A DNA stretch of 64,000 bases, taken from Candidatus Collinsella stercoripullorum (GTDB lineage: Bacteria; Actinomycetota; Coriobacteriia; Coriobacteriales; Coriobacteriaceae). Under the pieces are notes generated by a model. The model had not been told where the DNA came from. It did not search any database and saw only the letters and a list, made by a program, of their open reading frames with translations. Positions 1 to 64,000 of this stretch are shown one piece after another; position 1 is the stretch's first letter, and every line of letters begins with the position of its first letter. The stretch is from NCBI GenBank assembly GCA_019117005.1, contig DXAO01000025.1, forward strand, positions 1 through 64,000, read 5' to 3'. A program made the translations under genes and the position numbers.

Positions 1-312
1 GCGGGGCTTGTCGCCGGCCTTTCCGCGCGGGAGCAGATGTCTTCGAGCCTGCTCGCCGTGCCGCTCACGGTGGTTGCGCTGGCGCCCATCCTCGCGTTCA
101 TGTCCGGCACCGTCCGCGCGATCACATGGTTCTGGCCGTTGGGCCCCGTGGCCGAGATCCTGTGCACCGCGAGCGGCATGGACGCGATAGCTCCCGTGCC
201 GGTGCTTGCAGGGCTTGCCGTCGTGTGGACGGCGGCCATGTCCGCGCTTGCGGCGCGGAGCTGCGGTCGCTTCGCCCGCGACCTTGCCGCCGAGCGCAAC
301 CGGCTCGTGTAG
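1..312 (+). CDS. C-terminal end of a membrane protein (partial; possibly an ABC-2-type permease)
   Basis: The frame is open from the first base and stops at TAG 310-312, so only the last 103 residues are visible. They include at least two hydrophobic segments, one rich in Leu/Val/Ala just after the first visible Met and one near the C-terminus, followed by a short charged tail. The pattern resembles the last helices of an ABC-2-type exporter permease, but no diagnostic motif is visible and this is a guess. The gene starts upstream of the window. Confidence 0.5.
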   Translation, partial: AGLVAGLSAREQMSSSLLAVPLTVVALAPILAFMSGTVRAITWFWPLGPVAEILCTASGMDAIAPVPVLAGLAVVWTAAMSALAARSCGRFARDLAAERNRLV

Positions 313-407
313 CGGGATTTCCTTCGCAGGTCATTGCGGGTCATTTGACGAACCTATGGGTTGGAACGAACCCGTCCTCAACGATCCCACTTCCGATGCG
401 CTGGCGC

Positions 408-460
408 TAACGGAAGTGAAGTGCGACTCACTTCCGTTAATTCGAGGCAACGGAAGTGAA
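408..460. repeat. Inverted repeat of TAACGGAAGTGA with a third copy
   Basis: TAACGGAAGTGA at 408-419 is mirrored exactly by TCACTTCCGTTA at 428-439 with an 8-base spacer. A third copy in the first orientation (AACGGAAGTGAA) lies at 449-460, and a partial CACTTCCG is near 389-396. Just downstream, 473-487 is another perfect palindrome (TAGGGAC-T-GTCCCTA). These fill most of the gap 313-587 ahead of the glucokinase gene. They could be an operator, a REP-like repeat or a mobile-element scar. Confidence 0.6.
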
Positions 461-587
461 TGGATTGCATTTTAGGGACTGTCCCTATAGTTTCACCTGT
501 CTGCCGTCTGCCGGGATATGGGACAAAACGGCTGGGGGCCGCGGTATCATGTGCTGCACGTGGTAAATCCGAGAAAGGGGGCCGAGG

Positions 588-1529
588 ATGGCCGAAGAGC
601 TGTTCGTGGGTATCGACGTGGGCGGAACGACCGTCAAGGAGGGCCTGGTCAACCGCGAGGGCAAGATCCTGTCCAAGTTGAGCGTGCCCACGCCGCCGCT
701 GGTGGACGAGGCCGGCTACGCCGCGGTCATCGACGGCATCAAGAGCCTGCTCGACGCCCAGGACGGCGACGTCGTCCTCAAGGGCATCGGACTTGCGGTT
801 CCGGCCCCGGTCCCCGATGACGGCGACGTCAAGCTCATCGCCAACGCCTCGATCGACCTCCAGGGGCTCGGCGCGGCGCTCAGGGACGCGTTCGGCGGCG
901 CCGCCGTCGCGTTCGTGAACGATGCCAACGCGGCCGCGCTCGGCGAGATGTGGCGCGGTTCGGCGCTCGGCCATCGCAGTATGGCGCTCGTGACGCTCGG
1001 CACGGGCATCGGCGCCGGCGTCGTCGTCGACGGCAAGGTCATCGGCGGCGCCAACGGTGCGGGCGGCGAGGTCGGCCACACCTGCGTGAACCCCGCCGAG
1101 GAGCGCGTGTGCGGCTGCGGGCGTCACGGCTGCCTCGAGCAGTACGCGTCCGCGACCGGCGTCGTGAACACCTACAAGATGGAGTGCGAGAAGCGCGGGA
1201 CCCAGCCCGTCGAGCTCGCCGGTCCCTCCGACTCCAAGAGCGTGTTCGACGCCTATCAGGCGGGGGATGAGGCGGCAGCGGCGGCGGTCGACACCATGGT
1301 CGAGTATCTCGGCCTGGCGCTCGCCAACCTCGCGTGCACGGTCGACACCGAGGCCATCGTGCTCGGCGGCGGCCTGTCCGCCGCGGGCGACCTGTTCCTG
1401 GGCAAGCTCGTGGAGCGCTTCAAGCACTACACCCTGTCGGTGTGCGCCGACACCCCGATCGAGATCGCCTCGCTCGGCAACGACGCCGGGCTCATCGGCG
1501 CCGCATACGCCGGCCTGATGGAGGCGTGA
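588..1529 (+). CDS. glk: ROK-family glucokinase / sugar kinase
   Basis: A 313-residue sugar kinase that most likely phosphorylates cytoplasmic glucose to glucose-6-phosphate with ATP. The N-terminal phosphate-binding motif DVGGTT is at residues 10-15, the catalytic Asn-Asp region (NDANAA) at 111-116, and the ROK zinc site is complete: His164 (GHTC) with Cys175, Cys177 and Cys182 in CGCGRHGC. Length is typical of ROK glucokinases. The ATG follows a purine-rich AAAGGGGGC, and a possible -10 TATCAT lies at 545-550. It is a single-gene unit closed by two strong hairpins. ROK members also include other hexose kinases, so glucose specificity is inferred. Confidence 0.88.
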   Translation: MAEELFVGIDVGGTTVKEGLVNREGKILSKLSVPTPPLVDEAGYAAVIDGIKSLLDAQDGDVVLKGIGLAVPAPVPDDGDVKLIANASIDLQGLGAALRDAFGGAAVAFVNDANAAALGEMWRGSALGHRSMALVTLGTGIGAGVVVDGKVIGGANGAGGEVGHTCVNPAEERVCGCGRHGCLEQYASATGVVNTYKMECEKRGTQPVELAGPSDSKSVFDAYQAGDEAAAAAVDTMVEYLGLALANLACTVDTEAIVLGGGLSAAGDLFLGKLVERFKHYTLSVCADTPIEIASLGNDAGLIGAAYAGLMEA

Positions 1530-1600
1530 GGGGCCGCCGACCCGTTCGCCCGCACATAGGGCGGGGATGCCGGACGAGCGCTCCCCGCACGGACATGGGA

Positions 1601-1630
1601 GGCCCTCCGCTCGCCTGCGAGCGGAGGGCC
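1601..1630 (+). terminator. Hairpin terminator downstream of glk
   Basis: GGCCCTCCGCTCGC at 1601-1614 pairs perfectly with 1617-1630. No T-run follows, as is common in high-GC genomes. It lies between two convergent genes. Confidence 0.6.
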
Positions 1631-1667
1631 GGGTCCGAAGCCGCATGGCGATACATGCGCCGATGAA

Positions 1668-1705
1668 GAGGGAGCCCGGTCCGCGATCGCGGACCGGGCT
1701 CCCTC
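1668..1705. terminator. Bidirectional hairpin terminator between convergent genes
   Basis: A perfect 38-base palindrome centred on GATC, with arms starting GAGGGAGCCCGG, lies between glk (rightward) and the transglutaminase-like gene (leftward, ending at 1737). It can serve both strands. Together with 1601-1630 it makes two hairpins in tandem. Confidence 0.75.
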
Positions 1706-1736
1706 GCGCTGCGCTGCCCGCCCGGGGCCCCGCAGC

Positions 1737-4388
1737 CTAGCTGATGAGCGAGATGAGCTTGAGCACCAGGTCGACGGTGCCCACGTTGTAGCCTGCCGCG
1801 GCATAGCGACCCGTCAGGTTGCCGGCGTCGTCGGCGACGGCGAGGATGATCAGCGGCAGCTTCTCGGGATTGGTGAACATGCGGCGCGCCAGGCGCTCCG
1901 GCAGCTCGGAGAAGTTGTCGTAGGCGACCGTCGTGCGAGGAAGCACGGGCAGCGTGCGCGCGAGCGTGGGGTCGGCGAGCTCCTCGGCGTCGCGCACGGC
2001 GAGCACGATGGGCGCGCCCGCGTCGTCCAGGCGGCCAGCCTGCTCGCGCATCTCGTTGAGCAGGTGCTCGGTGGGCTCCATGCCCGGCTCGAGGAACACG
2101 ACGATGACGGGCTTGGCATCCGTCGGGCCCGCCGCGGCGATCTCGCCGCAGTCGATCGCCGCGCCCTCGGCGTCCGCGAGCGCGAACGCATCGAGCTTGA
2201 TGTCCTGCAGCATCTCGGAGACGTCCGGCTCGCGCAGCTTGAGCTCAATGGGGGTGCCGTCGTAGCCGGGCGTCACCTCGAAGGCGCGCTCCGCGGCGTG
2301 GACGTCGCCGTTGGGCAGGCGCACGGCGGTGGTGAGGCGGTACTCGCCGAGCGGCATCTTCACGCGGCAGACGCCGTCCTCGAACGGGGCCTTGCCCCAC
2401 AGGTCGAGCACCTTGAAGCCCTGGGCCGCCTTGCCGCTCACCGCGGTGAAGTGCAGGTAGCGGGCGATGCTCCAGGTCTGGAAGTAACCGGGCGCCGGGT
2501 CGGCGTCGCTGGCGAACAGGACCTCGAAGCCCTCCTCGGCATGCTCCACGGGCACGAAGGAGCCGTGGGCGAAGTACTCGATCCCCGCATCGATGGGGTT
2601 GATGCGGGCCGCGATGCCGAAGCTGCGGCAGATCGCCACGAACAGCGAGCGGCGGGTGACGGCGCTCGCCTGGCCGGACACGAGCGCGCCGCGCGGCGTG
2701 CCCACGTAGCGCTTGGTGTGCTCGCGGGAGGTGAACGAGGTGTTCTCGCAGATCCAGTCCCACACGCGCAGCGGGTCGGCGACGAATCCGCGGACCGTCC
2801 CGGCGTCGAAGTGCGCGCGGATGAAGGCGCGGTATGCGGAGAGGTGCTCGAAGTGGGCGCGCGGACACAGCACGTAGCGCTCGTAGAGCCCCTGCGCCTC
2901 GGCCGGGTCCCCGACCCCCTCGCGTGCGAGGTAGGCGAGGGCGTCCTCGCGGACCGCGCGACCGCCCTGGATGTGGTCCTCCAGGATGTCGGCCGACAGG
3001 TCGCGGAAGTCCTTGGACGTGAGCGTGGCGAGCAGGGCCGCGCGGTCGGCGCCGTCGTCGACGGCCAGGAAGCGCTCGACCTCGGGGGCGTTGGCGAAGG
3101 CCTGCTCGAAGTAGGGCAGGCAGCCGTCCGCGTCGTGCCCGCAGGCGCGGGCGATCTCGCGGGCGCGCTCAACGCTGCCGGCGACGCGCTCGGTGCGCAT
3201 GCGGTCGGCCTCGCGCTTGCGGGCGCGCCCGCGCTCGACCTGCTCGGGCGTGAGCGGGTGGGAGGGGGCGGGGTGGTCGGCCGGCGCATGGACGTCGAAG
3301 TCGACCCAGTCGGTGTCGCCGTGCACGGTCTCGTCCAGCGTGAGCTCGAGGTCGTGGCAGGCGGCGGTGTCGATGATGGCCTCCGCCATCCCGTCGCCCG
3401 TGGTGGCGACCACGCGCAGGGTGCCCTCGCCGACCACGATGCGGGCCGTGCCCGCCTCATCGCTCGTGAGGTGCGCGATGTCGTGCCACGCGGCCTCGTT
3501 CACCAGGCGCAGGCGCACCGAGGCGCCCTCCACGGGCGCGCCGGCGGCGTCGAGGACGCGCACGGAGAGCAGCACGCAGGGGGCGTAGGACTCGGTCAGG
3601 TTCACGATCACCTGGCTGCCCTCGCGGGCGAGCAGGTGCGCGTCGCGCGCGAAGTCGCAGCCGAAGTCGTCGAACAGGCGCGTGTGGACGAGCATGGCGC
3701 GACCGGACGCCGCGGTGAACCAGCCGCGGTCGAGCTCCTCCTCCGGCTCGCAGGCGCCCAGGTAGTGCCAGGCGCCGCCGGCGTAGGCCTCGACCCAGGC
3801 GTGGTTGTCGTCGCAGTGCGCCCACCAGGGCGTGTAGAGCTGGCGCGCGGGGATGCCGTTGGCGCGCAGGGCGGTCACGAGGTAGGTCGACTCCTCGCCG
3901 CAGCGGCCGTCACCCGAGGCGAGCACGCCGAGCGGGCCCAGCGTGCGGCCGTCGGAGGACTGGTAGGTGGCCGTCTCGCAGCACCAGTAGTTGGTCTCCA
4001 CGACGGCGCGGTAGGCGTCAAGGCCGCGCAGGCGGTCGGCGAGCGCGGCGCGGAAGACGGGCCAGGCGTCGGCGAGCGGCTCGTTGTTGACGCGCGGGCT
4101 CGCGACGTACTGGACGAAGATATCCTCGGGGATGTCCGCGCACCACGGGGAGGTGCGGCGCAGCTCGCACGCCTGGCGGGCGAACGAGGCGAACAGCTCG
4201 AACCCGGCGTCGAACACGTCGGTCAGCGGCAGGGTGCCGTAGTAGCTCCTGATGAGCGTGCGGACGTCCGCGTCGTCGATGGCGGCGAGGCCCGCCTCGA
4301 TGTCGCGGGAGATGGGGGAGAGCACCTCGCGGCGGGCGTCGAAGCGCTCCTGCGCGTGGGCGGCGAACGAATCGGAGAGGACGGTCAT
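1737..4388 (-). CDS. Large multidomain transglutaminase-like protein with thioredoxin-like C-terminus
   Basis: An 883-residue protein of unknown substrate. A transglutaminase-like papain fold is visible in the first 250 residues: Cys163 in GRCGEE, His196 in DDNHAWVE, then the WHYLGACEPE strand. A beta-rich domain like carboxypeptidase-regulatory folds follows near residues 265-340, then a helical linker. A second transglutaminase-like segment (GQASAVTRRSLF, near residues 585-610) has Ser where Cys is expected and looks inactive. The last ~130 residues resemble a thioredoxin fold without a CxxC. There is no signal peptide, so it is probably cytoplasmic. Three bases separate it from the upstream fucosidase, so the two are probably co-transcribed. 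A peptidase or amidase acting on glycopeptide or peptide substrates is possible but not shown. Confidence 0.75.
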   Translation of the reverse strand: MTVLSDSFAAHAQERFDARREVLSPISRDIEAGLAAIDDADVRTLIRSYYGTLPLTDVFDAGFELFASFARQACELRRTSPWCADIPEDIFVQYVASPRVNNEPLADAWPVFRAALADRLRGLDAYRAVVETNYWCCETATYQSSDGRTLGPLGVLASGDGRCGEESTYLVTALRANGIPARQLYTPWWAHCDDNHAWVEAYAGGAWHYLGACEPEEELDRGWFTAASGRAMLVHTRLFDDFGCDFARDAHLLAREGSQVIVNLTESYAPCVLLSVRVLDAAGAPVEGASVRLRLVNEAAWHDIAHLTSDEAGTARIVVGEGTLRVVATTGDGMAEAIIDTAACHDLELTLDETVHGDTDWVDFDVHAPADHPAPSHPLTPEQVERGRARKREADRMRTERVAGSVERAREIARACGHDADGCLPYFEQAFANAPEVERFLAVDDGADRAALLATLTSKDFRDLSADILEDHIQGGRAVREDALAYLAREGVGDPAEAQGLYERYVLCPRAHFEHLSAYRAFIRAHFDAGTVRGFVADPLRVWDWICENTSFTSREHTKRYVGTPRGALVSGQASAVTRRSLFVAICRSFGIAARINPIDAGIEYFAHGSFVPVEHAEEGFEVLFASDADPAPGYFQTWSIARYLHFTAVSGKAAQGFKVLDLWGKAPFEDGVCRVKMPLGEYRLTTAVRLPNGDVHAAERAFEVTPGYDGTPIELKLREPDVSEMLQDIKLDAFALADAEGAAIDCGEIAAAGPTDAKPVIVVFLEPGMEPTEHLLNEMREQAGRLDDAGAPIVLAVRDAEELADPTLARTLPVLPRTTVAYDNFSELPERLARRMFTNPEKLPLIILAVADDAGNLTGRYAAAGYNVGTVDLVLKLISLIS

Positions 4389-4391
4389 CCC

Positions 4392-5735
4392 TCACGCCTC
4401 CTTGATCGTGACGGCGAGCACGGTGTCGACGGGGTCGGGCAGCACCGGGGAGGGGCCGAGGTCGGCGAAGGCGATATCGGGGTAGTCGCTGTGGACCCAG
4501 CTGGTCGACAGCGGCACCTCCGTGCCGTCGCGCAGCAAGCGGATCTTCTCGATGCGGTCCTTGGGGACACCCATGAGGGGCACCGGGCCGAGTGCGTTCT
4601 CGTACAGGTGGAAGTAATACGTGTCGCCGGAGCGGGTGACGCGCCCGTACTCGGGGCGGTCGACCTCGATGGGCCCGCCCGCGGCGCGCCCGCCGCCGTA
4701 GATGCTCGCACCGTTGCGGTCCATCCAACGGCCGATCTCGTCCAAGATGGCGAGCGACTCGTCGGGGATGCGCCCGGTCGCGTCCGGGCCGACGTTCAAG
4801 ATCATGTTGCCGCCCTTGGAGACGCACTCCACGAGCTTGTGGACGAGCAGGTCGGCGGGCTTGAAGTTGCGGTCCGTGGCGAAGTAGCCCCAGTTGTCGT
4901 TCATCGTGATGCAGGCCTCCCACGCGAGGGGCCTGCCCTCGACGTCGAACAGGCCGTTGGGCGGGATGATGCGCTCGGGCGTGACGAAGTCGCCGTGGTA
5001 GGGCGTGGGGTCGCACTGGGCGAGCGAGCCGAAGCCCTCGCCGGAGACCTCGATGCGGTTGTTGACGATCACGTCGGGCTGCAGCTCGCGCACCATGCTC
5101 ATGAGCTCGGTGCCGCGCCAGGCCTCGCCGCGCAGGTCGTCGTAGGAGAAGTCGAACCACAGCAGGTCGAGCTTGCCGTAGCGGGTGCACAGCTCGCGCA
5201 CCTGCTCGTGCATGTAGTCGAGGTAGCGGTCGAACACGCGGTGCTCGTTGGAGCCGGCCACCGGGTCATGGCGCAGCGGCGCCTGCCGGTCGCCGTACTG
5301 GGGGAAGTCGGGGTGGTGCCAGTCGATGAGCGAGTAGTACAGGCCCACGCGGATCCCCTCGGCGCGGAAGGCCTCGAGGTAGTCGGCGACGATGTCGCGC
5401 CCGTAGGGCGTGTTGGTGGACTTGAAGTCGGTGGTGGCGGTGTCGAACAGGCAGAAGCCGTCGTGGTGCTTGGCGGTGAGGACGGCGTAGCGCATGCCGG
5501 CGCGCTTGGCGGCGCGCGCCCAGGCGCGGGCGTCGAGCGCATACGGGTCGAACTCTTCGAAGTAGGGGAGGTAGAGCTCCTCAGGCATCTCCTCGGTGCT
5601 GCGCAGCCACTCCCCGCGCGCGGGGATGGAGTACAGGCCGAAGTGGATGAACATTCCGAAGCGGTCGTGCAGATACCACTTCATGCGCTCGTCGTACCGA
5701 GCGCGGTCGAACCGGTACGCCAACATTTCCTCCAT
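4392..5735 (-). CDS. Alpha-L-fucosidase, GH29 family
   Basis: Glycoside hydrolase of about 447 residues expected to release L-fucose from host glycans. GH29 features include FGMFIHFGLYS near the N-terminus, TAKHHDGF, and the nucleophile Asp (about residue 195) in LLWFDF. No signal peptide is seen, suggesting action on imported oligosaccharides. The frame is open well upstream, but that part is antisense to oppA, so I place the start at 5735 (MEEML); the next Met at 5726 has a GGAGG-like sequence that is too close to serve it, and no strong ribosome site precedes 5735, so the exact start is uncertain. It leads a two-gene unit with the transglutaminase-like gene and is divergent from the peptide transporter. 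Confidence 0.85.
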   Translation of the reverse strand: MEEMLAYRFDRARYDERMKWYLHDRFGMFIHFGLYSIPARGEWLRSTEEMPEELYLPYFEEFDPYALDARAWARAAKRAGMRYAVLTAKHHDGFCLFDTATTDFKSTNTPYGRDIVADYLEAFRAEGIRVGLYYSLIDWHHPDFPQYGDRQAPLRHDPVAGSNEHRVFDRYLDYMHEQVRELCTRYGKLDLLWFDFSYDDLRGEAWRGTELMSMVRELQPDVIVNNRIEVSGEGFGSLAQCDPTPYHGDFVTPERIIPPNGLFDVEGRPLAWEACITMNDNWGYFATDRNFKPADLLVHKLVECVSKGGNMILNVGPDATGRIPDESLAILDEIGRWMDRNGASIYGGGRAAGGPIEVDRPEYGRVTRSGDTYYFHLYENALGPVPLMGVPKDRIEKIRLLRDGTEVPLSTSWVHSDYPDIAFADLGPSPVLPDPVDTVLAVTIKEA

Positions 5736-5988
5736 CTGATCGATTTGACCGTTATGACCGGTATGGAAAAAATATTTCCTCGCCGTGAACGGTCGGTTTC
5801 CAGCGCCTGAACGGTTACCCCGCTTGCGCAACTCCTCGCGCTCCGTGATGATAAAGCAGTACCATGAGCGTGCGGGCACAGTATAGCGGTACTCGCAAGG
5901 TCGCTGACAGGGCATCGCCGCTTTTGGTATCCCTACACTAAATGCGCCCACACCGCATGGAGGTAGCAAGGCGCGAAAGGAGTGTCCT
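5736..5988. promoter_or_regulatory. Divergent promoter region between fucosidase and opp operon
   Basis: This 253-base, relatively AT-rich gap must carry promoters for both directions. A TACACT at 5934-5939 is a plausible -10 for oppA, and AGTACC (5858-5863) is mirrored by GGTACT (5888-5893) around a TATAGC. The oppA ribosome site AAAGGAG is clear. No operator can be assigned. Confidence 0.4.
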
Positions 5989-7698
5989 ATGGACAAAGAG
6001 AGCAAGAACATGGCGCGTTCCGAGCACAACGTGACCCGTCGCGGGTTCGTCGGCGCCGCCGCCGCGACCGCCGCAACGGTCGCCGGGCTCGGGCTTGCCG
6101 GCTGCGGCGGCGGTGGTGAGACGACCACCGATTCCGGCTCGGCTTCCACCGACTCCAACGTCGAGATCATCGAGGCGGACGAGGAGGGCTTCGTCGTCCG
6201 CGCCGAGAAGACCGACGGCAAGGCGCCGAAGAACGAGTGCATCCTCGCCTTCGAGGGCGAGTTCCAGGAGATGCACCCCATGGACTGGTCCGACGGCAAC
6301 TCCGGCAACGTCGTGTACTACATCTACGACTCCCTGTACGACCTGGACGAGAACTACGAGCCCGTCCCGCGTGCCGCTGAGTCCTACGAGGTCTCCGACG
6401 ACGCCTGCACCTACACCTTCCACCTGCGCGAGGGCATCACCTTCACCGACGGCGCGGCGCTCAACGCCGACGCGGTCGTGAGCAACTACCAGGCCGCCAT
6501 CGACCCGGCCAACAATTGGCGCCGTCGCCGCACCTTCATCGAGACCATCGATGAGACCACCGAGATCCCGCGCGTCGACTCCTGCACCGCCGTGGACGAG
6601 CTCACCGTGCAGTTCCACCTGCCCGAGCCCTACGCGCCGTTCATGAACTCCATGACGCAGTTCTACCTCATCAGCCCCAACGTCGTGAACGACTCCAGCT
6701 TCGACTACTCCAAGCAGTCCGCCGGTTCGGGCCCCTACATGCTGGAGGAGTACGCCCAGGGCGACCACGTCTCCATCGTGCGCAACGAGGATTACTGGGG
6801 CGAGGCCCCCTCGATCGACCGCATCGACTTCCGCGTCGTGCCCGAGGCCGGCTCCCGTATCGCCGCCCTGCAGACCGGTGAGGCCACGGCCATCTACCCG
6901 ATGCCGACCGACCAGGTCGCCACGGTGCGCTCCGCCGGCGACATCAACATGGTCTCGATCCCGTCGACGACCATGCGCTACGTCACGCTCAACACCAACT
7001 ACGAGCCGCTGTCCGACGTCCGCGTGCGCCAGGCCCTGAACTACGCCTTCGACCAGGAGGAGTACTGCCGCGTCATGTACTCCGGCGCCGCCACCCCCGC
7101 GACCTCGGTCCTGCCCGAGATCGTCCCGGGCTACAAGGCCCAGACCCCCTACGAGGTCGATCTCGACAAGGCCAAGAGCCTGCTCGAGGAGGCCGGCTAC
7201 GCTGACGGCTTCGAGGTCGATATCATCGGCGACAACTCCACCCAGGAGACCAAGGGCATGACCTTCGTCATGCAGCAGCTCGAGAACATCGGCGTCACCG
7301 TCAACGTGAAGCCCAACGAGGCCGCCACGAACGCCGAGCTCGCCGCCGCCCCCGAGGACGAGACCACGCTCCACATGTGGTACGTCAACTGGGCTCAGTC
7401 CGACGCCGACGGCTTCATGCGCTCGCTGCTCTCCACCGCCATGATCCCGCCCACCGGCTACAACACCGCCTTCTGGAAGAACGAGGAGTTCGACTCCGAG
7501 CTCGAGGCCGGCAACGCCGCCCCGACCGAGGACGAGCAGAACCAGCACTACGGCACCTGCCAGGACATCGTCTGGCCGGAGTGCCCGTGGCTGTACCTCG
7601 CCAGCGACAACACCCTCCTGTCCTACAAGGCCTACCTGAACGGCATCAAGTACGTGCCGCAGGGCATCGACGTCATCCACGCTACGCTGAACGTCTAG
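5989..7698 (+). CDS. oppA: Oligopeptide ABC transporter substrate-binding lipoprotein (family 5)
   Basis: Extracellular solute receptor of 569 residues for the ABC importer encoded by the next four genes. The N-terminus combines a twin-arginine motif (TRRGF, residues 16-20), a hydrophobic stretch and a lipobox (LAGC, Cys39), so it is probably Tat-exported and lipid-anchored. The mature part shows family-5 features: a YDSLYDLDENYEPVPR-like segment near the start, FHLREGITFTDG, and the later VRQALNYAFDQE region. The family binds peptides but also other solutes, so 'oligopeptide' is the default. A hairpin after the gene may let it be expressed above the permeases. The tatA and tatC genes lie elsewhere in this window. 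Confidence 0.9.
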   Translation: MDKESKNMARSEHNVTRRGFVGAAAATAATVAGLGLAGCGGGGETTTDSGSASTDSNVEIIEADEEGFVVRAEKTDGKAPKNECILAFEGEFQEMHPMDWSDGNSGNVVYYIYDSLYDLDENYEPVPRAAESYEVSDDACTYTFHLREGITFTDGAALNADAVVSNYQAAIDPANNWRRRRTFIETIDETTEIPRVDSCTAVDELTVQFHLPEPYAPFMNSMTQFYLISPNVVNDSSFDYSKQSAGSGPYMLEEYAQGDHVSIVRNEDYWGEAPSIDRIDFRVVPEAGSRIAALQTGEATAIYPMPTDQVATVRSAGDINMVSIPSTTMRYVTLNTNYEPLSDVRVRQALNYAFDQEEYCRVMYSGAATPATSVLPEIVPGYKAQTPYEVDLDKAKSLLEEAGYADGFEVDIIGDNSTQETKGMTFVMQQLENIGVTVNVKPNEAATNAELAAAPEDETTLHMWYVNWAQSDADGFMRSLLSTAMIPPTGYNTAFWKNEEFDSELEAGNAAPTEDEQNQHYGTCQDIVWPECPWLYLASDNTLLSYKAYLNGIKYVPQGIDVIHATLNV

Positions 7699-7739
7699 AC
7701 CGAGTATCACGAGTCCCAGTCGAACACTAGGTTGTAGCT

Positions 7740-7776
7740 GACCGCCAGCCCCCGCCGCACGCGAGGGCTGGCGGTC
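7740..7776 (+). terminator. Hairpin (probable attenuator) between oppA and oppB
   Basis: GACCGCCAGCCC at 7740-7751 pairs perfectly with 7765-7776, with a 13-base loop and no T-run. In ABC operons such a hairpin after the receptor gene often stabilises its mRNA or partly terminates; this role is inferred. Confidence 0.6.
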
Positions 7777-7812
7777 ACGTTACCGGGTTGGAAACGCAAG
7801 GGAGGGAGCCAC

Positions 7813-8733
7813 ATGGGGAAGTACGTCGTCAAGCGAATCCTGAGCATGATTCCGCTCCTATTCGTCATCTCCATCATCATCTTCATGTTCATTCACCTGA
7901 TCCCGGGTGACGCTGCGCGCCAGGTCGCCGGCGCGACCGCCACGGCGGGCGAGGTCGAGGCCGTCCGCAAGCAGCTCGGTCTCGACCAGCCGCTGGTGCC
8001 GCAGTACATCCAGTGGGTCACCGGGATCCTTCAGGGCGATCTTGGCGTGTCGTACACGAACAACACGACCGTCGCCGAGCTGTTCGCCCCCCGTCTGCCG
8101 ATCACCATCTACCTGACCATCTGCTCGATCACCTGGTCGGTGCTGTTCGGCATCATCATCGGCGTCGTCGCCGCCATCAACCGCGGCCGCGCGCTCGACC
8201 TCATCGGCATGCTCATCGCCATCGCCGGCATCTCGCTGCCCAACTTCTGGCTGGGCCTGCAGCTCATGCAGATCTTCTCCGTGAACCTGGGCATCTTCCC
8301 CACGGGCGGCCTCGAGGACTGGAGGGGCTACATCCTGCCCTCCGTCGCCATGGGCGCCGGCATCATGGCGATCCTCGCGCGCGTGACGCGCTCCTCCATG
8401 ATCGAGAACCTCGGCAAGGACTACATCCGCACCGCGCGCGCCAAGGGCCTGCCCGAGCCGCGCGTCATCATGGTGCACGCGTTCAAGAATTCCTCGATCG
8501 ACATCATCACCGTCACCGCCCTGCAGATCGGCGCGCTCATCGCCGGCTCCGTCGTGGTCGAGACCGTGTTCTCCATCCCGGGCCTGGGCCGTCTGCTCGT
8601 CGACTCCATCGGCTTCCGCGACTACGAGGTGGTGCAGGCGCTCATCCTGTTCTTCTCCTTCGAGTACATGGTGATCAACCTGCTGGCGGACGTCCTGTAC
8701 GCCGTCATCAACCCGCGCGTGAGATACGAGTAG
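7813..8733 (+). CDS. oppB: Oligopeptide ABC transporter permease, DppB/OppB type
   Basis: A 306-residue inner-membrane permease with about six transmembrane helices. The N-terminus MGKYVVKRILSMIPLL and the early FMFIHLIPGDAA are hallmarks of DppB/OppB proteins. The ABC-interacting loop (YIRTARAKGLPEPRV) and the C-terminal NLLADVLYAVINPRVRYE are both present. GGGAGGGAG precedes the ATG. Second gene of the five-gene importer operon; pairs with OppC. Confidence 0.93.
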   Translation: MGKYVVKRILSMIPLLFVISIIIFMFIHLIPGDAARQVAGATATAGEVEAVRKQLGLDQPLVPQYIQWVTGILQGDLGVSYTNNTTVAELFAPRLPITIYLTICSITWSVLFGIIIGVVAAINRGRALDLIGMLIAIAGISLPNFWLGLQLMQIFSVNLGIFPTGGLEDWRGYILPSVAMGAGIMAILARVTRSSMIENLGKDYIRTARAKGLPEPRVIMVHAFKNSSIDIITVTALQIGALIAGSVVVETVFSIPGLGRLLVDSIGFRDYEVVQALILFFSFEYMVINLLADVLYAVINPRVRYE

Positions 8734-8742
8734 GAGGCGAAC

Positions 8743-9639
8743 ATGGCTGATACCAAGCAAGCGACCGCGGGCACCGTCGCAGCCGAGGAGCTGCCGAAGG
8801 CCCAGAACCCCACGGTCCAGTTCATCAAGAAGTTCCTGCGCCGCAAGACGGCCGTCGCCGGTCTGGCGTTCATCATCTTCATCCTGATCCTCGCGGTGAT
8901 CGGTCCCTCCATCACCCCGTACGATCCGAACGCCTACGACTACAGCGCGATCCTGGCGAGCCCGTCGCCCACCCATATCTGGGGCACCGACGAGTTCGGC
9001 CGCGACGTGTTCAGCCGCATCATCGCCGGCACGCAGCTGTCGCTCGGCACGGCGCTCACCGCGTCGGTCCTGGGCACCGCCGGCGGCGTCGTGCTCGGCC
9101 TGATCGCGGGCTTCTTCGGCGGCATCATCGACTCGATCATCATGCGCATCTGCGACGTCATGTTCGCGTTTCCGTCGATCCTGCTCGCCATCGCCATCGT
9201 GGCCATCATCGGCCCGGGCATCACCAACATCATGATCGGCCTCGCGGTGTTCACGGTCCCCTCGTTCGCGCGCATCATCCGCGGCGCGGTCCTCGAGGTC
9301 CGCGGCGAGCTGTACGTCGAGGTCGCCCAGTCCATCGGCTGCAGCCCCGTGCGCACCATGTTCGTGCACATCTTCCCGGGCACCATGCAGGCGCTCATCG
9401 TCAACTTCACGATGAACGTGGGCGGCTCGATCCTGTCCGCCTCCTCCCTGTCGTTCCTCGGCTTCGGCGCGAGCGTGACGCAGGCCGAGTGGGGCGCGAT
9501 CCTGTCCCAGGGCCGCAACTACCTGGCGATCGCCCCGCACCTGGTCCTGTTCCCCGGCCTGGTGATCTTCCTGACGGTTCTCGCCTTCAACCTGTTCGGC
9601 GACGGCCTGCGCGACACGCTCGATCCCAAGCTGAACTAG
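8743..9639 (+). CDS. oppC: Oligopeptide ABC transporter permease, DppC/OppC type
   Basis: A 298-residue permease partner of OppB, with a ~35-residue cytoplasmic N-terminus before the first helix. The segment HIWGTDEFGRDVFSRII is the typical OppC periplasmic motif, and the coupling loop is at VEVAQSIGCSP. It ends NLFGDGLRDTLDPKLN, the standard family C-terminus. Nine bases after oppB, with a GGAGG ribosome site, so clearly in the same operon. Confidence 0.93.
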   Translation: MADTKQATAGTVAAEELPKAQNPTVQFIKKFLRRKTAVAGLAFIIFILILAVIGPSITPYDPNAYDYSAILASPSPTHIWGTDEFGRDVFSRIIAGTQLSLGTALTASVLGTAGGVVLGLIAGFFGGIIDSIIMRICDVMFAFPSILLAIAIVAIIGPGITNIMIGLAVFTVPSFARIIRGAVLEVRGELYVEVAQSIGCSPVRTMFVHIFPGTMQALIVNFTMNVGGSILSASSLSFLGFGASVTQAEWGAILSQGRNYLAIAPHLVLFPGLVIFLTVLAFNLFGDGLRDTLDPKLN

Positions 9640-9648
9640 GAGGTTTCC

Positions 9649-10638
9649 ATGGCTGAAAAACTGTTGGAGGTCAAGGACCTCAAGACGGAATTCAAGCGCG
9701 GGAAGAAGGAATGGATCACCGCCGTGAACGGCGTCTCCTTCGACGTCCACGCGGGTGAGATCGTCGGCCTGGTGGGCGAGTCGGGCTGCGGCAAGTCGGT
9801 GACCTCGCTGTCCGTGATGCGCCTGCACAACAAGCTGTCCACGCGCATCACCGGCGATATCGTGTTCGGCGGCAAGCATATCCTCGACCTCCCCGAGGCC
9901 GAGATGCAGTCCATCCGCGGCAACGAGATCTCGATGATCTTCCAGGAGCCCATGAGCGCGCTCGATCCCATCATGCGCATCGAGAACCAGCTCATCGAGG
10001 CGATCTCGCTGCACAACAAGGGCCTCTCCAAGGACGAGGTCCATCAGCGCTGCGTGTCCGCCCTGAAGCTCGTGGGTATCCCCGAGCCGGAGATGACGCT
10101 GCGCAACTACCCGCACGAGCTGTCGGGCGGCATGTGCCAGCGCGTCATGATCGCCATGGCCATGTCGTGCGAGCCCAAGCTGCTCATCGCCGACGAGCCG
10201 ACCACCGCGCTCGACGTCACCATCCAGGCGCAGATCCTCGCCCTCATGGAGGACATCCGCAACAAGCGCAACACCGGCATCCTCATGATCACGCACGACC
10301 TCGGCGTCGTGGCCGAGACCTGCAGCCGCGTCATCGTCATGTACGCCGGCAACATCGTCGAGGAGGCCCCGGTCAAGGAGCTGTTCGCCAACCCGCAGCA
10401 CCCCTACACCCAGGGTCTGATCGAGTCCGTGCCCAAGCTGGGCAGCCGCGTGCACCGTCTGCCCTCCATCCCCGGCTCCGTGCCCGACCTCGCGGCCATG
10501 CCCTCCGGCTGCCGCTTCGCGCCGCGCTGCAAGTACGCGCAGCCGTCGTGCTCCGAGAAGCTGCCCGACCTCGTCCAGGTGGGCGAGAACCATCGGTGCG
10601 CCTGCCCGTTCCACGCCAACGCTCGAAAGGGGGCCTAA
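9649..10638 (+). CDS. oppD: Oligopeptide ABC transporter ATP-binding protein, OppD type
   Basis: A 329-residue ATPase energising the importer. Walker A GESGCGKS is at residues 43-50, the signature LSGGMCQRV near 161, Walker [13 protein letters not shown] near 180, and a switch His in MITHDLG. The C-terminal oligopeptide extension with Cys residues ([12 protein letters not shown]) matches the OppD/DppD type. AGGAGG lies before the ATG, 9 bases after oppC. Confidence 0.94.
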
Positions 10639-10641
10639 GCT

Positions 10642-11631
10642 ATGGGAGCAACCGCTGCTGAGCCCCTGCTGTCCGTCAAGAACCTGTCCAAGCGCTTCCC
10701 CGTCGGCAAGACGTTCTTCGGCAAGCCCAACAAGTGGGTGCACGCCGTCAACAACGTGAGCTTCGACATCATGCCGGGCGAGACCTTCTCGCTCGTGGGT
10801 GAGTCGGGCTGCGGCAAGTCGACCACGAGCCGCCTCATCAACCGCCTGATCACCCCCGATGAGGGACAGATCATCTTCGACGGCCAGGACATCGCCAAGA
10901 TCTCCGCCAAGGAGATGCGCCCGCTGCGCTCCAAGATGCAGATGGTGTTCCAGGACCCCTACGGGTCGCTGAACCCCCGCATGAAGGTGCAGGACATCAT
11001 CGCCGAGCCGCTGCTCGTGCACACCAAGCTGAGCCCGGGCGAGCGCCTGAAGCGCGTCCACGAGCTGCTCGAGGTCGTCGGCCTGCCGGCCACCCACGGC
11101 GAGCGCTACCCGCACGAGTTCTCCGGCGGCCAGCGCCAGCGCATCGGCATCGCTCGCGCCCTGTCCGTGAACCCCAAGCTCATCATGGCCGACGAGCCCG
11201 TCTCCGCGCTCGACGTGTCCATCCAGGCCCAGGTGCTGAACCTGCTGCGCGACGTCCAGGAGCAGTACAACCTCACGTACCTGTTCATCTCCCACGACCT
11301 CGCCGTCGTCGAGATGATCTCGGACCGCATCGGCGTCATGTACCTCGGCACCATCATGGAGGTCGCGCCCAACGAGGAGCTCTACTCCAACCCGCAGCAC
11401 CCCTACACGCAGGCGCTGCTGTCGGCCGTGCCCATCCCCGATCCCACGATCGAGAAGAAGCACGTCCTCATCGAGGGCGACCTGCCGAGCCCCACGAACA
11501 TCCCGAGCGGCTGCCCGTTCCATACGCGCTGTCCGCACGCCACGGAGAAGTGCTCCGCGGAGGTGCCGCCGACCAAGGAGGTCAAGCCCGGCCACTTCGT
11601 GAACTGCCACTATCCCGGCCGCGAGCTGTAG
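10642..11631 (+). CDS. oppF: Oligopeptide ABC transporter ATP-binding protein, OppF type
   Basis: A 329-residue ATPase that pairs with OppD. Walker A GESGCGKS is at residues 53-60, the signature FSGGQRQRIGIARAL follows, then Walker B LIMADEPVSALD and FISHDLAVV. The C-terminus has the family's Cys pair in FHTRCPHATEKC. It starts 3 bases after the oppD stop, with AAAGGGGG as ribosome site. Last gene of the operon; a hairpin follows. Confidence 0.94.
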   Translation: MGATAAEPLLSVKNLSKRFPVGKTFFGKPNKWVHAVNNVSFDIMPGETFSLVGESGCGKSTTSRLINRLITPDEGQIIFDGQDIAKISAKEMRPLRSKMQMVFQDPYGSLNPRMKVQDIIAEPLLVHTKLSPGERLKRVHELLEVVGLPATHGERYPHEFSGGQRQRIGIARALSVNPKLIMADEPVSALDVSIQAQVLNLLRDVQEQYNLTYLFISHDLAVVEMISDRIGVMYLGTIMEVAPNEELYSNPQHPYTQALLSAVPIPDPTIEKKHVLIEGDLPSPTNIPSGCPFHTRCPHATEKCSAEVPPTKEVKPGHFVNCHYPGREL

Positions 11632-11664
11632 GCCGAGGGCATCCCGTCCATATCATGCGCTCAG

Positions 11665-11700
11665 GCGGCGCGCATCCCGTCCGGGGTGCGCGCCGCTTCT
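11665..11700 (+). terminator. Terminator of the opp operon
   Basis: GCGGCGCGCA at 11665-11674 pairs with TGCGCGCCGC at 11687-11696, followed by TTCT. Ten perfect GC-rich pairs between oppF and brnQ. Confidence 0.75.
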
Positions 11701-11761
11701 CGGTTCGGCGGGTGCGCCGTTGTGCGACAATCATCAGTCCCAGGGAAGATGGAGACGAAAG

Positions 11762-13081
11762 GTGCGCGTCGTGGATCAACGGCTTACGGTCAGGCAGTCG
11801 CTCGTGGTGGGCGTCACGCTGTTCTCGATGTTCTTCGGGGCGGGGAACCTCATCCTGCCGCCGCTCATCGGCTTGCAGGCGGGTGCCGAGGCGGTTCCGG
11901 CGACCCTCGGCTTCCTCGTCGCGGGGATCGGCCTTCCGGTGCTCGGCATCGTGGCGGTGGCGCTCGCCGGCACGGCGCGCGAGCTCGCCGGGCGCGTGCA
12001 CCCGGCGTTCGCCCGCGGCTTCGTCGCGGCCGTCTACCTCGCCATCGGGCCGTGCCTGGCCATCCCGCGCACCTCGTCCACCGCGTTCGAGATGCTCCAG
12101 CCGCTGCTGCCCGCCGACATGCCGGTCGATGCGGCGCGCCTCGCGTTCTCGGTCGCCTTCTTCGCGGCGGCCTACCTGCTCGCGATGCACCCGGGGCGCC
12201 TCACGCGCCTGCTGGGCCGCCTGACGGGTCCGGCGCTCATCCTCCTGATCGTCGCGGTGACCGCCGCGGCGCTGGCCGCCCCGCTGCCGGACCCCGCGCC
12301 GGCCGCGAAGGCGTACCGGGCCGTCCCGGCCGTCCAGGGGTTCCTGGACGGCTACCAGACCATGGACCTGCTCGCATCGCTCACCTTCGGGATCGTGATC
12401 GCCACGAACATCCGCGAGATGGGCGTGACCGAGCCGCGCCCCCTCATGCGCGCCATCTCCCGCGCCGGGGTGGTCGCGGGCGCGCTCATGGCGCTCATCT
12501 ACTGCGGCCTGTCGTATGTCGGCGCGGGCATGGCGGTCGAGGTCCCCGGCGCCACCAACGGCGCGACCGTGCTCACGGCGTCGGCGACGGCGCATTTCGG
12601 CGCCGCCGGGACCGTGGTGGTCGCCGCGATCTTCCTGCTCGCCTGCCTGAACGTGTGCATCGGCCTCATCAGCTGCTGCGGGACCTACTTCTCCGAGGAG
12701 CTGCCGAAGGTGAGCTACCGCGTCTGCGCCCTCGTGTTCGCCGTCTTCTCGTGCGCGGTCTCGAACTTCGGGCTCGATGCGATCCTCGCCTTCTCCGTCC
12801 CGCTGCTGGGCGCGCTGTACCCGGTCGCCATCGTGCTCGTGGTCATGGGCATGCTGCACGGTCCGTGCGACCGCGTCCCGCTCGTGTGGCCCTGCACGGT
12901 GGGAGTTGTCGCGGTGGTCAGCGTGGCCGACGCGCTGCGCGACGCCCTGGCGCCGGCGGCGTGGCTGCCGATCGACGCGCTACCGCTGGCCGGGCTGGGG
13001 CTCGCCTGGGTGGCGCCCGCGGTGCTCGCCGCCCTCGCGGGCGCCCTGCTCTCGCGCGCCCGCCGCGTGCCCGCCGCGTAG
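11762..13081 (+). CDS. brnQ: Branched-chain amino acid:cation symporter, BrnQ/LIVCS family
   Basis: A 439-residue polytopic carrier (about 12 helices) expected to import Leu, Ile and Val with Na+ or H+. The N-terminal MFFGAGNLILPP segment is characteristic of BrnQ. I chose the GTG at 11762 because GGAG lies 7 bases upstream; the open frame reaches back to a TTG at 11720, and a second GTG at 11771 is possible. It is a single gene directly after the peptide importer, consistent with amino-acid uptake. Confidence 0.88.
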   Translation: MRVVDQRLTVRQSLVVGVTLFSMFFGAGNLILPPLIGLQAGAEAVPATLGFLVAGIGLPVLGIVAVALAGTARELAGRVHPAFARGFVAAVYLAIGPCLAIPRTSSTAFEMLQPLLPADMPVDAARLAFSVAFFAAAYLLAMHPGRLTRLLGRLTGPALILLIVAVTAAALAAPLPDPAPAAKAYRAVPAVQGFLDGYQTMDLLASLTFGIVIATNIREMGVTEPRPLMRAISRAGVVAGALMALIYCGLSYVGAGMAVEVPGATNGATVLTASATAHFGAAGTVVVAAIFLLACLNVCIGLISCCGTYFSEELPKVSYRVCALVFAVFSCAVSNFGLDAILAFSVPLLGALYPVAIVLVVMGMLHGPCDRVPLVWPCTVGVVAVVSVADALRDALAPAAWLPIDALPLAGLGLAWVAPAVLAALAGALLSRARRVPAA

Positions 13082-13187
13082 GGTCCGCCTCCCGCGCAGG
13101 GCGTCCCGCGGCCATCGGCCGCGGTGGGGGCGCGCCGGGCCGCATGTTCCGCCCCATGCGCGCCCTTCCGCAGCCGCGCCCCGCGGG

Positions 13188-13215
13188 GCGCCTCGCATTT
13201 CTCCATGCGAGGCGC
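13188..13215 (+). terminator. Hairpin downstream of brnQ
   Basis: GCGCCTCGCAT at 13188-13198 pairs perfectly with 13205-13215 around a TTCTCC loop. It lies between brnQ and the next gene and probably terminates brnQ transcription. Confidence 0.55.
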
Positions 13216-13336
13216 ATGCGCTGCCACCGATTTACCCCTCGCGGGCCCGCGCCGCGCACCGTCGTCTCCTCGGCGGTGGATAATGGTGCGTGCGGCGCGG
13301 CGGGTGACGCCGGCCATCGCGGGGAGGGGAGCGTGC

Positions 13337-15301
13337 ATGATCGAGGACTACCGCAAGGCGAGGAAGATCGGCGCCAAGCAGGTTCAGGAAGATGTCTCCG
13401 CCGGGCGCTACCCGTACCCGGTCGCGCTCTCCGACATCCTGAAGGACGGGGGGTACCAGGGCGAGGTCCCGCTCGGCGTCATGGACATCGACATGGGGCT
13501 CATCGCGGGGACCCGTACCCGCGGCCGGCAGAACTCCTTCTCGCGCGGGTTCATGCCCCTGCTCGAGGAGGGGTCGGAGTTCGCCGCCAAGTGGAGCGCG
13601 CTCGCGGACTCCCAGCGCGACGAAGGGATCCGCGAGCCCATCATCGTCTACGAGTACCTGCAGCGCTTCTACGTGCAGGAGGGCAACAAGCGGGTCTCGG
13701 TGGCGCGGTTCGTGGGCATGCCGACCATCGCGGCGAACGTCACGCGCGTGCTCCCCATGCCGGCCGACACCAAGGAGATGCGCGTGTACCGCGAGTTCCT
13801 CCGGTTCTTCGCCGTCTGCCCCGTCTACGGCATCGTGTTCAGCGAGGAGGGGTCCTACGAGCGGCTGGCGGCGTTCGCCGGATTCGACCTCGAGACGCCG
13901 TGGCCCGAGGACGCGGTGCGCTCACTGCGCTCCGCCTACGGGAGCTTCGCCGAGGCGTTCGGGCGGCGCGACGGGGGCTCGCTCGGCATCGCCGCGGGGG
14001 ACGCCTTCCTGACCTACCTCAAGCTCTACGGCTACGAGCTCGCCGTCTGCGGCTCTCCGACGGAGATCTCCGAGCGGCTCTCGCGGATCTGGGGCGAGCT
14101 GCGCGTGGCCGCCAGCCGCGAGCCGATCGCGTATCTCGAGACGCCCGGCGCCCCGTCCCGCGCCAAGCTCATCCCGGACCTCAAGGGCCTGGCCAAGAAG
14201 GTGCTGCCCGTCACCAAGCCCCTGAGGATCGCCTTCGTGTACGAGCGGGGCCCCGCGACGTCGGGCTGGGCGGCGGCCCACGAGCGCGGCCGGCGCGACC
14301 TCGAGGAGCTCTGCGGGGAGACGGTGGAGACCCGCGCCTTCTACGACCGCCGCTCCGACGAGGCCTTCGACCGCGCCGTCGAGGAGGCGGTCGCGGGGGG
14401 CGACGACCTCGTTGTCACCAACGTGCCCACGCAGATGCGCCAGGCGCTGCGCGCCGCGCTCGCCCATCCCGGGCTCAAGGTCATGAACTGCTCGGTGAGC
14501 CTCTCGCACAGCGCGGTCAGGACCTTCGCCACCAAGACCTACGAGGTCAAGTTCCTGCTGGGGGTGCTGGCGGCGAGCCTTTCGGACAACCACCGCGTGG
14601 GGTACGTGGCCGACTCGCCGGTCTTCGGGACGGTGGCGGGCATCAACGCCTTCGCCATCGGCGCGCAGACGGTCGACCCCCACGCGACGGTCTACCTCAA
14701 GTGGTACGCCTCGAAGGATTACGATTGGCGGCGCGAGCTCGCCGACAGCGAGGTGCGGATCGTCTGCGCGCGCGACGTCCCCGACCCCGCCGACCCCTCC
14801 CAGCCGTGGGGGCTCTACCTCGTCGAGCACGACGGGACCCATGTGCACCTCGCCGAGCCGGTGTGGGAGTGGGGACGGTTCTACCAGCGCATCGTCCAGT
14901 CGATCCGCGACGACTCGTGGCGCCGCGAGGGCGACGAGCTGCGCGGGAGGGCCCTCAACTACTGGTGGGGCCTCACGTCGGGGGTGATGGACGTCCGCGT
15001 GGACGCGGCGGTGCCCGCGCGCCAGCGGGCGCTGGTGGAGCTGTTCCGGCAGGGCCTGCTGGGCGGGCAGCTGCATCCCTTCTCCGGGGAGCTCAAGAGC
15101 CAGCGGGGGCTCGTCCAACCCGAGGGGTCGGGGCGCCTCGCGAGCGATGCCATCGCGCGGATGGCGTGGCTGAACGAGAACGTCGTGGGGCGCCTGCCGG
15201 TGGAGCGGGAGCTTTCCGAGCGCGCGCTCGACGAGGTGACGGTGAGCGGCGTCATCCCGCTCGACCCGACGGCGGCCGCCCGGCGCGAGGCCAAGCGATG
15301 A
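13337..15301 (+). CDS. Cytoplasmic BMP (PnrA-like) domain protein with N-terminal ParB/sulfiredoxin-like domain
   Basis: A 654-residue protein with no signal peptide or membrane segment. Residues about 95-140 (PIIVYEYLQRFYVQEGNKRV) resemble the ParB/Srx N-terminal fold; a unique middle region follows; residues about 294-560 resemble BMP-family nucleoside-binding receptors (KTYEVKFLLGVLAAS, then HRVGYVADSPVFGTVAGINAF). BMP domains are usually secreted lipoprotein receptors, so a cytoplasmic one suggests ligand sensing. The start is the ATG at 13337, after GGGAGGGGA; the open frame upstream lacks similarity. Its stop overlaps the start of the metallophosphoesterase gene (ATGA), so the two are translationally coupled. 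Function unknown; a nucleoside or nucleotide ligand is inferred from the fold only. Confidence 0.75.
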   Translation: MIEDYRKARKIGAKQVQEDVSAGRYPYPVALSDILKDGGYQGEVPLGVMDIDMGLIAGTRTRGRQNSFSRGFMPLLEEGSEFAAKWSALADSQRDEGIREPIIVYEYLQRFYVQEGNKRVSVARFVGMPTIAANVTRVLPMPADTKEMRVYREFLRFFAVCPVYGIVFSEEGSYERLAAFAGFDLETPWPEDAVRSLRSAYGSFAEAFGRRDGGSLGIAAGDAFLTYLKLYGYELAVCGSPTEISERLSRIWGELRVAASREPIAYLETPGAPSRAKLIPDLKGLAKKVLPVTKPLRIAFVYERGPATSGWAAAHERGRRDLEELCGETVETRAFYDRRSDEAFDRAVEEAVAGGDDLVVTNVPTQMRQALRAALAHPGLKVMNCSVSLSHSAVRTFATKTYEVKFLLGVLAASLSDNHRVGYVADSPVFGTVAGINAFAIGAQTVDPHATVYLKWYASKDYDWRRELADSEVRIVCARDVPDPADPSQPWGLYLVEHDGTHVHLAEPVWEWGRFYQRIVQSIRDDSWRREGDELRGRALNYWWGLTSGVMDVRVDAAVPARQRALVELFRQGLLGGQLHPFSGELKSQRGLVQPEGSGRLASDAIARMAWLNENVVGRLPVERELSERALDEVTVSGVIPLDPTAAARREAKR

Positions 15302-15939
15302 GGATCCTCGCCGTCTCGGACGAGGAGGAGCCGTGGCTCACGAGCCGCTCGTGCCGTGAGCGGCTGGGCGACATCGACCTGGTCGTGTCGTGCGGGGACC
15401 TGCCGGCGCGCTATCTCGAGCATATCGAGACGCTGCTCAACGTCCCGCTCGCGTATGTGTGGGGGAACCACGATGCGGGCTACCTGGAGCATCCGCCGCA
15501 GGGATGCGTCTCCATCGAGGGGCGGCTCTGCGATTTCCGCGGCCTGCGCATCATGGGCCTCGGGGGATCCATGCGGTACAGCGACCGCAGCTTCGGGTTC
15601 ACCGAGCAGCAGATGCGCCTGAGGATCGGCAAGCTGGCCCTGCTCGCGCGGGCGACGGGCGGCTTGGACCTGCTGGTGACGCATGCGCCCGCCCGGGGGT
15701 ACGGGGACCTGGAGGACCTGCCGCATCGGGGGTTCGAGTCGTTCTCGTACTACGTGGACAAGCTGAGGCCGCTCTACATGCTCCACGGCCACGTGCACCT
15801 GAACTACGGCCGCATCGCCCGCGCGAGGACCCATCCCTGCGGGACGCGCATCGTCAACGCGTTCGGATCGCAGGTCATCGAGATCCCCGACGGCGACCTG
15901 CGCGAGCGCGAGCCCTTCCTGGTGCCGAGCATCGGGTGA
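15298..15939 (+). CDS. Calcineurin-like metallophosphoesterase
   Basis: A 213-residue phosphoesterase with the family's metal-binding blocks: VVSCGDLPARYLE (GD at 33-34), VWGNHDAG (GNHD at 56-59), LLVTHAPARG, and MLHGHVHLNYG. The first block reads AVSDEEEP rather than the usual DxH, a variant seen in some subfamilies. Probably cytosolic, hydrolysing a phosphodiester or phosphomonoester. The ATG overlaps the stop of the ParB/BMP protein by four bases, so they are made together and probably work together. Substrate unknown. Confidence 0.85.
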   Translation: MRILAVSDEEEPWLTSRSCRERLGDIDLVVSCGDLPARYLEHIETLLNVPLAYVWGNHDAGYLEHPPQGCVSIEGRLCDFRGLRIMGLGGSMRYSDRSFGFTEQQMRLRIGKLALLARATGGLDLLVTHAPARGYGDLEDLPHRGFESFSYYVDKLRPLYMLHGHVHLNYGRIARARTHPCGTRIVNAFGSQVIEIPDGDLREREPFLVPSIG

Positions 15940-15964
15940 GGCCGCCGGCCGCGCCGGGATGCGG

Positions 15965-16750
15965 TCAGGCGCAGATGAGCCCCGTGTCGCGCCCCACCTC
16001 GGCGCGCCGCTCAGCCTCGAGCCCGTCGTCGCAGATGAGGGCCGTCAGGTCGCGGAGCCGGTAGAAGGCGTAGAAGTCGCGGCGGCCCGCCTTGCTCGCG
16101 TCGGCGACGGCGTAGCGCTCCCGCGCGCGGTCGAAGGCGAGGCGCTGCAGGCGGCCCTCGTCGATGTCGGAGGTGAACAGCGAGCCTCCCGCCACCCCGT
16201 TGGTGCCGATGAAGGCGCGGTCGATGCCGAGCGATGAGACGGCGTCCTCCGCCATGCCGCCGACGAAGCAGCCGGTGCGCTCGCGGAACAGCCCTCCCAC
16301 GAGGTAGAGCTCGCGGGAACGGTCCCCCTCGAGCAGCTTGAAGACGGCGAGGCTGTTGGTGATCACGCGCAGGCGCCCGGCGGGGAGATGGGGGACCATC
16401 TGCTCGACGGTGGTCCCGGCCCCGAGGAAGACGGACTCGCCCTCGCGGATGAGCTGCGCGGCGCACGCGGCGACGCGGGCCTTCTGCTGCATATGCAGGT
16501 GACGCTTCTCCAGATGCGAGTACTCGTGCATGACGGGGATACCGCTCGTCGTGAACGAGGCCGCCAGGCCGCTCGGGAGGCGCGCCCCGCCGTAGACCCG
16601 CTCGACCATCTTGCGCTCGGAGAGCTCCTCCAGGTCGCGGCGGATCGTCATCTCGGAGACGTCCAGCGCGCGGGCGATGTCGCCCACCGATTCGGTGCCG
16701 TTCTCGGCGAGGCGCCGGACGATCTGCTCCTGTCGCTGTGCCTTGAGCAT
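15965..16750 (-). CDS. DeoR-family transcriptional regulator (probable galactose regulator)
   Basis: A 261-residue DNA-binding repressor: N-terminal DeoR winged helix (RQEQIVRRLAENGTESVGDI, then VSEMTIRRDLEEL) and a C-terminal sugar-phosphate-sensing domain (FLGAGTTVEQM, VITNSLAVF, GTNGVAGG). The start at 16750 is fixed by a strong GGAGGTGGGAG; an open upstream extension is discarded. It is divergent from galK-galT, and the gap holds a candidate operator, so it probably controls that operon and itself. Effector inferred, perhaps a galactose-pathway phosphosugar or tagatose-6-phosphate. Confidence 0.88.
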   Translation of the reverse strand: MLKAQRQEQIVRRLAENGTESVGDIARALDVSEMTIRRDLEELSERKMVERVYGGARLPSGLAASFTTSGIPVMHEYSHLEKRHLHMQQKARVAACAAQLIREGESVFLGAGTTVEQMVPHLPAGRLRVITNSLAVFKLLEGDRSRELYLVGGLFRERTGCFVGGMAEDAVSSLGIDRAFIGTNGVAGGSLFTSDIDEGRLQRLAFDRARERYAVADASKAGRRDFYAFYRLRDLTALICDDGLEAERRAEVGRDTGLICA

Positions 16751-17171
16751 CTCCCACCTCCTTGAACGTATTTCAACATGTTCGCACACATCCGAACGCC
16801 TCACAGCCGAACGGTCGGTTTGCGGCGGCGAGCGGCGCGCGTACACGCCCTCTGCACGGATGAACATGCGACGCGGTGCCGGATGTTCGGGCACAGACCC
16901 CGGCGACGGAAGGGAGAATTTGACAAATAGCAGGTAGAAGGCATGGAAATAAAAACCGGCCCACCGGGGGCGCCCGCGGGGCCCGCAGAGTTCGGACGCT
17001 TGCCGAGCCGCCCGCCGCCGCGCCGCCCGCGCGTGCTACAGTCTTGCCAAGGCAATCACAAACTCTCACATATCCGAACACCGGAGGGGGTTTGACGGCG
17101 CGCAGGGGGCATGCCGCGCGCCGGGGGAGCATCGGGTGCGCATCCGGCACCCGATCGAGAGGGGGAGTACC
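16751..17171. promoter_or_regulatory. Divergent regulatory region between deoR-type gene and galK
   Basis: A 421-base gap without a gene. GTTCG (16780-16784) and CGAAC (16793-16797) form an inverted repeat inside ATGTTCGCACACATCCGAAC. A near copy of its right half, CACATATCCGAAC, lies at 17067-17079 just upstream of galK, and another ATGTTCG is at 16883. TGCTACAGT (17034-17042) is a plausible extended -10 for galK. The repeated half-site beside a DeoR gene suggests an operator. TTGACA at 16920-16925 has no good -10. Confidence 0.5.
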
Positions 17172-18356
17172 ATGAGTACCTTCGACACCGAACTCGTCGA
17201 TCGCTTCGAGGCGCTCTACGGAGGCGGGCGCGCTCTCGCGCACGTCCACGCGCCCGCGCGCAGCGAGATCGCCGGCAACCACACCGACCACGAGGGCGGC
17301 CATGTGGTCGCGGGCGCCCTGGACGTCTCCATCGAGGGCGTGGCGGCGCTCAACGGGACCTCGACCGTGCGGGTGGCCAGCGACGGCTACGAGCCCTTCG
17401 AGCTCGACCTGACCGATCTGGAGCCCCGCGTGGCCGAGCAGGTGAGCACCGCGGGCCTCGTCCGCGGCATGGCCCACGAGCTCCAGCTGACCGGGCGCAC
17501 CCCCCAGGGATTCGACCTGGTGATGACGAGCGATATCCCCGGGGGCTCCGGCCTGTCCTCGTCCGCCGCGCTCGAGCTGGCGGTCGGCCGCGTGATGGAG
17601 ACCCTGTGGGAGGGCGACCCCGTGACGCCCACGGCCATGGCGCAGGCGGCGCAGCGCGCCGAGAACGTCTACTTCGGCAAGCCCTGCGGCCTCATGGACC
17701 AGCTGTCCGAGGCCCTCGGCGGCATCGCGCACATCGACTTCGCCGACCCCGCGAACCCGGTCTCCGAGAAGCTCGACTTCGACTTCGCCGACAAGGGCTA
17801 CGCGCTGTGCCTGGCCTACATGGGCACCGACCACTCCGTGTCCACGGCCGACTACGCCGCCGTCCCCGGCGAGATGCAGTCGGTCGCCGCCGAGTTCGGC
17901 TGCACGCGCCTGTGCGAGGTCCCCATCGAGGACTTCGACGGCCACGTGAACGAGCTGCGCGCCAAGCTGGGCGACCGCGCGGTGCTGCGCGCCCTGCACT
18001 ACTACATCGAGAACCGCCTTGTCGTCGAGCGCTGGGACGCCCTGTGCGCGGGCGACATCGACACCTTCCTCGACCTCACCCGCCGCTCCGGGGCGAGTTC
18101 GGGCATGTACCTGCAGAACGTCGCCAACGGCGGCACCGACCAGCCGGCCATGGTGGCCCTGGCGCTGGCGGAGCGCCTGCTGGGCGACGAGGGCGCCGTG
18201 CGCATCCACGGCGGCGGCTTCGGCGGGTCCATCCAGGCCTTCGTGCCGCTCGACCGCGTCGACTCCTTCATCGCCGGCATGGACGGCTGGCTGGGCGAGG
18301 GCAGCTGCCGCAGCTACCGCATCAGCAACGAGGGGGCGTACGCGCAATGGCTGTAG
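17172..18356 (+). CDS. galK: Galactokinase
   Basis: A 394-residue GHMP kinase converting galactose to galactose-1-phosphate in the Leloir pathway. The galactokinase signature appears as RSEIAGNHTDHEGG (about residues 30-43), and the ATP-binding GHMP motif PGGSGLSSSAA is at 123-133. A C-terminal GHMP motif (RIHGGGFGGSIQAF) is also present. Start chosen at ATG 17172 after GGGGGAG; an in-frame ATG upstream at 17136 lacks a ribosome site. The stop overlaps the galT start by 10 bases, so the pair is an operon. Confidence 0.94.
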   Translation: MSTFDTELVDRFEALYGGGRALAHVHAPARSEIAGNHTDHEGGHVVAGALDVSIEGVAALNGTSTVRVASDGYEPFELDLTDLEPRVAEQVSTAGLVRGMAHELQLTGRTPQGFDLVMTSDIPGGSGLSSSAALELAVGRVMETLWEGDPVTPTAMAQAAQRAENVYFGKPCGLMDQLSEALGGIAHIDFADPANPVSEKLDFDFADKGYALCLAYMGTDHSVSTADYAAVPGEMQSVAAEFGCTRLCEVPIEDFDGHVNELRAKLGDRAVLRALHYYIENRLVVERWDALCAGDIDTFLDLTRRSGASSGMYLQNVANGGTDQPAMVALALAERLLGDEGAVRIHGGGFGGSIQAFVPLDRVDSFIAGMDGWLGEGSCRSYRISNEGAYAQWL

Positions 18357-20023
18357 GAAACGGGTCCGCGTACGGCGCGGAGCAGCTGGCGCACGATGTC
18401 AGCAAGCTCGTCGGGTACGCGGTGAGCACGGGCCTGGTGCACCCCGGCGACGCCATGTGGGCCTACAACACGGTGCTGGAGGCGGTGGGGGCCCAGGGCC
18501 CCGCCGCGCCCGACGCCGCGGAGCTGCTGGCGGACGCCTACGTCTGCGCCCCGACCGCCGACCTCGCGCAGGCCGGCCCGGTGAGCGCCTTCGTGTCCCC
18601 GCAGGAGGGCTTCGACCTCGAGGGCACGGTGGGCCGCATCGCCGCGGCGGGCATCGCCGCCGGCTGCGAGGAGGACACCCCGTCGGGGGCCGACCGCATC
18701 GCCACGCGCGTGATGAACGTCCTCATGCCGCGCCCCTCCGAGGTCGCCCGCCGCTTCGCGGACGAGTACGCGGCCGGCGGCCCGCAGGCCGCGACCGACT
18801 GGTTCTACCGGATGAGCTGCGACAGCCGCTACGTGCGCCGCGCCGCCATCGCCAAAAACGTCGCCTGGACGTCGCCCACCGAGTGGGGCGAGCTCGAGAT
18901 CACCATCAACCTCTCCAAGCCCGAGAAGGACCCCAAGGCCATCGCCGCCGCGGGAGCCGCCCCGGCGACGGGCGAGGTCTACCCGGCCTGCCAGCTGTGC
19001 ATGGAGAACGAGGGCTATCCCGGCCGCGGCGCCGGCGCGGCCCACGGCGCGCACCCGGCCCGCCAGAACCTGCGCATCCTGCCCATCACGCTGGGCGGCG
19101 AGCACTGGGGCCTGCAGTACAGCCCGTACGCGTACTTCGACGAGCACTGCATCGCCATGAGCGCCGAGCACCGCCTCATGCACGTGGACCGACAGAACAT
19201 GGGGCGCCTCCTCGATTTCGTGGAGCTCTTCGGGCACTACTTCATCGGCTCCAACGCCGACCTGCCCATCGTGGGCGGCTCCATCCTGTCGCACGACCAC
19301 TTCCAGGGCGGGCGGCACGTGTTCCCCATGATGAAGGCGCCGGCCTCCGAGACCTTCGTCATGCCGGGCTTCGCCGGCGTCGCCTGCGAGGTCGTGCGCT
19401 GGCCCATGAGCGTGCTGCGCCTGCGCGCCGCCGACCGCGAGGCGCTGCTCGACGCCGCCGCGCACGTGCTGGAGGTCTGGCGCGGGTACAGCGATGCGGA
19501 GGCGGGCGTCGTCGCCTGGACCGAGGAGGGCGGCGAGCGCGTCGCGCACAACACCATCACGCCCGTCGCCTGCAAGGACGGCGACGAGTACGTGCTGTAC
19601 CTCGCCCTGCGCTGCAACATCGCGACCGACGAGCACCCGCTCGGCGTGTTCCACCCCCATGCGGAATGGCACCACATCAAGAAGGAGAACATCGGCCTCA
19701 TCGAGGTCATGGGCCTGGCGATCCTGCCCGCCCGCCTGGTGGACGAGCTCGCCGCGGTCAAGGGCCATCTGCTCGCGCATGCGGGGGACGCCGATACGGC
19801 GGCGCTCGCGGACGAGCTCGCGGCCGATCCGCTGTCCGCCTCGCACGCCGCCTGGGCGCTCGAGCTCGCGGCGGCGCACCCCGACATCGCCGAGGACACC
19901 GCCGAGCAGATCATCCGCGACGGCGTGAGCGACGTCTTCGGCCACGTCCTCGCCGACGCCGGCGTGTTCAAGTGGGACGAAGCCGGCCGCGCGGCGCAGG
20001 AGCGCTTCATCGACGCGCTCTGA
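18347..20023 (+). CDS. galT: UDP-glucose--hexose-1-phosphate uridylyltransferase (class II GalT)
   Basis: A 558-residue enzyme, longer than typical class II GalT (about 500). It exchanges UDP between glucose and galactose-1-phosphate. Class II features include DWFYRMSCDSRYVRR, LEITINLSKPEKDPK, the CQLCMENEGYPGR block, and the catalytic SHDHFQGG. It begins inside the last codons of galK (10-base overlap) after GAGGGGG. A strong terminator follows at 20050. No galE is seen nearby. Confidence 0.93.
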   Translation: MAVGNGSAYGAEQLAHDVSKLVGYAVSTGLVHPGDAMWAYNTVLEAVGAQGPAAPDAAELLADAYVCAPTADLAQAGPVSAFVSPQEGFDLEGTVGRIAAAGIAAGCEEDTPSGADRIATRVMNVLMPRPSEVARRFADEYAAGGPQAATDWFYRMSCDSRYVRRAAIAKNVAWTSPTEWGELEITINLSKPEKDPKAIAAAGAAPATGEVYPACQLCMENEGYPGRGAGAAHGAHPARQNLRILPITLGGEHWGLQYSPYAYFDEHCIAMSAEHRLMHVDRQNMGRLLDFVELFGHYFIGSNADLPIVGGSILSHDHFQGGRHVFPMMKAPASETFVMPGFAGVACEVVRWPMSVLRLRAADREALLDAAAHVLEVWRGYSDAEAGVVAWTEEGGERVAHNTITPVACKDGDEYVLYLALRCNIATDEHPLGVFHPHAEWHHIKKENIGLIEVMGLAILPARLVDELAAVKGHLLAHAGDADTAALADELAADPLSASHAAWALELAAAHPDIAEDTAEQIIRDGVSDVFGHVLADAGVFKWDEAGRAAQERFIDAL

Positions 20024-20049
20024 TCGATTCGCATATCCCTCTCTCCATT

Positions 20050-20088
20050 GCGCTCCGTGTTCGATGCCCCGACACGGAGCGCTTTTCC
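20050..20088 (+). terminator. Terminator of galKT
   Basis: GCGCTCCGTGT (20050-20060) pairs perfectly with ACACGGAGCGC (20072-20082), followed by TTTTCC. A textbook intrinsic terminator 27 bases after the galT stop. Confidence 0.9.
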
Positions 20089-20090
20089 GT

Positions 20091-20214
20091 GGCAAGTTGG
20101 GGCCGGGTTCAAACTTGTCGCGACAAGTTTGAACCCGGCCCCAACTTGCCACCCACGGGTTTGTCTCACGAAGCGACCTCTAACTGAGACAAACCCATGG
20201 GCACAATGTGGCGC
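20091..20214. repeat. Palindromic repeat element, complete copy
   Basis: Bases 20091-20150 are a perfect 60-base palindrome (30-base arms, centre TCGCGA). It is followed by a second hairpin whose 17-base arms, 20152-20168 and 20185-20201, differ at one position. The 99 bases 20116-20214 recur exactly at 21221-21319. The arrangement suggests a REP/MITE-like non-autonomous element. It starts 3 bases after the T-run of the galKT terminator. Confidence 0.85.
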
Positions 20215-20556
20215 TCCGCCCTTGCAGCACGGTTCTTTGGAACGATGTGAAAAAAGCAAAGCATTACAAGAACGAGAGCACGCATCGTTCATCCTGTAAA
20301 ATATGCCGCCTACCGACGGGGAATATCGGAGCGAAGACCTGACATCTGGATCACTTGCATACACAGAAAGTTTCCACGGGAGTCAAACTGTGCCTTCTAC
20401 TGTGTATTCGCTATGGGTCGATGGAACACTACCTGTGGCACCCTTCCATTCATATAGCGTGTCGTGGGGTTTTAAGTCTTGGCTTTATAACGGAGTTGAG
20501 TCGTATTATTACGGGTCACAGGATATCTATTCATGACATAAAGGAAGCGCAGCGTC
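20215..20556. other. Lower-GC stretch without a convincing gene
   Basis: About 340 bases with clearly lower GC than the flanks, between the complete repeat copy and the DUF1835-like gene. A 77-codon frame (20303-20536) exists but has no ribosome site and no recognisable similarity. It may hold the promoter for the downstream gene and possibly remnants of foreign DNA. Confidence 0.5.
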
Positions 20557-21237
20557 ATGTTGGAGGCATGTCTCGACACAAACTGGTATGCGGTGCTGCG
20601 CTCGGCACGCGCCGAGGGATGTTCAGTAGGAGATATCGAGGTCTTTGAAGATTGCCTGACGTTCGGTGATATTTCTGATCTTTCCGCGAGCGCTCGCATG
20701 GGTCAGCTCGGACGATGGGGTATTTCGGTCGCTGATGGCTTTCAAGAGCGTCAGCAGCGATTTTACGAGCGCGTATCTCAAGCGTGCGTGATACGTGTCT
20801 GGACCGGCAACCTGCCGCACCAGGTCGTTGCTCTCCCGCTTGTCTGCGATTTAGCGCGGCCGGACGCATTGGTGACGCGCGTTTGGGGCACAGTTGAGGA
20901 ATGGTTGTACGACGATCGGAAACTTCCCAAACGATTTGAAGCGTTTGCGCGCAATGCTTTGCCTATAGACAGTTCGAGCCGTGAGCGCCAGGCGACGCTC
21001 TGGAAGCGTCTTGTTCAAGAAAATACCGATCTTAGAATTGTTTCGGGTGGTCAGCCATGCAGCGCTGGGATCGATATATTCGACAACGTCATTCGGCAAG
21101 AGCTCGCGCAAAACGGGTGCAGCGATTGTGAGCGCCGCACATGCGAAATCGCATGCGCGTGCTCGGAGGTGGCGGGCGGCCTCCTTGCACCCGAGTTCTT
21201 TGCCTGGCGCATACAACATCTGTCGCGACAAGTTTGA
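20557..21237 (+). CDS. DUF1835/DUF3658-like protein, C-terminus truncated by repeat
   Basis: A 226-residue protein of unknown function. Residues 32-39 (DCLTFGDI) and 80-100 (RVWTGNLPHQVVALPLVCDL) resemble DUF1835, and LWKRLVQENTDLRI (about 148-161) followed by FDNVIRQEL resembles DUF3658; this rests on motif recall only. AAGGA lies 11 bases before the ATG. GC content and codon use are unlike the neighbours, suggesting transfer. The last five residues (LSRQV) and the stop come from the repeat that begins at 21221, so an older C-terminus may have been lost. No partner gene is present. Confidence 0.6.
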   Translation: MLEACLDTNWYAVLRSARAEGCSVGDIEVFEDCLTFGDISDLSASARMGQLGRWGISVADGFQERQQRFYERVSQACVIRVWTGNLPHQVVALPLVCDLARPDALVTRVWGTVEEWLYDDRKLPKRFEAFARNALPIDSSSRERQATLWKRLVQENTDLRIVSGGQPCSAGIDIFDNVIRQELAQNGCSDCERRTCEIACACSEVAGGLLAPEFFAWRIQHLSRQV

Positions 21238-21319
21238 ACCCGGCCCCAACTTGCCACCCACGGGTTTGTCTCACGAAGCGACCTCTAACTGAGACAAACC
21301 CATGGGCACAATGTGGCGC
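21221..21319. repeat. Palindromic repeat element, half copy
   Basis: Exact 99-base copy of 20116-20214 in the same orientation, 1105 bases downstream. It contains only the right half of the large palindrome and the complete second hairpin. It overlaps the last codons of the DUF1835-like gene and ends about 30 bases from the end of the alpha-galactosidase gene. Confidence 0.9.
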
Positions 21320-21350
21320 CCTACCCTTCGGGGGCGTGCGTCACGTCGGC

Positions 21351-23546
21351 CTATTCGTCCACGCGGACGAAATGGTAGCTGCGGGCCATGTAGAGCGCCG
21401 AGCCGACGGGCAGGGGCAGGCCCATGTCCATAAGCGCGGCGGCGGGGTATACGACACCGGAGTTGACCTCGCGGTAGCGCGCGGTGCGCTCCAGGCCGCG
21501 AGGCACGACGTATTTGGCCTCGCCGTAGCCCTCGGCGCGCGCGACCACGACGTTCACGACGGCCTCCGAGCCGTCCTCGGCGGCGAACTCCCACGCGTAC
21601 AGGTCGGCGGTCGCCGGATCGCTCAGGCGGTAGTACAGGCCCTCGCGCACGATGCGCTCCATGCCGCGGTAGCGCTCGATCTGTTCGCGGATGAGCTCGC
21701 AGGCGCGCTCGGGCAGCTCGAGCAGATCGAGCTCGTAGCCGAAGCCGCCGCCCGCCATGGCGATAAGGCCGCGCGCCGACAGCGACACGGTGCGACCGTT
21801 GACCTCGTTGGGACAGGCCGAGACGTGTGCCCCCACGGTGGAGCACGGATAGCCGAACGACGTGCCGTACTGGATGGTCATGCGGTCGTGTCCGTCGGTG
21901 TTGTCGCTCGTCCAGATCTGGGGCGTGTAGTGCAGCATGCCGGCGTCAAAGCGTCCGCCGCCGGCGGCACAGCCCTCGATGAGCAGGTCGGGGTAGCGTT
22001 GGACCAGGCGCTCGAGCACGTCATACAGGCCGAGGTAGTAGTCGTAGACGACGCGGCCCTGATCGGTGGTCGCATGCGAGTAGATGTCCACCAGGCTGCG
22101 ATTGAAGTCCCACTTGAGGTACTCGATGTTGCCCTGGTCGAGCACGCGGCAGATCTGCTCGAAGACGTTGTCGCGCACCTCGGCGCGGGAGAAATCGAGC
22201 ACGAGCTGGTCGCGCCCGAGCGCGGGCTGCTTGCCCGGGACGGCGAGCGCCCAGTCGGGATGCTCACGGAAGAGCTGGGAATCCTCGTTGACCATCTCGG
22301 GTTCCACCCAGATGCCAAACTTGATGCCCAGGGTGTTGATGCGCTCGATGAGCTGTCCCAGCGTGCCGCCGAGCTTCTCCTCGTTGACGGTCCAGTCGCC
22401 GAGCGAGCGGTAGTCGTCCTTGCGCTCGGCAAACCAGCCGTCGTCCATGACGAGCATGTCCAGCCCCAGGTCGGCGGCCTTGGCGGCGAGGCGCACGAGC
22501 TCGTCGCCGGTGAAGTCGAAGTAGTGGGCCTCCCAGCTGTTCACGAGGATGGGGCGCGGGGCGTCGCGCCAGGGCCCGCGGCACACGTGGCGGCGGATGC
22601 AGCGATGGAGGTTGTGCGACAGGCGCTCGAGCCCCGCGTTGGAGTAGGTCATGATGACCTCGGGGGCGACGAGGCGCTCACCGGGCTCGAGCGGGTAGGA
22701 GAACAGCTCGTCGGAGAGCCCCATCTGCATGCGGACCTGCTGGTACTGGGTCTGCTCGACCTCGGCCTTGAAGTTGCCGCTGTACACGAAGGTCATCGAC
22801 CAGGCGCGGCCCGCGGTCTCGGTGGCGGTCCGGTCGCACAGGATCATGAACGGGTTGTACTGGTGCGAGGACTGCCCGCGCCGGCTGCCGACGGAGAAGG
22901 ATCCGGGCAGGACGTGCTGCCGGCTCGGCTTGCGCTCCATGCAGTGCTGGCCGTTGAAGGTGATGACGTCGAAGGACCCGGCGACGAAATCGAGGCAGGA
23001 GGTCTGCAGCTTCTCGACGGTGACGCGCCTCTCGCCGGCGTTCCTCACGATCGCGGCGCGCGTGATGACGTCGATGTCCGGGATGACGCCGAACAGCAGC
23101 TCGACCTCGAGTCCGAGGCGCGTGTCGGCGAGCGTGACCGAGAGGGTCCGGGCGCCGTCGGCGTCCGCGTCCGCGTAGGAGGCGGGCAGGCCGGGCAGGC
23201 CGTACTTGCCGTCGCGGACCTCATGGCGCACGTAGCGCAGGTCGCATCCGAAGGTGCCGTCCGCATCGCGCACCTGCATGAGCGCGCTGCGCAGGTCCCC
23301 GTTGCCCTGGAAGGGGAACTCCTGGGGCAGGACGTCGAGGGAGTAGGTCCGGTCCGAGACGTCATGGGGGCAGGTGCAGCACCCGCTGCGGTCCGCATAG
23401 GTGGGCAGGTAGTCCATGATGCCCTCGCTGCGGGCGCCGTAGTACAGGTGCAGCAGGTAGCCGTACTCGTCGACATGCATCTGGTAGGTGGTGTTCCGCG
23501 TGTGCAGCGTGAAGGTCCGCGTCGCGTCGTCAATGCGAATGGGCAT
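21351..23546 (-). CDS. aga: Alpha-galactosidase, GH36 family
   Basis: A 731-residue cytoplasmic enzyme releasing galactose from melibiose, raffinose and related alpha-galactosides. The GH36 catalytic nucleophile is Asp480 in YLKWDFNRS, and the acid/base is Asp548 in WTSDNTD. The glycine-rich EGCAAGGGRFD (about 524-534) and MVMDDGWF-type strand are also typical. Length matches the tetrameric GH36 group. GCGAGGT precedes the ATG. It lies downstream of a carbohydrate ABC importer on the same strand, and the galactose released could feed galKT nearby. Confidence 0.93.
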   Translation of the reverse strand: MPIRIDDATRTFTLHTRNTTYQMHVDEYGYLLHLYYGARSEGIMDYLPTYADRSGCCTCPHDVSDRTYSLDVLPQEFPFQGNGDLRSALMQVRDADGTFGCDLRYVRHEVRDGKYGLPGLPASYADADADGARTLSVTLADTRLGLEVELLFGVIPDIDVITRAAIVRNAGERRVTVEKLQTSCLDFVAGSFDVITFNGQHCMERKPSRQHVLPGSFSVGSRRGQSSHQYNPFMILCDRTATETAGRAWSMTFVYSGNFKAEVEQTQYQQVRMQMGLSDELFSYPLEPGERLVAPEVIMTYSNAGLERLSHNLHRCIRRHVCRGPWRDAPRPILVNSWEAHYFDFTGDELVRLAAKAADLGLDMLVMDDGWFAERKDDYRSLGDWTVNEEKLGGTLGQLIERINTLGIKFGIWVEPEMVNEDSQLFREHPDWALAVPGKQPALGRDQLVLDFSRAEVRDNVFEQICRVLDQGNIEYLKWDFNRSLVDIYSHATTDQGRVVYDYYLGLYDVLERLVQRYPDLLIEGCAAGGGRFDAGMLHYTPQIWTSDNTDGHDRMTIQYGTSFGYPCSTVGAHVSACPNEVNGRTVSLSARGLIAMAGGGFGYELDLLELPERACELIREQIERYRGMERIVREGLYYRLSDPATADLYAWEFAAEDGSEAVVNVVVARAEGYGEAKYVVPRGLERTARYREVNSGVVYPAAALMDMGLPLPVGSALYMARSYHFVRVDE

Positions 23547-23712
23547 CGTACCTCGCTCTATATCGTCTGGGTGGGTGGGTTGTGCTCGGCATCATGCGCC
23601 GAGGGGTATTCTACGGCAGTTGGGCCCCGAGCCCGGGACCCAACTGCAAGAGGTTATAAGCTACATGAGCGGTGCATATGTCGCATCTTGGTACATGCGG
23701 GCGGCATGAGGG
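23547..23712 (-). promoter_or_regulatory. Gap before alpha-galactosidase with hairpin and possible -10
   Basis: GCAGTTGGG (23616-23624) pairs with CCCAACTGC (23639-23647). On the minus strand a TAGAAT (a good -10) lies just after this hairpin, toward the alpha-galactosidase gene. The hairpin could end or attenuate the transporter transcript, or act as an operator for a separate promoter. Confidence 0.45.
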
Positions 23713-24558
23713 CTACTTCACGGCACCGTTCGTGACGCCGCCGATGATCTGCTTCTGCGCCACGATGTAGAAGACGATCATCGGGAGCATGGCGAGCAGG
23801 TAGGACGCGAACGCCAGGTTGTAGTTCGTGGAGAACGCGGTCTGGAAGCTCATCTGCGCGAGCGGCAGCGTGTTCACGCCCTGGCCCCCCATGATGACGA
23901 GCGGGGTCATGACGTCGTTCCACACGGCCAGGCCGGTGATGACGGCGACGGTGGCATGCATGGGCTTCATGAGGGGGAAGATGACCTTCCAGTAGGTGCT
24001 CCAGGTCGAGGCGCCGTCCATGCGCGCGGCCTCCTCGAGCGCGATGGGGATGTTACGCAGGTAGCCGGTGTAGAGCATCATGTTCATAGGCATGTAGAAC
24101 ACGATGTAGAGGATCATGACGCCCACCATGTTGTCCAGATGCATGACGGCGGTCTGCTTGACGAGCGGCATCATCAGGATCGCGAAGGGCACGTACATGC
24201 CGGCGATGATGAAGTAGTAGCTCGCCTTGTAGACCCGGCTGCGGTCCATGTTGCGGCCGATCGCGTAGGCGGCGAGGCTGTGGATGAGGATGGAGGCGAC
24301 CACGGCAACGACGGTGATGATCAGCGAGTTCAGGAAGGAGTTGAAGAAGTCCGTCACCTGGATGGCCTCGATGAAGTTGTCGAGGCTCCAGTGGCTCGGC
24401 AGGGACAGGATGCCCGCGATGTCGTTCGTCATCTCGGACGGGTCCTTGAAGGCGATGACGACCGCCATGTACAGCGGGAAGACGATGGTGATCAGGCCGA
24501 TGACGAGCAGGATGGTGACAGGCCAGTTCACCCGCTCCTTGACGTTGTCTTTAGCCAT
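23713..24558 (-). CDS. Carbohydrate ABC transporter permease, MalG type
   Basis: A 281-residue inner-membrane permease with six predicted helices. The EAA loop LEEAARMDGASTWSTYWKVIFPLMKP is intact and couples to the ATPase. It ends QKQIIGGVTNGAVK, a family-typical C-terminus. AAGGAGGAG precedes the ATG, which overlaps the stop of the upstream permease (TAATG). Part of the importer beside the alpha-galactosidase, so raffinose, melibiose or stachyose are likely substrates (inferred). Confidence 0.92.
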   Translation of the reverse strand: MAKDNVKERVNWPVTILLVIGLITIVFPLYMAVVIAFKDPSEMTNDIAGILSLPSHWSLDNFIEAIQVTDFFNSFLNSLIITVVAVVASILIHSLAAYAIGRNMDRSRVYKASYYFIIAGMYVPFAILMMPLVKQTAVMHLDNMVGVMILYIVFYMPMNMMLYTGYLRNIPIALEEAARMDGASTWSTYWKVIFPLMKPMHATVAVITGLAVWNDVMTPLVIMGGQGVNTLPLAQMSFQTAFSTNYNLAFASYLLAMLPMIVFYIVAQKQIIGGVTNGAVK

Positions 24559-25421
24559 TAGAGCTGCTCCTCCTTACTGTTCAGGAACTTGGTCTGCAGG
24601 ATGGAGACCAGGGCGATGAGGATGAAGAAGATCACCGCATTGGCGCACTGGTAGCCGAACTGGCCGCCGGACAGGCCGTTGTTGTAGATGAGGTAGGAGA
24701 TCGACTCGGTGGACTGCGCCGGGCCGCCGGAGGTCATCGAGACGATCTGGTCGAAGACCATCAGCATGTCCTTCATCACGAGCACCATGTTGGTGGTCAC
24801 GGACGGCATGATGAGCGGGAACGTGATGTAGCGGAACTTGTCCCAGCCCGTCGCGCCGTCGAGCGCGCCGGCCTCGTAGACGTCCTCGGGCACCGAGGAC
24901 AGGCCGGTGATGTAGATGATGGTGGTCTGCGCGCACGCCTGCCACACGACCACGATGACGATGGCCACCCACGCCCATTCGGTGCTGGCGAGGATGGACT
25001 CGCCGCCGGTGACGGCCGGGACGATGTAGGTGAAGAAGTAGCTGAACACGTAACCGACGACGAGCGCTCCGAGGATGCGGGGCACGAAGTACACGCCGCG
25101 CAGCGCGCTCTTGAACTTGATCTTGCTCGACAGCCCGATGGCCAGCATGAGCGAGATGACGTTCGTGGCGAGCGTGGCGACGATGGCGACCTTGAACGTG
25201 AACAGGTAGGAGTTCAGGATGCGGGTGTCGCTGAACATGTCGATGTAGTTCTGCAGGCCCACGATGTTGAAGGCGCCGTAGCCCTTCGAGTCCGTGAAGC
25301 TGTACAGAAAGCCCGTGATGAGCGGAATCGTGTTGAATGCGCAGAAAAGCACGAGGACCGGGATCAGGATGGCCATGAAGGTCTTCCTGCGGTTCGATCC
25401 GATTGCAGCTGTACTTGCCAT
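24558..25421 (-). CDS. Carbohydrate ABC transporter permease, MalF/UgpA type
   Basis: A 287-residue permease, partner of the MalG-type protein. It has a short cytoplasmic N-terminus, six helices, and the coupling loop VYEAGALDGATGWDKFRYITFPLIMP. It overlaps the next permease by one base and follows the binding-protein gene by 12 bases, so all are one transcript. Confidence 0.92.
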   Translation of the reverse strand: MASTAAIGSNRRKTFMAILIPVLVLFCAFNTIPLITGFLYSFTDSKGYGAFNIVGLQNYIDMFSDTRILNSYLFTFKVAIVATLATNVISLMLAIGLSSKIKFKSALRGVYFVPRILGALVVGYVFSYFFTYIVPAVTGGESILASTEWAWVAIVIVVVWQACAQTTIIYITGLSSVPEDVYEAGALDGATGWDKFRYITFPLIMPSVTTNMVLVMKDMLMVFDQIVSMTSGGPAQSTESISYLIYNNGLSGGQFGYQCANAVIFFILIALVSILQTKFLNSKEEQL

Positions 25422-25433
25422 AGCGCGTCCTCC

Positions 25434-26720
25434 TTACTGCTGACTCTCGTAATCCTGTACCTTGCGGATGACGCTGCGGTTGTAGCGCTGCCAGTCGGCA
25501 TCCCACTTCTCCAGGAACGCGTCGACATCGCCGTCGAGCAGCATCGTCTGCAGCTGCGCGTCGCATGCCATGGAGGACTGGTAAGAGTGGTCGAGGTAGT
25601 CCAGGACGCGGCCCTCGTCCAGGAAGGGCTGGATGTCGTCGAACAGCGGGTCGAGGGTGAAGTCGCCCTCGGTGCAGGGGATGGCGCGCTGGTCGTCGAT
25701 GTAGGTCTGGACGTTGGCCTGCTCGTTCAGGAAGGCGATGACCTCGTACACGGCGTCCTTGTGCTCGCAGGTCTCGGCCACGCACCACTGCAGGTCGACG
25801 CCGGAGACCACGATGCGGTCGTCGGGGTCGTCGGCCGACGGCATGGCGAACATGCCGATGTTCATGTCGGGGTTCACCGACAGGATCTGCGGCACGGCGA
25901 AGCTGCCGCAGGGGTACATGGCGGACTGCCCGCGCGCGAAGGCGGTGCAGGCGTCGTTGTAGCTGTAGGCGAACGGGCCGTCCTCGGCGTAGTCGAGCAG
26001 CTGCAGCATGCGCTCGGCGGGCTCGCGGTAGTAGTCGGCGAACTTGGCGGTGCCGGCGTTCACCTGGCGGGCCAGGTCGCTCGGCACCATGTTGATGGTG
26101 ATGGAGTTCCACGGCGACAGGATGGTCCAGGTGTCGAGGTAGCCGAGGTAGATCGGGTGGATATCGGGCGTCTCGGCCTGGATCCGCTCGAACAGCGCGA
26201 TGAGCTCGTCCCAGGTCTCCGGGATGGTCCAGCCGTGCTCCTCGAACAGGTCCTTGTTGTAGAGCATGCCCGCGGCGTTCGCCACGTAGGGGACGCCGTA
26301 GATGCCGTCCATCGGCACGTAGGTGACGCTCTTCAGGATGTCGCTGTACGCCTTCTGCACGTCGGCGGAGGTGGGGCAATCGGACACGTCGGCGAGGATC
26401 GCGGAGTCCACGAAGCTCGCGTAGTCGGCGTCGCCGCCGATGCCGATGACATCGGGGTAGTCCTCGCGCACGAAGCGCGTCTTCATGATGGTCACGGCGT
26501 CGGCCGGGCTCGTGATGTTGAGGTAGATGTCGTCGTGCGAGGCGTTGAAATCCTCCATGAGCTGCTCGAAGATGCTCACGGCCTCCTGCTTGTAGCTGAC
26601 GATCTCCACCTCGATCTTGCCGTCGGCGCGCTGGGTGGTGCAGCCGCTGAACAGCAGGCCTGCCGCTCCGGCCGCAACGCCGCCCAGGAGGGCGCGACGT
26701 GAAACGGGTTTGCTCAGCAT
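25434..26720 (-). CDS. Sugar-binding lipoprotein of ABC transporter (family 1)
   Basis: A 428-residue extracellular solute-binding protein. The N-terminus has a twin-arginine motif (SRRALLGG) and a lipobox (FSGC), like the OppA homologue here. The mature part shows family-1 features: YPDVIGIGGDADY, then GIYGVPYVANAAGMLYNKDLFEEHG-like text over residues about 110-140. GGAAGGAGG precedes the ATG. It lies between the ATPase and permease genes and likely binds alpha-galactosides. Confidence 0.9.
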   Translation of the reverse strand: MLSKPVSRRALLGGVAAGAAGLLFSGCTTQRADGKIEVEIVSYKQEAVSIFEQLMEDFNASHDDIYLNITSPADAVTIMKTRFVREDYPDVIGIGGDADYASFVDSAILADVSDCPTSADVQKAYSDILKSVTYVPMDGIYGVPYVANAAGMLYNKDLFEEHGWTIPETWDELIALFERIQAETPDIHPIYLGYLDTWTILSPWNSITINMVPSDLARQVNAGTAKFADYYREPAERMLQLLDYAEDGPFAYSYNDACTAFARGQSAMYPCGSFAVPQILSVNPDMNIGMFAMPSADDPDDRIVVSGVDLQWCVAETCEHKDAVYEVIAFLNEQANVQTYIDDQRAIPCTEGDFTLDPLFDDIQPFLDEGRVLDYLDHSYQSSMACDAQLQTMLLDGDVDAFLEKWDADWQRYNRSVIRKVQDYESQQ

Positions 26721-26741
26721 GCGTCTAGCCTCCTTCCTCGC

Positions 26742-27857
<1,116 letters not shown>

Positions 27858-28261
27858 TGCTTGAAACCCCTTCCTGTATGCCCGCCGCGCCCGCGTGCGG
27901 ACAGTCCGTACTGCGGACCTTATAGTAAAGTGCCACTATGCGTCGTTTTAGAGCTATAGAGATATGCAACCATGTCAAATGCGATATCCTGCAGGTAGAT
28001 GAACTGAATCGATGGTGAAGAATCGGTGCCGGTTTCGGTAAACGGTCGAATAACCCTGCTCAAGGTAATCTTATGGTTCTGTATACGTCTTGATATTGCT
28101 CTATCTACCTGCGATAGCTGGCTTTTTCCTGAGTATCTAGCAATATGTAGCTAAATATAGATATATACGTTAATTTAGTTGCACGAAATGCGTGTACAAT
28201 CTATGACGATCTGCGCCGCCTTTCGCCGCGGCCGGGGTCTGCACAGGAAGGGGGCCCGCGT
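27858..28261. promoter_or_regulatory. AT-rich divergent control region between msmK and araC-type gene
   Basis: A 404-base gap, far more AT-rich than the surroundings, without a gene. GCAGGTAGAT (27991-28000) is mirrored exactly by ATCTACCTGC (28103-28112), 102 bases apart, a spacing compatible with looping by an AraC-type protein. Several TATAGT/TATAGA-like sequences could be -10 elements in both directions. GTTTTAGAGCTAT (27945-27957) is treated in the findings. Confidence 0.55.
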
Positions 28262-29116
28262 ATGCCGGCTCATGAGCTCGTCTCATCCACATTCTCCCGA
28301 GGCAAGTACATCGACCTCATGCCGTACCAGTACGGGCGCGAGGTCTGCACGCCGGGCCATGCGTTCGGCCCGTTCCGCCGCAGCCACTACCTGTTCCACT
28401 ACATCATCTCGGGGTGCGGGACGCTCGCGGCGTCCGACGAGTCGGGCAGCCAGACGGTCTACCGCCTGCAGGCGGGGGAGGGGTTCATGATCTTCCCGGG
28501 GCAGACCAACACCTACTATGCGGACATGGACGACCCCTGGGAGTACATCTGGGTCGAGTTCGACGGGATCCGGGTGAAGGAGTCTCTGGCCTTCGCGGGG
28601 CTCTCCGAGTCCTCGCCCATCTACCGCTCGGGGAACGACGACCTGCGCGACACGATGGAGCAGGAGATGCGGTATCTGGTCGACCATCAGGACGCGTCCG
28701 CGTTCTGCCTGATCGGCCACACCTACCTGTTCCTCGACGGCCTGCTCCGCTCGATCGTCGCCCCCCGGACCGCGTCGACCAGCAAGCTGCAGGACCTCTA
28801 CATCCGGGAGGCCATGAGCTATATCGAGCAGAACTACCAGAACGGCATCACGGTCGAGGACATCGCGCGGCAGACGGGTCTCAACCGCAGCTATTTCGGC
28901 AAGATCTTCAAGAGCGTGACGGACAAGTCCCCCCAGCAGTACCTGATCGACTACCGCATGACCAAGGCGGCGCAGCTGCTCAAGCTCACCGCGCTGTCGG
29001 TGGGCGAGGTCGGCCGCGCGGTCGGCTACCCCAACCAGCTCCATTTCTCTCGCGCGTTCAAGGGCGCCTTCGGGCTATGCCCGCGCGAGTGGCGCCGGGT
29101 GAACACGCACGCCTGA
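28262..29116 (+). CDS. AraC-family transcriptional regulator of the alpha-galactoside locus
   Basis: A 284-residue regulator with an N-terminal AraC-like cupin (HYLFHYIISGCGTL, GFMIFPGQTNTYY) that should bind a sugar, and a C-terminal double helix-turn-helix (ITVEDIARQTGLNRSYFGKIFK, then SVGEVGRAVGYPNQLHFSRAFK). The organisation is like MsmR/RafR activators of raffinose genes. AGGAAGGGGG precedes the ATG. It is divergent from the importer operon, which it probably activates in response to an alpha-galactoside. Confidence 0.9.
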   Translation: MPAHELVSSTFSRGKYIDLMPYQYGREVCTPGHAFGPFRRSHYLFHYIISGCGTLAASDESGSQTVYRLQAGEGFMIFPGQTNTYYADMDDPWEYIWVEFDGIRVKESLAFAGLSESSPIYRSGNDDLRDTMEQEMRYLVDHQDASAFCLIGHTYLFLDGLLRSIVAPRTASTSKLQDLYIREAMSYIEQNYQNGITVEDIARQTGLNRSYFGKIFKSVTDKSPQQYLIDYRMTKAAQLLKLTALSVGEVGRAVGYPNQLHFSRAFKGAFGLCPREWRRVNTHA

Positions 29117-29257
29117 GCCCGCCGGCCGCATCTGCCCCCCAGCCTGTTCCCATGGCCGAGACGGCCGCCGCGGCGTGCCGCGGAAGCCGCCGGCCGGCGC
29201 CTTCCATACGTGCTACGATTACCTGAGCTGTGTTTCGTGACGCATTGGAGGGAATCC

Positions 29258-30193
29258 ATGAGCAACGTCCTCGTCTTCGGGCATCAGAATCCGGATAACG
29301 ACGCCATCATGTCGTCGGTCGTCCTCGCCCAGCTCCTCAACCAGGTGAACTTCAACGGCTGCACCTACCAGGCGTGCTGCCTGGGCCCGCTGCCCGCCGA
29401 GTCCGCCAAGCTCCTCGCCGACCTCGGCGTCGCCGAGCCGCTGCCGCTCGACGCCATCGAGCCGGCCGACGAGCCCCAGCAGGTCATCCTGACCGACCAC
29501 AACGAGGTGGGCCAGACGGTCGCCGGGATCGAGAACGCCCAGATCGTCGGCGTGGTCGACCATCATCGCTTCGGCGGCTTCACCACCGCCGCCCCGCTCA
29601 CCATCGTGGCCATGCCCTGGGGTTCCAGCTGCACCATCGTCGCCAAGCTGTTCGAGGTGCTCGGGCAGCAGCCGACCGACGCCCAGGCGCGCCTGCTGCT
29701 GTCGGCCATGATGACCGACACGCTCATGCTCAAGAGCCCCACCACCACCGACATCGACCGCGCGGTCGCCGCCAAGCTCGGCGAGCAGCTCGGCGTCGAC
29801 CCGGTCAAGTTCGGCATGGAGGTCTTCCTCTCCCGCCCGTCCGGCTCCTTCACGCCCGAGCAGATGGTCGGCAACGACATCAAGCTGTTCGAGGTCGGCG
29901 CGTCCAAGCTGCTCATCGGCCAGTACGAGACCGTGGACAAGAGCCGCGCGCTCGGCATGGTGCCCGAGATCCGCGAGGCCATGCGCGCCTACCAGGCCGG
30001 CAAGGGCGCGGACGGCATCGTCCTGTGCATCACCGACATCATGGAGGAGGGCTCCCAGGTCCTGTTCGAGGGCGAGACCGCCGTCGCGCAGAAGGGCCTC
30101 GGGATCGAGGACGTCGCCGAGGGCGTGTGGATGCCCGGCGTGCTCTCCCGCAAGAAGCAGGTGGCCGCTCCCATCCTCGCCGCGGCGGAGTAG
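29258..30193 (+). CDS. ppaC: Manganese-dependent inorganic pyrophosphatase (family II)
   Basis: A 311-residue DHH-family enzyme hydrolysing pyrophosphate to phosphate. Metal-binding motifs are VFGHQNPDNDAI at the N-terminus and VGVVDHHRFGGF near 95. The C-terminal DHHA2-type domain carries SRPSGSF, and the KKQVAAP end has the catalytic Lys. Start ATG 29258 after GGAGGG; the frame runs open upstream without support. An extended -10 (TGCTACGAT, 29211-29219) suggests its own promoter. Confidence 0.95.
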   Translation: MSNVLVFGHQNPDNDAIMSSVVLAQLLNQVNFNGCTYQACCLGPLPAESAKLLADLGVAEPLPLDAIEPADEPQQVILTDHNEVGQTVAGIENAQIVGVVDHHRFGGFTTAAPLTIVAMPWGSSCTIVAKLFEVLGQQPTDAQARLLLSAMMTDTLMLKSPTTTDIDRAVAAKLGEQLGVDPVKFGMEVFLSRPSGSFTPEQMVGNDIKLFEVGASKLLIGQYETVDKSRALGMVPEIREAMRAYQAGKGADGIVLCITDIMEEGSQVLFEGETAVAQKGLGIEDVAEGVWMPGVLSRKKQVAAPILAAAE

Positions 30194-30475
30194 GCCGCGG
30201 GCCCGGACGACGGCACCGCATCCGCGCCTGCGTCCCGCCCTGTGCGGGCCGCGGTGCGCGAGCCGTCGCGGATGAGGGGCGCCCCTGCGGGCGACCTGTG
30301 GATTCCCCGTGGTTCGGGTCGGCGGATACCCCCCGTCGCGCGGCAGCGGGGGTACAACGGATTCAGATGAAACGGCGTGGCGCCCGATCGGGTGCCGCGC
30401 CTTATTTGAGACCAGGGCGCGCGGCTCCGTCTTCGGCCGCCGCGTCCGCGACCGCGAAGGAGCGACGGCACCGAC

Positions 30476-31906
<1,431 letters not shown>

Positions 31907-31938
31907 CCCCGGGCCCGCGCGGCCTTGCGGGCCCGGGG
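31907..31938. terminator. Terminator after nhaA
   Basis: CCCCGGGCCCGC (31907-31918) pairs perfectly with GCGGGCCCGGGG (31927-31938). Convergent leftward genes end at 32033, so it may act in both directions. Confidence 0.7.
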
Positions 31939-32032
31939 CTGCCCCGGACCGGCTCGACGGCCCCGGCGGGCGCGGCGGGGCCGGCGGGCTTTCCGACCGC
32001 CGGGCGCCGCGGCCGCGCGCGTCGCCGGGGCG

Positions 32033-32446
32033 TCAGCCCGCGAGCCGCGCGCGGATGGCCTCGACCTGGCGTATGGCGCGGTTGACGCGGTAGCGGGCGT
32101 CGTCGATCTGCCCTTGGACGTAGAGGTCGACGAAGGGGTTGTCGAGGAACACGTCGGCGGCGCCGACGAACCCTCCGGTCTCGATGCCCCAGCCGCTCGC
32201 GCCCTCGACGTCGCGCAGCTCGCGCACGAAGTCCGCGAGCGCGTCGCGGGCGGACTCGAGCTCGTCCTGCGCCCGCGACATCTTGCCGCGCTTGACCATC
32301 GACGAGAGGAACCCGCCCGCGAAGATGTCGAACGCGCCCCAGTTGCCGGCGGAGTGCAGGTACTCCTCGGCGCGATGCAGGTGCTCGAGCGCGACGTCGG
32401 CGGCCTCGATGGCCTGACGGCGCTCCCGGTCCCGGTCGGCGTCCAT
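32033..32446 (-). CDS. Hypothetical protein, all-helical, 137 residues
   Basis: I do not recognise a named family. The sequence is helical and charged, with a Gly/Phe-rich centre (GNWGAFDIFAGGFLSSMVKRGKM) and no signal peptide or membrane helix. GGAAGGGAG 7 bases before the ATG supports expression. It lies 39 bases downstream of another small gene on the same strand and they probably form a unit. Confidence 0.75.
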   Translation of the reverse strand: MDADRDRERRQAIEAADVALEHLHRAEEYLHSAGNWGAFDIFAGGFLSSMVKRGKMSRAQDELESARDALADFVRELRDVEGASGWGIETGGFVGAADVFLDNPFVDLYVQGQIDDARYRVNRAIRQVEAIRARLAG

Positions 32447-32485
32447 GTGCGTGCTCCCTTCCGGCTGACCGCCCCTGAGCGGCGC

Positions 32486-32740
32486 CTACTCGACCGTCCC
32501 GTACATGCTTCCCCAGCCGTGCGCGGCGAGCGCCGAGTTCAGCTGGTCGCAGAGGCGCCGGCGGTCGTAGACGCCGGGCGGCAGCAGGGTCACAATCTCC
32601 ATGAGGTCGGGCGCGAGGTCGAGGATCTCGGCCTGGACCACCAGGTCGAGGCGGTCGACCGTCTCGCGGCCGGCGTACATGCCGTCGACCAGGCGCTGCA
32701 GGTCGCCGAACTCCTCAGCTTGTATGGAACCGAGCCTCAT
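32486..32740 (-). CDS. Small hypothetical protein, 84 residues
   Basis: A small soluble protein with no family I recognise. A central segment (VDRLDLVVQAEILDLAPDLMEIVTLLPPG) looks like an amphipathic helix followed by a turn. GAGGAGG before the ATG and coding-like composition support a real gene. Leads the two-gene leftward unit with the 137-residue protein. Confidence 0.75.
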   Translation of the reverse strand: MRLGSIQAEEFGDLQRLVDGMYAGRETVDRLDLVVQAEILDLAPDLMEIVTLLPPGVYDRRRLCDQLNSALAAHGWGSMYGTVE

Positions 32741-32973
32741 GTGGCCTCCTCGCGCTCGTGTGCTCGGCGTCTAATCTACCACGGAAGCCGCGTCGCGGGC
32801 GCCGGCGGCCGCGGCCGGGCACGACGCGGGGGACCGCCCTGCCTGTCGTCACGGCTTCGACGCCGGCCGCGGCCGGCGCACGACGCGGGGCCGCGCCGCG
32901 CGCCGGCCCCTCCCGCGCTTCTGGCGTTTTCGCCGTCTCGCGCGGGGACACACGACGGAAACACGCATGCAGG

Positions 32974-32979
32974 TATACT
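32974..32979 (+). promoter_or_regulatory. Putative -10 element for the aminotransferase gene
   Basis: TATACT, preceded by GCATGCAGG, lies about 75 bases before the aminotransferase ATG. No good -35 is seen at the usual distance. The rest of the 313-base gap 32741-33053 is GC-rich with no other clear feature. Confidence 0.45.
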
Positions 32980-33053
32980 TACTCCCTGTTTGTACCGCGG
33001 CGTCCGGCCCGCCGACTCGGGGCCGCTCGTCTGAAGGGAAGAGGGAGCCCGCC

Positions 33054-34337
33054 ATGCAAACCATGTACGAGAAGATGGAGACAGCCGAGCTCGATGCGGC
33101 GATCGCCCAGCTCGAGGCAGAGGTCGCGGAGGTGAAGGCGAAGGGCCTCGCGCTCGACATGGCGCGCGGCAAGCCCTCGCCCGCTCAGGTCGACATCTCC
33201 CGCCCGATGCTTGACATCCTGAGCAGCACCGCCGACCTCACCGACGAGGGCGTCGACTGCTCCAACTACGGTTGCTTCGAGGGCATCCCCTCCGCGCGCC
33301 GCCTGGCCGGCGAGTTCCTCGGCGTGCCCGCCGAGCAGACCATCGTGCTGGGCTCCTCGAGCCTGAACATCATGCAGTCGGTCCTCATCCACTACTGGGA
33401 GAAGGGCGTCCCCGGCCACACCCCCTGGAGCAAGCTCGACCGCGTGAAGTTCCTGTGTCCCGCCCCCGGCTACGACCGCCACTTCGGCATCACCCAGGAC
33501 CTGGGCATCGAGAACGTCCCCGTGCGCATGACCGAGACCGGCCCCGATATGGACGAGGTCGAGCGCCTCGTGGCCGCCGACGACTCCATCAAGGGCATGT
33601 TCTGCGTGCCCAAGTACTCCAACCCCACGGGCATCACCTACTCCGAGGAGACGGTGCACCGCCTCGCGACGATGAAGGCCGCGCCCGACTTCCGTATCGT
33701 GTGGGACAACGCCTACGCGGTGCACGACCTCACCGACGAGCCCGACGTCCTCGCCAACGTGTTCGACTTCGCGCGCGAGGCGGGCACCGAGGACCGCATC
33801 CTCGCGGTGGCGTCGACCTCCAAGATCACCTTCCCGGGCGCCGGCATCGCCTTCTTCGGGTCGAGCCCGGCCAACGTCGCCGAGGTCGCGAGCACCCTCA
33901 AGGTCGGCCTCATCAGCGCCGACAAGCTCAACCAGCTGCGCCACGTGCGCTTCCTCCCCACCCTCGAGGCGGTGCGCGCCCACATGCGCAAGCACGCCGA
34001 GTTCCTGCGCCCGCGCTTCGCGTGCGTCGAGGAGAAGCTCGAGCAGGGGCTCGCGGGGACCGGCTGCGGCTCCTGGTCGCATCCCAACGGCGGGTACTTC
34101 GTGTCCTTCGACGGCCCCGAGGGCACCGCGAAGCGCGTCGGCGCCCTGTGCGCCGAGATGGGCGTGAAGCTCACCCCGGCGGGCGCCACGTGGCCCGGCG
34201 GGCACGACCCGTACGATTCGAACATCCGCATCGCGCCGACCTACCCGTCGGTGGAGGAGCTCTCCGCGGCGCTCGACGTGCTGGTGCTGGCCGTCAAGCT
34301 CGCCTCCGCCGAGGTCGCGCGCGCTGCCCGCGCCTGA
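33054..34337 (+). CDS. PLP-dependent aminotransferase (class I, aspartate aminotransferase-like)
   Basis: A 427-residue fold-type I transaminase resembling the group sometimes annotated as aspartate aminotransferase MocR-like or Asp_aminotransf. The PLP-binding Lys lies in STSKITFPGAGIAFFGS, preceded by FRIVWDNAYAVHDL with the PLP-contacting Asp and Tyr. The N-terminus DMARGKPSPAQ and the C-terminal SNIRIAPTYPS (substrate Arg) agree. Start ATG 33054 after GAGGGAG. Monocistronic as far as seen. Substrate not determinable from sequence. Confidence 0.9.
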   Translation: MQTMYEKMETAELDAAIAQLEAEVAEVKAKGLALDMARGKPSPAQVDISRPMLDILSSTADLTDEGVDCSNYGCFEGIPSARRLAGEFLGVPAEQTIVLGSSSLNIMQSVLIHYWEKGVPGHTPWSKLDRVKFLCPAPGYDRHFGITQDLGIENVPVRMTETGPDMDEVERLVAADDSIKGMFCVPKYSNPTGITYSEETVHRLATMKAAPDFRIVWDNAYAVHDLTDEPDVLANVFDFAREAGTEDRILAVASTSKITFPGAGIAFFGSSPANVAEVASTLKVGLISADKLNQLRHVRFLPTLEAVRAHMRKHAEFLRPRFACVEEKLEQGLAGTGCGSWSHPNGGYFVSFDGPEGTAKRVGALCAEMGVKLTPAGATWPGGHDPYDSNIRIAPTYPSVEELSAALDVLVLAVKLASAEVARAARA

Positions 34338-34490
34338 TCCGGGGCCTGGCGGCGGGCGCCCGGCGGCATGATGCGCCAGAGCATGGCACGGGGGCCGTCC
34401 CGCCTGCCGCCATCCGCCGCCATGGCGGCGGGGCCGCCCGCCCGGTGCCGGCCGGTATGACCGATGACGAGAAGAGGAGCGACGCTGGCT

Positions 34491-34874
34491 ATGGCCGACG
34501 ACGAGTTTTTCGATGACGAGCAGGAGCTGATGGATGCCGTCGGGCGCCCCGCGGAGGGCGACGCTGCCCCCGCGGCCGCGCCCGCCGCGCCGGCGGGCGA
34601 CGACGGCCGCCCCGCCCCGCCCCCGTTCTGGATGGTCCTTGCCATCGCGGCCGTGGCGCTCGCCCTCGGCGGGGTCGTCGGCTACCTGCTGGGGGCCTCG
34701 AGCGCCCTCGCCTCGCTCGAGGCGCTGGGTGCAGACGAGGTCCAGCAGACCTATGCGACGGACGGCGGGGCGTCGTCCGAGGGCGCCTCCGACGCGCTGC
34801 CGGAGGGGCACCCGCAGCTCGACATCGCGGAGGACGGCACGGCGACGCTCGCCGACGGCGGCTCCGCCGCGTGA
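34491..34874 (+). CDS. Small single-pass membrane protein
   Basis: A 127-residue protein: an acidic N-terminus (DDEFFDDEQE), a Pro/Ala linker, one transmembrane helix at about 46-68, and an acidic external tail ending in GHPQLDIAEDGTATL-like text. AGGAG lies 11 bases before the ATG. An upstream in-frame ATG at 34464 has no ribosome site. It precedes the TPR protein gene by 61 bases and may be its partner. Function unknown. Confidence 0.7.
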   Translation: MADDEFFDDEQELMDAVGRPAEGDAAPAAAPAAPAGDDGRPAPPPFWMVLAIAAVALALGGVVGYLLGASSALASLEALGADEVQQTYATDGGASSEGASDALPEGHPQLDIAEDGTATLADGGSAA

Positions 34875-34935
34875 TGCCCGCGTCGCCCGGCGGCGCGGTG
34901 GATGCCGGCGGACGGGCCGGCGGGAAGGGGGACAG

Positions 34936-35640
34936 ATGGCGTTCGATGGGCAGCAGACCAGGCGGGCCCGGGTCGCGGTCGCCGTGGCGGCGCTCGCGAT
35001 CGCGGCGGCCGTCGGCGCCGCAGCGGTCTCGGGGGCCCTCTCGGGGTCGGGCGCCCCGTCCGACGGGGACGCGGGGTCCGCGCAGACCGCGTCTTCGGGT
35101 GGGGCGGGCGCCGCGCAGGGCGCGACGTCGGACGAGCACGACATGAGCCATGTCGACCTCACGTACCGGACGACCCTCGACCAGCTCGAGGGGCAGTACG
35201 AGGCCGACCCGTCGAACCCCTCGGCCCTGCTGAACCTCGCCAACGGCTACTTCGACTGGGGCGTGGCCGCCATGGGCGTCGCCGCCGACGACGAGGACGC
35301 GGGACACGTGGCGGACTTGTTCAACCATGCCATCGAGCGCTACGATGAGTACCTCGAGGCCAACCCCGGGTCGAAGTCGGTCGAGGTGGACCGCGCCATC
35401 TCGATCTTCTACGCCGGCGACGCGGACCGCGCCATCGCGACGCTGGAGGAGTTCACCGCTGCGGACGACTCCTTCGGTCCCGCCTGGGCCAACCTCGGCA
35501 TGTTCTACGAGAGCGCGGGGCGCGCGCAGGATGCCCGTGCGGCGTATGAGCGCGCCGTCGCCTGCGACCCGGACGACGCCTACGGCGTCAGGACCTATGC
35601 CCAGCAGCGTCTCGACGCCCTGCAGGGGACGAACTCGTAG
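34936..35640 (+). CDS. Membrane-anchored tetratricopeptide-repeat protein
   Basis: A 234-residue protein with one N-terminal membrane helix (about 12-34), a low-complexity Ser/Gly linker, then TPR repeats (NPSALLNLANGYFDWG, AWANLGMFYESAGRAQDARAAYERAVACDPDD). The fold resembles CcmH/NrfG-like chaperones for exported cytochromes but no heme-lyase partner is seen. Start ATG 34936 after GGAAGGGGG. Sits ahead of STAS, tat and hyp genes, a context that suggests a role in assembling exported proteins. Confidence 0.75.
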   Translation: MAFDGQQTRRARVAVAVAALAIAAAVGAAAVSGALSGSGAPSDGDAGSAQTASSGGAGAAQGATSDEHDMSHVDLTYRTTLDQLEGQYEADPSNPSALLNLANGYFDWGVAAMGVAADDEDAGHVADLFNHAIERYDEYLEANPGSKSVEVDRAISIFYAGDADRAIATLEEFTAADDSFGPAWANLGMFYESAGRAQDARAAYERAVACDPDDAYGVRTYAQQRLDALQGTNS

Positions 35641-35711
35641 ACCCGCGGCGTGCCGCGCGCGGCGCCCGCCGCGCACCCGTTCCATCGGATACACGACAAA
35701 GGGAGCCAGAC

Positions 35712-36026
35712 ATGGAACTCGGAATCACCATCACCCCCACGCCGGAGCGCTACCTCATCGCGATCGCCGGCGAGATCGACATCTCCAACGCGGACGCCCT
35801 GCGCGACCGCATCGACCTGGCGCTCGAGCAGCCCACCGCCAAGGTGACGCTCGATTTCGCCGGGGTGTCCTACATCGACTCGACCGGCATCGGCGTGCTC
35901 GTGGGGGCCGCCCATCACGCCGCCGAGCGCGAGAAGGGCTTCGAGGTCGTGAACGCCCAGCCGAACGTGATGCGCGTCGCCCAGCTGCTCGGCGTCGACG
36001 CCGAGATCGGCATCACCGGGGCGTAG
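35712..36026 (+). CDS. STAS-domain anti-sigma factor antagonist-like protein
   Basis: A 104-residue cytoplasmic protein with the SpoIIAA/RsbV fold. The conserved phosphorylation segment YIDSTGIGVL carries the Ser switch, and the N-terminal IAIAGEIDISNADAL strand is also typical. No kinase (SpoIIAB/RsbW) or sigma factor is adjacent, so its partner is elsewhere. Ribosome site AAAGGGAG precedes the ATG. Confidence 0.88.
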   Translation: MELGITITPTPERYLIAIAGEIDISNADALRDRIDLALEQPTAKVTLDFAGVSYIDSTGIGVLVGAAHHAAEREKGFEVVNAQPNVMRVAQLLGVDAEIGITGA

Positions 36027-36144
36027 GGGGGCCGCGCCCCCGCGCGGCGCGCCCGCCGGGCGGGAGGCCGTCTCAACTGCAAAGCATCTGTCAGCGGCGC
36101 GTGCGCATTTCGCGCAGCGCGGGCCGTCGCCGGATGCGGCGCGG

Positions 36145-36150
36145 TATACT
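36145..36150 (+). promoter_or_regulatory. Putative -10 of the tatAC-hyp cluster
   Basis: TATACT preceded by GCGCGG lies 67 bases before the tatA GTG start. As elsewhere in this window, no -35 close to TTGACA is seen. Confidence 0.45.
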
Positions 36151-36216
36151 GCTGCAGTCGATCGGAGCGCGTCCCGCGGAAACGGGCCGCGCGCATACCC
36201 AACCTGGAGGTCACCC

Positions 36217-36864
36217 GTGCCTAGTATCGGTGGAACCGAGCTGGTAATCATCTTGGTGTTTGCCTTCCTGCTGTTCGGTCCGGACAAGCTCCCGCAGATG
36301 GGCCGCACCATCGGCCGCGCCCTGCGCCAGTTCCGCGAGACCCAGCAGAAGCTGACCAACGTCGTCCAGACGGAGGTCGTGGACCCCATGGCCGCCGCCG
36401 CCAACGCGCCCAAGAAGGGCTCCAAGCCCGCGGCCGCCTCGGACGACGACGATGCGGACATCGAGTCCCCGTCCGGCGCCACCGCCGAGCCGCGCCGCAA
36501 GGAGACCTTCGCCGAGCGCCGCGCGCGCCTGGCTGCCGAGAAGGCCCAGCGCGAGGGTTCCTCCGAGGGCGCGCCCGCCGAGCCGTCGACCGACGGTGCC
36601 GTCGCCGCAGAGGCCCCGGAGGCGGATGGCGCCGGCGCGCCGGCCGTCGAGGCCGTGTCCGCCGAGGCGTCCGCCGAGCCCGCGCCCGCGGACGAGGAGC
36701 CCGCCGAGCCCGAGATCACCACCGAGGACCTCTACGCCCGCCGTCCGCGCCGCCATCGCGCCGCCAAGGCCGCCGGGGACGCTCCCGCCGAGCCCGCCTC
36801 CGATGACGCCGCCGGCGACGCCTCGGAGCCCGCTGCCGATTCCGAGGAAGGGGGCGAGCGCTGA
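36217..36864 (+). CDS. tatA: Twin-arginine translocase subunit TatA/TatB
   Basis: A 215-residue membrane protein: one N-terminal helix (TELVIILVFAFLLFGP), the FGPDKLP hinge and an amphipathic helix (GRTIGRALRQFRETQQKL), then a long acidic, Ala/Glu-rich tail. The tail length is TatB-like, but only one such gene is present beside tatC, so a TatA-TatB dual role is possible. GTG start after CTGGAGG. Overlaps tatC by ATGA. Substrates may include the two twin-arginine lipoproteins in this window. Confidence 0.9.
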   Translation: MPSIGGTELVIILVFAFLLFGPDKLPQMGRTIGRALRQFRETQQKLTNVVQTEVVDPMAAAANAPKKGSKPAAASDDDDADIESPSGATAEPRRKETFAERRARLAAEKAQREGSSEGAPAEPSTDGAVAAEAPEADGAGAPAVEAVSAEASAEPAPADEEPAEPEITTEDLYARRPRRHRAAKAAGDAPAEPASDDAAGDASEPAADSEEGGER

Positions 36865-37649
36865 TGCCCATCGGACCCGCGCGCATGCCGCTTCTCGACC
36901 ATCTGGGAGAGCTGCGGCGCCGTCTCACCATCATCGTCGTGTCCGTCATCGTGGCCACCGTGGTCATGTACTTCGCCACGCCGGTCATCGTCGACATTCT
37001 GAGCGACCCCATCATCCCCGCGCTGCCCGAGGGCACGCCGCTGGTCATCACCTCGTCGCTCGGCGGCTTCGCCATCAAGTTCGGTATCGCCATCAAGGTC
37101 GCCGTGGTCATGTGCACCCCGATGATCGTCTGGCAGATCCTGGCGTTCTTCCTGCCGGCGCTCAAGCCCAACGAGCGCAAGTGGGTCGTCCCCACGCTGC
37201 TCACGGCGACGGCGCTGTTCTTCGTCGGAGCGGTCTTCTGCTACCTGTTCATCGTCCCCGCGGCGTTCGAGTGGCTCGTGTCCGAGACGACCTCCATCGC
37301 CACGGTCCTGCCCAACCTCGAGGACTACATCAACATCGAGATCCTGCTGATGATCGGCTTCGGCGTGGCCTTCGAGCTCCCGCTGTTCGTCTTCTACCTC
37401 GCGGTGTTCCATATCGTCCCGTACGCCGCGTTCCGCTCCGCGTGGCGCTACATCTACGTCGGCATGCTCGTGGTCTCCGCGTCCATCACCCCGGACGCGA
37501 GCCCGGTCACGCTGCTGTTCATGTACGCGGCGATGCTCACGCTCTACGAGGCTTCGCTCGCGGTGACGCGCGTGGTGATCGTGGCGCGCGAGGGCAAGAA
37601 GGGCCTCACCACGAGCCGCATCTCGCTCTCCGACGACGAGGACGAGTAG
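36864..37649 (+). CDS. tatC: Twin-arginine translocase subunit TatC
   Basis: A 261-residue protein with six predicted helices, the substrate-recognition core of the Tat system. The N-terminal LLDHLGELRRRLT and the PFLPALKPNERK-like loop after TM2 (PALKPNERKW) match TatC, as does AFELPLFVFYLA. Start and tatA stop overlap (ATGA), so they are translationally coupled. Followed by hypA after 9 bases. Confidence 0.95.
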   Translation: MPIGPARMPLLDHLGELRRRLTIIVVSVIVATVVMYFATPVIVDILSDPIIPALPEGTPLVITSSLGGFAIKFGIAIKVAVVMCTPMIVWQILAFFLPALKPNERKWVVPTLLTATALFFVGAVFCYLFIVPAAFEWLVSETTSIATVLPNLEDYINIEILLMIGFGVAFELPLFVFYLAVFHIVPYAAFRSAWRYIYVGMLVVSASITPDASPVTLLFMYAAMLTLYEASLAVTRVVIVAREGKKGLTTSRISLSDDEDE

Positions 37650-37658
37650 GCGGGCCGC

Positions 37659-38012
37659 ATGCACGAGCTCGGACTGGTCTCCGGGATCCTGGATATCGTG
37701 CTCGATACGGCGCGCGGGGCGGGTGCCTCGCGCGTCGTTTCCGTATCGCTGCGCATCGGCGACATGGCGGAGGTCAACGACGAGTCGCTCGCGTTCGCGT
37801 GGGAGGTCCTGCGCGATGACGACCCGCTGACGGCCGAGGCGTCGCTTGAGGTGGAGTACGTGCATCCGAGAAGCGTCTGCGGCGCGTGCGGCGCGTCGTT
37901 CGGGCACGACCGGTTCCATCTGCGCTGCCCGGTCTGCGGCAGCCGCGAGACGCGCCTCGTCGCCGGCAGGGAGATGGACATCGCCTCGATGGAGATCGAG
38001 ACGGACGACTGA
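37659..38012 (+). CDS. hypA: Hydrogenase nickel-insertion protein HypA
   Basis: A 117-residue metallochaperone that passes nickel to [NiFe]-hydrogenase. The N-terminal MHE gives the nickel ligand His2, and the zinc site is Cys74, Cys77, Cys90 and Cys93 in two CxxC pairs. Nine bases after tatC, so co-transcribed. No hydrogenase structural genes are visible in this window. Confidence 0.93.
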   Translation: MHELGLVSGILDIVLDTARGAGASRVVSVSLRIGDMAEVNDESLAFAWEVLRDDDPLTAEASLEVEYVHPRSVCGACGASFGHDRFHLRCPVCGSRETRLVAGREMDIASMEIETDD

Positions 38013-38208
38013 GGGCGCATCCGGCGGCGCCCCCGAGGTGCATCCCGGGGCGTGCCCGCGCCCCGTCATCGGGCGGTCCGGCCCCGCCCGCCCCGCCGGT
38101 CGATGCGGGGTTCCGCGGATCCGTTCCGAGCGGGTCCGCATGACATCGACGCATGCGCACCGGGGCCGTGTCGCCGGTGCGTCGCCACGATACCGGGGAG
38201 GGGTCGCC

Positions 38209-38910
38209 ATGGCTGAGAAGACGGTCGACATCAACAGCTCCATCATGTCGCGCAACGAGCGGCTGGCGGGCGAGCTGCGCGCGCGGTTCGCGGGGGCGGG
38301 CACCTATGTGGTGAACGTGCTGTCGAGCCCCGGCTCCGGCAAGAGCTCGACGATCCTCGCCACGAACGAGCGCCTGGCATCGGCATGGGGCATGCGCTGC
38401 GCCGTGATCGAGGGCGATATCGCGAGCGATGTGGACGCCCGGCTCATGAAGGCCGCGGGCATGCCCGCCATCCAGATCAACACCGGCGGGCTGTGCCATC
38501 TGGAGGGCAACATGATCCGCCAGGCGGTAGACGCGCTCGACGGGGCGGTGGGGCTCGACGCGCTCGATGTCATCTTCATCGAGAACGTGGGCAACCTCGT
38601 GTGCCCCGTGGATTTCGACCTGGGGGAGAACCTCTCCGTCATGATCCTGTCGGTGCCCGAGGGCGACGACAAGCCGCTCAAGTACCCGGGTATCTTCCAG
38701 CATGCCGGGGCGCTGCTCCTCAACAAGATCGACGTGGCGCCGGCCTTCGACTTCGACCTCGAGGGGTACGGCCGCGTGCTCGACGACCTGAATCCCACGG
38801 CGCCCCGCTTCGAGGTGAGCGCGACGCGCGGCACCGGGATGGATGCGTGGGCGGGCTGGCTCGCCGCGCAGGTCGAGGCGGCGCGCAGCGGGGACTCGAG
38901 CCGCCGTTGA
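38209..38910 (+). CDS. hypB: Hydrogenase nickel-insertion GTPase HypB
   Basis: A 233-residue GTPase that works with HypA. P-loop SSPGSGKSST at 39-48, the metal-binding CHLEG-type segment (GGLCHLEGNM) and the FIENVGNLVCPVDFDLGE block are diagnostic, as is NKIDVAP (G4). No His-rich N-terminus, so it is the non-nickel-storing form. Start ATG 38209 after GGGGAGGGG. A 196-base gap with a small hairpin (GGGCGC/GCGCCC, 38013-38032) separates it from hypA. Confidence 0.94.
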   Translation: MAEKTVDINSSIMSRNERLAGELRARFAGAGTYVVNVLSSPGSGKSSTILATNERLASAWGMRCAVIEGDIASDVDARLMKAAGMPAIQINTGGLCHLEGNMIRQAVDALDGAVGLDALDVIFIENVGNLVCPVDFDLGENLSVMILSVPEGDDKPLKYPGIFQHAGALLLNKIDVAPAFDFDLEGYGRVLDDLNPTAPRFEVSATRGTGMDAWAGWLAAQVEAARSGDSSRR

Positions 38911-38960
38911 CCGAGGCCCCGTGTGGGGCGCGGTCGGCGTGCCCGTCACCGGGGGTGATA

Positions 38961-39082
38961 TGACGAGCGGCGGTCCCCGCGTCGGTGTCCACGGATGTCG
39001 GGACGAGCGGAGCCGTTGCGGATCCTCGCATCGATGTCCACGGGTGTCGGATGAGCGGCGCGGTTCCGCACTCCCCGCGTAG
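38961..39082. repeat. Imperfect tandem repeats, 40-49-base unit
   Basis: Copies at 38961-39000, 39001-39049 and a partial one at 39050-39082. Each begins with a GACGAGCGG or GATGAGCGG and the first two end in CGRTGTCCACGGRTGTCG. Spacing varies by a few bases. Role unknown. Confidence 0.6.
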
Positions 39083-39542
39083 TCTCCCTTGAACGTCAAG
39101 ATGTATATAACTCGTTCTGTATACGCACATGATGCATAGAGATATGCGGCCGTTCCGTGCCGGTGGGGCTGGTGACGGATGTTCTGGCACGGTTTGCCCG
39201 TTTGGGGGAGGCCCGTGGTGCCGGAAGCGCTTGAAAGGGCTCCGATGGGGCTGCACGACGACGGGCTCGCCTCCGGAACCGGTGCCGTGACGGCCGGATT
39301 CGCGGTGTCGGGGCGCATATGGCCGCCGCCGAGGGCGGCCTCCGTTCGTCGTGCGGCCCCCAGGCTCTATTCATCGCGATTCCGATCCCACCTTCCTGCC
39401 CCCAAACGGCGATTCTCTGCCACGTCCCGCCAACCGAGCCTGACAGGACCGGTATTTCCGGTCCGCGACCCGGTGTTCGCCCGCCCTCCGACATGTGCCC
39501 GCGCGGCATCCGTATGCGCCGAAGGGGGTCGGTTGATTCGCA

Positions 39543-39566
39543 AACGTACGCGCTTTGTGGTACGTT
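39543..39566. promoter_or_regulatory. Inverted repeat upstream of topoisomerase gene
   Basis: AACGTAC (39543-39549) is mirrored by GTACGTT (39560-39566) with a 10-base spacer; flanking CGCA/TGCG extend the symmetry. It lies about 65 bases before the ATG, close to a TTGATT at 39533. A possible operator. Confidence 0.45.
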
Positions 39567-39631
39567 GCGTAGACAAACTCACCGCCCCCCGGCGCGCCGC
39601 CCGGGGCGCACGCATACGTTAGGAGCCTCGC

Positions 39632-42205
39632 ATGAAGCTCGTCATCACCGAGAAGAACGACGCCGCGCAGCAGATCGCGCGCCTGCTGTGCAGCGTCGGC
39701 AAGCCCAAGGCCGACAAGGTCTACAACACGCCCGTCTACCGCTTCGACGTCGACGGCGAGGAGTGGGTCACCATCGGCCTGCGCGGGCACATCCTGGCGC
39801 CGGACTTCCCCACGGAGCTCAAGTTCGACGGGAACCTCGGCTGGTACGCCGTCTCGCAGGAGGGCGAGGTGCTGCCCGCCGACGTGCCCGACGGCCTGCC
39901 GCGGCCTCCCTACGAGTCCAAGCGCAAGCCGTTCTTGAAGGACGGCATCGACATCAAGGGCTGGAAGGTGCCGAGCCTTCCCTACCTCGTCTGGGCGCCC
40001 ATCGAGAAGCTGCCCGCCGAGAAGGAGATCATCCGCGCCCTCAAGAACCTCGCCAAGAAGGCGGACTCCGTGGTGATCGGCACGGACTTCGACCGCGAGG
40101 GCGAGCTCATCGGCTCGGACGCCCTCGCCATGGTGCGCGACGTCGCGCCCGACGTCCCCGTGTCGCGCGCCCGCTACTCGGCGTTCACCAAGGCCGAGAT
40201 CGACCATGCCTTCGCGAACCTCGTCGAGCTCGACCAGAACCTGGCCGACGCGGGCGAGTCCCGCCAGTACATCGACCTCATCTGGGGCGCCGCCCTCACG
40301 CGCTACCTCACCATGGCGAAGTTCGGCGGCTTCGGCAACGTGCGCTCCGCCGGCCGCGTGCAGACGCCCACCCTGGCGCTCGTCGTCGAGCGCGAGCGGG
40401 AGCGCCTGGCGTTCAAGCCCGAGGACTTCTGGGTCATCGGCGGCGAGGCGCGCCCCGCGGGCGCGGGCGACGACGAGGCGTTCAAGATCTCGCACGCGAA
40501 CGGGCGCTTCACGGACCGCGAGGCCGCCGAGACCGCCTTCTCGCATGTCGAGGGCGCGACGACCGGCACCGTGACCGAGGTCGTCAAGAAGAGCCGCACC
40601 CAGCGCCCGCCCGCGCCGTTCAACACGACGTCGCTGCAGGCCGCCGCGGCCGCCGAGGGCATCAGCCCGGCGCGCACCATGCGCATCGCCGAGAGCCTCT
40701 ACATGGACGGCCTCATCTCCTACCCGCGCGTCGACAACACCGTCTACCCGCGCTCGCTCGACCTGCGCGCCACCGTGAAGGCGATCGCCGAGGTCCCGCA
40801 GTACGCGCCCGCCTGCCGCGAGCTGCTCGCGCGCGAGAAGCTCACCGCGACGCGCGGCAAGATCGAGACCACCGACCACCCGCCCATCTACCCCACGGCG
40901 CCGGCCGACCCCGCGAAGCTCGAGCCCGCGCAGTGGAAGCTCTACAACCTCATCGCCCGCCGCTTCCTGGCCACGCTGTCGGACGCGGCGGTGATCGAGG
41001 GGACCAAGATCTCCATCGACGTGGCGGGGGAGCCGTTCCAGGCCTCGGGCGACGTGCTCAAGGTGCCGGGCTTCCGCGCGGTGTACCCCTTCGGCCTGAA
41101 GCGCGACGAGCAGCTGCCCGCGCTCGAGCAGGGCGACGCGGTCGACGTGCGCGAGATGCAGCTCGAGGCCAAGCAGACCGAGCCGCCGGCGCGCTACAGC
41201 CAGGGCCGCCTGGTCCAGGAGATGGAGAAGCGCGGCCTGGGCACCAAGTCCACGCGCGCGAGCATCATCGAGCGCCTCTACCAGGTGAAGTACTTCAAGG
41301 GCCAGCCGAGCGGGCCCATCGAGCCGAGCCAGCTGGGCATGGCGATCATCGACGCGCTGCACACCTACGCGCCGCGCATCACCACGCCCGACATGACGAG
41401 CGAGCTCGAAGAGGACATGACGCACGTGGCGGAGGGGCGCGACACGCAGGAGCAGGTCGTCCAGCACTCCCGCGCCCTGCTCGCCGGCATGCTCGACGCG
41501 CTGATCGAGCACAAGGACGACCTGGGCGAGGCGATCTCCGACGCCGTGACGGCCGACGCGCGCGTGGGCGCATGCCCCAAGTGCGGCAAGGACCTCGTCA
41601 TGAAGACGAGCGCCAAGACGCGCGGGAGCTTCATCGGCTGCATGGGGTGGCCGGACTGCGACGTGACCTACCCGGTCCCCTCCGGCGTGCGCGTGAGCCC
41701 GCTCGAGGGCGAGGCGGCGGTGTGCCCCGAGTGCGGCGCCCCGCGCATCAAGTGCCAGCCGTTCCGGCAGAAGGCCTACGAGGTCTGCGTGAACCCCAAG
41801 TGCCCCACCAACTACGAGCCCGACCTCAAGGTGGGCGAGTGCAGCGTGTGCGCCGAGGCGGGCCGCCACGGCGACCTGATCGCGCACAAGTCCGAGAAGA
41901 GCGGCAAGCGCTTCATCCGCTGCACCAACTACGACGACTGCGGGGTCTCCTACCCGCTGCCGGCGCGCGGCAAGCTCGAGGCGACCGGCGAGGTCTGCGA
42001 GCATTGCGGCGCCCCGATCGTGGTGGTCCAGACCGCCCGCGGCCCGTGGCGCATCTGCGTGAACATGGACTGCCCGGGTAAGGAGAAGAAGCCCGCGCGC
42101 GGCCGCGGGGCGAAGAAGACGACGAAGAAGGCGTCGACCGCCAAGAAGACGTCGACCGCGAAGAAGGCCGGCGCCAAGAAGGCGGCCGCGAAGAAGACCT
42201 CCTAG
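39632..42205 (+). CDS. topA: Type IA DNA topoisomerase with zinc ribbons and lysine-rich tail
   Basis: An 857-residue topoisomerase relaxing negatively supercoiled DNA. The Toprim domain begins MKLVITEKNDAAQQIA with the metal-binding GTDFDREGELI near residue 150. The catalytic Tyr is in LISYPRVDNT (about 362-371), and YSQGRLVQEMEKRGLGTKSTRA is the conserved central block. The C-terminus has several CxxC zinc ribbons (CPKCGKDL, CPECGAP, CSVC, CEHCGAP), then about 40 residues of repeated AKK. The overall layout is closer to the archaeal-type topo I group than to E. coli TopA. AGGAG precedes the ATG. Confidence 0.92.
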   Translation: MKLVITEKNDAAQQIARLLCSVGKPKADKVYNTPVYRFDVDGEEWVTIGLRGHILAPDFPTELKFDGNLGWYAVSQEGEVLPADVPDGLPRPPYESKRKPFLKDGIDIKGWKVPSLPYLVWAPIEKLPAEKEIIRALKNLAKKADSVVIGTDFDREGELIGSDALAMVRDVAPDVPVSRARYSAFTKAEIDHAFANLVELDQNLADAGESRQYIDLIWGAALTRYLTMAKFGGFGNVRSAGRVQTPTLALVVERERERLAFKPEDFWVIGGEARPAGAGDDEAFKISHANGRFTDREAAETAFSHVEGATTGTVTEVVKKSRTQRPPAPFNTTSLQAAAAAEGISPARTMRIAESLYMDGLISYPRVDNTVYPRSLDLRATVKAIAEVPQYAPACRELLAREKLTATRGKIETTDHPPIYPTAPADPAKLEPAQWKLYNLIARRFLATLSDAAVIEGTKISIDVAGEPFQASGDVLKVPGFRAVYPFGLKRDEQLPALEQGDAVDVREMQLEAKQTEPPARYSQGRLVQEMEKRGLGTKSTRASIIERLYQVKYFKGQPSGPIEPSQLGMAIIDALHTYAPRITTPDMTSELEEDMTHVAEGRDTQEQVVQHSRALLAGMLDALIEHKDDLGEAISDAVTADARVGACPKCGKDLVMKTSAKTRGSFIGCMGWPDCDVTYPVPSGVRVSPLEGEAAVCPECGAPRIKCQPFRQKAYEVCVNPKCPTNYEPDLKVGECSVCAEAGRHGDLIAHKSEKSGKRFIRCTNYDDCGVSYPLPARGKLEATGEVCEHCGAPIVVVQTARGPWRICVNMDCPGKEKKPARGRGAKKTTKKASTAKKTSTAKKAGAKKAAAKKTS

Positions 42206-42268
42206 GCGGTCTACCCGCGCCGCTCCGCCCGCCCGGGCGGGGCGGGGCGTCATGCCGCCCGGTGACGA

Positions 42269-42304
42269 CGAGGCCCGGCTCCCGTTCGGGGGAGCCGGGC
42301 CTCG
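42269..42304. terminator. Terminator after the topoisomerase gene
   Basis: CGAGGCCCGGCTCCC (42269-42283) pairs perfectly with 42290-42304 around a six-base loop. It serves the rightward topoisomerase gene and possibly the convergent gene ending at 42411. Confidence 0.8.
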
Positions 42305-42410
42305 ATGCGTCCGGCGGGGCCAGGCGCATTCTGGACGTCGCTGGCAGTCAGGTAGCTGCGGCGCGGGACGGCGCGGGACGGTGCGCGGGCTCCGTCCGCG
42401 CGTCGGAAGG

Positions 42411-44558
42411 TCAGAAGGAGTAGCTCGTGTCGTAGGTGAGCTCGCTGCCCACGGGCAGGTCCCCCGTGCTCTGTACGAGGATGGCGTGGCCGCCGAAGGC
42501 GGTCGAGCCCAGGCTGCCCTCGAGCGCGTACACGGCGAGTCCCTCGTCGGTCAGGAAGAAGTTCCCCTCGGTGCCCGCGATGTCCTCGATCGACGCCGAC
42601 AGCTCCCCGTCCGTCAGGATGTCGCTCGGATTCGCGGCGAGGAAGGCGCGGATGCCCTCATCCGCCATGACGCGCAGGTCGTCCGGCGTGTACCCGAGCG
42701 CGTCGGCGATGCTCAGCTGCTCGCCGGTCTCGAGGTCGAAGAACGCCCCGCTCATGAAGCGCGTCCCGTGCGCCCCTCCGTAGAACCCGTAGGTGTCGGT
42801 CCTCGTGGCGACGATGCCGTCGGCGATCGAGGTGACCTCGATGACGCGGCCGTGGTCCTGCTGCTCGCCCGAGTCGTAGGTCCAGGCCTCGGCGGCCGCG
42901 CGGGAGTCCGCGACCTCCTGCGCGAAGCGCTCGTTCAGCACCTCGACGCCCGCGGGCGTCTCGCCGCCCTCCGCCTCGATGACCGGGTGGGACCAGCGCG
43001 CGTTCACGGCGAAATCCGTGCCGGGGCCCTGCGAGGACGCGAGGACGGAGGTCTCCTCCTGCTGGGCGACGGTGTAGCTCGCGGCGGCGCCGTCGTCCGC
43101 GGAGTCGCCGCCCCCGTCCTCGACGGCCGCCTCGAGCTCGTCGAGCACCCGCTGCGTCTCGTCGAGCCCGGCCACGGTCGCCTCATAGGTCTGCTGGTCG
43201 CTCGCGAACCCGTACAGCGGCACGTTCAGATCGACCTCGTAGCCGGCGATGGCGGCGTTCGTCTCGTCCGCGGACGCCTCCGCGCCGTTCAGGTAGCTGC
43301 GCGCGCCGTTCTGGGAGAACACGTGGTCGACGGTCGTCTCCGGGGAGAAGTCCGTCCCGTCGTAGGCGAGGTAGCGCACCGTGAGGCTCTCCTCGGCGTC
43401 GTCCTGGCGGTACTCCGACTCATCGCGCGCGATCGAGCGCAGGGCGGGCTCGCCGTCGTGCGTGAACGTCTGGAGGAAGAAGTAGCCGCCGTTGGTGGTC
43501 TCGAGGCTGCCCGGCTCGTCGTAGACGAGCTCGATGGACCCCTCGTCGGGCCGGTACGCCCAGACCTCGACGACGAAGCCCTCGAGCTGGCGGTCGAGGT
43601 ACCCGGCGATATCCTTGCTCTCGAAGTCCCCGTTGCGGTTGTACGCGAGCAGGAGCTCCTCGGTGCCGTCGCCGTCGAAGTCGATGAGGCGCGCGACGCA
43701 CAGGCCGCATGCCATGCAATCGCCCGTGTCGGAGGTGATGACCTGCGGGTCGCCGTAGGCGTCGAGGTACTCGCGGCATTTCTGCCAGTACAGCTCGTAG
43801 GCGCCCGGCTTCTCGTCGGCGTCCCCGGCGGGCGGGCCGACGACGATCTCGTCGTCGGCGTCGGGGTTGTCGGGCTCGTAGTCGGCGGGGAAGTCCCGCT
43901 GCCCGCCGTCGCCGTCGATGATGGCGACGCGCCAGGCGCCGGGTTCGACGTCGCCGAAGTCCGCGATCTGGAAGCCGCCGTCGCCGTCGACGTCGATGCG
44001 GTGGGGCGTCGTCTCGACGGAGGCGAGCGCCTCGTCGTCCGCGTCGGGCTGGATGAGGGCCACGCTGTAGGTGGTGAGCGGCGTGCCGCTCGCATCCTGC
44101 GGGCGGATGCGCGTGGTGGAGGATACGGGGACCGGGTCGGACTGGCCGTAGGCGACCGAGGCGGGGGAGCCGCCGAGGAACGCGACGGCGCCGATGACGA
44201 GGGCGAGCAGGACGGCGACGGCCACGACGATGCCGACGACGACCCCGCGGCCCGCCTTGGGCGCGGGCCCCGCGGGGGCGGGTGCGGGGGAGGGCTCTGC
44301 GGGAGCGGGCGGGACGGGAGGCGTCTGCTCCGGGGGAGCGGGAGGGACGGGGGCTGCCTGCTGGGGCGGCGCGCCGGGGGCGGGGACCGCCTGCTGGGGC
44401 GGCGCGCCGGCGGGGTCCGCCGCCTGCCGCGCGGCGCCGTCGGCCTGCCCCGGGGTCTGGGCGGCGGGGTTCGCCGCCGGGGCCGGCGCCGGGGCGCCGC
44501 AGCGGGCGCAGAATCGTGCCCCTTCCTTCAGCTCGCTTCCGCATCGGGTGCAGAACAT
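42411..44558 (-). CDS. Zinc-ribbon membrane protein with extracellular DUF3298/RsiV-like domain
   Basis: A 715-residue protein. A zinc ribbon (Cys3, Cys6, Cys17, Cys20) opens the cytoplasmic part, followed by a long Pro/Ala/Gln-rich linker (about 22-100), one membrane helix (about 105-128), and a large acidic extracellular region. That region has EF-hand-like Asp-rich loops (IDFDGDGTEELL, about residue 290) and ends with a domain carrying FYGGAHG, the hallmark of the DUF3298/RsiV group. The start at 44558 follows GGAGG; the frame is open further upstream but overlaps tmk antisense. Not in an operon. Function unknown; envelope sensing is a guess. Confidence 0.78.
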   Translation of the reverse strand: MFCTRCGSELKEGARFCARCGAPAPAPAANPAAQTPGQADGAARQAADPAGAPPQQAVPAPGAPPQQAAPVPPAPPEQTPPVPPAPAEPSPAPAPAGPAPKAGRGVVVGIVVAVAVLLALVIGAVAFLGGSPASVAYGQSDPVPVSSTTRIRPQDASGTPLTTYSVALIQPDADDEALASVETTPHRIDVDGDGGFQIADFGDVEPGAWRVAIIDGDGGQRDFPADYEPDNPDADDEIVVGPPAGDADEKPGAYELYWQKCREYLDAYGDPQVITSDTGDCMACGLCVARLIDFDGDGTEELLLAYNRNGDFESKDIAGYLDRQLEGFVVEVWAYRPDEGSIELVYDEPGSLETTNGGYFFLQTFTHDGEPALRSIARDESEYRQDDAEESLTVRYLAYDGTDFSPETTVDHVFSQNGARSYLNGAEASADETNAAIAGYEVDLNVPLYGFASDQQTYEATVAGLDETQRVLDELEAAVEDGGGDSADDGAAASYTVAQQEETSVLASSQGPGTDFAVNARWSHPVIEAEGGETPAGVEVLNERFAQEVADSRAAAEAWTYDSGEQQDHGRVIEVTSIADGIVATRTDTYGFYGGAHGTRFMSGAFFDLETGEQLSIADALGYTPDDLRVMADEGIRAFLAANPSDILTDGELSASIEDIAGTEGNFFLTDEGLAVYALEGSLGSTAFGGHAILVQSTGDLPVGSELTYDTSYSF

Positions 44559-44919
44559 GGTGGGCCTCCTATCGGGATCCGGTTGCCTGCACCCATGATA
44601 CGGCAGCCCGCGGCCCCATGGTGCGGGCCGCGGTCGCGCGGTCGCGGCGGCCGTCCGCCCGGCGGCGCCGCGCGCCGGCTGACGCCGTCGGGGCGAGGGG
44701 CCCCGGTGCCTCTTGGAGGCCGCTTGCCCCCGCGGCCCGCTCCCGGTCCCGCGGCGCGGCGATGCCGCGCGCCCCGGCCGCCCGGATCCCGAGGGCGCCC
44801 CGCCCGGCCCGCGAGGCCGCCATCGCCCCCGCCCGCCCCTCCGTCGGGCCGTCCGCACCGTGGGGTATGATGGAGGGCACGGAAGACGACCCGTACGCAC
44901 CCGAGGCGCAGGAGGAGCA
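44559..44919. promoter_or_regulatory. Divergent gap before tmk
   Basis: A 361-base very GC-rich gap with no gene I can support. TATGAT at 44865-44870, about 50 bases before the tmk ATG, is a reasonable -10. Nothing else clear is seen. Confidence 0.4.
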
Positions 44920-45636
44920 ATGGAGCAGAAGCAGGCACGCAGGGGGGACCGCCCCGCCCCGGGGGCGTTCGTCACCCTCGAGGGCATCGACGGCGCCGGG
45001 AAGTCCACGCAGGCCCGCCTCATCGCGGCGGCGCTCGAGCGCTCCGGCCGCGACGTCCTCAGCCTGCGCGAGCCCGGCGGCTCCGCCATCTCCGAGAAGA
45101 TCCGCGCCCTGCTGCTCGACCCCGCAAACGCCGGGATGGGGGACACCTGCGAGCTGCTGCTGTACGAGGCGGCGCGCGCCCAGCTCGTGCACGAGGTCGT
45201 CGGCCCCGCGCTCGCCGAGGGCAGGGTCGTCGTCTGCGACCGCTTCTACGATTCCACCACCGCCTACCAGGGCTTCGCGGGCAGCGTCCCGCGCGAGGTC
45301 GCCGAGCGCGCCAACGGGCTCGCCGTGGGCTCCTGCCACCCCGACATCACCCTCGTGTTCGACCTGGACCCCGACCTCGCGGCCGCGCGCATGGCCGGCC
45401 GCGCCGGGGCGCCCGACCGCATGGAGGCCAAGGGGCTCGCCTATCAGCGCCGCGTGGCCGAGGGCTTCCGCGCCATCGCGCGGGAGGAGCCGGGCCGCGT
45501 GCGGTTGGTGGACGCCGCGCAGCCGGTCGACGCGGTGTTCGCCTGCGCCCTGGCCGAGCTCGCGTCTGCGGGGCTGCCGGTCACGGCGGAGGCCGCGCGC
45601 GAGGCCATCGCCGCCGTGGGCTGGGAGCGCGCATGA
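44920..45636 (+). CDS. tmk: Thymidylate kinase
   Basis: A 238-residue dTMP kinase making dTDP for DNA synthesis. P-loop EGIDGAGKST at 21-30, the DRxYDSTTAYQG segment (CDRFYDSTTAYQG), and REPGGSAISEKIR with the family's REPGG motif. An extra ~15 residues precede the usual start. ATG 44920 follows GGAGGAG. Its stop overlaps the holB start (ATGA), giving a DNA-replication operon tmk-holB-ricT. Confidence 0.95.
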   Translation: MEQKQARRGDRPAPGAFVTLEGIDGAGKSTQARLIAAALERSGRDVLSLREPGGSAISEKIRALLLDPANAGMGDTCELLLYEAARAQLVHEVVGPALAEGRVVVCDRFYDSTTAYQGFAGSVPREVAERANGLAVGSCHPDITLVFDLDPDLAAARMAGRAGAPDRMEAKGLAYQRRVAEGFRAIAREEPGRVRLVDAAQPVDAVFACALAELASAGLPVTAEAAREAIAAVGWERA

Positions 45637-46802
45637 GCGCCCCGGCCGCGCACGACCGCGCCCATGCCGCGCCGCTCGGCGAGCGCGCGGGCGGCCTGCT
45701 CTCCCGCCTCGACACCCAGCCGCGCGTCCGCGACTTCCTCCGCCGCGCCGTCGAGACCGGCCGCGCGAGCCATGCGTACCTGTTCGTGGGCGCCCCCGGC
45801 TCGGGCAAGCTCGACGCCGCCTGGGCGCTGGCCCAGGCGCTGCTGTGCGAGGAGGGCGGCTGCGGCGCGTGCGACTCCTGCGTCCGCGTCGCGCGCCGCA
45901 CCCATCCCGACGTGCACGTGTACGCCCCCGAGAGCGCGACGGGCTACCTCGTCGCCCAGGTGCGCGAGCTCCTCGAGGACGTCGCGCTCGCCCCGATCCG
46001 CGCCCGGCGCAAGGTCTACATCGTCGACCGCGCCGAGCAGCTGCGCGCGAGCTCGGCGAACGCCCTGCTGAAGACCCTCGAGGAGCCCCCCGCTAACGTC
46101 GTGTTCATCCTGCTCGGCACCTCGACCGACGCGCTGCTTCCCACCATCGTCTCGCGCTGCCAGTGCGTGCCGTTCCGGATGCTGTCGAGCGAGCGGGCGG
46201 TCGGGGCCGTCGCCCATGCGACGGGCCTGCCCGAGGCGCGCTGCCGCACGGCGCTCGCCGTCGCCGGCAGCCCGGCGCGCGCAGCGGAGTTCCTCAAGAG
46301 CGCCGAGCGCCAGGAGGCGCGCCGGCAGATGCTGCGGGCCGTCGACGCCCTCCTGCGGGCGGACGAGGCCGACATCCTGCTCTCCGCGCGCGACCTCATG
46401 GGCGTCATCAAGGCGCCGCTCGCGGACGTCAAGTCCACGCAGCAGGCCGTGCTCGACCAGAACGCCGACTACCTCTCGCGTGGAGCATTGAAGCAGCTCG
46501 AGGAGAGGAACAAGCGCGAACTCACCGCCCGCGAGCGTTCGGGTATCATGGAGGCGCTGGCGAGCGTGCGCTCCCTGCTGCGCGACGTGCTCACGGATGT
46601 CGAGGGCGTCGGCGGCGAGCCCGTGAACGAGGATTTCTCCGAGACCGTCGGGCGCCTCGCCCGCGCGACCACCGTGGCGGGCGCCGTCCGCGCGCTCGCG
46701 GCGGTCGACGCCGCCGAGCGGCGCATCGCCCGCAACGTAACCCCCCAGCTGGCCGTCGAGGTCATGCTCTTCGATATCAGGAAGGCGCTCCTATGCCGGT
46801 AG
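45633..46802 (+). CDS. holB: DNA polymerase III subunit delta'
   Basis: A 389-residue clamp-loader subunit. The ATP-site-like motif GAPGSGKLDAA, a zinc module (CGACDSCVRV), the ANALLKTLEEPP segment and the SRC motif (TIVSRCQ) are all present. The C-terminus is less conserved. Coupled to tmk by ATGA and overlaps the next gene by 10 bases. Confidence 0.92.
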   Translation: MSAPAAHDRAHAAPLGERAGGLLSRLDTQPRVRDFLRRAVETGRASHAYLFVGAPGSGKLDAAWALAQALLCEEGGCGACDSCVRVARRTHPDVHVYAPESATGYLVAQVRELLEDVALAPIRARRKVYIVDRAEQLRASSANALLKTLEEPPANVVFILLGTSTDALLPTIVSRCQCVPFRMLSSERAVGAVAHATGLPEARCRTALAVAGSPARAAEFLKSAERQEARRQMLRAVDALLRADEADILLSARDLMGVIKAPLADVKSTQQAVLDQNADYLSRGALKQLEERNKRELTARERSGIMEALASVRSLLRDVLTDVEGVGGEPVNEDFSETVGRLARATTVAGAVRALAAVDAAERRIARNVTPQLAVEVMLFDIRKALLCR

Positions 46803-48487
46803 TTGTCCCCGTCAAGTTCGCATACGCCTCGCGCGACCTGTGGTTCGACCCCGTCGGGCTCGAGATCGAGCAGGGCGACCACGCCATCTGCTCCACCGAG
46901 CGCGGCACCGAGATCGGCCTGGTGACGGCCGACCCCTTCGAGGTCCCCGCCGCGGAGCTCGCCGCCCCGCTCAAACCCGTCCTCGGCATCGCCTCGGACG
47001 CCGACCTCGACCGCGCCGACGAGCTCGCGCGCCGCGGCGACGACGCGATGGCCGACTTCCGCGAGCTCGTGAAGAAGAACGGCCTCGACATGAAGCCGGT
47101 GGGCGTCGAGTTCCTGTTCGGCGGCGAGAAGGCGGTGTTCTACTTCGCCGCAGAGGACCGCGTGGACTTCCGCCAGCTCGTGAAGGACCTCTCCAGCCGC
47201 TTCCGCATGCGCGTCGACATGCGCCAGATCGGCGTTCGCGACGAGACGCGCCTGGTGGGCGGCTACGCGCATTGCGGGCAGGAGCTGTGCTGCGCGCGCT
47301 TCGGCGGCCAGTTCGAGCCGGTGTCCATCCGCATGGCCAAGGAGCAGGACCTCCCGCTCAACTCCTCGAAGATCTCGGGCGTCTGCGGCCGTCTCATGTG
47401 CTGCCTGCGCTACGAGTTCGAGGCCTACAAGGACTTCAAGAGCCGCGCCCCCAAGAAGAAGGCGCTCATCGACACGCCGCTCGGCCGCGCGCGCATCCAG
47501 GAGTACGACACGCCCAAGGAGCAGCTGGTGCTGCGCTTGGAGAACGGCAAGGTCTTCCGCGTGAGCCTCTCGGACATGACCTGCTCGGACGAGTGCAGGA
47601 AGCGCGCGGCCGACCAGGGGTGCACCGCGCGCCCCGATACCGTCACCCGCTCCGTGCTCGACCGGATCGAGTCGCCGGAGATGCGCCTCGCGCTCATGGA
47701 GCTCGACCGCGAGATGGGCGTCGACGTGGGCGACGGCCTCGACCGCGCCGACCGCATCGTGGCGAGCGGCCCGACCCCGCGCCGCAAGAAGCAGCGCGAG
47801 GAGGAGGCCGCCAAGTTCGAGGCGGCCGGGGGCCGCGGCGGGCGCGGCCGCGGCCGCGGGGCGCAGGGGTCGTCCGCCCCGTCCCCGGACGGGCGCGGCC
47901 AGAGCGGCGAGCAGGGTTCCTCCCGCCGTCGCCGCCGCAGGTCGCAGGCGGGCGCCGAGGGCGCGGCCCCCGCGCCGGCGGTAACCGAGGGCGCCCAGGC
48001 CCAGGGTTCCGCCAACCCGCAGCGCCGTCGCCGTCGCCATCTTTCCGCCGAGGAGCGCGACGAGGCCTTCCGCAGCGCCGCCGCGCGCGACCGTGCGGCG
48101 TCCCCCGGCTCCGGCGGGGACGCCCCCGCGTCCGAGGGCGCCGCGCCGGCGGGCGAGCAGGCCGCCCCGTCCCGTTCGCGCCGTCGCCGCCACAAGTCCG
48201 CCCCCGGCGCCTCCCGCGGGGAATCCGGGCGCGGCGCGACCTCGGTCAAGCCCGATGTCCCCTCCGTCGCCGACCAGGTCTCCAGCGGCGAGGTCAAGGT
48301 GACCCGCCGTCGGCCGGGGGACGGCGGCGGGGCCGCGCGCCCCGCCCGCGACGACGCACCGCGCCCCGAGTCCGGTGCGGCGGACGCGCCCGAGAAGAAG
48401 CGCCGTCGCCGCCGTCGCTCGCGCAAGCCCCGCTCCGGTGGGGAGGGCGCGTCCGGCGCCCCCGAGGCCGGCGGCTCCGCGGAGTGA
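46793..48487 (+). CDS. ricT: PSP1/RicT-family protein with long arginine-rich tail
   Basis: A 564-residue protein. Residues about 1-290 match the PSP1/YaaT (RicT) family: GVEFLFGGEKAVFYFAAE, RMRVDMRQIGVRDE, and the Cys-rich GHCGQELCCARF-like (AHCGQELCCARFGG) and CGRLMCCLRYE segments, which in RicT bind iron-sulfur clusters with partner proteins. In Bacillus RicT acts with RNase Y. The remaining ~230 residues form a low-complexity tail with runs of Arg (RRRRR repeated) and Ala/Pro/Gly, probably disordered and RNA-binding. Standard RicT proteins are about 275 residues. Overlaps holB by 10 bases. Confidence 0.88.
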   Translation: MPVVVPVKFAYASRDLWFDPVGLEIEQGDHAICSTERGTEIGLVTADPFEVPAAELAAPLKPVLGIASDADLDRADELARRGDDAMADFRELVKKNGLDMKPVGVEFLFGGEKAVFYFAAEDRVDFRQLVKDLSSRFRMRVDMRQIGVRDETRLVGGYAHCGQELCCARFGGQFEPVSIRMAKEQDLPLNSSKISGVCGRLMCCLRYEFEAYKDFKSRAPKKKALIDTPLGRARIQEYDTPKEQLVLRLENGKVFRVSLSDMTCSDECRKRAADQGCTARPDTVTRSVLDRIESPEMRLALMELDREMGVDVGDGLDRADRIVASGPTPRRKKQREEEAAKFEAAGGRGGRGRGRGAQGSSAPSPDGRGQSGEQGSSRRRRRRSQAGAEGAAPAPAVTEGAQAQGSANPQRRRRRHLSAEERDEAFRSAAARDRAASPGSGGDAPASEGAAPAGEQAAPSRSRRRRHKSAPGASRGESGRGATSVKPDVPSVADQVSSGEVKVTRRRPGDGGGAARPARDDAPRPESGAADAPEKKRRRRRRSRKPRSGGEGASGAPEAGGSAE

Positions 48488-48488
48488 T

Positions 48489-49388
48489 ATGACCGACGCC
48501 GAGGAAAGGACCCTCGCCCGCCCGGATGCGGGGAGGGTCCTTTCCTATGCCGGTAAGGTTCCGGTCGGAGCGCGCGGGGACGGCGGCGGGTCGGATGAGG
48601 GGTGCGCGGCCCCGTGGATCGCCCGCATGCGCGAGGCGGTGCTCGAGGCCCTGTCGCCCACGCGCTGCGCCGGATGCGAGCGCCCCGGGGACCTCGTCTG
48701 CGAGCGGTGCCTGCGCGGGCTCGACCTCATCGACCCCGCCCGGTCCTGCCTGCGCTGCGGCGCGCCGCTCGGCGACCTCGTCTGCACGGAGTGCGACGCC
48801 GGGTCTGAGGAGGCTGCCGGCCCCGGTCGCCGGCCCGGGGCGCCCGCGGGACGCGGGTCCTTCGCCTTCGAGCGCTGCCTCGCCATGGCCGCTTTCTCCG
48901 GGCCGCTGCCGCGGATCGTCCGCGCCTACAAGGACGGCGGGGAGCGCCGCCTCGCCCCGGTGCTCGCCGACCTCCTGCTCGACTGCCTCCTGCATGCCGA
49001 GCAGGCGGCTCCCGGGCGGTACGGGGGGATCGCGGGCGCCGCCGATGCGCTCGCGTTCGTGCCGGCGACCGCCGCCGCCTACACCCGGCGCGGGTTCGAC
49101 CACATGGAGCTCGTCGCGCGCCCGCTCGCGGATGGGTGCGGGCTCGCGCTGCTCGATGCGCTCGCCAAGCACGGCGACGCGGACCAGCGGGCCCTCGGGC
49201 GGGCGGGCCGCCGTGCGGCGGGGCGGGGCGCCTACGAGGTCGTCGCCCCGGTGCGCGGGCTCTCCATCCTGCTGGTCGACGACGTGATGACCACGGGCGC
49301 CACCCTCGACGCCGCCGCCTCCGCCCTGCTGGACGCCGGCGCCTGCCGCGTCGACGTCCTCGTGCTGGCGCGCGTCTGCGGGGGATGA
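48489..49388 (+). CDS. comF: ComF-family phosphoribosyltransferase-like protein
   Basis: A protein of up to 299 residues. The zinc-binding N-terminus is PTRCAGC plus LVCERC and CLRCGAPLGDLVC; the C-terminal phosphoribosyltransferase site is LLVDDVMTTGATLDAAA. In transformable bacteria ComF aids DNA uptake; elsewhere its role is unclear. The start at 48489 has GGAG nearby, but a strong hairpin lies within the first 20 codons, and ComF similarity begins only around Met47 (ATG at 48627), which lacks a ribosome site. The true start is therefore uncertain. Confidence 0.85.
   Translation: MTDAEERTLARPDAGRVLSYAGKVPVGARGDGGGSDEGCAAPWIARMREAVLEALSPTRCAGCERPGDLVCERCLRGLDLIDPARSCLRCGAPLGDLVCTECDAGSEEAAGPGRRPGAPAGRGSFAFERCLAMAAFSGPLPRIVRAYKDGGERRLAPVLADLLLDCLLHAEQAAPGRYGGIAGAADALAFVPATAAAYTRRGFDHMELVARPLADGCGLALLDALAKHGDADQRALGRAGRRAAGRGAYEVVAPVRGLSILLVDDVMTTGATLDAAASALLDAGACRVDVLVLARVCGG
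48503..48545 (+). terminator. Terminator-like hairpin after ricT
   Basis: GGAAAGGACCCTC (48503-48515) pairs perfectly with GAGGGTCCTTTCC (48533-48545). It lies 15 bases after the ricT stop and inside the first codons of the longest comF frame. Probably ends the tmk-holB-ricT transcript, which would favour the later comF start. Confidence 0.65.
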
Positions 49389-49528
49389 GGGCGCCCGCGA
49401 CGGCCTTTGCGCCCGTCCCCCGCCCGCCGCCGGGCCCGTCCGCCCCCGCGCGTCCCCGTCCCGGCGCGCGCCGTCCGGGCGCCCGCACGCCCCGCCCCGC
49501 AGCCGCTCTACTCCTATGGCGCGCGACC

Positions 49529-49537
49529 TGCTATAAT
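49529..49537 (+). promoter_or_regulatory. Strong extended -10 promoter with no gene directly after it
   Basis: TGCTATAAT (49529-49537) is a perfect -10 with the TG extension. The next coding start is about 365 bases away, so the transcript has a long untranslated part or is a noncoding RNA. Confidence 0.7.
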
Positions 49538-49540
49538 GCC

Positions 49541-49767
49541 GCTCGTTCCTACCAGGCTGTGGTTGCGGGGGCCGCCGCGCGGACGTGCGGTGGCCCCTTA
49601 GTCCAAGGCAGACGCGGTCGAAGGGATCCACGTAAGCGTCCGCGTGCGCGCGGCGCGATCATGGCGCGTCCTAGAGGTAAGTCGCACCGTCCGTAGACCT
49701 GTTTTCGGGGCATGGGAGCCCCGCGGGCGAGCGGGTCAGTCGTGAAGGCGGCCGCGGCCGCCCGAGC
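49541..49767 (+). ncRNA. Candidate structured noncoding RNA or long leader
   Basis: The stretch after the strong promoter has no supported gene and much potential structure: a 13-base-pair hairpin with two G-U pairs (49568-49580 with 49585-49597, loop GGAC), CGGGGC/GCCCCG (49706-49711 with 49718-49723), and GCTCG at 49541-49545 that can close on CGAGC at 49763-49767. The size (about 227 bases) and end-to-end pairing recall 6S RNA, but I see no diagnostic sequence for 6S, SRP, RNase P or tmRNA. Start and end are estimates. Confidence 0.35.
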
Positions 49768-49902
49768 AAACGCCCCGGTGCGCAGGTGTGGGGTCAAAGA
49801 CCAGGTCAGCTGGGGGAACATCGGAAACTCGCGTGCCGGGGCCGGACGGTCCCGGCGATGCGGCGCCCCCGCGCCGCGAACTGAGGGATGGAGACGCACG
49901 TG

Positions 49903-50868
49903 ATGGAGAAGGCCGCTCATCTGCGGACCGGGCGCATGGCCGCCTTGGTCCTGTCGCTGCTGCTCGGGGTGTGCCTGAGCGGATGCTCGCTGCTCACGCC
50001 GTCGCGCACCGAGGCCGCGCGGATCCGCGAGCAGGTCGCCCCGGCGCTCGACGCCTCCTCCCTCGTCGAAGAGGGCGTGCTCACCGTCGCCCTCGACACC
50101 GCGGATGCCCCGCAGGGCATGACCGGCACCGACGGCGAGGTCACCGGCTACTACGCCGACGTTGCCCGCGCGCTCGCGCAGCGCCTCGGCCTGAAGGTGG
50201 CCTTCGTCTCCGCCACGAGCGCCTCCAACTCCCTGCCCGACGGCAGCGCGGACATCTTCCTGGGCGCCGCCGCCTCCGCCTCCGACGACGAGGTCACCGT
50301 GTTCGGGAGCTGCCTGGAGGACGCCCCCGCCCTGTTCGTGAAGGACGTCGACGCGGCGACCGTGTCCGCAGGCACCCTGTCGACCATGACCGTCGGAGTG
50401 CAGACCTCCTCCGCCGCGGCCGACGCGCTCGCCAAGGCGGGCGTCACCGCCGAGCAGAAGGCGTACGCCAACGTGAACGAGTGCTTCGACGCGCTGGCCT
50501 CGGGCGAGGTCGACTGCGTCGCCTGCGACGCCACCGCCGGCGCCTACCTCGCCCGCGCGTACGAGGGCGTGGGCTTCGCCGGCACCCTGGGCGCGGTCTC
50601 GGTGTCCGGCGTCGCGGTCCTGTCCTCCGCCTCCGACCTCTCCGACGAGGTGAGCACCGCGTTCGAGGAGATCGCCTCGGACGGCACCCTCTCGGCGGTC
50701 CACGCCCGGTGGTACGGCTCGCTGCCCTCCTCGCTGTCCGACACCCTCGTGAACGGCGTGACGCTGAGCGAGGACGACGGGCAGGACGCCCCCGCGGACA
50801 CCCCGGCCTCCTCCTCCGACTCCTCCTCCGAGGTCGACCTCTCCGACATCAACCGGTTCGACGGATAG
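49903..50868 (+). CDS. Amino-acid-type ABC substrate-binding lipoprotein (family 3)
   Basis: A 321-residue lipoprotein with a signal peptide ending in LSGC (Cys28). The mature part begins VLTVALDTADAPQGM and has GEVTGYYADVARALAQRLGLKVAF, the usual family-3 fold that binds amino acids, then a Ser/Asp-rich C-terminal tail. No permease or ATPase gene adjoins it, so it is an orphan receptor. I chose the ATG at 49903, which has GGAG 9 bases upstream; the ATG at 49888 is also possible. Confidence 0.82.
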   Translation: MEKAAHLRTGRMAALVLSLLLGVCLSGCSLLTPSRTEAARIREQVAPALDASSLVEEGVLTVALDTADAPQGMTGTDGEVTGYYADVARALAQRLGLKVAFVSATSASNSLPDGSADIFLGAAASASDDEVTVFGSCLEDAPALFVKDVDAATVSAGTLSTMTVGVQTSSAAADALAKAGVTAEQKAYANVNECFDALASGEVDCVACDATAGAYLARAYEGVGFAGTLGAVSVSGVAVLSSASDLSDEVSTAFEEIASDGTLSAVHARWYGSLPSSLSDTLVNGVTLSEDDGQDAPADTPASSSDSSSEVDLSDINRFDG

Positions 50869-51112
50869 GACGCGCCGCATGGCGCGGACGCCCCGGGGCG
50901 CCGGGACCCGGGTCCGGCGGGTCGCCCCGCCCCCGGGTCCCGGCGCCCTTCGCGTGCGCGGCATACTCGAAACCGGCCGCGGTCGCGGGCACGTATCGGT
51001 GTCCGGCGGGGCTTCCGTCGCCAGCGGCCGCGCCGCGGTCGCCGTGTACCCCACCCGGTTTAGTGGGTACAACGAAGGTACGTCCTATTCCCGGATAGAA
51101 AAGGAGCCACGT

Positions 51113-51697
51113 ATGGATATCAAGGTTTCTGGGCGCAAGACCACAGTTACCGATGCTCTGCGTGCGCGCGTCGACGAGAAGGTCGGCGAGGCTTGTAAGG
51201 TGTTCGACATCGACCCCATGACCGTCGACGTCGTGCTTCGCTATGAGAAGAACCCCTCCAACCCCAATCCCGCCATCGTCGAGGTCACGGTCCGCGCCCG
51301 CGGCTCGGTGATCCGCGTGGCCGAGCACGGGGCGGACATGTACGCCGCCATCGACGCCTCCGCCGACAAGGTGGCGCGCCAGCTCCGCAAGTTCAAGACC
51401 AAGGTCGTCGACCGCCGCCAGCAGGGGCCGTCGGCAGCCGAGGTCGCCCCGGTCGAGCCCGTCGAGGACCTGGCGGACCTGCTCATCCCGGAGGACGCGG
51501 ACGACCAGCTGGTCCGCGAGAAGGTCATCGACATCACCCCCATGACCGAGGAGCAGGCCCTCGTCCAGACCGACCTTCTGGGCCATGACTTCTACGTGTT
51601 CGAGAACGCGACGACCGGCCTCATCAATGTGGTCTATCACCGTAAGAATGGTGGATACGGCATCATCAAGCCCAAGATCGAGGGCATCGACGGGTAG
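51113..51697 (+). CDS. hpf: Long-form ribosome hibernation promoting factor
   Basis: A 194-residue protein. The N-terminal ribosome-binding domain (MDIKVSGRKTTVTDALRARVDEKV, basic KFKTKVVDRR at about 100) is joined by an acidic linker to the C-terminal dimerisation domain (GHDFYVFENATTGLINVVYHRKNGGYG). The long form dimerises 70S ribosomes in stationary phase. AAGGAG precedes the ATG at 51113. The gap before it (50869-51112) has an inverted repeat GTACCCCAC/GTGGGTAC near 51045-51070. A clear intrinsic terminator follows. Confidence 0.95.
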   Translation: MDIKVSGRKTTVTDALRARVDEKVGEACKVFDIDPMTVDVVLRYEKNPSNPNPAIVEVTVRARGSVIRVAEHGADMYAAIDASADKVARQLRKFKTKVVDRRQQGPSAAEVAPVEPVEDLADLLIPEDADDQLVREKVIDITPMTEEQALVQTDLLGHDFYVFENATTGLINVVYHRKNGGYGIIKPKIEGIDG

Positions 51698-51730
51698 AAT
51701 GGCAACCATGTGCATGTAGGTTGCGAACGG

Positions 51731-51760
51731 CGGCCGTCCCATGCGGGGCGGCCGTTTTTT
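51731..51760 (+). terminator. Intrinsic terminator of hpf
   Basis: CGGCCGTCCC (51731-51740), loop ATGC, GGGGCGGCCG (51745-51754) with one G-T pair, then six T (51755-51760). The best intrinsic terminator in the window. Confidence 0.93.
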
Positions 51761-51781
51761 GCCGAACGCGAAAGGGCGGGC

Positions 51782-52738
51782 ATGAACAGCATTCCCACGG
51801 GTTCCGGCCACGCGCGCCGTGCGAGGATCGTCGTCGATACCTGTGCCGACCTCACCCCCGAGATCGCCGCGTCGCTCGATGTCGACATCCTCGGGTTCCC
51901 GTACATCCTCGACGGCGAGGAGCATACCGACGACATCTGGACCTCCATCACCCCGAAGGAGTTCTACGACAAGCTGCGCGCCGGCTCGCAGGCCTCCACG
52001 TCCGCCGTCTCGCTCGGGCGCTACCTGGAGTTCTTCACCCAGTGCGCCGAGGAGGGCACGCCCACGGTCTACCTGTGCTTCACCTCCGCGCTCTCCAGCA
52101 GCTACAGCTCCGCGGTCACCGCCGCCGAGCAGGTGGTCGCCGAGCATCCCGGCTTCGAGCTGTACGTGGTCGACAACGCCCTGCCGTGCGCCTGCGGCGA
52201 GCTGCTCGCGCTCGAGGCGGTCCGCCAGCGCGCCGCCGGCCTCACCGCCAAGGAGCTCGCGGCATGGGCCGATCAGGCCAAGACCTGCGTCCACGGTTAC
52301 TTCACCCTGGACTCGCTCGACTCCCTCGCGGCGGGTGGGCGCATCCCCCCGACCGCGGCGCAGCTCTCGAGCAAGCTCGACATCAAGCCCGAGCTGTCCT
52401 TCGACCTCGCCGGGTCGCTCACGCTGATCGGCGTGAACCGCGGCCGCAAGAAGGCGCTGAAGGCGCTCATCAAGTCGTTCAAGGAGAACTACATCGCCGA
52501 CCCCGCCATGCCCATCACGATCGTCTCGGCCGACGCCGAGAAGGACGCCGACTGGGTCGAGGCGGCGGTGCGCCGCGAGGAGGGCTGCGAGAACGTCACG
52601 GTCATCCGCGGCTCGGTGGGCCCCACCATCGGCGCCCATGTGGGCCCCGGCATGGTCGCGCTCATCTTCTGGGGTCGCGACCGCGCCGAGTCCGTCTCGC
52701 TCTCCGACCGCATCGCGCGCAAGGTCCGCGGGGCGTAG
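51782..52738 (+). CDS. DegV-family fatty-acid-binding protein
   Basis: A 318-residue DegV protein. The N-terminal VVDTCADLTPEIAASL and the lipid-contacting TSAVSLGRYLEFF (Ser in SxVS) and CFTSALSSSYSSA segments are typical. Members bind fatty acids and in some Gram-positives (FakB) present them to a fatty-acid kinase. No fakA is adjacent. Start ATG 51782 after AAAGGGCGGG; open frame upstream covers the hpf terminator and is not coding. Confidence 0.92.
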   Translation: MNSIPTGSGHARRARIVVDTCADLTPEIAASLDVDILGFPYILDGEEHTDDIWTSITPKEFYDKLRAGSQASTSAVSLGRYLEFFTQCAEEGTPTVYLCFTSALSSSYSSAVTAAEQVVAEHPGFELYVVDNALPCACGELLALEAVRQRAAGLTAKELAAWADQAKTCVHGYFTLDSLDSLAAGGRIPPTAAQLSSKLDIKPELSFDLAGSLTLIGVNRGRKKALKALIKSFKENYIADPAMPITIVSADAEKDADWVEAAVRREEGCENVTVIRGSVGPTIGAHVGPGMVALIFWGRDRAESVSLSDRIARKVRGA

Positions 52739-52853
52739 GCGGTCCCCCGGCATCCCGCCGGATGCCGCCCCGCCTCCCGGCCCGCCGCGTCGCCCCGGGT
52801 GCCGCGGCGCGCCCAACCCGACGTCACACAACCCATAGGACAGGAGTTCATAC

Positions 52854-53939
52854 ATGGCAGACAAGAAGCTGAAGGTCGCCTTCATCGGCACCGGCATCAT
52901 GGGGGCGCCCATCGCCGGGCACATCATGGACGCCGGCTACGACGTCACGGTCTACAACCGCACCCGCGCCAAGGCGGATGCGCTCGTGGCGCGCGGCGCC
53001 CGCTGGGCGGACACCCCCGCCGAGGCCGCCGCGGACGCGGACGCGGTGTTCACCATGGTCGGGTTCCCGACGGACGTCGAGGAGCTCTACCTCTCGGGCG
53101 AGGGCCTGCTCACCTGCGCCAAGGAGGGCGCCTACCTCATCGACCTCACCACGAGCTCGCCGGAGCTGGCGCGCGACATCGCCGAGGCGGCCGAGACCAT
53201 GGGCAAGCACGCCTTCGACTGCCCGGTGACCGGCGGCGAGGCGGGCGCGCAGGCGGGCACCCTCACGCTGATCGTCGGCGCCACCGAGGCGGACATCGCC
53301 CCCGTGCGCGAGCTGCTCGAGGCCTTCTCCTCCAAGATCTTCTGCTTCGGCGGCCCCGGCAAGGGCCAGGCCGCCAAGCTCGCCAACCAGGTGTCGCTCG
53401 CGGCCTCCATGGTGGGCATGGCCGACGCCCTGTCCTTCGCCCAGCAGTGCGACCTCGACCTCGCCCTCACGCGCGAGATGATCCTCGGCGGCACCGGCGC
53501 CTCCGGCGCCATGCAGCAGCTCGCCCCCAAGTCGCTCGACGGCGACTGGAGGCCCGGCTTCATGGTCAAGCACTTCCTGAAGGACCTCGGCCTCGCCCTG
53601 CAGGCAGCCGAGGAGAAGGAGATCGCGCTGCCCGGCGCGGACACCGCCTTCACGCTGTACGACATGCTCGAGGCCATCGGCGGCGGGGATCTGGGCACCC
53701 AGGCGATCACCCTGCTGTACCAGGAGGAGTCCGAGGCGGTCGCCGCCGGGCTCGACTGGTCGCTGTACACCTCCGCCCACGAGCACGACGAGGAGTGCGG
53801 CTGCGGCCACGACCACGGCCACGACCACGAGTGCGGCTGCGGGCACGAGCACGGCCACGACCACGAGTGCTGCGGGGGCCATGGCCACGGCCACGACGGC
53901 TCCTGCGGCTGCGGCCACGACCACGGCGAGAGCGAGTAG
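52854..53939 (+). CDS. 3-hydroxyisobutyrate dehydrogenase-like oxidoreductase with His/Cys-rich tail
   Basis: A 361-residue beta-hydroxyacid dehydrogenase. The Rossmann motif FIGTGIMGAPIAGHIM is at the N-terminus, substrate-binding DCPVTGGEAGAQAGTLTLIVG follows, and the catalytic Lys is in GQAAKLANQ. This core (about residues 1-295) is normal in length. The last 53 residues contain 15 His and 8 Cys arranged in CGCGHDHGHDHEC-type repeats, an apparent metal-binding tail I do not know from this family. It may store or deliver zinc or nickel; hypAB nearby is suggestive but 14 kb away. Followed 6 bases later by a small membrane protein gene. Confidence 0.88.
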   Translation: MADKKLKVAFIGTGIMGAPIAGHIMDAGYDVTVYNRTRAKADALVARGARWADTPAEAAADADAVFTMVGFPTDVEELYLSGEGLLTCAKEGAYLIDLTTSSPELARDIAEAAETMGKHAFDCPVTGGEAGAQAGTLTLIVGATEADIAPVRELLEAFSSKIFCFGGPGKGQAAKLANQVSLAASMVGMADALSFAQQCDLDLALTREMILGGTGASGAMQQLAPKSLDGDWRPGFMVKHFLKDLGLALQAAEEKEIALPGADTAFTLYDMLEAIGGGDLGTQAITLLYQEESEAVAAGLDWSLYTSAHEHDEECGCGHDHGHDHECGCGHEHGHDHECCGGHGHGHDGSCGCGHDHGESE

Positions 53940-53945
53940 CCCGGC

Positions 53946-54422
53946 ATGTGGGCCTTCTACATCTGCGCGCTGCTGCTGCTGTTCTTCGGCATCTACATCG
54001 GCTTCATCCTGGGGAGCTCCTGGGGCGAGCGCGCGGTGACGGCTGCGGACTACTGGAAGATGAACGCGGCCGCGATCCTGGCGGCGGTGCTCGCGGGCTT
54101 CGTGCTCGCGGGCGTGCCGCTGCTCTACGGCGCGATCGTCGGCGTGCTCGCGGGATGCATCGCGGGCCTCAAGATGTCGTTCGGCGAGTCCTCGGGACCG
54201 TGGCGCTGGCTCGACCGCTTCATGAACGTGAACCGGTCCCACCGGGAGACGGCCGAGAAGGGCACGGGCGAGGAGCGCCGCCGGCGCCGTCGCGCGGGGG
54301 AGCGGGGCCCCGACCTCATATCGGTGGCGCCCGACCGCCCCTCGTCGGAGGCCGAGCGGGGCGGGGCCGACGCGGCGCGCGGCCGCGCGAGGAAGAACGG
54401 AACCACGAAGGATGCGAGGTAG
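53946..54422 (+). CDS. Small hypothetical membrane protein
   Basis: A 158-residue protein with two or three N-terminal membrane helices (FYICALLLLFFGIYIGFILG, then AAAILAAVLAGFVLAG) and a long, strongly basic cytoplasmic tail (ERRRRRR). I recognise no family. It starts 6 bases after the dehydrogenase stop and precedes the next gene by 4 bases, so it is part of that operon. Confidence 0.75.
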   Translation: MWAFYICALLLLFFGIYIGFILGSSWGERAVTAADYWKMNAAAILAAVLAGFVLAGVPLLYGAIVGVLAGCIAGLKMSFGESSGPWRWLDRFMNVNRSHRETAEKGTGEERRRRRRAGERGPDLISVAPDRPSSEAERGGADAARGRARKNGTTKDAR

Positions 54423-54426
54423 AGTT

Positions 54427-55122
54427 ATGGCAACGGAGCAGGTTCAGGAGCTTTCCGCGGAGGAGGCGGAGCGTCTCGCGTCGGTCGAGGCCGACCGCGA
54501 CGCCCTCGCGGCGCTGGTCGAGGATCTCGCGGGGCACAGCCGCCGCAAGCGCCAGCTGTCCGCGCGCGTGGTGAACCTCGTGGCCCAGCGCGAGCCGGAG
54601 CTGCTCGCCCCCTATATCCCGGACCTCGTCGACGCGCTGTACCGCCCCGAGGCGCAGACCCGCTGGGAGGTGCTCGACGCGCTGACCCTGCTGGTCCCCG
54701 CGCACGCCAAGGAGGTCGGCGCGGCGTACGACGGCGCGGAGGCCGCCCTGTTCGACGAGATCTCCGCCACGCTGCGCCTATCCGCCTTCCGCATGCTGTG
54801 CACCTGGGGCGCCACCGACCGCGGCCGCTCCAAGAAGGTCTGGCCGGTCATCGACGAGGCCATCCAGTGCTACCACGGGGACCTCGAGTACCGCGATATG
54901 CTGGGCTGCCTGCATGAGTTCGCCCAGGGCAAGATCGAGGGGGGCGTCGCCGGGGAGCTCGCCGGCCGCCTGCAGTTCGACGCGGAGAACGGCAAGGGCA
55001 GCTATCTCAAGGCGCGCTCGTCCGAGATCTACGACATGCTGGTCAAGCGGTTCAAGCTCGACCATCCGCAGAAGCGCGCCCGCACCGTCTCCAAGTCCGA
55101 GGACATGGACGACGACGAATAG
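54427..55122 (+). CDS. Hypothetical helical-repeat protein
   Basis: A 231-residue soluble protein made almost entirely of helices, with patterns (LLAPYIPDLVDALYRPEAQTRWEVLDAL) reminiscent of HEAT/ARM repeats. No catalytic motif is visible. Ends in an acidic tail. Start at ATG 54427 just after the preceding stop; an ATG at 54412 overlaps that gene and lacks support. Co-transcribed with the membrane protein and closed by a terminator. Confidence 0.75.
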   Translation: MATEQVQELSAEEAERLASVEADRDALAALVEDLAGHSRRKRQLSARVVNLVAQREPELLAPYIPDLVDALYRPEAQTRWEVLDALTLLVPAHAKEVGAAYDGAEAALFDEISATLRLSAFRMLCTWGATDRGRSKKVWPVIDEAIQCYHGDLEYRDMLGCLHEFAQGKIEGGVAGELAGRLQFDAENGKGSYLKARSSEIYDMLVKRFKLDHPQKRARTVSKSEDMDDDE

Positions 55123-55130
55123 GGACCGAG

Positions 55131-55168
55131 GGCGCGGCCGCCGGGGCTCGGCGACCGCGCCGTCTTTT
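55131..55168 (+). terminator. Intrinsic terminator
   Basis: GGCGCGG (55131-55137) pairs with CCGCGCC (55155-55161), followed by GTCTTTT. It closes the four-base-spaced operon ending at 55122. Confidence 0.75.
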
Positions 55169-55200
55169 CATGCCGAACCACGAAGAAGGAGAGCCATCGC

Positions 55201-56313
55201 ATGGGTCTGATTCAGAAGAAGGACGACGAGGAGCGCGAGGTCATCGAGGGGGTCGAGATCATCGAGCGGTCGGACGTCCCCGACGACCTGCCGCAGGCGG
55301 ACTACGACCTCGTCGCGGGCGAGAGCGCCGAGGACATCGCCGCGGGCTCCGCGGACGAGACCGGCGATGGGGCCGGCCATGCCGAACCCGCCGTCGAGGG
55401 CGATGGCTCCGAGCAGGAAGACGGGGATACCGCGGCCGCCGATGACGAGGAGCCGGCGGACGCCTCGGGCGCCGCCGCGTCCCCGTCCCGCCGCGTCCCA
55501 GCCCCGCTGGTCGCGGTCGCCGTCGTGGCGGTCATCGCCGCCGCTGCCATCGGCTACCTGGTGGGCTCGGGTTCCTTCGGCAGCAAGGGCGCGGATTCCG
55601 CCTCGCTGACCTCCGACCAGCTCGACTGCGTGATCGCCTCCTACACCTACGGCGGCTCCTCGCACGACATCACCGCGCGCCAGGTGATCGAGGCCCAGTA
55701 CAGCCTCGATGCCGTCGAGCAGGAGGACGGGACCTACCCGACCCCCTCGGCCGACACCGCCCTGTCCTACGCGCGCAACCAGATCCTGCTCGCCGAGGCC
55801 GACCAGCGGGGCATCACGGTGAGCGACGAGGAGATGGCCGACTTCGCCGAGCAGTCGCTCGGGACCTCCGATTACGCGACCATGGCCGAGCAGTACCAGC
55901 TGTCCGAGGACCAGGCTCGCGAGGTCGTCCGCCAGCAGGTCACCCTCCGCAAGCTCTACGACCAGGTCGTCCCCGAGAGCGACGCCACCGCGCCCACGGC
56001 CCCGACCGAGCCCGAAAACGGGGACACGTCGACGCGCTCCAAGGAGTACGCGGACTACATCATCGGTCTGCTGGGCGATGAGTGGGACGCCGAGTCCGGC
56101 ACCTGGGCATCCGAGGACGGCGACTTTTACGCCGCGCTCTCCGGGACCGACTTCTCGGCCGACTCCGCGAGCTACGAGCAGGCTCTGACCGCGTACTACG
56201 TGGCCTACCAGAAGTACGCCGAGCAGAGCAGCGGGTACGCGGAGCAGTGGTCGGAGTTCCAGAACGGGCTGTTCGCCGACGCCGATATCGACCTGTACGG
56301 CCTGTTCGCCTAA
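55201..56313 (+). CDS. Membrane-anchored SurA-N-like protein
   Basis: A 370-residue protein with a highly acidic cytoplasmic N-terminus (about 1-95), one membrane helix (about 101-121), and an external helical domain resembling the SurA N-terminal chaperone fold (ALSYARNQILLAEADQRGITVSDEEMADFAEQ). No PPIase (parvulin) domain follows, so it is a chaperone-like form only. AGAAGGAGAG precedes the ATG. Function inferred as folding of exported proteins. Confidence 0.72.
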   Translation: MGLIQKKDDEEREVIEGVEIIERSDVPDDLPQADYDLVAGESAEDIAAGSADETGDGAGHAEPAVEGDGSEQEDGDTAAADDEEPADASGAAASPSRRVPAPLVAVAVVAVIAAAAIGYLVGSGSFGSKGADSASLTSDQLDCVIASYTYGGSSHDITARQVIEAQYSLDAVEQEDGTYPTPSADTALSYARNQILLAEADQRGITVSDEEMADFAEQSLGTSDYATMAEQYQLSEDQAREVVRQQVTLRKLYDQVVPESDATAPTAPTEPENGDTSTRSKEYADYIIGLLGDEWDAESGTWASEDGDFYAALSGTDFSADSASYEQALTAYYVAYQKYAEQSSGYAEQWSEFQNGLFADADIDLYGLFA

Positions 56314-56322
56314 GGTCCGCGC

Positions 56323-57573
56323 GTGCGCGCCCCGATAGTGATGAGTTCCTGCCTGCTTGGAGCCCCTTGTCGATACGACGGGGGCTCCAAGCCCGTTTCG
56401 GCGTGCATGCGGCTCGCCGAGGGCCTGCGCGCGCGAGCGGGCGAGGGGGCGGTGGCCCCCGTCTGCCCTGAGCTGCTCGGCGGCCTCCCGTGTCCGCGCA
56501 TGCCCGCGGAGCGGCGGGGGCGGCGCGTCATCGCGCGCGACGGGACCGATGTCACCCGCGCCTACGCCGAGGGATCGGCGCGCTCGGTCGAAATCGCCCG
56601 CGAGGCGGGCGCGCGCCTTGCTATCCTGAAGGCGAACAGCCCGTCGTGCGGCAGCGGCCGCATCTACGACGGGACCTTCACGGGCCGGCTCGTGCCGGGT
56701 CACGGCACGGCGGCCGAGGCGCTGATGCAGGAGGGGTTGACCGTGGTCGATGAGCGTCTGGTCGGCTATTGCGAGCCGAGTTTCGAGCATCCGGTGGCGA
56801 TCGTGCTGGGAAGCGGGCTGGGGGCGCTGGCAGACCGCGTGCGCGCGGTGCGGCGCATCCCCTACGACGACATCGAGGGCTTCCCGGATGAGGCGATCCC
56901 CGTGGAGGGGCATCGATTCGAGGTGATCGTGGGTACCATCGACGGCGTGCCGGTGGTGGTGTATCCGGGGCGCGTCCATCTCTATCAGGGGTATTCTGCC
57001 CTGCAGGTGACCTCCCTCGTCCGTCACGCGCACCGGCTCGGATGCCGGGACATCGTCCTGACCTGCGCGTCGGGGGCGGTCGGGCAGACCCAGCCGGGGA
57101 CCGTGGGGCTCATCCGCGACCAGCTGAACCTGACCGGGGCGAACCCGCTGGCGAGCGCCGAATGCGTCGCCGCGGCGGAGATCGACGTCCCGTTCATCCC
57201 GATGGCGGGCGCCTACTCCAGCTATCTCGCCGAGTTCGCGCGCGCCGCCGCCGAGGAGGCGGGGGTGCGGCTCGTCGAGGGCGTCTACGCCGGCCTGCTC
57301 GGACCGACCTACGAGACCGCGGCGGAGGTGCGCGCCCTGTCGGTGCTGGGCGCGGACTTCGTGGGGATGTCCACGGTGTGCGAGGCCATCATGGCGCATG
57401 CGCTGGGCATGCAGGTGCTCGGGCTCACGCTCGTCACCAACTACGCGGGGCGCGCGGACAACGCGCACGACGAGGTGCTCCGGGTCGCCGATTCCGGCGG
57501 GGCGGCGACGACCGAGGTGGTGCTGGGCGTGCTGCGGGCGCTGGGCGGCCGCGGGCAGGCGCTTTCCTCCTGA
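56323..57573 (+). CDS. Fusion: DUF523/TudS-like desulfidase domain + purine nucleoside phosphorylase
   Basis: A 416-residue two-domain protein in one frame. Residues 1-145 match DUF523, the family of TudS thiouracil desulfidases: SSCLLGAPCRYDGG with Cys10 and Cys16, PELLGGLPCPR at 49-59, and KANSPSCGSGR with Cys109, the three Cys expected to hold an [4Fe-4S] cluster. Residues about 157-416 are a PNP of the trimeric type: VLGSGLG (161-167), YPGRVHLYQGY, GPTYETAAEVR, and TNYAG with the base-contacting Asn. The PNP half would split purine nucleosides with phosphate. GTG start at 56323; ATG 56341 is an alternative. It begins 9 bases after the preceding gene. Confidence 0.85.
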   Translation: MRAPIVMSSCLLGAPCRYDGGSKPVSACMRLAEGLRARAGEGAVAPVCPELLGGLPCPRMPAERRGRRVIARDGTDVTRAYAEGSARSVEIAREAGARLAILKANSPSCGSGRIYDGTFTGRLVPGHGTAAEALMQEGLTVVDERLVGYCEPSFEHPVAIVLGSGLGALADRVRAVRRIPYDDIEGFPDEAIPVEGHRFEVIVGTIDGVPVVVYPGRVHLYQGYSALQVTSLVRHAHRLGCRDIVLTCASGAVGQTQPGTVGLIRDQLNLTGANPLASAECVAAAEIDVPFIPMAGAYSSYLAEFARAAAEEAGVRLVEGVYAGLLGPTYETAAEVRALSVLGADFVGMSTVCEAIMAHALGMQVLGLTLVTNYAGRADNAHDEVLRVADSGGAATTEVVLGVLRALGGRGQALSS

Positions 57574-57669
57574 GGCGACGGGCGCCGGCGGTGCCGGGCG
57601 CCTGCGGTGCCGGGCCTTTCCCGCCCGACGTCCTCCCAGCGTGTTCCTCCTGTGACGGCAAATTCCCGC

Positions 57670-57698
57670 TTGCGTCTTCGCGGGTTTGCCCGTACTAT
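57670..57698 (+). promoter_or_regulatory. Promoter of tRNA-Thr
   Basis: TTGCGT (57670-57675) and TACTAT (57693-57698) are separated by exactly 17 bases, 39 bases before the tRNA. Confidence 0.6.
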
Positions 57699-57737
57699 AG
57701 ATAACCGCATCCGGCCTCGTGCCGATGCATGGTCAAA

Positions 57738-57813
57738 GCCAACGTGGCTCAGCTGGTAGAGCAACGCACTCGTAATGCGTGGGTCAGCGGTTCGAATCCG
57801 CTCGTTGGCTCCA
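57738..57813 (+). tRNA. tRNA-Thr (anticodon CGU)
   Basis: A complete 76-base cloverleaf: acceptor arm GCCAACG/CGTTGGC, D-loop AGCTGGTAGA, anticodon stem ACGCA/TGCGT around CTCGTAA (anticodon CGU, codon ACG), T-arm GCGGTTCGAATCCGC, discriminator T and encoded CCA. A terminator follows. Confidence 0.97.
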
Positions 57814-57825
57814 TAGTATTCGACA

Positions 57826-57850
57826 GGGCCCCGGCGACGGGGCCCTTCTC
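57826..57850 (+). terminator. Terminator of tRNA-Thr
   Basis: GGGCCCC (57826-57832) pairs with GGGGCCC (57839-57845), followed by TTCTC. Confidence 0.75.
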
Positions 57851-57866
57851 GTATCCGTGCGGGGCG

Positions 57867-58050
57867 GCGGATTCGAACCGATGAGGTCGCGAGGCTGAGC
57901 GAACGCGCGAGCGTTCGCCAGCGAGCGCGCGAGGGCGGCGCGAGCCGCCCGGAGCATGCGGACGCCGCAGGCGGACGCGAACGAAAGCATGTCGTATCTG
58001 ACACGAAGACGTCTGGCGGGAGGGGTCCATGTCAGATGCGACATGCTTTC
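57867..58050. repeat. Cluster of hairpins downstream of tRNA-Thr
   Basis: Within 184 bases there are: GCGGATTCGAACCG (57867-57880), an exact inverted copy of the tRNA T-arm; GCGAACGC/GCGTTCGC (57899-57918) and GGGCGGC/GCCGCCC (57933-57950), each with a four-base GCGA loop; and a 21-base-pair stem 57983-58003 with 58030-58050, with one G-T pair. No gene is supported here. It may be a REP-like cluster, a structured RNA or an integration scar. Confidence 0.6.
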
Positions 58051-58457
58051 ACCCTCCGGCACCGATGGGGATCGGCTCGTGCGGGCGCCCTTGCAATCGG
58101 CCGCCTCCGATCAGGACGGTTCCCCGGCATGTCCGCGACCGGTTCCCGACGGCGGGGACGGGCGCGCCCGCCGAAGCGTTCCCCCAACGTTTCCCCACCG
58201 TTTCAGCAGGTTAACGAGCTGGTTGCCGGCGCGTGAACCACTATTTCATACCAGTGAAAAGAACCAACACATTTTTGAAATCAATATGAACGGAATCGGT
58301 TGACATACTGGATGAAAAGACAAGCTGCCAAAACGAACATGTATATGTGAAATCAATCTCATGCAAATAAAAAACGCAGGTAGTACAATTATTTTTCAGG
58401 TAGACGGTCGAAATCCCGCTGCGAACGGTTTAATACAACCGCCCACGCGAAAACACA
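58051..58457. other. AT-rich gap upstream of the PTS operon
   Basis: No gene is seen. The second half (about 58230-58457) is much more AT-rich than the genome average and has two exact copies of TGAAATCAAT (58276-58285 and 58348-58357), 72 bases apart, that could be regulator sites. TTGACA at 58300 has no fitting -10. Confidence 0.5.
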
Positions 58458-58485
58458 TTGAGAACATGTGGAGGCCTGCTACAAT
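58458..58485 (+). promoter_or_regulatory. Promoter of the PTS operon
   Basis: TTGAGA (58458-58463) and TACAAT (58480-58485) with 16 bases between, plus an extended TGC before the -10. About 90 bases before the IIA start. The best vegetative-type promoter seen in this window. Confidence 0.75.
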
Positions 58486-58574
58486 AAGTGACACGTTATG
58501 TGGTTACTACCAGTTGCCCTGCAGGGCAGGCAGGGGAGGCGCACGGACGCGCGTCCCGAGAAAGGTGGCATGAG

Positions 58575-59015
58575 ATGATCGGTTTCATCCTCACGGGACA
58601 TGCTCAGTTCTCGAACGGTTTGGCGAGCGCGATCGACATGGTCGCCGGCGACCAGCCCGCCTTCCAGATCGTCCCCTTCGACGGGGCGCAGGCCGCCACC
58701 TACGGTGACGACCTCCGCGGCGCCATCTCCGCCATGCGCGAGGAGACCGACGGCGTCCTGGTCTTCGTCGACCTGCTCGGCGGCACCCCGTTCAACCAGG
58801 CCATGATGATCTCCCAGGACATCGCCGATGTCGAGGTCGTCACCGGCACCAACCTCCCCATGCTCATCGAGCTGCTGCTCACACGCGGCGCGGGCTCCAC
58901 CCTGGCCGAGCTGGCCGATCAGGCCGTCGCCGTGGGCCAGGCCGGCATCGTGCACAAGAAGCTCGAGGCCGCGCCGGCCGAGGGCGACGACCTCGATGAC
59001 GGCGAGGGCATCTAA
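58575..59015 (+). CDS. PTS mannose-family EIIA component
   Basis: A 146-residue cytoplasmic phosphocarrier. The N-terminus MIGFILTGHAQFSNGL has the phosphorylated His9; VFVDLLGGTPFNQAMM is the second conserved block. It takes phosphate from HPr and hands it to IIB. Start chosen at ATG 58575 because the fold begins there. First gene of the operon; overlaps the next by one base. Confidence 0.93.
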   Translation: MIGFILTGHAQFSNGLASAIDMVAGDQPAFQIVPFDGAQAATYGDDLRGAISAMREETDGVLVFVDLLGGTPFNQAMMISQDIADVEVVTGTNLPMLIELLLTRGAGSTLAELADQAVAVGQAGIVHKKLEAAPAEGDDLDDGEGI

Positions 59016-59302
59016 TGGAGGGCTTCCTCCAGGACGTCCTGGCCTCTTCGGTGGCGCTGCTGATCCTGCTCGCCATCATGGGCGCGATCTACCTCATCTG
59101 GACGCAGGTCGGCCTCAAGAAGAAGCGCGACTACTTCAAGGAGCTCCACACCGAGCTCGCTCCCGGTCAGGAGGTCATGTTCGCCGGCGGCATCTTCGGT
59201 ACGGTCAAGAGCATCGACGGCGACCGCGTGGAGGTCAAGGTCCGCTCCGGTGCCGTCCTCGACGTCTCGCGCTACGCCATCCAGGAGATCGGCGGCAGGT
59301 AG
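59015..59302 (+). CDS. yajC: YajC-like preprotein translocase subunit inside the PTS operon
   Basis: A 95-residue protein with one N-terminal membrane helix (SVALLILLAIMGAIYLIW) and the YajC cytoplasmic segment (LKKKRDYFKELHTELAPGQEVMFAGGIFGTVKSI). YajC normally sits beside secD/secF. Here it overlaps the IIA stop by one base and precedes IIB, so it is expressed with the PTS. A role in inserting or stabilising the membrane components is possible. Confidence 0.88.
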   Translation: MEGFLQDVLASSVALLILLAIMGAIYLIWTQVGLKKKRDYFKELHTELAPGQEVMFAGGIFGTVKSIDGDRVEVKVRSGAVLDVSRYAIQEIGGR

Positions 59303-59416
59303 CACCCCCCAACGCCCGGTTCTTTTGGGATGCGGGCAGCGGCGAACCGCCGCCCGCCCCTTGCATAGGACAGTCGGAACAGCAAGCAATCGGTATACGA
59401 AAGGATGCGAACCAAC

Positions 59417-59899
59417 ATGGCAGAGCCCAACATTCTCCTTACCCGCATCGATAACCGTCTTATCCATGGCCAGGTGGCGACCCAGTGGAACTCCACCCTG
59501 GGCGCGAACCTCATCCTCGTCGCCAACGACGAGGTGTCCGGCAACACCATGCGCCAGAACCTCATGAAGATGGCGGCCCCGGCCGGCGTCGCCACCCGCT
59601 TCTTCTCGCTGCAGCACACCATCGACATCATCTCGAAGGCGTCGCCCAAGCAGAAGATCTTCATCGTGGCCGAGACCCCGCAGGACGTGTTGACGCTCGT
59701 CAAGGGCGGGGTGCCTATAAAGAAGGTCAACATCGGCAACATGCACATGTCGGAAGGAAAGCGGCAGGTTGCAACGACGGTCGCCGTTGACGACGCCGAC
59801 GTCGCCGCTTTCAAGGAGCTGCAGGATTTGGGGGTGGAGTTGGAGATTAGGCGTGTTCCGAGCACGCCGGTCGAGGATTCGTCCAAGCTGTTCGCCTAA
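59417..59899 (+). CDS. PTS mannose-family EIIB component (AgaB/AgaV-like)
   Basis: A 160-residue protein that phosphorylates the incoming sugar. The phosphorylated His17 is in LLTRIDNRLIHGQVATQW. The later NIGNMHMSEGKRQVATTVAVDD closely resembles N-acetylgalactosamine/galactosamine IIB proteins, which suggests that substrate. ATG 59417 is favoured over 59405, whose ribosome site abuts it. Confidence 0.9.
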   Translation: MAEPNILLTRIDNRLIHGQVATQWNSTLGANLILVANDEVSGNTMRQNLMKMAAPAGVATRFFSLQHTIDIISKASPKQKIFIVAETPQDVLTLVKGGVPIKKVNIGNMHMSEGKRQVATTVAVDDADVAAFKELQDLGVELEIRRVPSTPVEDSSKLFA

Positions 59900-59988
59900 C
59901 GGGGCGCATCCTCCCCGCGGCGGGTCCGCCTGCCGCACACGTACGTGACGTTTCGTATCTATGAACACATTCGAAAGGAGGAGCATAG

Positions 59989-60786
59989 ATGGACGTCTCG
60001 ATTGTTCAGATCGTTCTGGTCTTCCTGGTCACCTTTGTCGCGGCCATCGATCAGTTCGACTTCCTCGAGTCGCTGTACCAGCCCATCGTCACCGGTGCCA
60101 TCATCGGCGCCATCCTCGGCGATGTGAACACCGGCCTGATCGTTGGTGGTACGTACCAGCTCATGACCATCGGTAACATGCCGATCGGAGGTGCCCAGCC
60201 GCCCAACGCGGTCATCGGCGGCATCATGGCTGCTATCTTCGCCTGCACGCTCGACATGGATCCCGACATGGCCGTCGCTACCGCGATCCCGTTCGCGCTG
60301 CTCGGCCAGTACGGCGTGACCCTGTTCTTCACGCTCCGCGCCCCGCTGCTCGAGTTCTTCCGCAGCGCCGCTGAGAAGGCCGACACCAAGGCCATCACCA
60401 AGTGGACGGTCGTCTCCGAGATCATCCTCGGTGTGATCTTCGCCGTGATCGTGACCCTGTTCTTCATCGGCGGCCTCGCCGTCGGTCAGCAGATCGTCGA
60501 CGCGATCCCCGAGTGGGCCAACGTCGGTCTGTCCCAGGCTGGCAACATGATGAAGTTCGTCGGCTTCGCCATCCTGCTCAAGATCATGATGAATCGCGAT
60601 ATGTGGGGCTTCTTCTTCATGGGCTTCGGCCTGGCCCTGATCGCGAGCAACATCGAGGCCATCGCCGGCCCCGCGCTGCTCATCCTCACCCTCATCGGCT
60701 TCGGTATCGCTTTCTGGGACTTCCAGCAGCAGACCGAGCTGAAGGGCGCTGTCGCTGACGGAGGTGACTTCACCGATGGCATCTAA
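59989..60786 (+). CDS. PTS mannose-family EIIC component
   Basis: A 265-residue polytopic membrane subunit that forms the sugar channel with IID. GGTYQLMTIGNMPIGGAQPPN is the conserved IIC region. AAAGGAGGAG precedes the ATG. Overlaps IID by 11 bases. Confidence 0.93.
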   Translation: MDVSIVQIVLVFLVTFVAAIDQFDFLESLYQPIVTGAIIGAILGDVNTGLIVGGTYQLMTIGNMPIGGAQPPNAVIGGIMAAIFACTLDMDPDMAVATAIPFALLGQYGVTLFFTLRAPLLEFFRSAAEKADTKAITKWTVVSEIILGVIFAVIVTLFFIGGLAVGQQIVDAIPEWANVGLSQAGNMMKFVGFAILLKIMMNRDMWGFFFMGFGLALIASNIEAIAGPALLILTLIGFGIAFWDFQQQTELKGAVADGGDFTDGI

Positions 60787-61852
60787 TGAGTTCGTTGTCC
60801 CCGAGCGCTATGAGGATCTGACCCCTGCTCCGCAGGTCGACCAGAAGACTCTGAACCGTATGGCCCTGCGCTCCTACTGGCTCCAGTCCTCGTTCAACTA
60901 CGAGACCATGCAGTCCGGCGGCTGGCTGTTCGCCATGATCCCCGGCCTGGAGAAGGTCCACACCAACAAGAACGACCTCGCGGCGTCGATGTACCACAAC
61001 CTGGACTTCATCAACACCCACCCGTTCCTGGTGACCTTCGTTATGGGTATCGTTCTGTCCCTCGAGCAGAACAAGGTCGATACCCAGACCATCCGCGCCG
61101 TCCGCATCTCCGCGGCCTCGCCGCTGGGCGGCATCGGTGACGCCCTGTTCTGGCTGACGCTCGTGCCCATCACGGCCGGCATCACCTCCAACATGGCCAT
61201 CGCCGGTAACATCGCGGCCCCGATCATCTTCCTGGTGATCTTCAACCTGGCCCAGGCTGCGTGCCGCTTCGGCCTCATGAACTGGTCCTACCGTGTCGGC
61301 ACCGGCGCCATCGACGCGCTGACCGCCAACATGCAGGCCTTCACCCGTGCGGCCTCCATCCTCGGCGTCTTCGTCGTCGGTTGCCTGACCGTCACCATGG
61401 GTGCCACCCAGATCAACCTCACGATCCCCAACGGCACCACCCGCGGTCTCGTGGCCCACACCGTCGTCGTGTCCAACGAGGAGGCGGAGAACTTCGCCGA
61501 CCTCGCCGTCGACACCGACACCGCTGAGGCGGGCACCATCGCGATGACCGACACCGAGGGCGCGGCCCTGACCGCCTCCGACGCTGACGGCAACGCGGTC
61601 GAGACCGGTATCGTCGATCTCGGCAACGGCATGAGCCAGGTCACCTACGGCGAGGTTACCGAGACCCCGGTTTCCTACTCCGTGGCCTCCACGCTCGACT
61701 CCGTCCTGCCGAAGCTCGTCCCGCTGGCGCTCGTTCTTCTGCTGTACTTCCTGTTCGCCAAGAAGAACTTCACGCCGATCAAGGGCATCGTCCTGCTGCT
61801 CGTCATCGGCATCCTGGGTTCCGGCTGCGGCATCTGGCCCTCCATCTGGTAA
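60776..61852 (+). CDS. PTS mannose-family EIID component with extended insertion
   Basis: A 358-residue membrane subunit. SYWLQSSFNYETMQSGGWLFAMIPGLEK is the classical IID N-terminal signature, and SAASPLGGIGDALFW follows. Between INLTIPNG and the C-terminal LDSVLPKLVPLAL there are about 80 acidic, Thr/Ala-rich residues, more than the short loop of ManZ, giving a protein longer than the usual ~280. GGAGGTGA precedes the ATG. Last PTS gene; two hairpins follow. Confidence 0.92.
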   Translation: MASNEFVVPERYEDLTPAPQVDQKTLNRMALRSYWLQSSFNYETMQSGGWLFAMIPGLEKVHTNKNDLAASMYHNLDFINTHPFLVTFVMGIVLSLEQNKVDTQTIRAVRISAASPLGGIGDALFWLTLVPITAGITSNMAIAGNIAAPIIFLVIFNLAQAACRFGLMNWSYRVGTGAIDALTANMQAFTRAASILGVFVVGCLTVTMGATQINLTIPNGTTRGLVAHTVVVSNEEAENFADLAVDTDTAEAGTIAMTDTEGAALTASDADGNAVETGIVDLGNGMSQVTYGEVTETPVSYSVASTLDSVLPKLVPLALVLLLYFLFAKKNFTPIKGIVLLLVIGILGSGCGIWPSIW

Positions 61853-61866
61853 GGACCTGACATCTC

Positions 61867-61896
61867 GTGCGGGGTGCGCATCGGCGCATCCCGCAC
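61867..61896 (+). terminator. Hairpin after the PTS operon (first)
   Basis: GTGCGGGGTGCGC (61867-61879) pairs with GCGCATCCCGCAC (61884-61896), with one G-T pair and a four-base loop. Confidence 0.6.
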
Positions 61897-61913
61897 CCGC
61901 ACCAGAGCTTCTT

Positions 61914-61957
61914 GAACGGCCGCGACCCGCACGCGTTGAGGGACGCGGCCGTTCTTC
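61914..61957 (+). terminator. Hairpin after the PTS operon (second)
   Basis: GAACGGCCGCG (61914-61924) pairs perfectly with CGCGGCCGTTC (61944-61954), followed by TTC. Tandem with the preceding hairpin. Confidence 0.65.
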
Positions 61958-62020
61958 CATCCGGTCGGACCCCTGCCTCGGGGCACCCGGCATCGGCACC
62001 GTCGAGGAAAGGAGGCGCAT

Positions 62021-62752
62021 ATGGCCATCGCGGCTCGCAAGCAGCCCCTCTACGATCAGCTCGTCGATATCCTGACCGAGAAGATCGAGCACGAATACCG
62101 CCCCGGTGACCTGATGCCCTCCGAGCGCGAGCTGTCCAAGCACTACGGGATCTCGCGCACCACCGTACGCCTCGCCTTGCAGGAGCTGGAACGCCTCGGC
62201 CTGGTCGTGCGCCAGCACGGACGCGGCACCTTCGTCGCGGACCGGTCCGTCCAGGCGACGAACCTCTCCCAGACCTATAGCTTCACCGTCCAGATGCGCG
62301 AGATGGGACGCGTGCCGTCCACGACGATCCTCGAGTTCTGCGAGATCGAGGCGGACAAGAACCTGGCGGAGAGCCTGCGCGTCCATATCGGGGACAAGCT
62401 CTACAAGCTCAAGCGCCTGCGCAGCGCCGACGACATGCCCATGATGGTCGAGCGGACCTACCTGCCTATGCGCAAGTTCATGTCGCTCAAGCGGCCCATG
62501 CTGGAGCACAGCGCGCTGTACGACGTGATCGAGCGGGACTTCCACGAGACGATCCGCGTGGCGGAGGAGGAGTTCTTCGCGAGCATCGCCCGACCCGCCG
62601 ACGCGCACCTGCTCGACATCGGCGAGGGCGCGCCGGTCTTGGAGCTCGTGCGCACCACCTACGACATGCGCAACGAGATCATCGAGTACACCCTGTCCGT
62701 CGCCCGCGCCGACCAGTTCAAGTACAAGATCTTCCACTATCGGAACGAATGA
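62021..62752 (+). CDS. GntR/HutC-family regulator with UTRA domain
   Basis: A 243-residue repressor with an N-terminal GntR winged helix (PSERELSKHYGISRTTVRLALQELERLGLVVR) and a C-terminal UTRA effector domain (YKLKRLRSADDMPMMVERTYLP). Such proteins usually sense a phosphosugar. AAAGGAGG precedes the ATG. It lies between the PTS genes and the AgaS-type gene and probably regulates both, like AgaR2-type GntR regulators of N-acetylgalactosamine loci. Confidence 0.92.
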   Translation: MAIAARKQPLYDQLVDILTEKIEHEYRPGDLMPSERELSKHYGISRTTVRLALQELERLGLVVRQHGRGTFVADRSVQATNLSQTYSFTVQMREMGRVPSTTILEFCEIEADKNLAESLRVHIGDKLYKLKRLRSADDMPMMVERTYLPMRKFMSLKRPMLEHSALYDVIERDFHETIRVAEEEFFASIARPADAHLLDIGEGAPVLELVRTTYDMRNEIIEYTLSVARADQFKYKIFHYRNE

Positions 62753-62916
62753 CCCGTCGCGAGCGCCTGTGCGGGAACGGGACCGGGGCATGGGGCCGCC
62801 CGGCCCGCGACCCCGCTCCCGCCCAGGCACTTCAAGGCCGCCCGTCAGGGCGCGCCCCTGTGGGTATCAGGTACCGGGAAGGATGGATCCCGGTCTGTAT
62901 GCAAAGGAGTTTTTGA

Positions 62917-64000
62917 ATGTTCGAGAAGGATATCGAGGAGCTCAAGGCCCTCGGCGCCGACATCACGACGGCTGAGATCAAGCAGCAGCCCGAGCTGTGG
63001 CGCGACGCCTACAACATCTACCGCGAGAACAAGGACGCGGTCGAGGCCTTCCTGGCCGACCTCACGGATGCCGGCCGCGTGACCGTCGTCTTCGCGGGCG
63101 CCGGCACCTCCGATTACGTCGGCGACACCGTCGCCCCGTACCTCCGCCGCGTCGCCGATACCGACGCGTTCAACTTCATGCCGGTCGCCACCACCGACAT
63201 CGTCTCGGCCCCGCTGGACTTCCTGCGCCCGGACGACCCGACCCTGCTCGTCTCCTTCGCCCGCTCCGGCAACAGCCCCGAGAGCCTCGCCGCCGTCGAC
63301 GTCGCCCGCAAGGTCGTGAAGAACATCAAGTTCCTGAACATCACCTGCGCGCCCGAGGGCAAGCTCGCCGTCGAGAGCGCCGACGACCCGCGCGCCTACA
63401 CCATCCTGATCCCGCGCGCCAACGACAAGGGCTTCGCGATGACGGGCAGCTACTCCTGCATGTCGCTGATCACGATGCTGCTGTTCGACCGCTCCTCCGA
63501 GGAGGACAAGGCGGCGTGGGTCGAGACCGCTGCCAAGATGGGCGAGGAGGTCGTGGCCCGCGAGGCGGAGATCGCCGATTTCCTCGACTGCGGCTTCAAC
63601 CGCCTGACCTATCTGGGTTCCGGCGCCTTCGGCGGCCTGGCCCAGGAGTCCCAGCTCAAGATCCTCGAGCTCGCGCGCGGCCTCGTGGCGACCTCGTGGG
63701 ACACCAGCATGGGCTACCGCCACGGGCCCAAGTCCTTTGTGGACGACAAGACCCTCGTCTTCGTCTTCGTCAACAACGACGCGTACACCCGTCAGTACGA
63801 CCTCGACATCCTCGAGGAGATCGACGGCGACGGCATCGCCATGAAGACCATCGCCGTGCAGCAGGCCGGCGAGACCGGGTTCGATCACGCCTCTTTCACC
63901 TTCGAGGGGTATGACGCGCTGCCCGAGGGCTACCTCGCCCTGCCGTTCGTCATGGTCGGCCAGACCGTGTCGCTGCTGAACTCCGTGCGCGTGGGCAACA
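62917..64000 (+). CDS. agaS: AgaS-type SIS-domain sugar isomerase/deaminase (partial)
   Basis: At least 361 residues, running past the window end without a stop. Two SIS domains: VVFAGAGTSDYVGDTVAPYLRR with LLVSFARSGNSPESLAAV, and LTYLGSGAFGGLAQESQLKILELARG. The middle GYRHGPKSFVDDKTLV is the catalytic region of AgaS/GlmS-like isomerases. AgaS deaminates and isomerises galactosamine-6-phosphate to tagatose-6-phosphate. CAAAGGAG precedes the ATG. With the Aga-like IIB it supports a galactosamine or GalNAc pathway. Confidence 0.9.
   Translation, partial: MFEKDIEELKALGADITTAEIKQQPELWRDAYNIYRENKDAVEAFLADLTDAGRVTVVFAGAGTSDYVGDTVAPYLRRVADTDAFNFMPVATTDIVSAPLDFLRPDDPTLLVSFARSGNSPESLAAVDVARKVVKNIKFLNITCAPEGKLAVESADDPRAYTILIPRANDKGFAMTGSYSCMSLITMLLFDRSSEEDKAAWVETAAKMGEEVVAREAEIADFLDCGFNRLTYLGSGAFGGLAQESQLKILELARGLVATSWDTSMGYRHGPKSFVDDKTLVFVFVNNDAYTRQYDLDILEEIDGDGIAMKTIAVQQAGETGFDHASFTFEGYDALPEGYLALPFVMVGQTVSLLNSVRVGN

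Follow-up and report, generated by a model that had tools for sequence, protein, structure and literature searches.

A TudS-type desulfidase domain fused to a purine nucleoside phosphorylase in Collinsella and Atopobiaceae

We have analyzed a gene of Candidatus Collinsella stercoripullorum in which a TudS (DUF523) domain is joined in frame to a purine nucleoside phosphorylase (PNP). The window, which is the whole stretch of DNA that was analyzed, covers 64,000 nucleotides (contig DXAO01000025.1, positions 1 to 64,000) of a 2.2 Mb genome that is 95% complete, and the features at the locus are collected in Table 1. The open reading frame contains no internal stops, and its GTG start aligns with the ATG starts of homologues. 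The gene order in most of the fusion loci fetched is reductase, 158-aa protein, 236-aa protein, 370-aa protein and tudS-pnp. On the plus strand of the window, positions 52854-53939 encode a beta-hydroxyacid dehydrogenase (2-hydroxy-3-oxopropionate reductase or HIBADH-like). Its approximately 50 C-terminal residues are His/Cys/Asp-rich repeats (HECGCGHDHGHD...) that recur at the same locus in most Collinsella and Atopobiaceae relatives, and this tail looks like a metal-binding extension.

Table 1. Features at the tudS-pnp locus (positions in the window)
Feature	Position	Strand	Basis or remarks
Conserved upstream neighbour, 236 aa, no Pfam match	54412..55122	+	synteny
Conserved upstream neighbour, 370 aa, no Pfam/NCBIfam match	55201..56313	+	synteny
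Possible ribosome-binding site AAGG	56312..56315	+	7 bases 5' of fusion GTG, read from sequence
tudS-pnp fusion gene	56323..57573	+	416 aa, GTG start; full-length homologous ORFs in relatives
TudS (DUF523, PF04463) domain, residues 5-144	56335..56754	+	Pfam E 5.9e-39; 6z92 alignment over residues 1-144
Cys10, predicted cluster ligand (= TudS_A Cys10)	56350..56352	+	alignment with 6z92, fusion alignment
Cys48, predicted cluster ligand (= TudS_A Cys43); Glu50 (= TudS_A Glu45) two codons later	56464..56466	+	alignment
Cys109, predicted cluster ligand (= TudS_A Cys104), in S106-P-S108-C109 motif	56647..56649	+	alignment
Short linker, residues 145-157, conserved C150 and E155-H156-P157	56755..56793	+	alignment of fusions
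Purine nucleoside phosphorylase domain (PF01048 / PRK08202), residues 158-404	56794..57534	+	R217, H219, Y221, E331, S350, N373; fold Z 34 vs solved PNPs
tRNA-Thr(CGT), 3' of fusion gene	57738..57813	+	

Two Pfam domains, and no others, were recognized in the protein: PF04463 (2-thiouracil desulfurase), at 133.8 bits against a cut-off of 34.7, and PF01048 (phosphorylase superfamily; E = 9.3e-37), far above its cut-off. The initial annotation had read one uninterrupted frame joining DUF523 to a PNP, and the frame together with these matches confirms that the fusion is real. The C-terminal half also scored 244.3 bits with the NCBIfam purine-nucleoside phosphorylase model PRK08202/NF006054 (cut-off 218). 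PDB searches returned the TudS structure 6z92 over residues 1-144 (E = 1.4e-30) and PNPs down to E = 1.6e-48, with 8swu and 6tk9 as the best solved relatives of the C-terminal half. Because a profile search found no other PF01048 protein in the 95%-complete source genome, the fusion is likely the cell's sole NP-I nucleoside phosphorylase.

The cluster of TudS_A is held by Cys10, Cys43 and Cys104, and catalysis is aided by Glu45, Ser101 and Ser103; its preferred substrate, 4-thio-UMP, has been modelled with the phosphate on Arg17 and with the base and sugar sandwiched by Tyr18, Pro102 and Tyr110 (PMC10611767). Pairwise alignment maps these residues to C10, C48, C109, E50, S106, S108, R17, Y18, P107 and Y115 of the fusion, such that the 4-thio-UMP-binding residues (R17, Y18, P107 and Y115) are retained. 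Conservation was assessed over 86 distinct fusion sequences, one of which ends before residue 54. C10, C48, C109, E50, S106 and R17 are invariant in every sequence that covers them, and a check for loss of cluster cysteines among the homologues accordingly turned up none. Residue 18 is Tyr in 80 fusions and Phe in five, residue 108 is Ser in 79/86 (Ala in five, Thr in two), and residue 115 is Tyr in 84/86. The cluster cysteines had initially been given as 10, 16 and 109. Cys10 and Cys109 stand; Cys16 was rejected as a ligand, since this position is Val in TudS_A and in 38 of the 86 fusions (Cys in 46, Ala in one), and the true third ligand is Cys48. The TudS domain of the fusion thus appears to possess an intact TudS-type desulfidase site, with a predicted cluster and activity.

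In the PNP half, R217, H219, Y221 and H197 are invariant in the 86 fusions, while E331 is kept in 85, N373 in 83 and S350 in 83-85 of them. The window protein itself has the phosphate-site residues R217, H219 and S350 and the 6-oxopurine pair E331/N373, roles that we presume from the family motifs in human PNP numbering. PNPs of the trimeric family take 6-thiopurine nucleosides to some degree, and 6-oxopurine PNPs with the Glu/Asn pair are not known to cleave uridine. Cleavage of thiouridine by the PNP half would be unlikely, because the 6-oxopurine signature is kept. Over the fusions, identity to the window protein averages 55% in the TudS half and 61% in the PNP half, and therefore both halves are under constraint. 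The PNP half superimposes on solved PNPs with fold Z of 33-34 and rmsd of 1.7-2.1 over 245-251 residues; the fold-comparison list was filled by this half, with TudS absent from it, so that the identity of the TudS half is sequence-based. An AlphaFold monomer model built with 90 related sequences had a mean pLDDT of 94.9 and a pTM of 0.93; a fixed arrangement of the two domains in one compact chain is therefore predicted.

Full-length fusions were found in 9 of 45 Collinsella genomes and, counting full-length rows, in 95 of 140 genomes of Atopobiaceae (the family of G048), and the fusion is therefore kept in about 104 of the species searched in these two groups. Three genomes of a second Coriobacteriaceae genus (g57) also carry it, with one further partial copy. 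Among the named carriers are Collinsella tanakaei, C. ihumii and C. bouchesdurhonensis, as well as Olsenella, Atopobium minutum, A. fossor, Thermophilibacter, Tractidigestivibacter, Parafannyhessea umbonata, Olegusella and Kribbibacterium. For the other orders of the class, the matches listed comprised PNP without TudS. No independent fusion turned up at E 1e-55 when 246 Actinomycetota genomes were sampled, a plasmid search gave no match to the fusion with 80% coverage, and phyla outside Actinomycetota were covered only by a contig scan with peptide patterns specific to the fusion clade. The fusion is old. One Atopobiaceae copy (L164, genome G092) is frameshifted near residue 248, which reflects either recent pseudogenization or an error in sequencing.

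In two genomes of family f10 (L020 and L154), tudS and pnp are separate adjacent genes, which looks like a pre-fusion stage. The PNP homologue encoded there, however, has Leu in place of E331 and Ser or His in place of N373; since this 6-oxopurine pair is lost and the phosphate motif is kept, its substrate is probably different. The TudS tree groups the fusion domains in one lineage (99/98), which includes the TudS-only genes of Atopobiaceae genus g28, and the free Collinsella TudS proteins in a separate lineage (100/99). In the free proteins (L022-L034, L147-L153), Lys replaces the phosphate-binding Arg17 that TudS_A and the fusions share, a change suggestive of a second TudS subfamily that prefers another substrate. 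Given this replacement and the separate lineage, the fusion and the free Collinsella TudS may differ somewhat in their substrates.

In the PNP tree, the PNP-only Collinsella genes are scattered over about three positions within the fusion sequences. The fusion/PNP-only label needs four changes in all, two of which are forced by well supported branches. These PNP-only genes occupy the same locus as the fusion and follow the 370-aa gene there. In Collinsella phocaeensis (L011), a decayed TudS persists between the 370-aa gene and the PNP (48.5 bits vs a shuffled maximum of 26.6), and weaker traces were detected at L018 (32.3 vs 23.9 bits) and L019 (27.3 vs 24.6). At L013 and L016 (Collinsella G033 and G020), a foreign gene takes the place expected for the TudS half, after the 370-aa gene and ahead of the PNP-only gene. 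By eye, this gene of about 155 codons resembles the YhcH/YjgK family. Genus g28 is the mirror case: only TudS is left at its locus, and its PNP, a more distant one, is encoded elsewhere.

A free TudS gene is located elsewhere in 7 of 8 PNP-only Collinsella genomes. Free TudS was found in 0 of 9 fusion-bearing Collinsella genomes vs 34 of 36 others (Fisher p = 6e-8, uncorrected for shared ancestry) and in 0 of 95 Atopobiaceae fusion genomes; the fusion and a free TudS are mutually exclusive. The trade of one for the other is not strict, because free TudS is missing from one PNP-only Collinsella genome (G034) and from g49, a PNP-only genus of Atopobiaceae. Each half appears to be replaceable alone, since one half has been lost while its free counterpart sits elsewhere in the genome. 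Tight coupling of the two halves seems dispensable for the same reason, namely that halves were lost in lineages with a free copy of that function.

ThiI makes 4-thiouridine in tRNA. It is encoded by 44 of 45 genomes in Collinsella, including the source genome, and by 134 of 140 in Atopobiaceae, and a source of 4-thiouridine is therefore likely at hand in fusion hosts. ThiI is near-universal, so that its co-occurrence with the fusion does not discriminate. In four Collinsella, free TudS genes lie approximately 5-8 kb from thiI, but this nearness was not used as evidence, as the intervening genes in G005 look housekeeping.

We consider it probable that the fusion is a two-headed salvage protein for RNA turnover, a 4-thiouridine(-monophosphate) desulfidase and a 6-oxopurine nucleoside phosphorylase in one chain. 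The N-terminal TudS domain would hold a [4Fe-4S] cluster on C10, C48 and C109, the free iron of which would take the sulfur from 4-thiouridine, preferably the 5'-monophosphate, released by tRNA breakdown. Water and E50/S106 would then release sulfide and leave UMP or uridine. The PNP domain at the C-terminus, which is probably trimeric as in its relatives, would phosphorolyse inosine, guanosine and their deoxy forms to base and ribose-1-phosphate. RNA breakdown would supply both sites, each with a product of its own; the fusion would set the ratio and expression of the halves, and neither reaction would require it. Intact sites, and the dropping of either half when the genome had another copy of its function, are what two self-sufficient salvage steps would lead one to expect, and would be unexpected if one substrate had to pass both sites. 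Against such side-by-side salvage, the fixed packing (pTM 0.93) and the approximately 104 species that keep the fusion could mean more than co-expression.

The initial annotation had proposed a combined enzyme leading from thionucleoside to thiobase to base, with thiopurine drugs among the possible targets. In such a tandem arrangement, the PNP would free 6-thioguanine or 6-mercaptopurine from the nucleoside and TudS would desulfurize it, possibly after direct transfer. Conservation of the fusion in about 104 genomes, the compact and confident model, and the established tolerance of family PNPs for 6-thiopurine nucleosides are consistent with this reading. We nevertheless regard it as unlikely, as the TudS residues are of the 4-thiouridine nucleotide type and unchanged, no residue supports processing of one substrate by both sites, 6-oxopurine PNPs are not known to cleave thiouridine, and each half has been lost in lineages with a free copy of its function. 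We know of no natural 6-thiopurine nucleoside of bacterial RNA, and the literature searched contained no paper linking a desulfidase with thioguanine. The part of the proposal that is supported is a TudS-type desulfidase fused to a PNP with both sites intact; passage of one substrate through both is not supported, nor are thiopurine drugs as the target. The chance is slimmer still that common gut Collinsella and Olsenella convert thiopurine drugs, or some natural thionucleoside yet to be recognized, to ordinary purines by handing the base between the sites.

It is also improbable that the link serves regulation or assembly, either through the display of three TudS domains on a PNP trimer or through modulation of PNP activity by sulfide state or by the oxygen-sensitive cluster. 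The fixed packing in the confident model and the short, conserved linker would fit such a role, but loci with a PNP-only or a TudS-only gene in place of the fusion indicate that neither half needs the other. We give little credence to a RudS-like action of the TudS domain on another thiolated compound, such as 2-thiouridine derivatives, thiocytidine or intact tRNA; a partner domain can shift TudS specificity, as RudS acts on tRNA (PMC11417400), yet the fusion is devoid of a nucleic-acid-binding domain and its residues match the thio-UMP enzyme. Finally, a frameshift, misassembly or chimeric gene, for which the frameshifted G092 copy might speak and which the initial annotation had named as a point to check, is ruled out by full-length fusions at one conserved locus in many independent genomes, isolates included.

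The two-headed salvage protein would tie the removal of sulfur from RNA nucleosides to purine salvage, and purine nucleoside salvage in the source organism may depend on it. Lineages missing either half offer a natural experiment on the mutual need of fused enzymes. Were the fusion to handle thiopurines after all, it would be relevant to how gut bacteria inactivate drugs. A 2018 report by Aucynaite is said to treat TudS fused to additional domains. No published description of a TudS-PNP fusion was found in the literature searched, which left out most subscription journals, in agreement with the initial annotation, which knew of no described enzyme of this kind. Within the TudS family, stand-alone TudS accounts for 58.9% and RudS for 40.1% (PMC11417400), which by arithmetic leaves about 1% for the remaining architectures. 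TudS-PNP would be the third TudS architecture after these two; it is a new conserved architecture of known enzymes, comparable to RudS.

The fusion shares with TudS (DUF523, PDB 6z92) its family, cluster ligands, catalytic Glu/Ser and nucleotide-binding Arg/Tyr, but TudS is a stand-alone monomer whereas the domain here is fused to a PNP. Like RudS (TudS-DUF1722), a tRNA 4-thiouridine desulfidase, it is a two-domain protein with TudS at the N-terminus. DUF1722 gave no Pfam match in the 416-aa protein, and in place of that partner stands a purine-salvage enzyme, with no RNA-binding module. With trimeric PNPs (NP-I, PRK08202; Thermus 6tk9 and Clostridium perfringens 8swu) it has in common a sequence score above the cut-off, the fold, and the phosphate and 6-oxopurine residues; it would presumably share their trimeric state, and it differs from them in carrying a predicted iron-sulfur desulfidase domain at its N-terminus.
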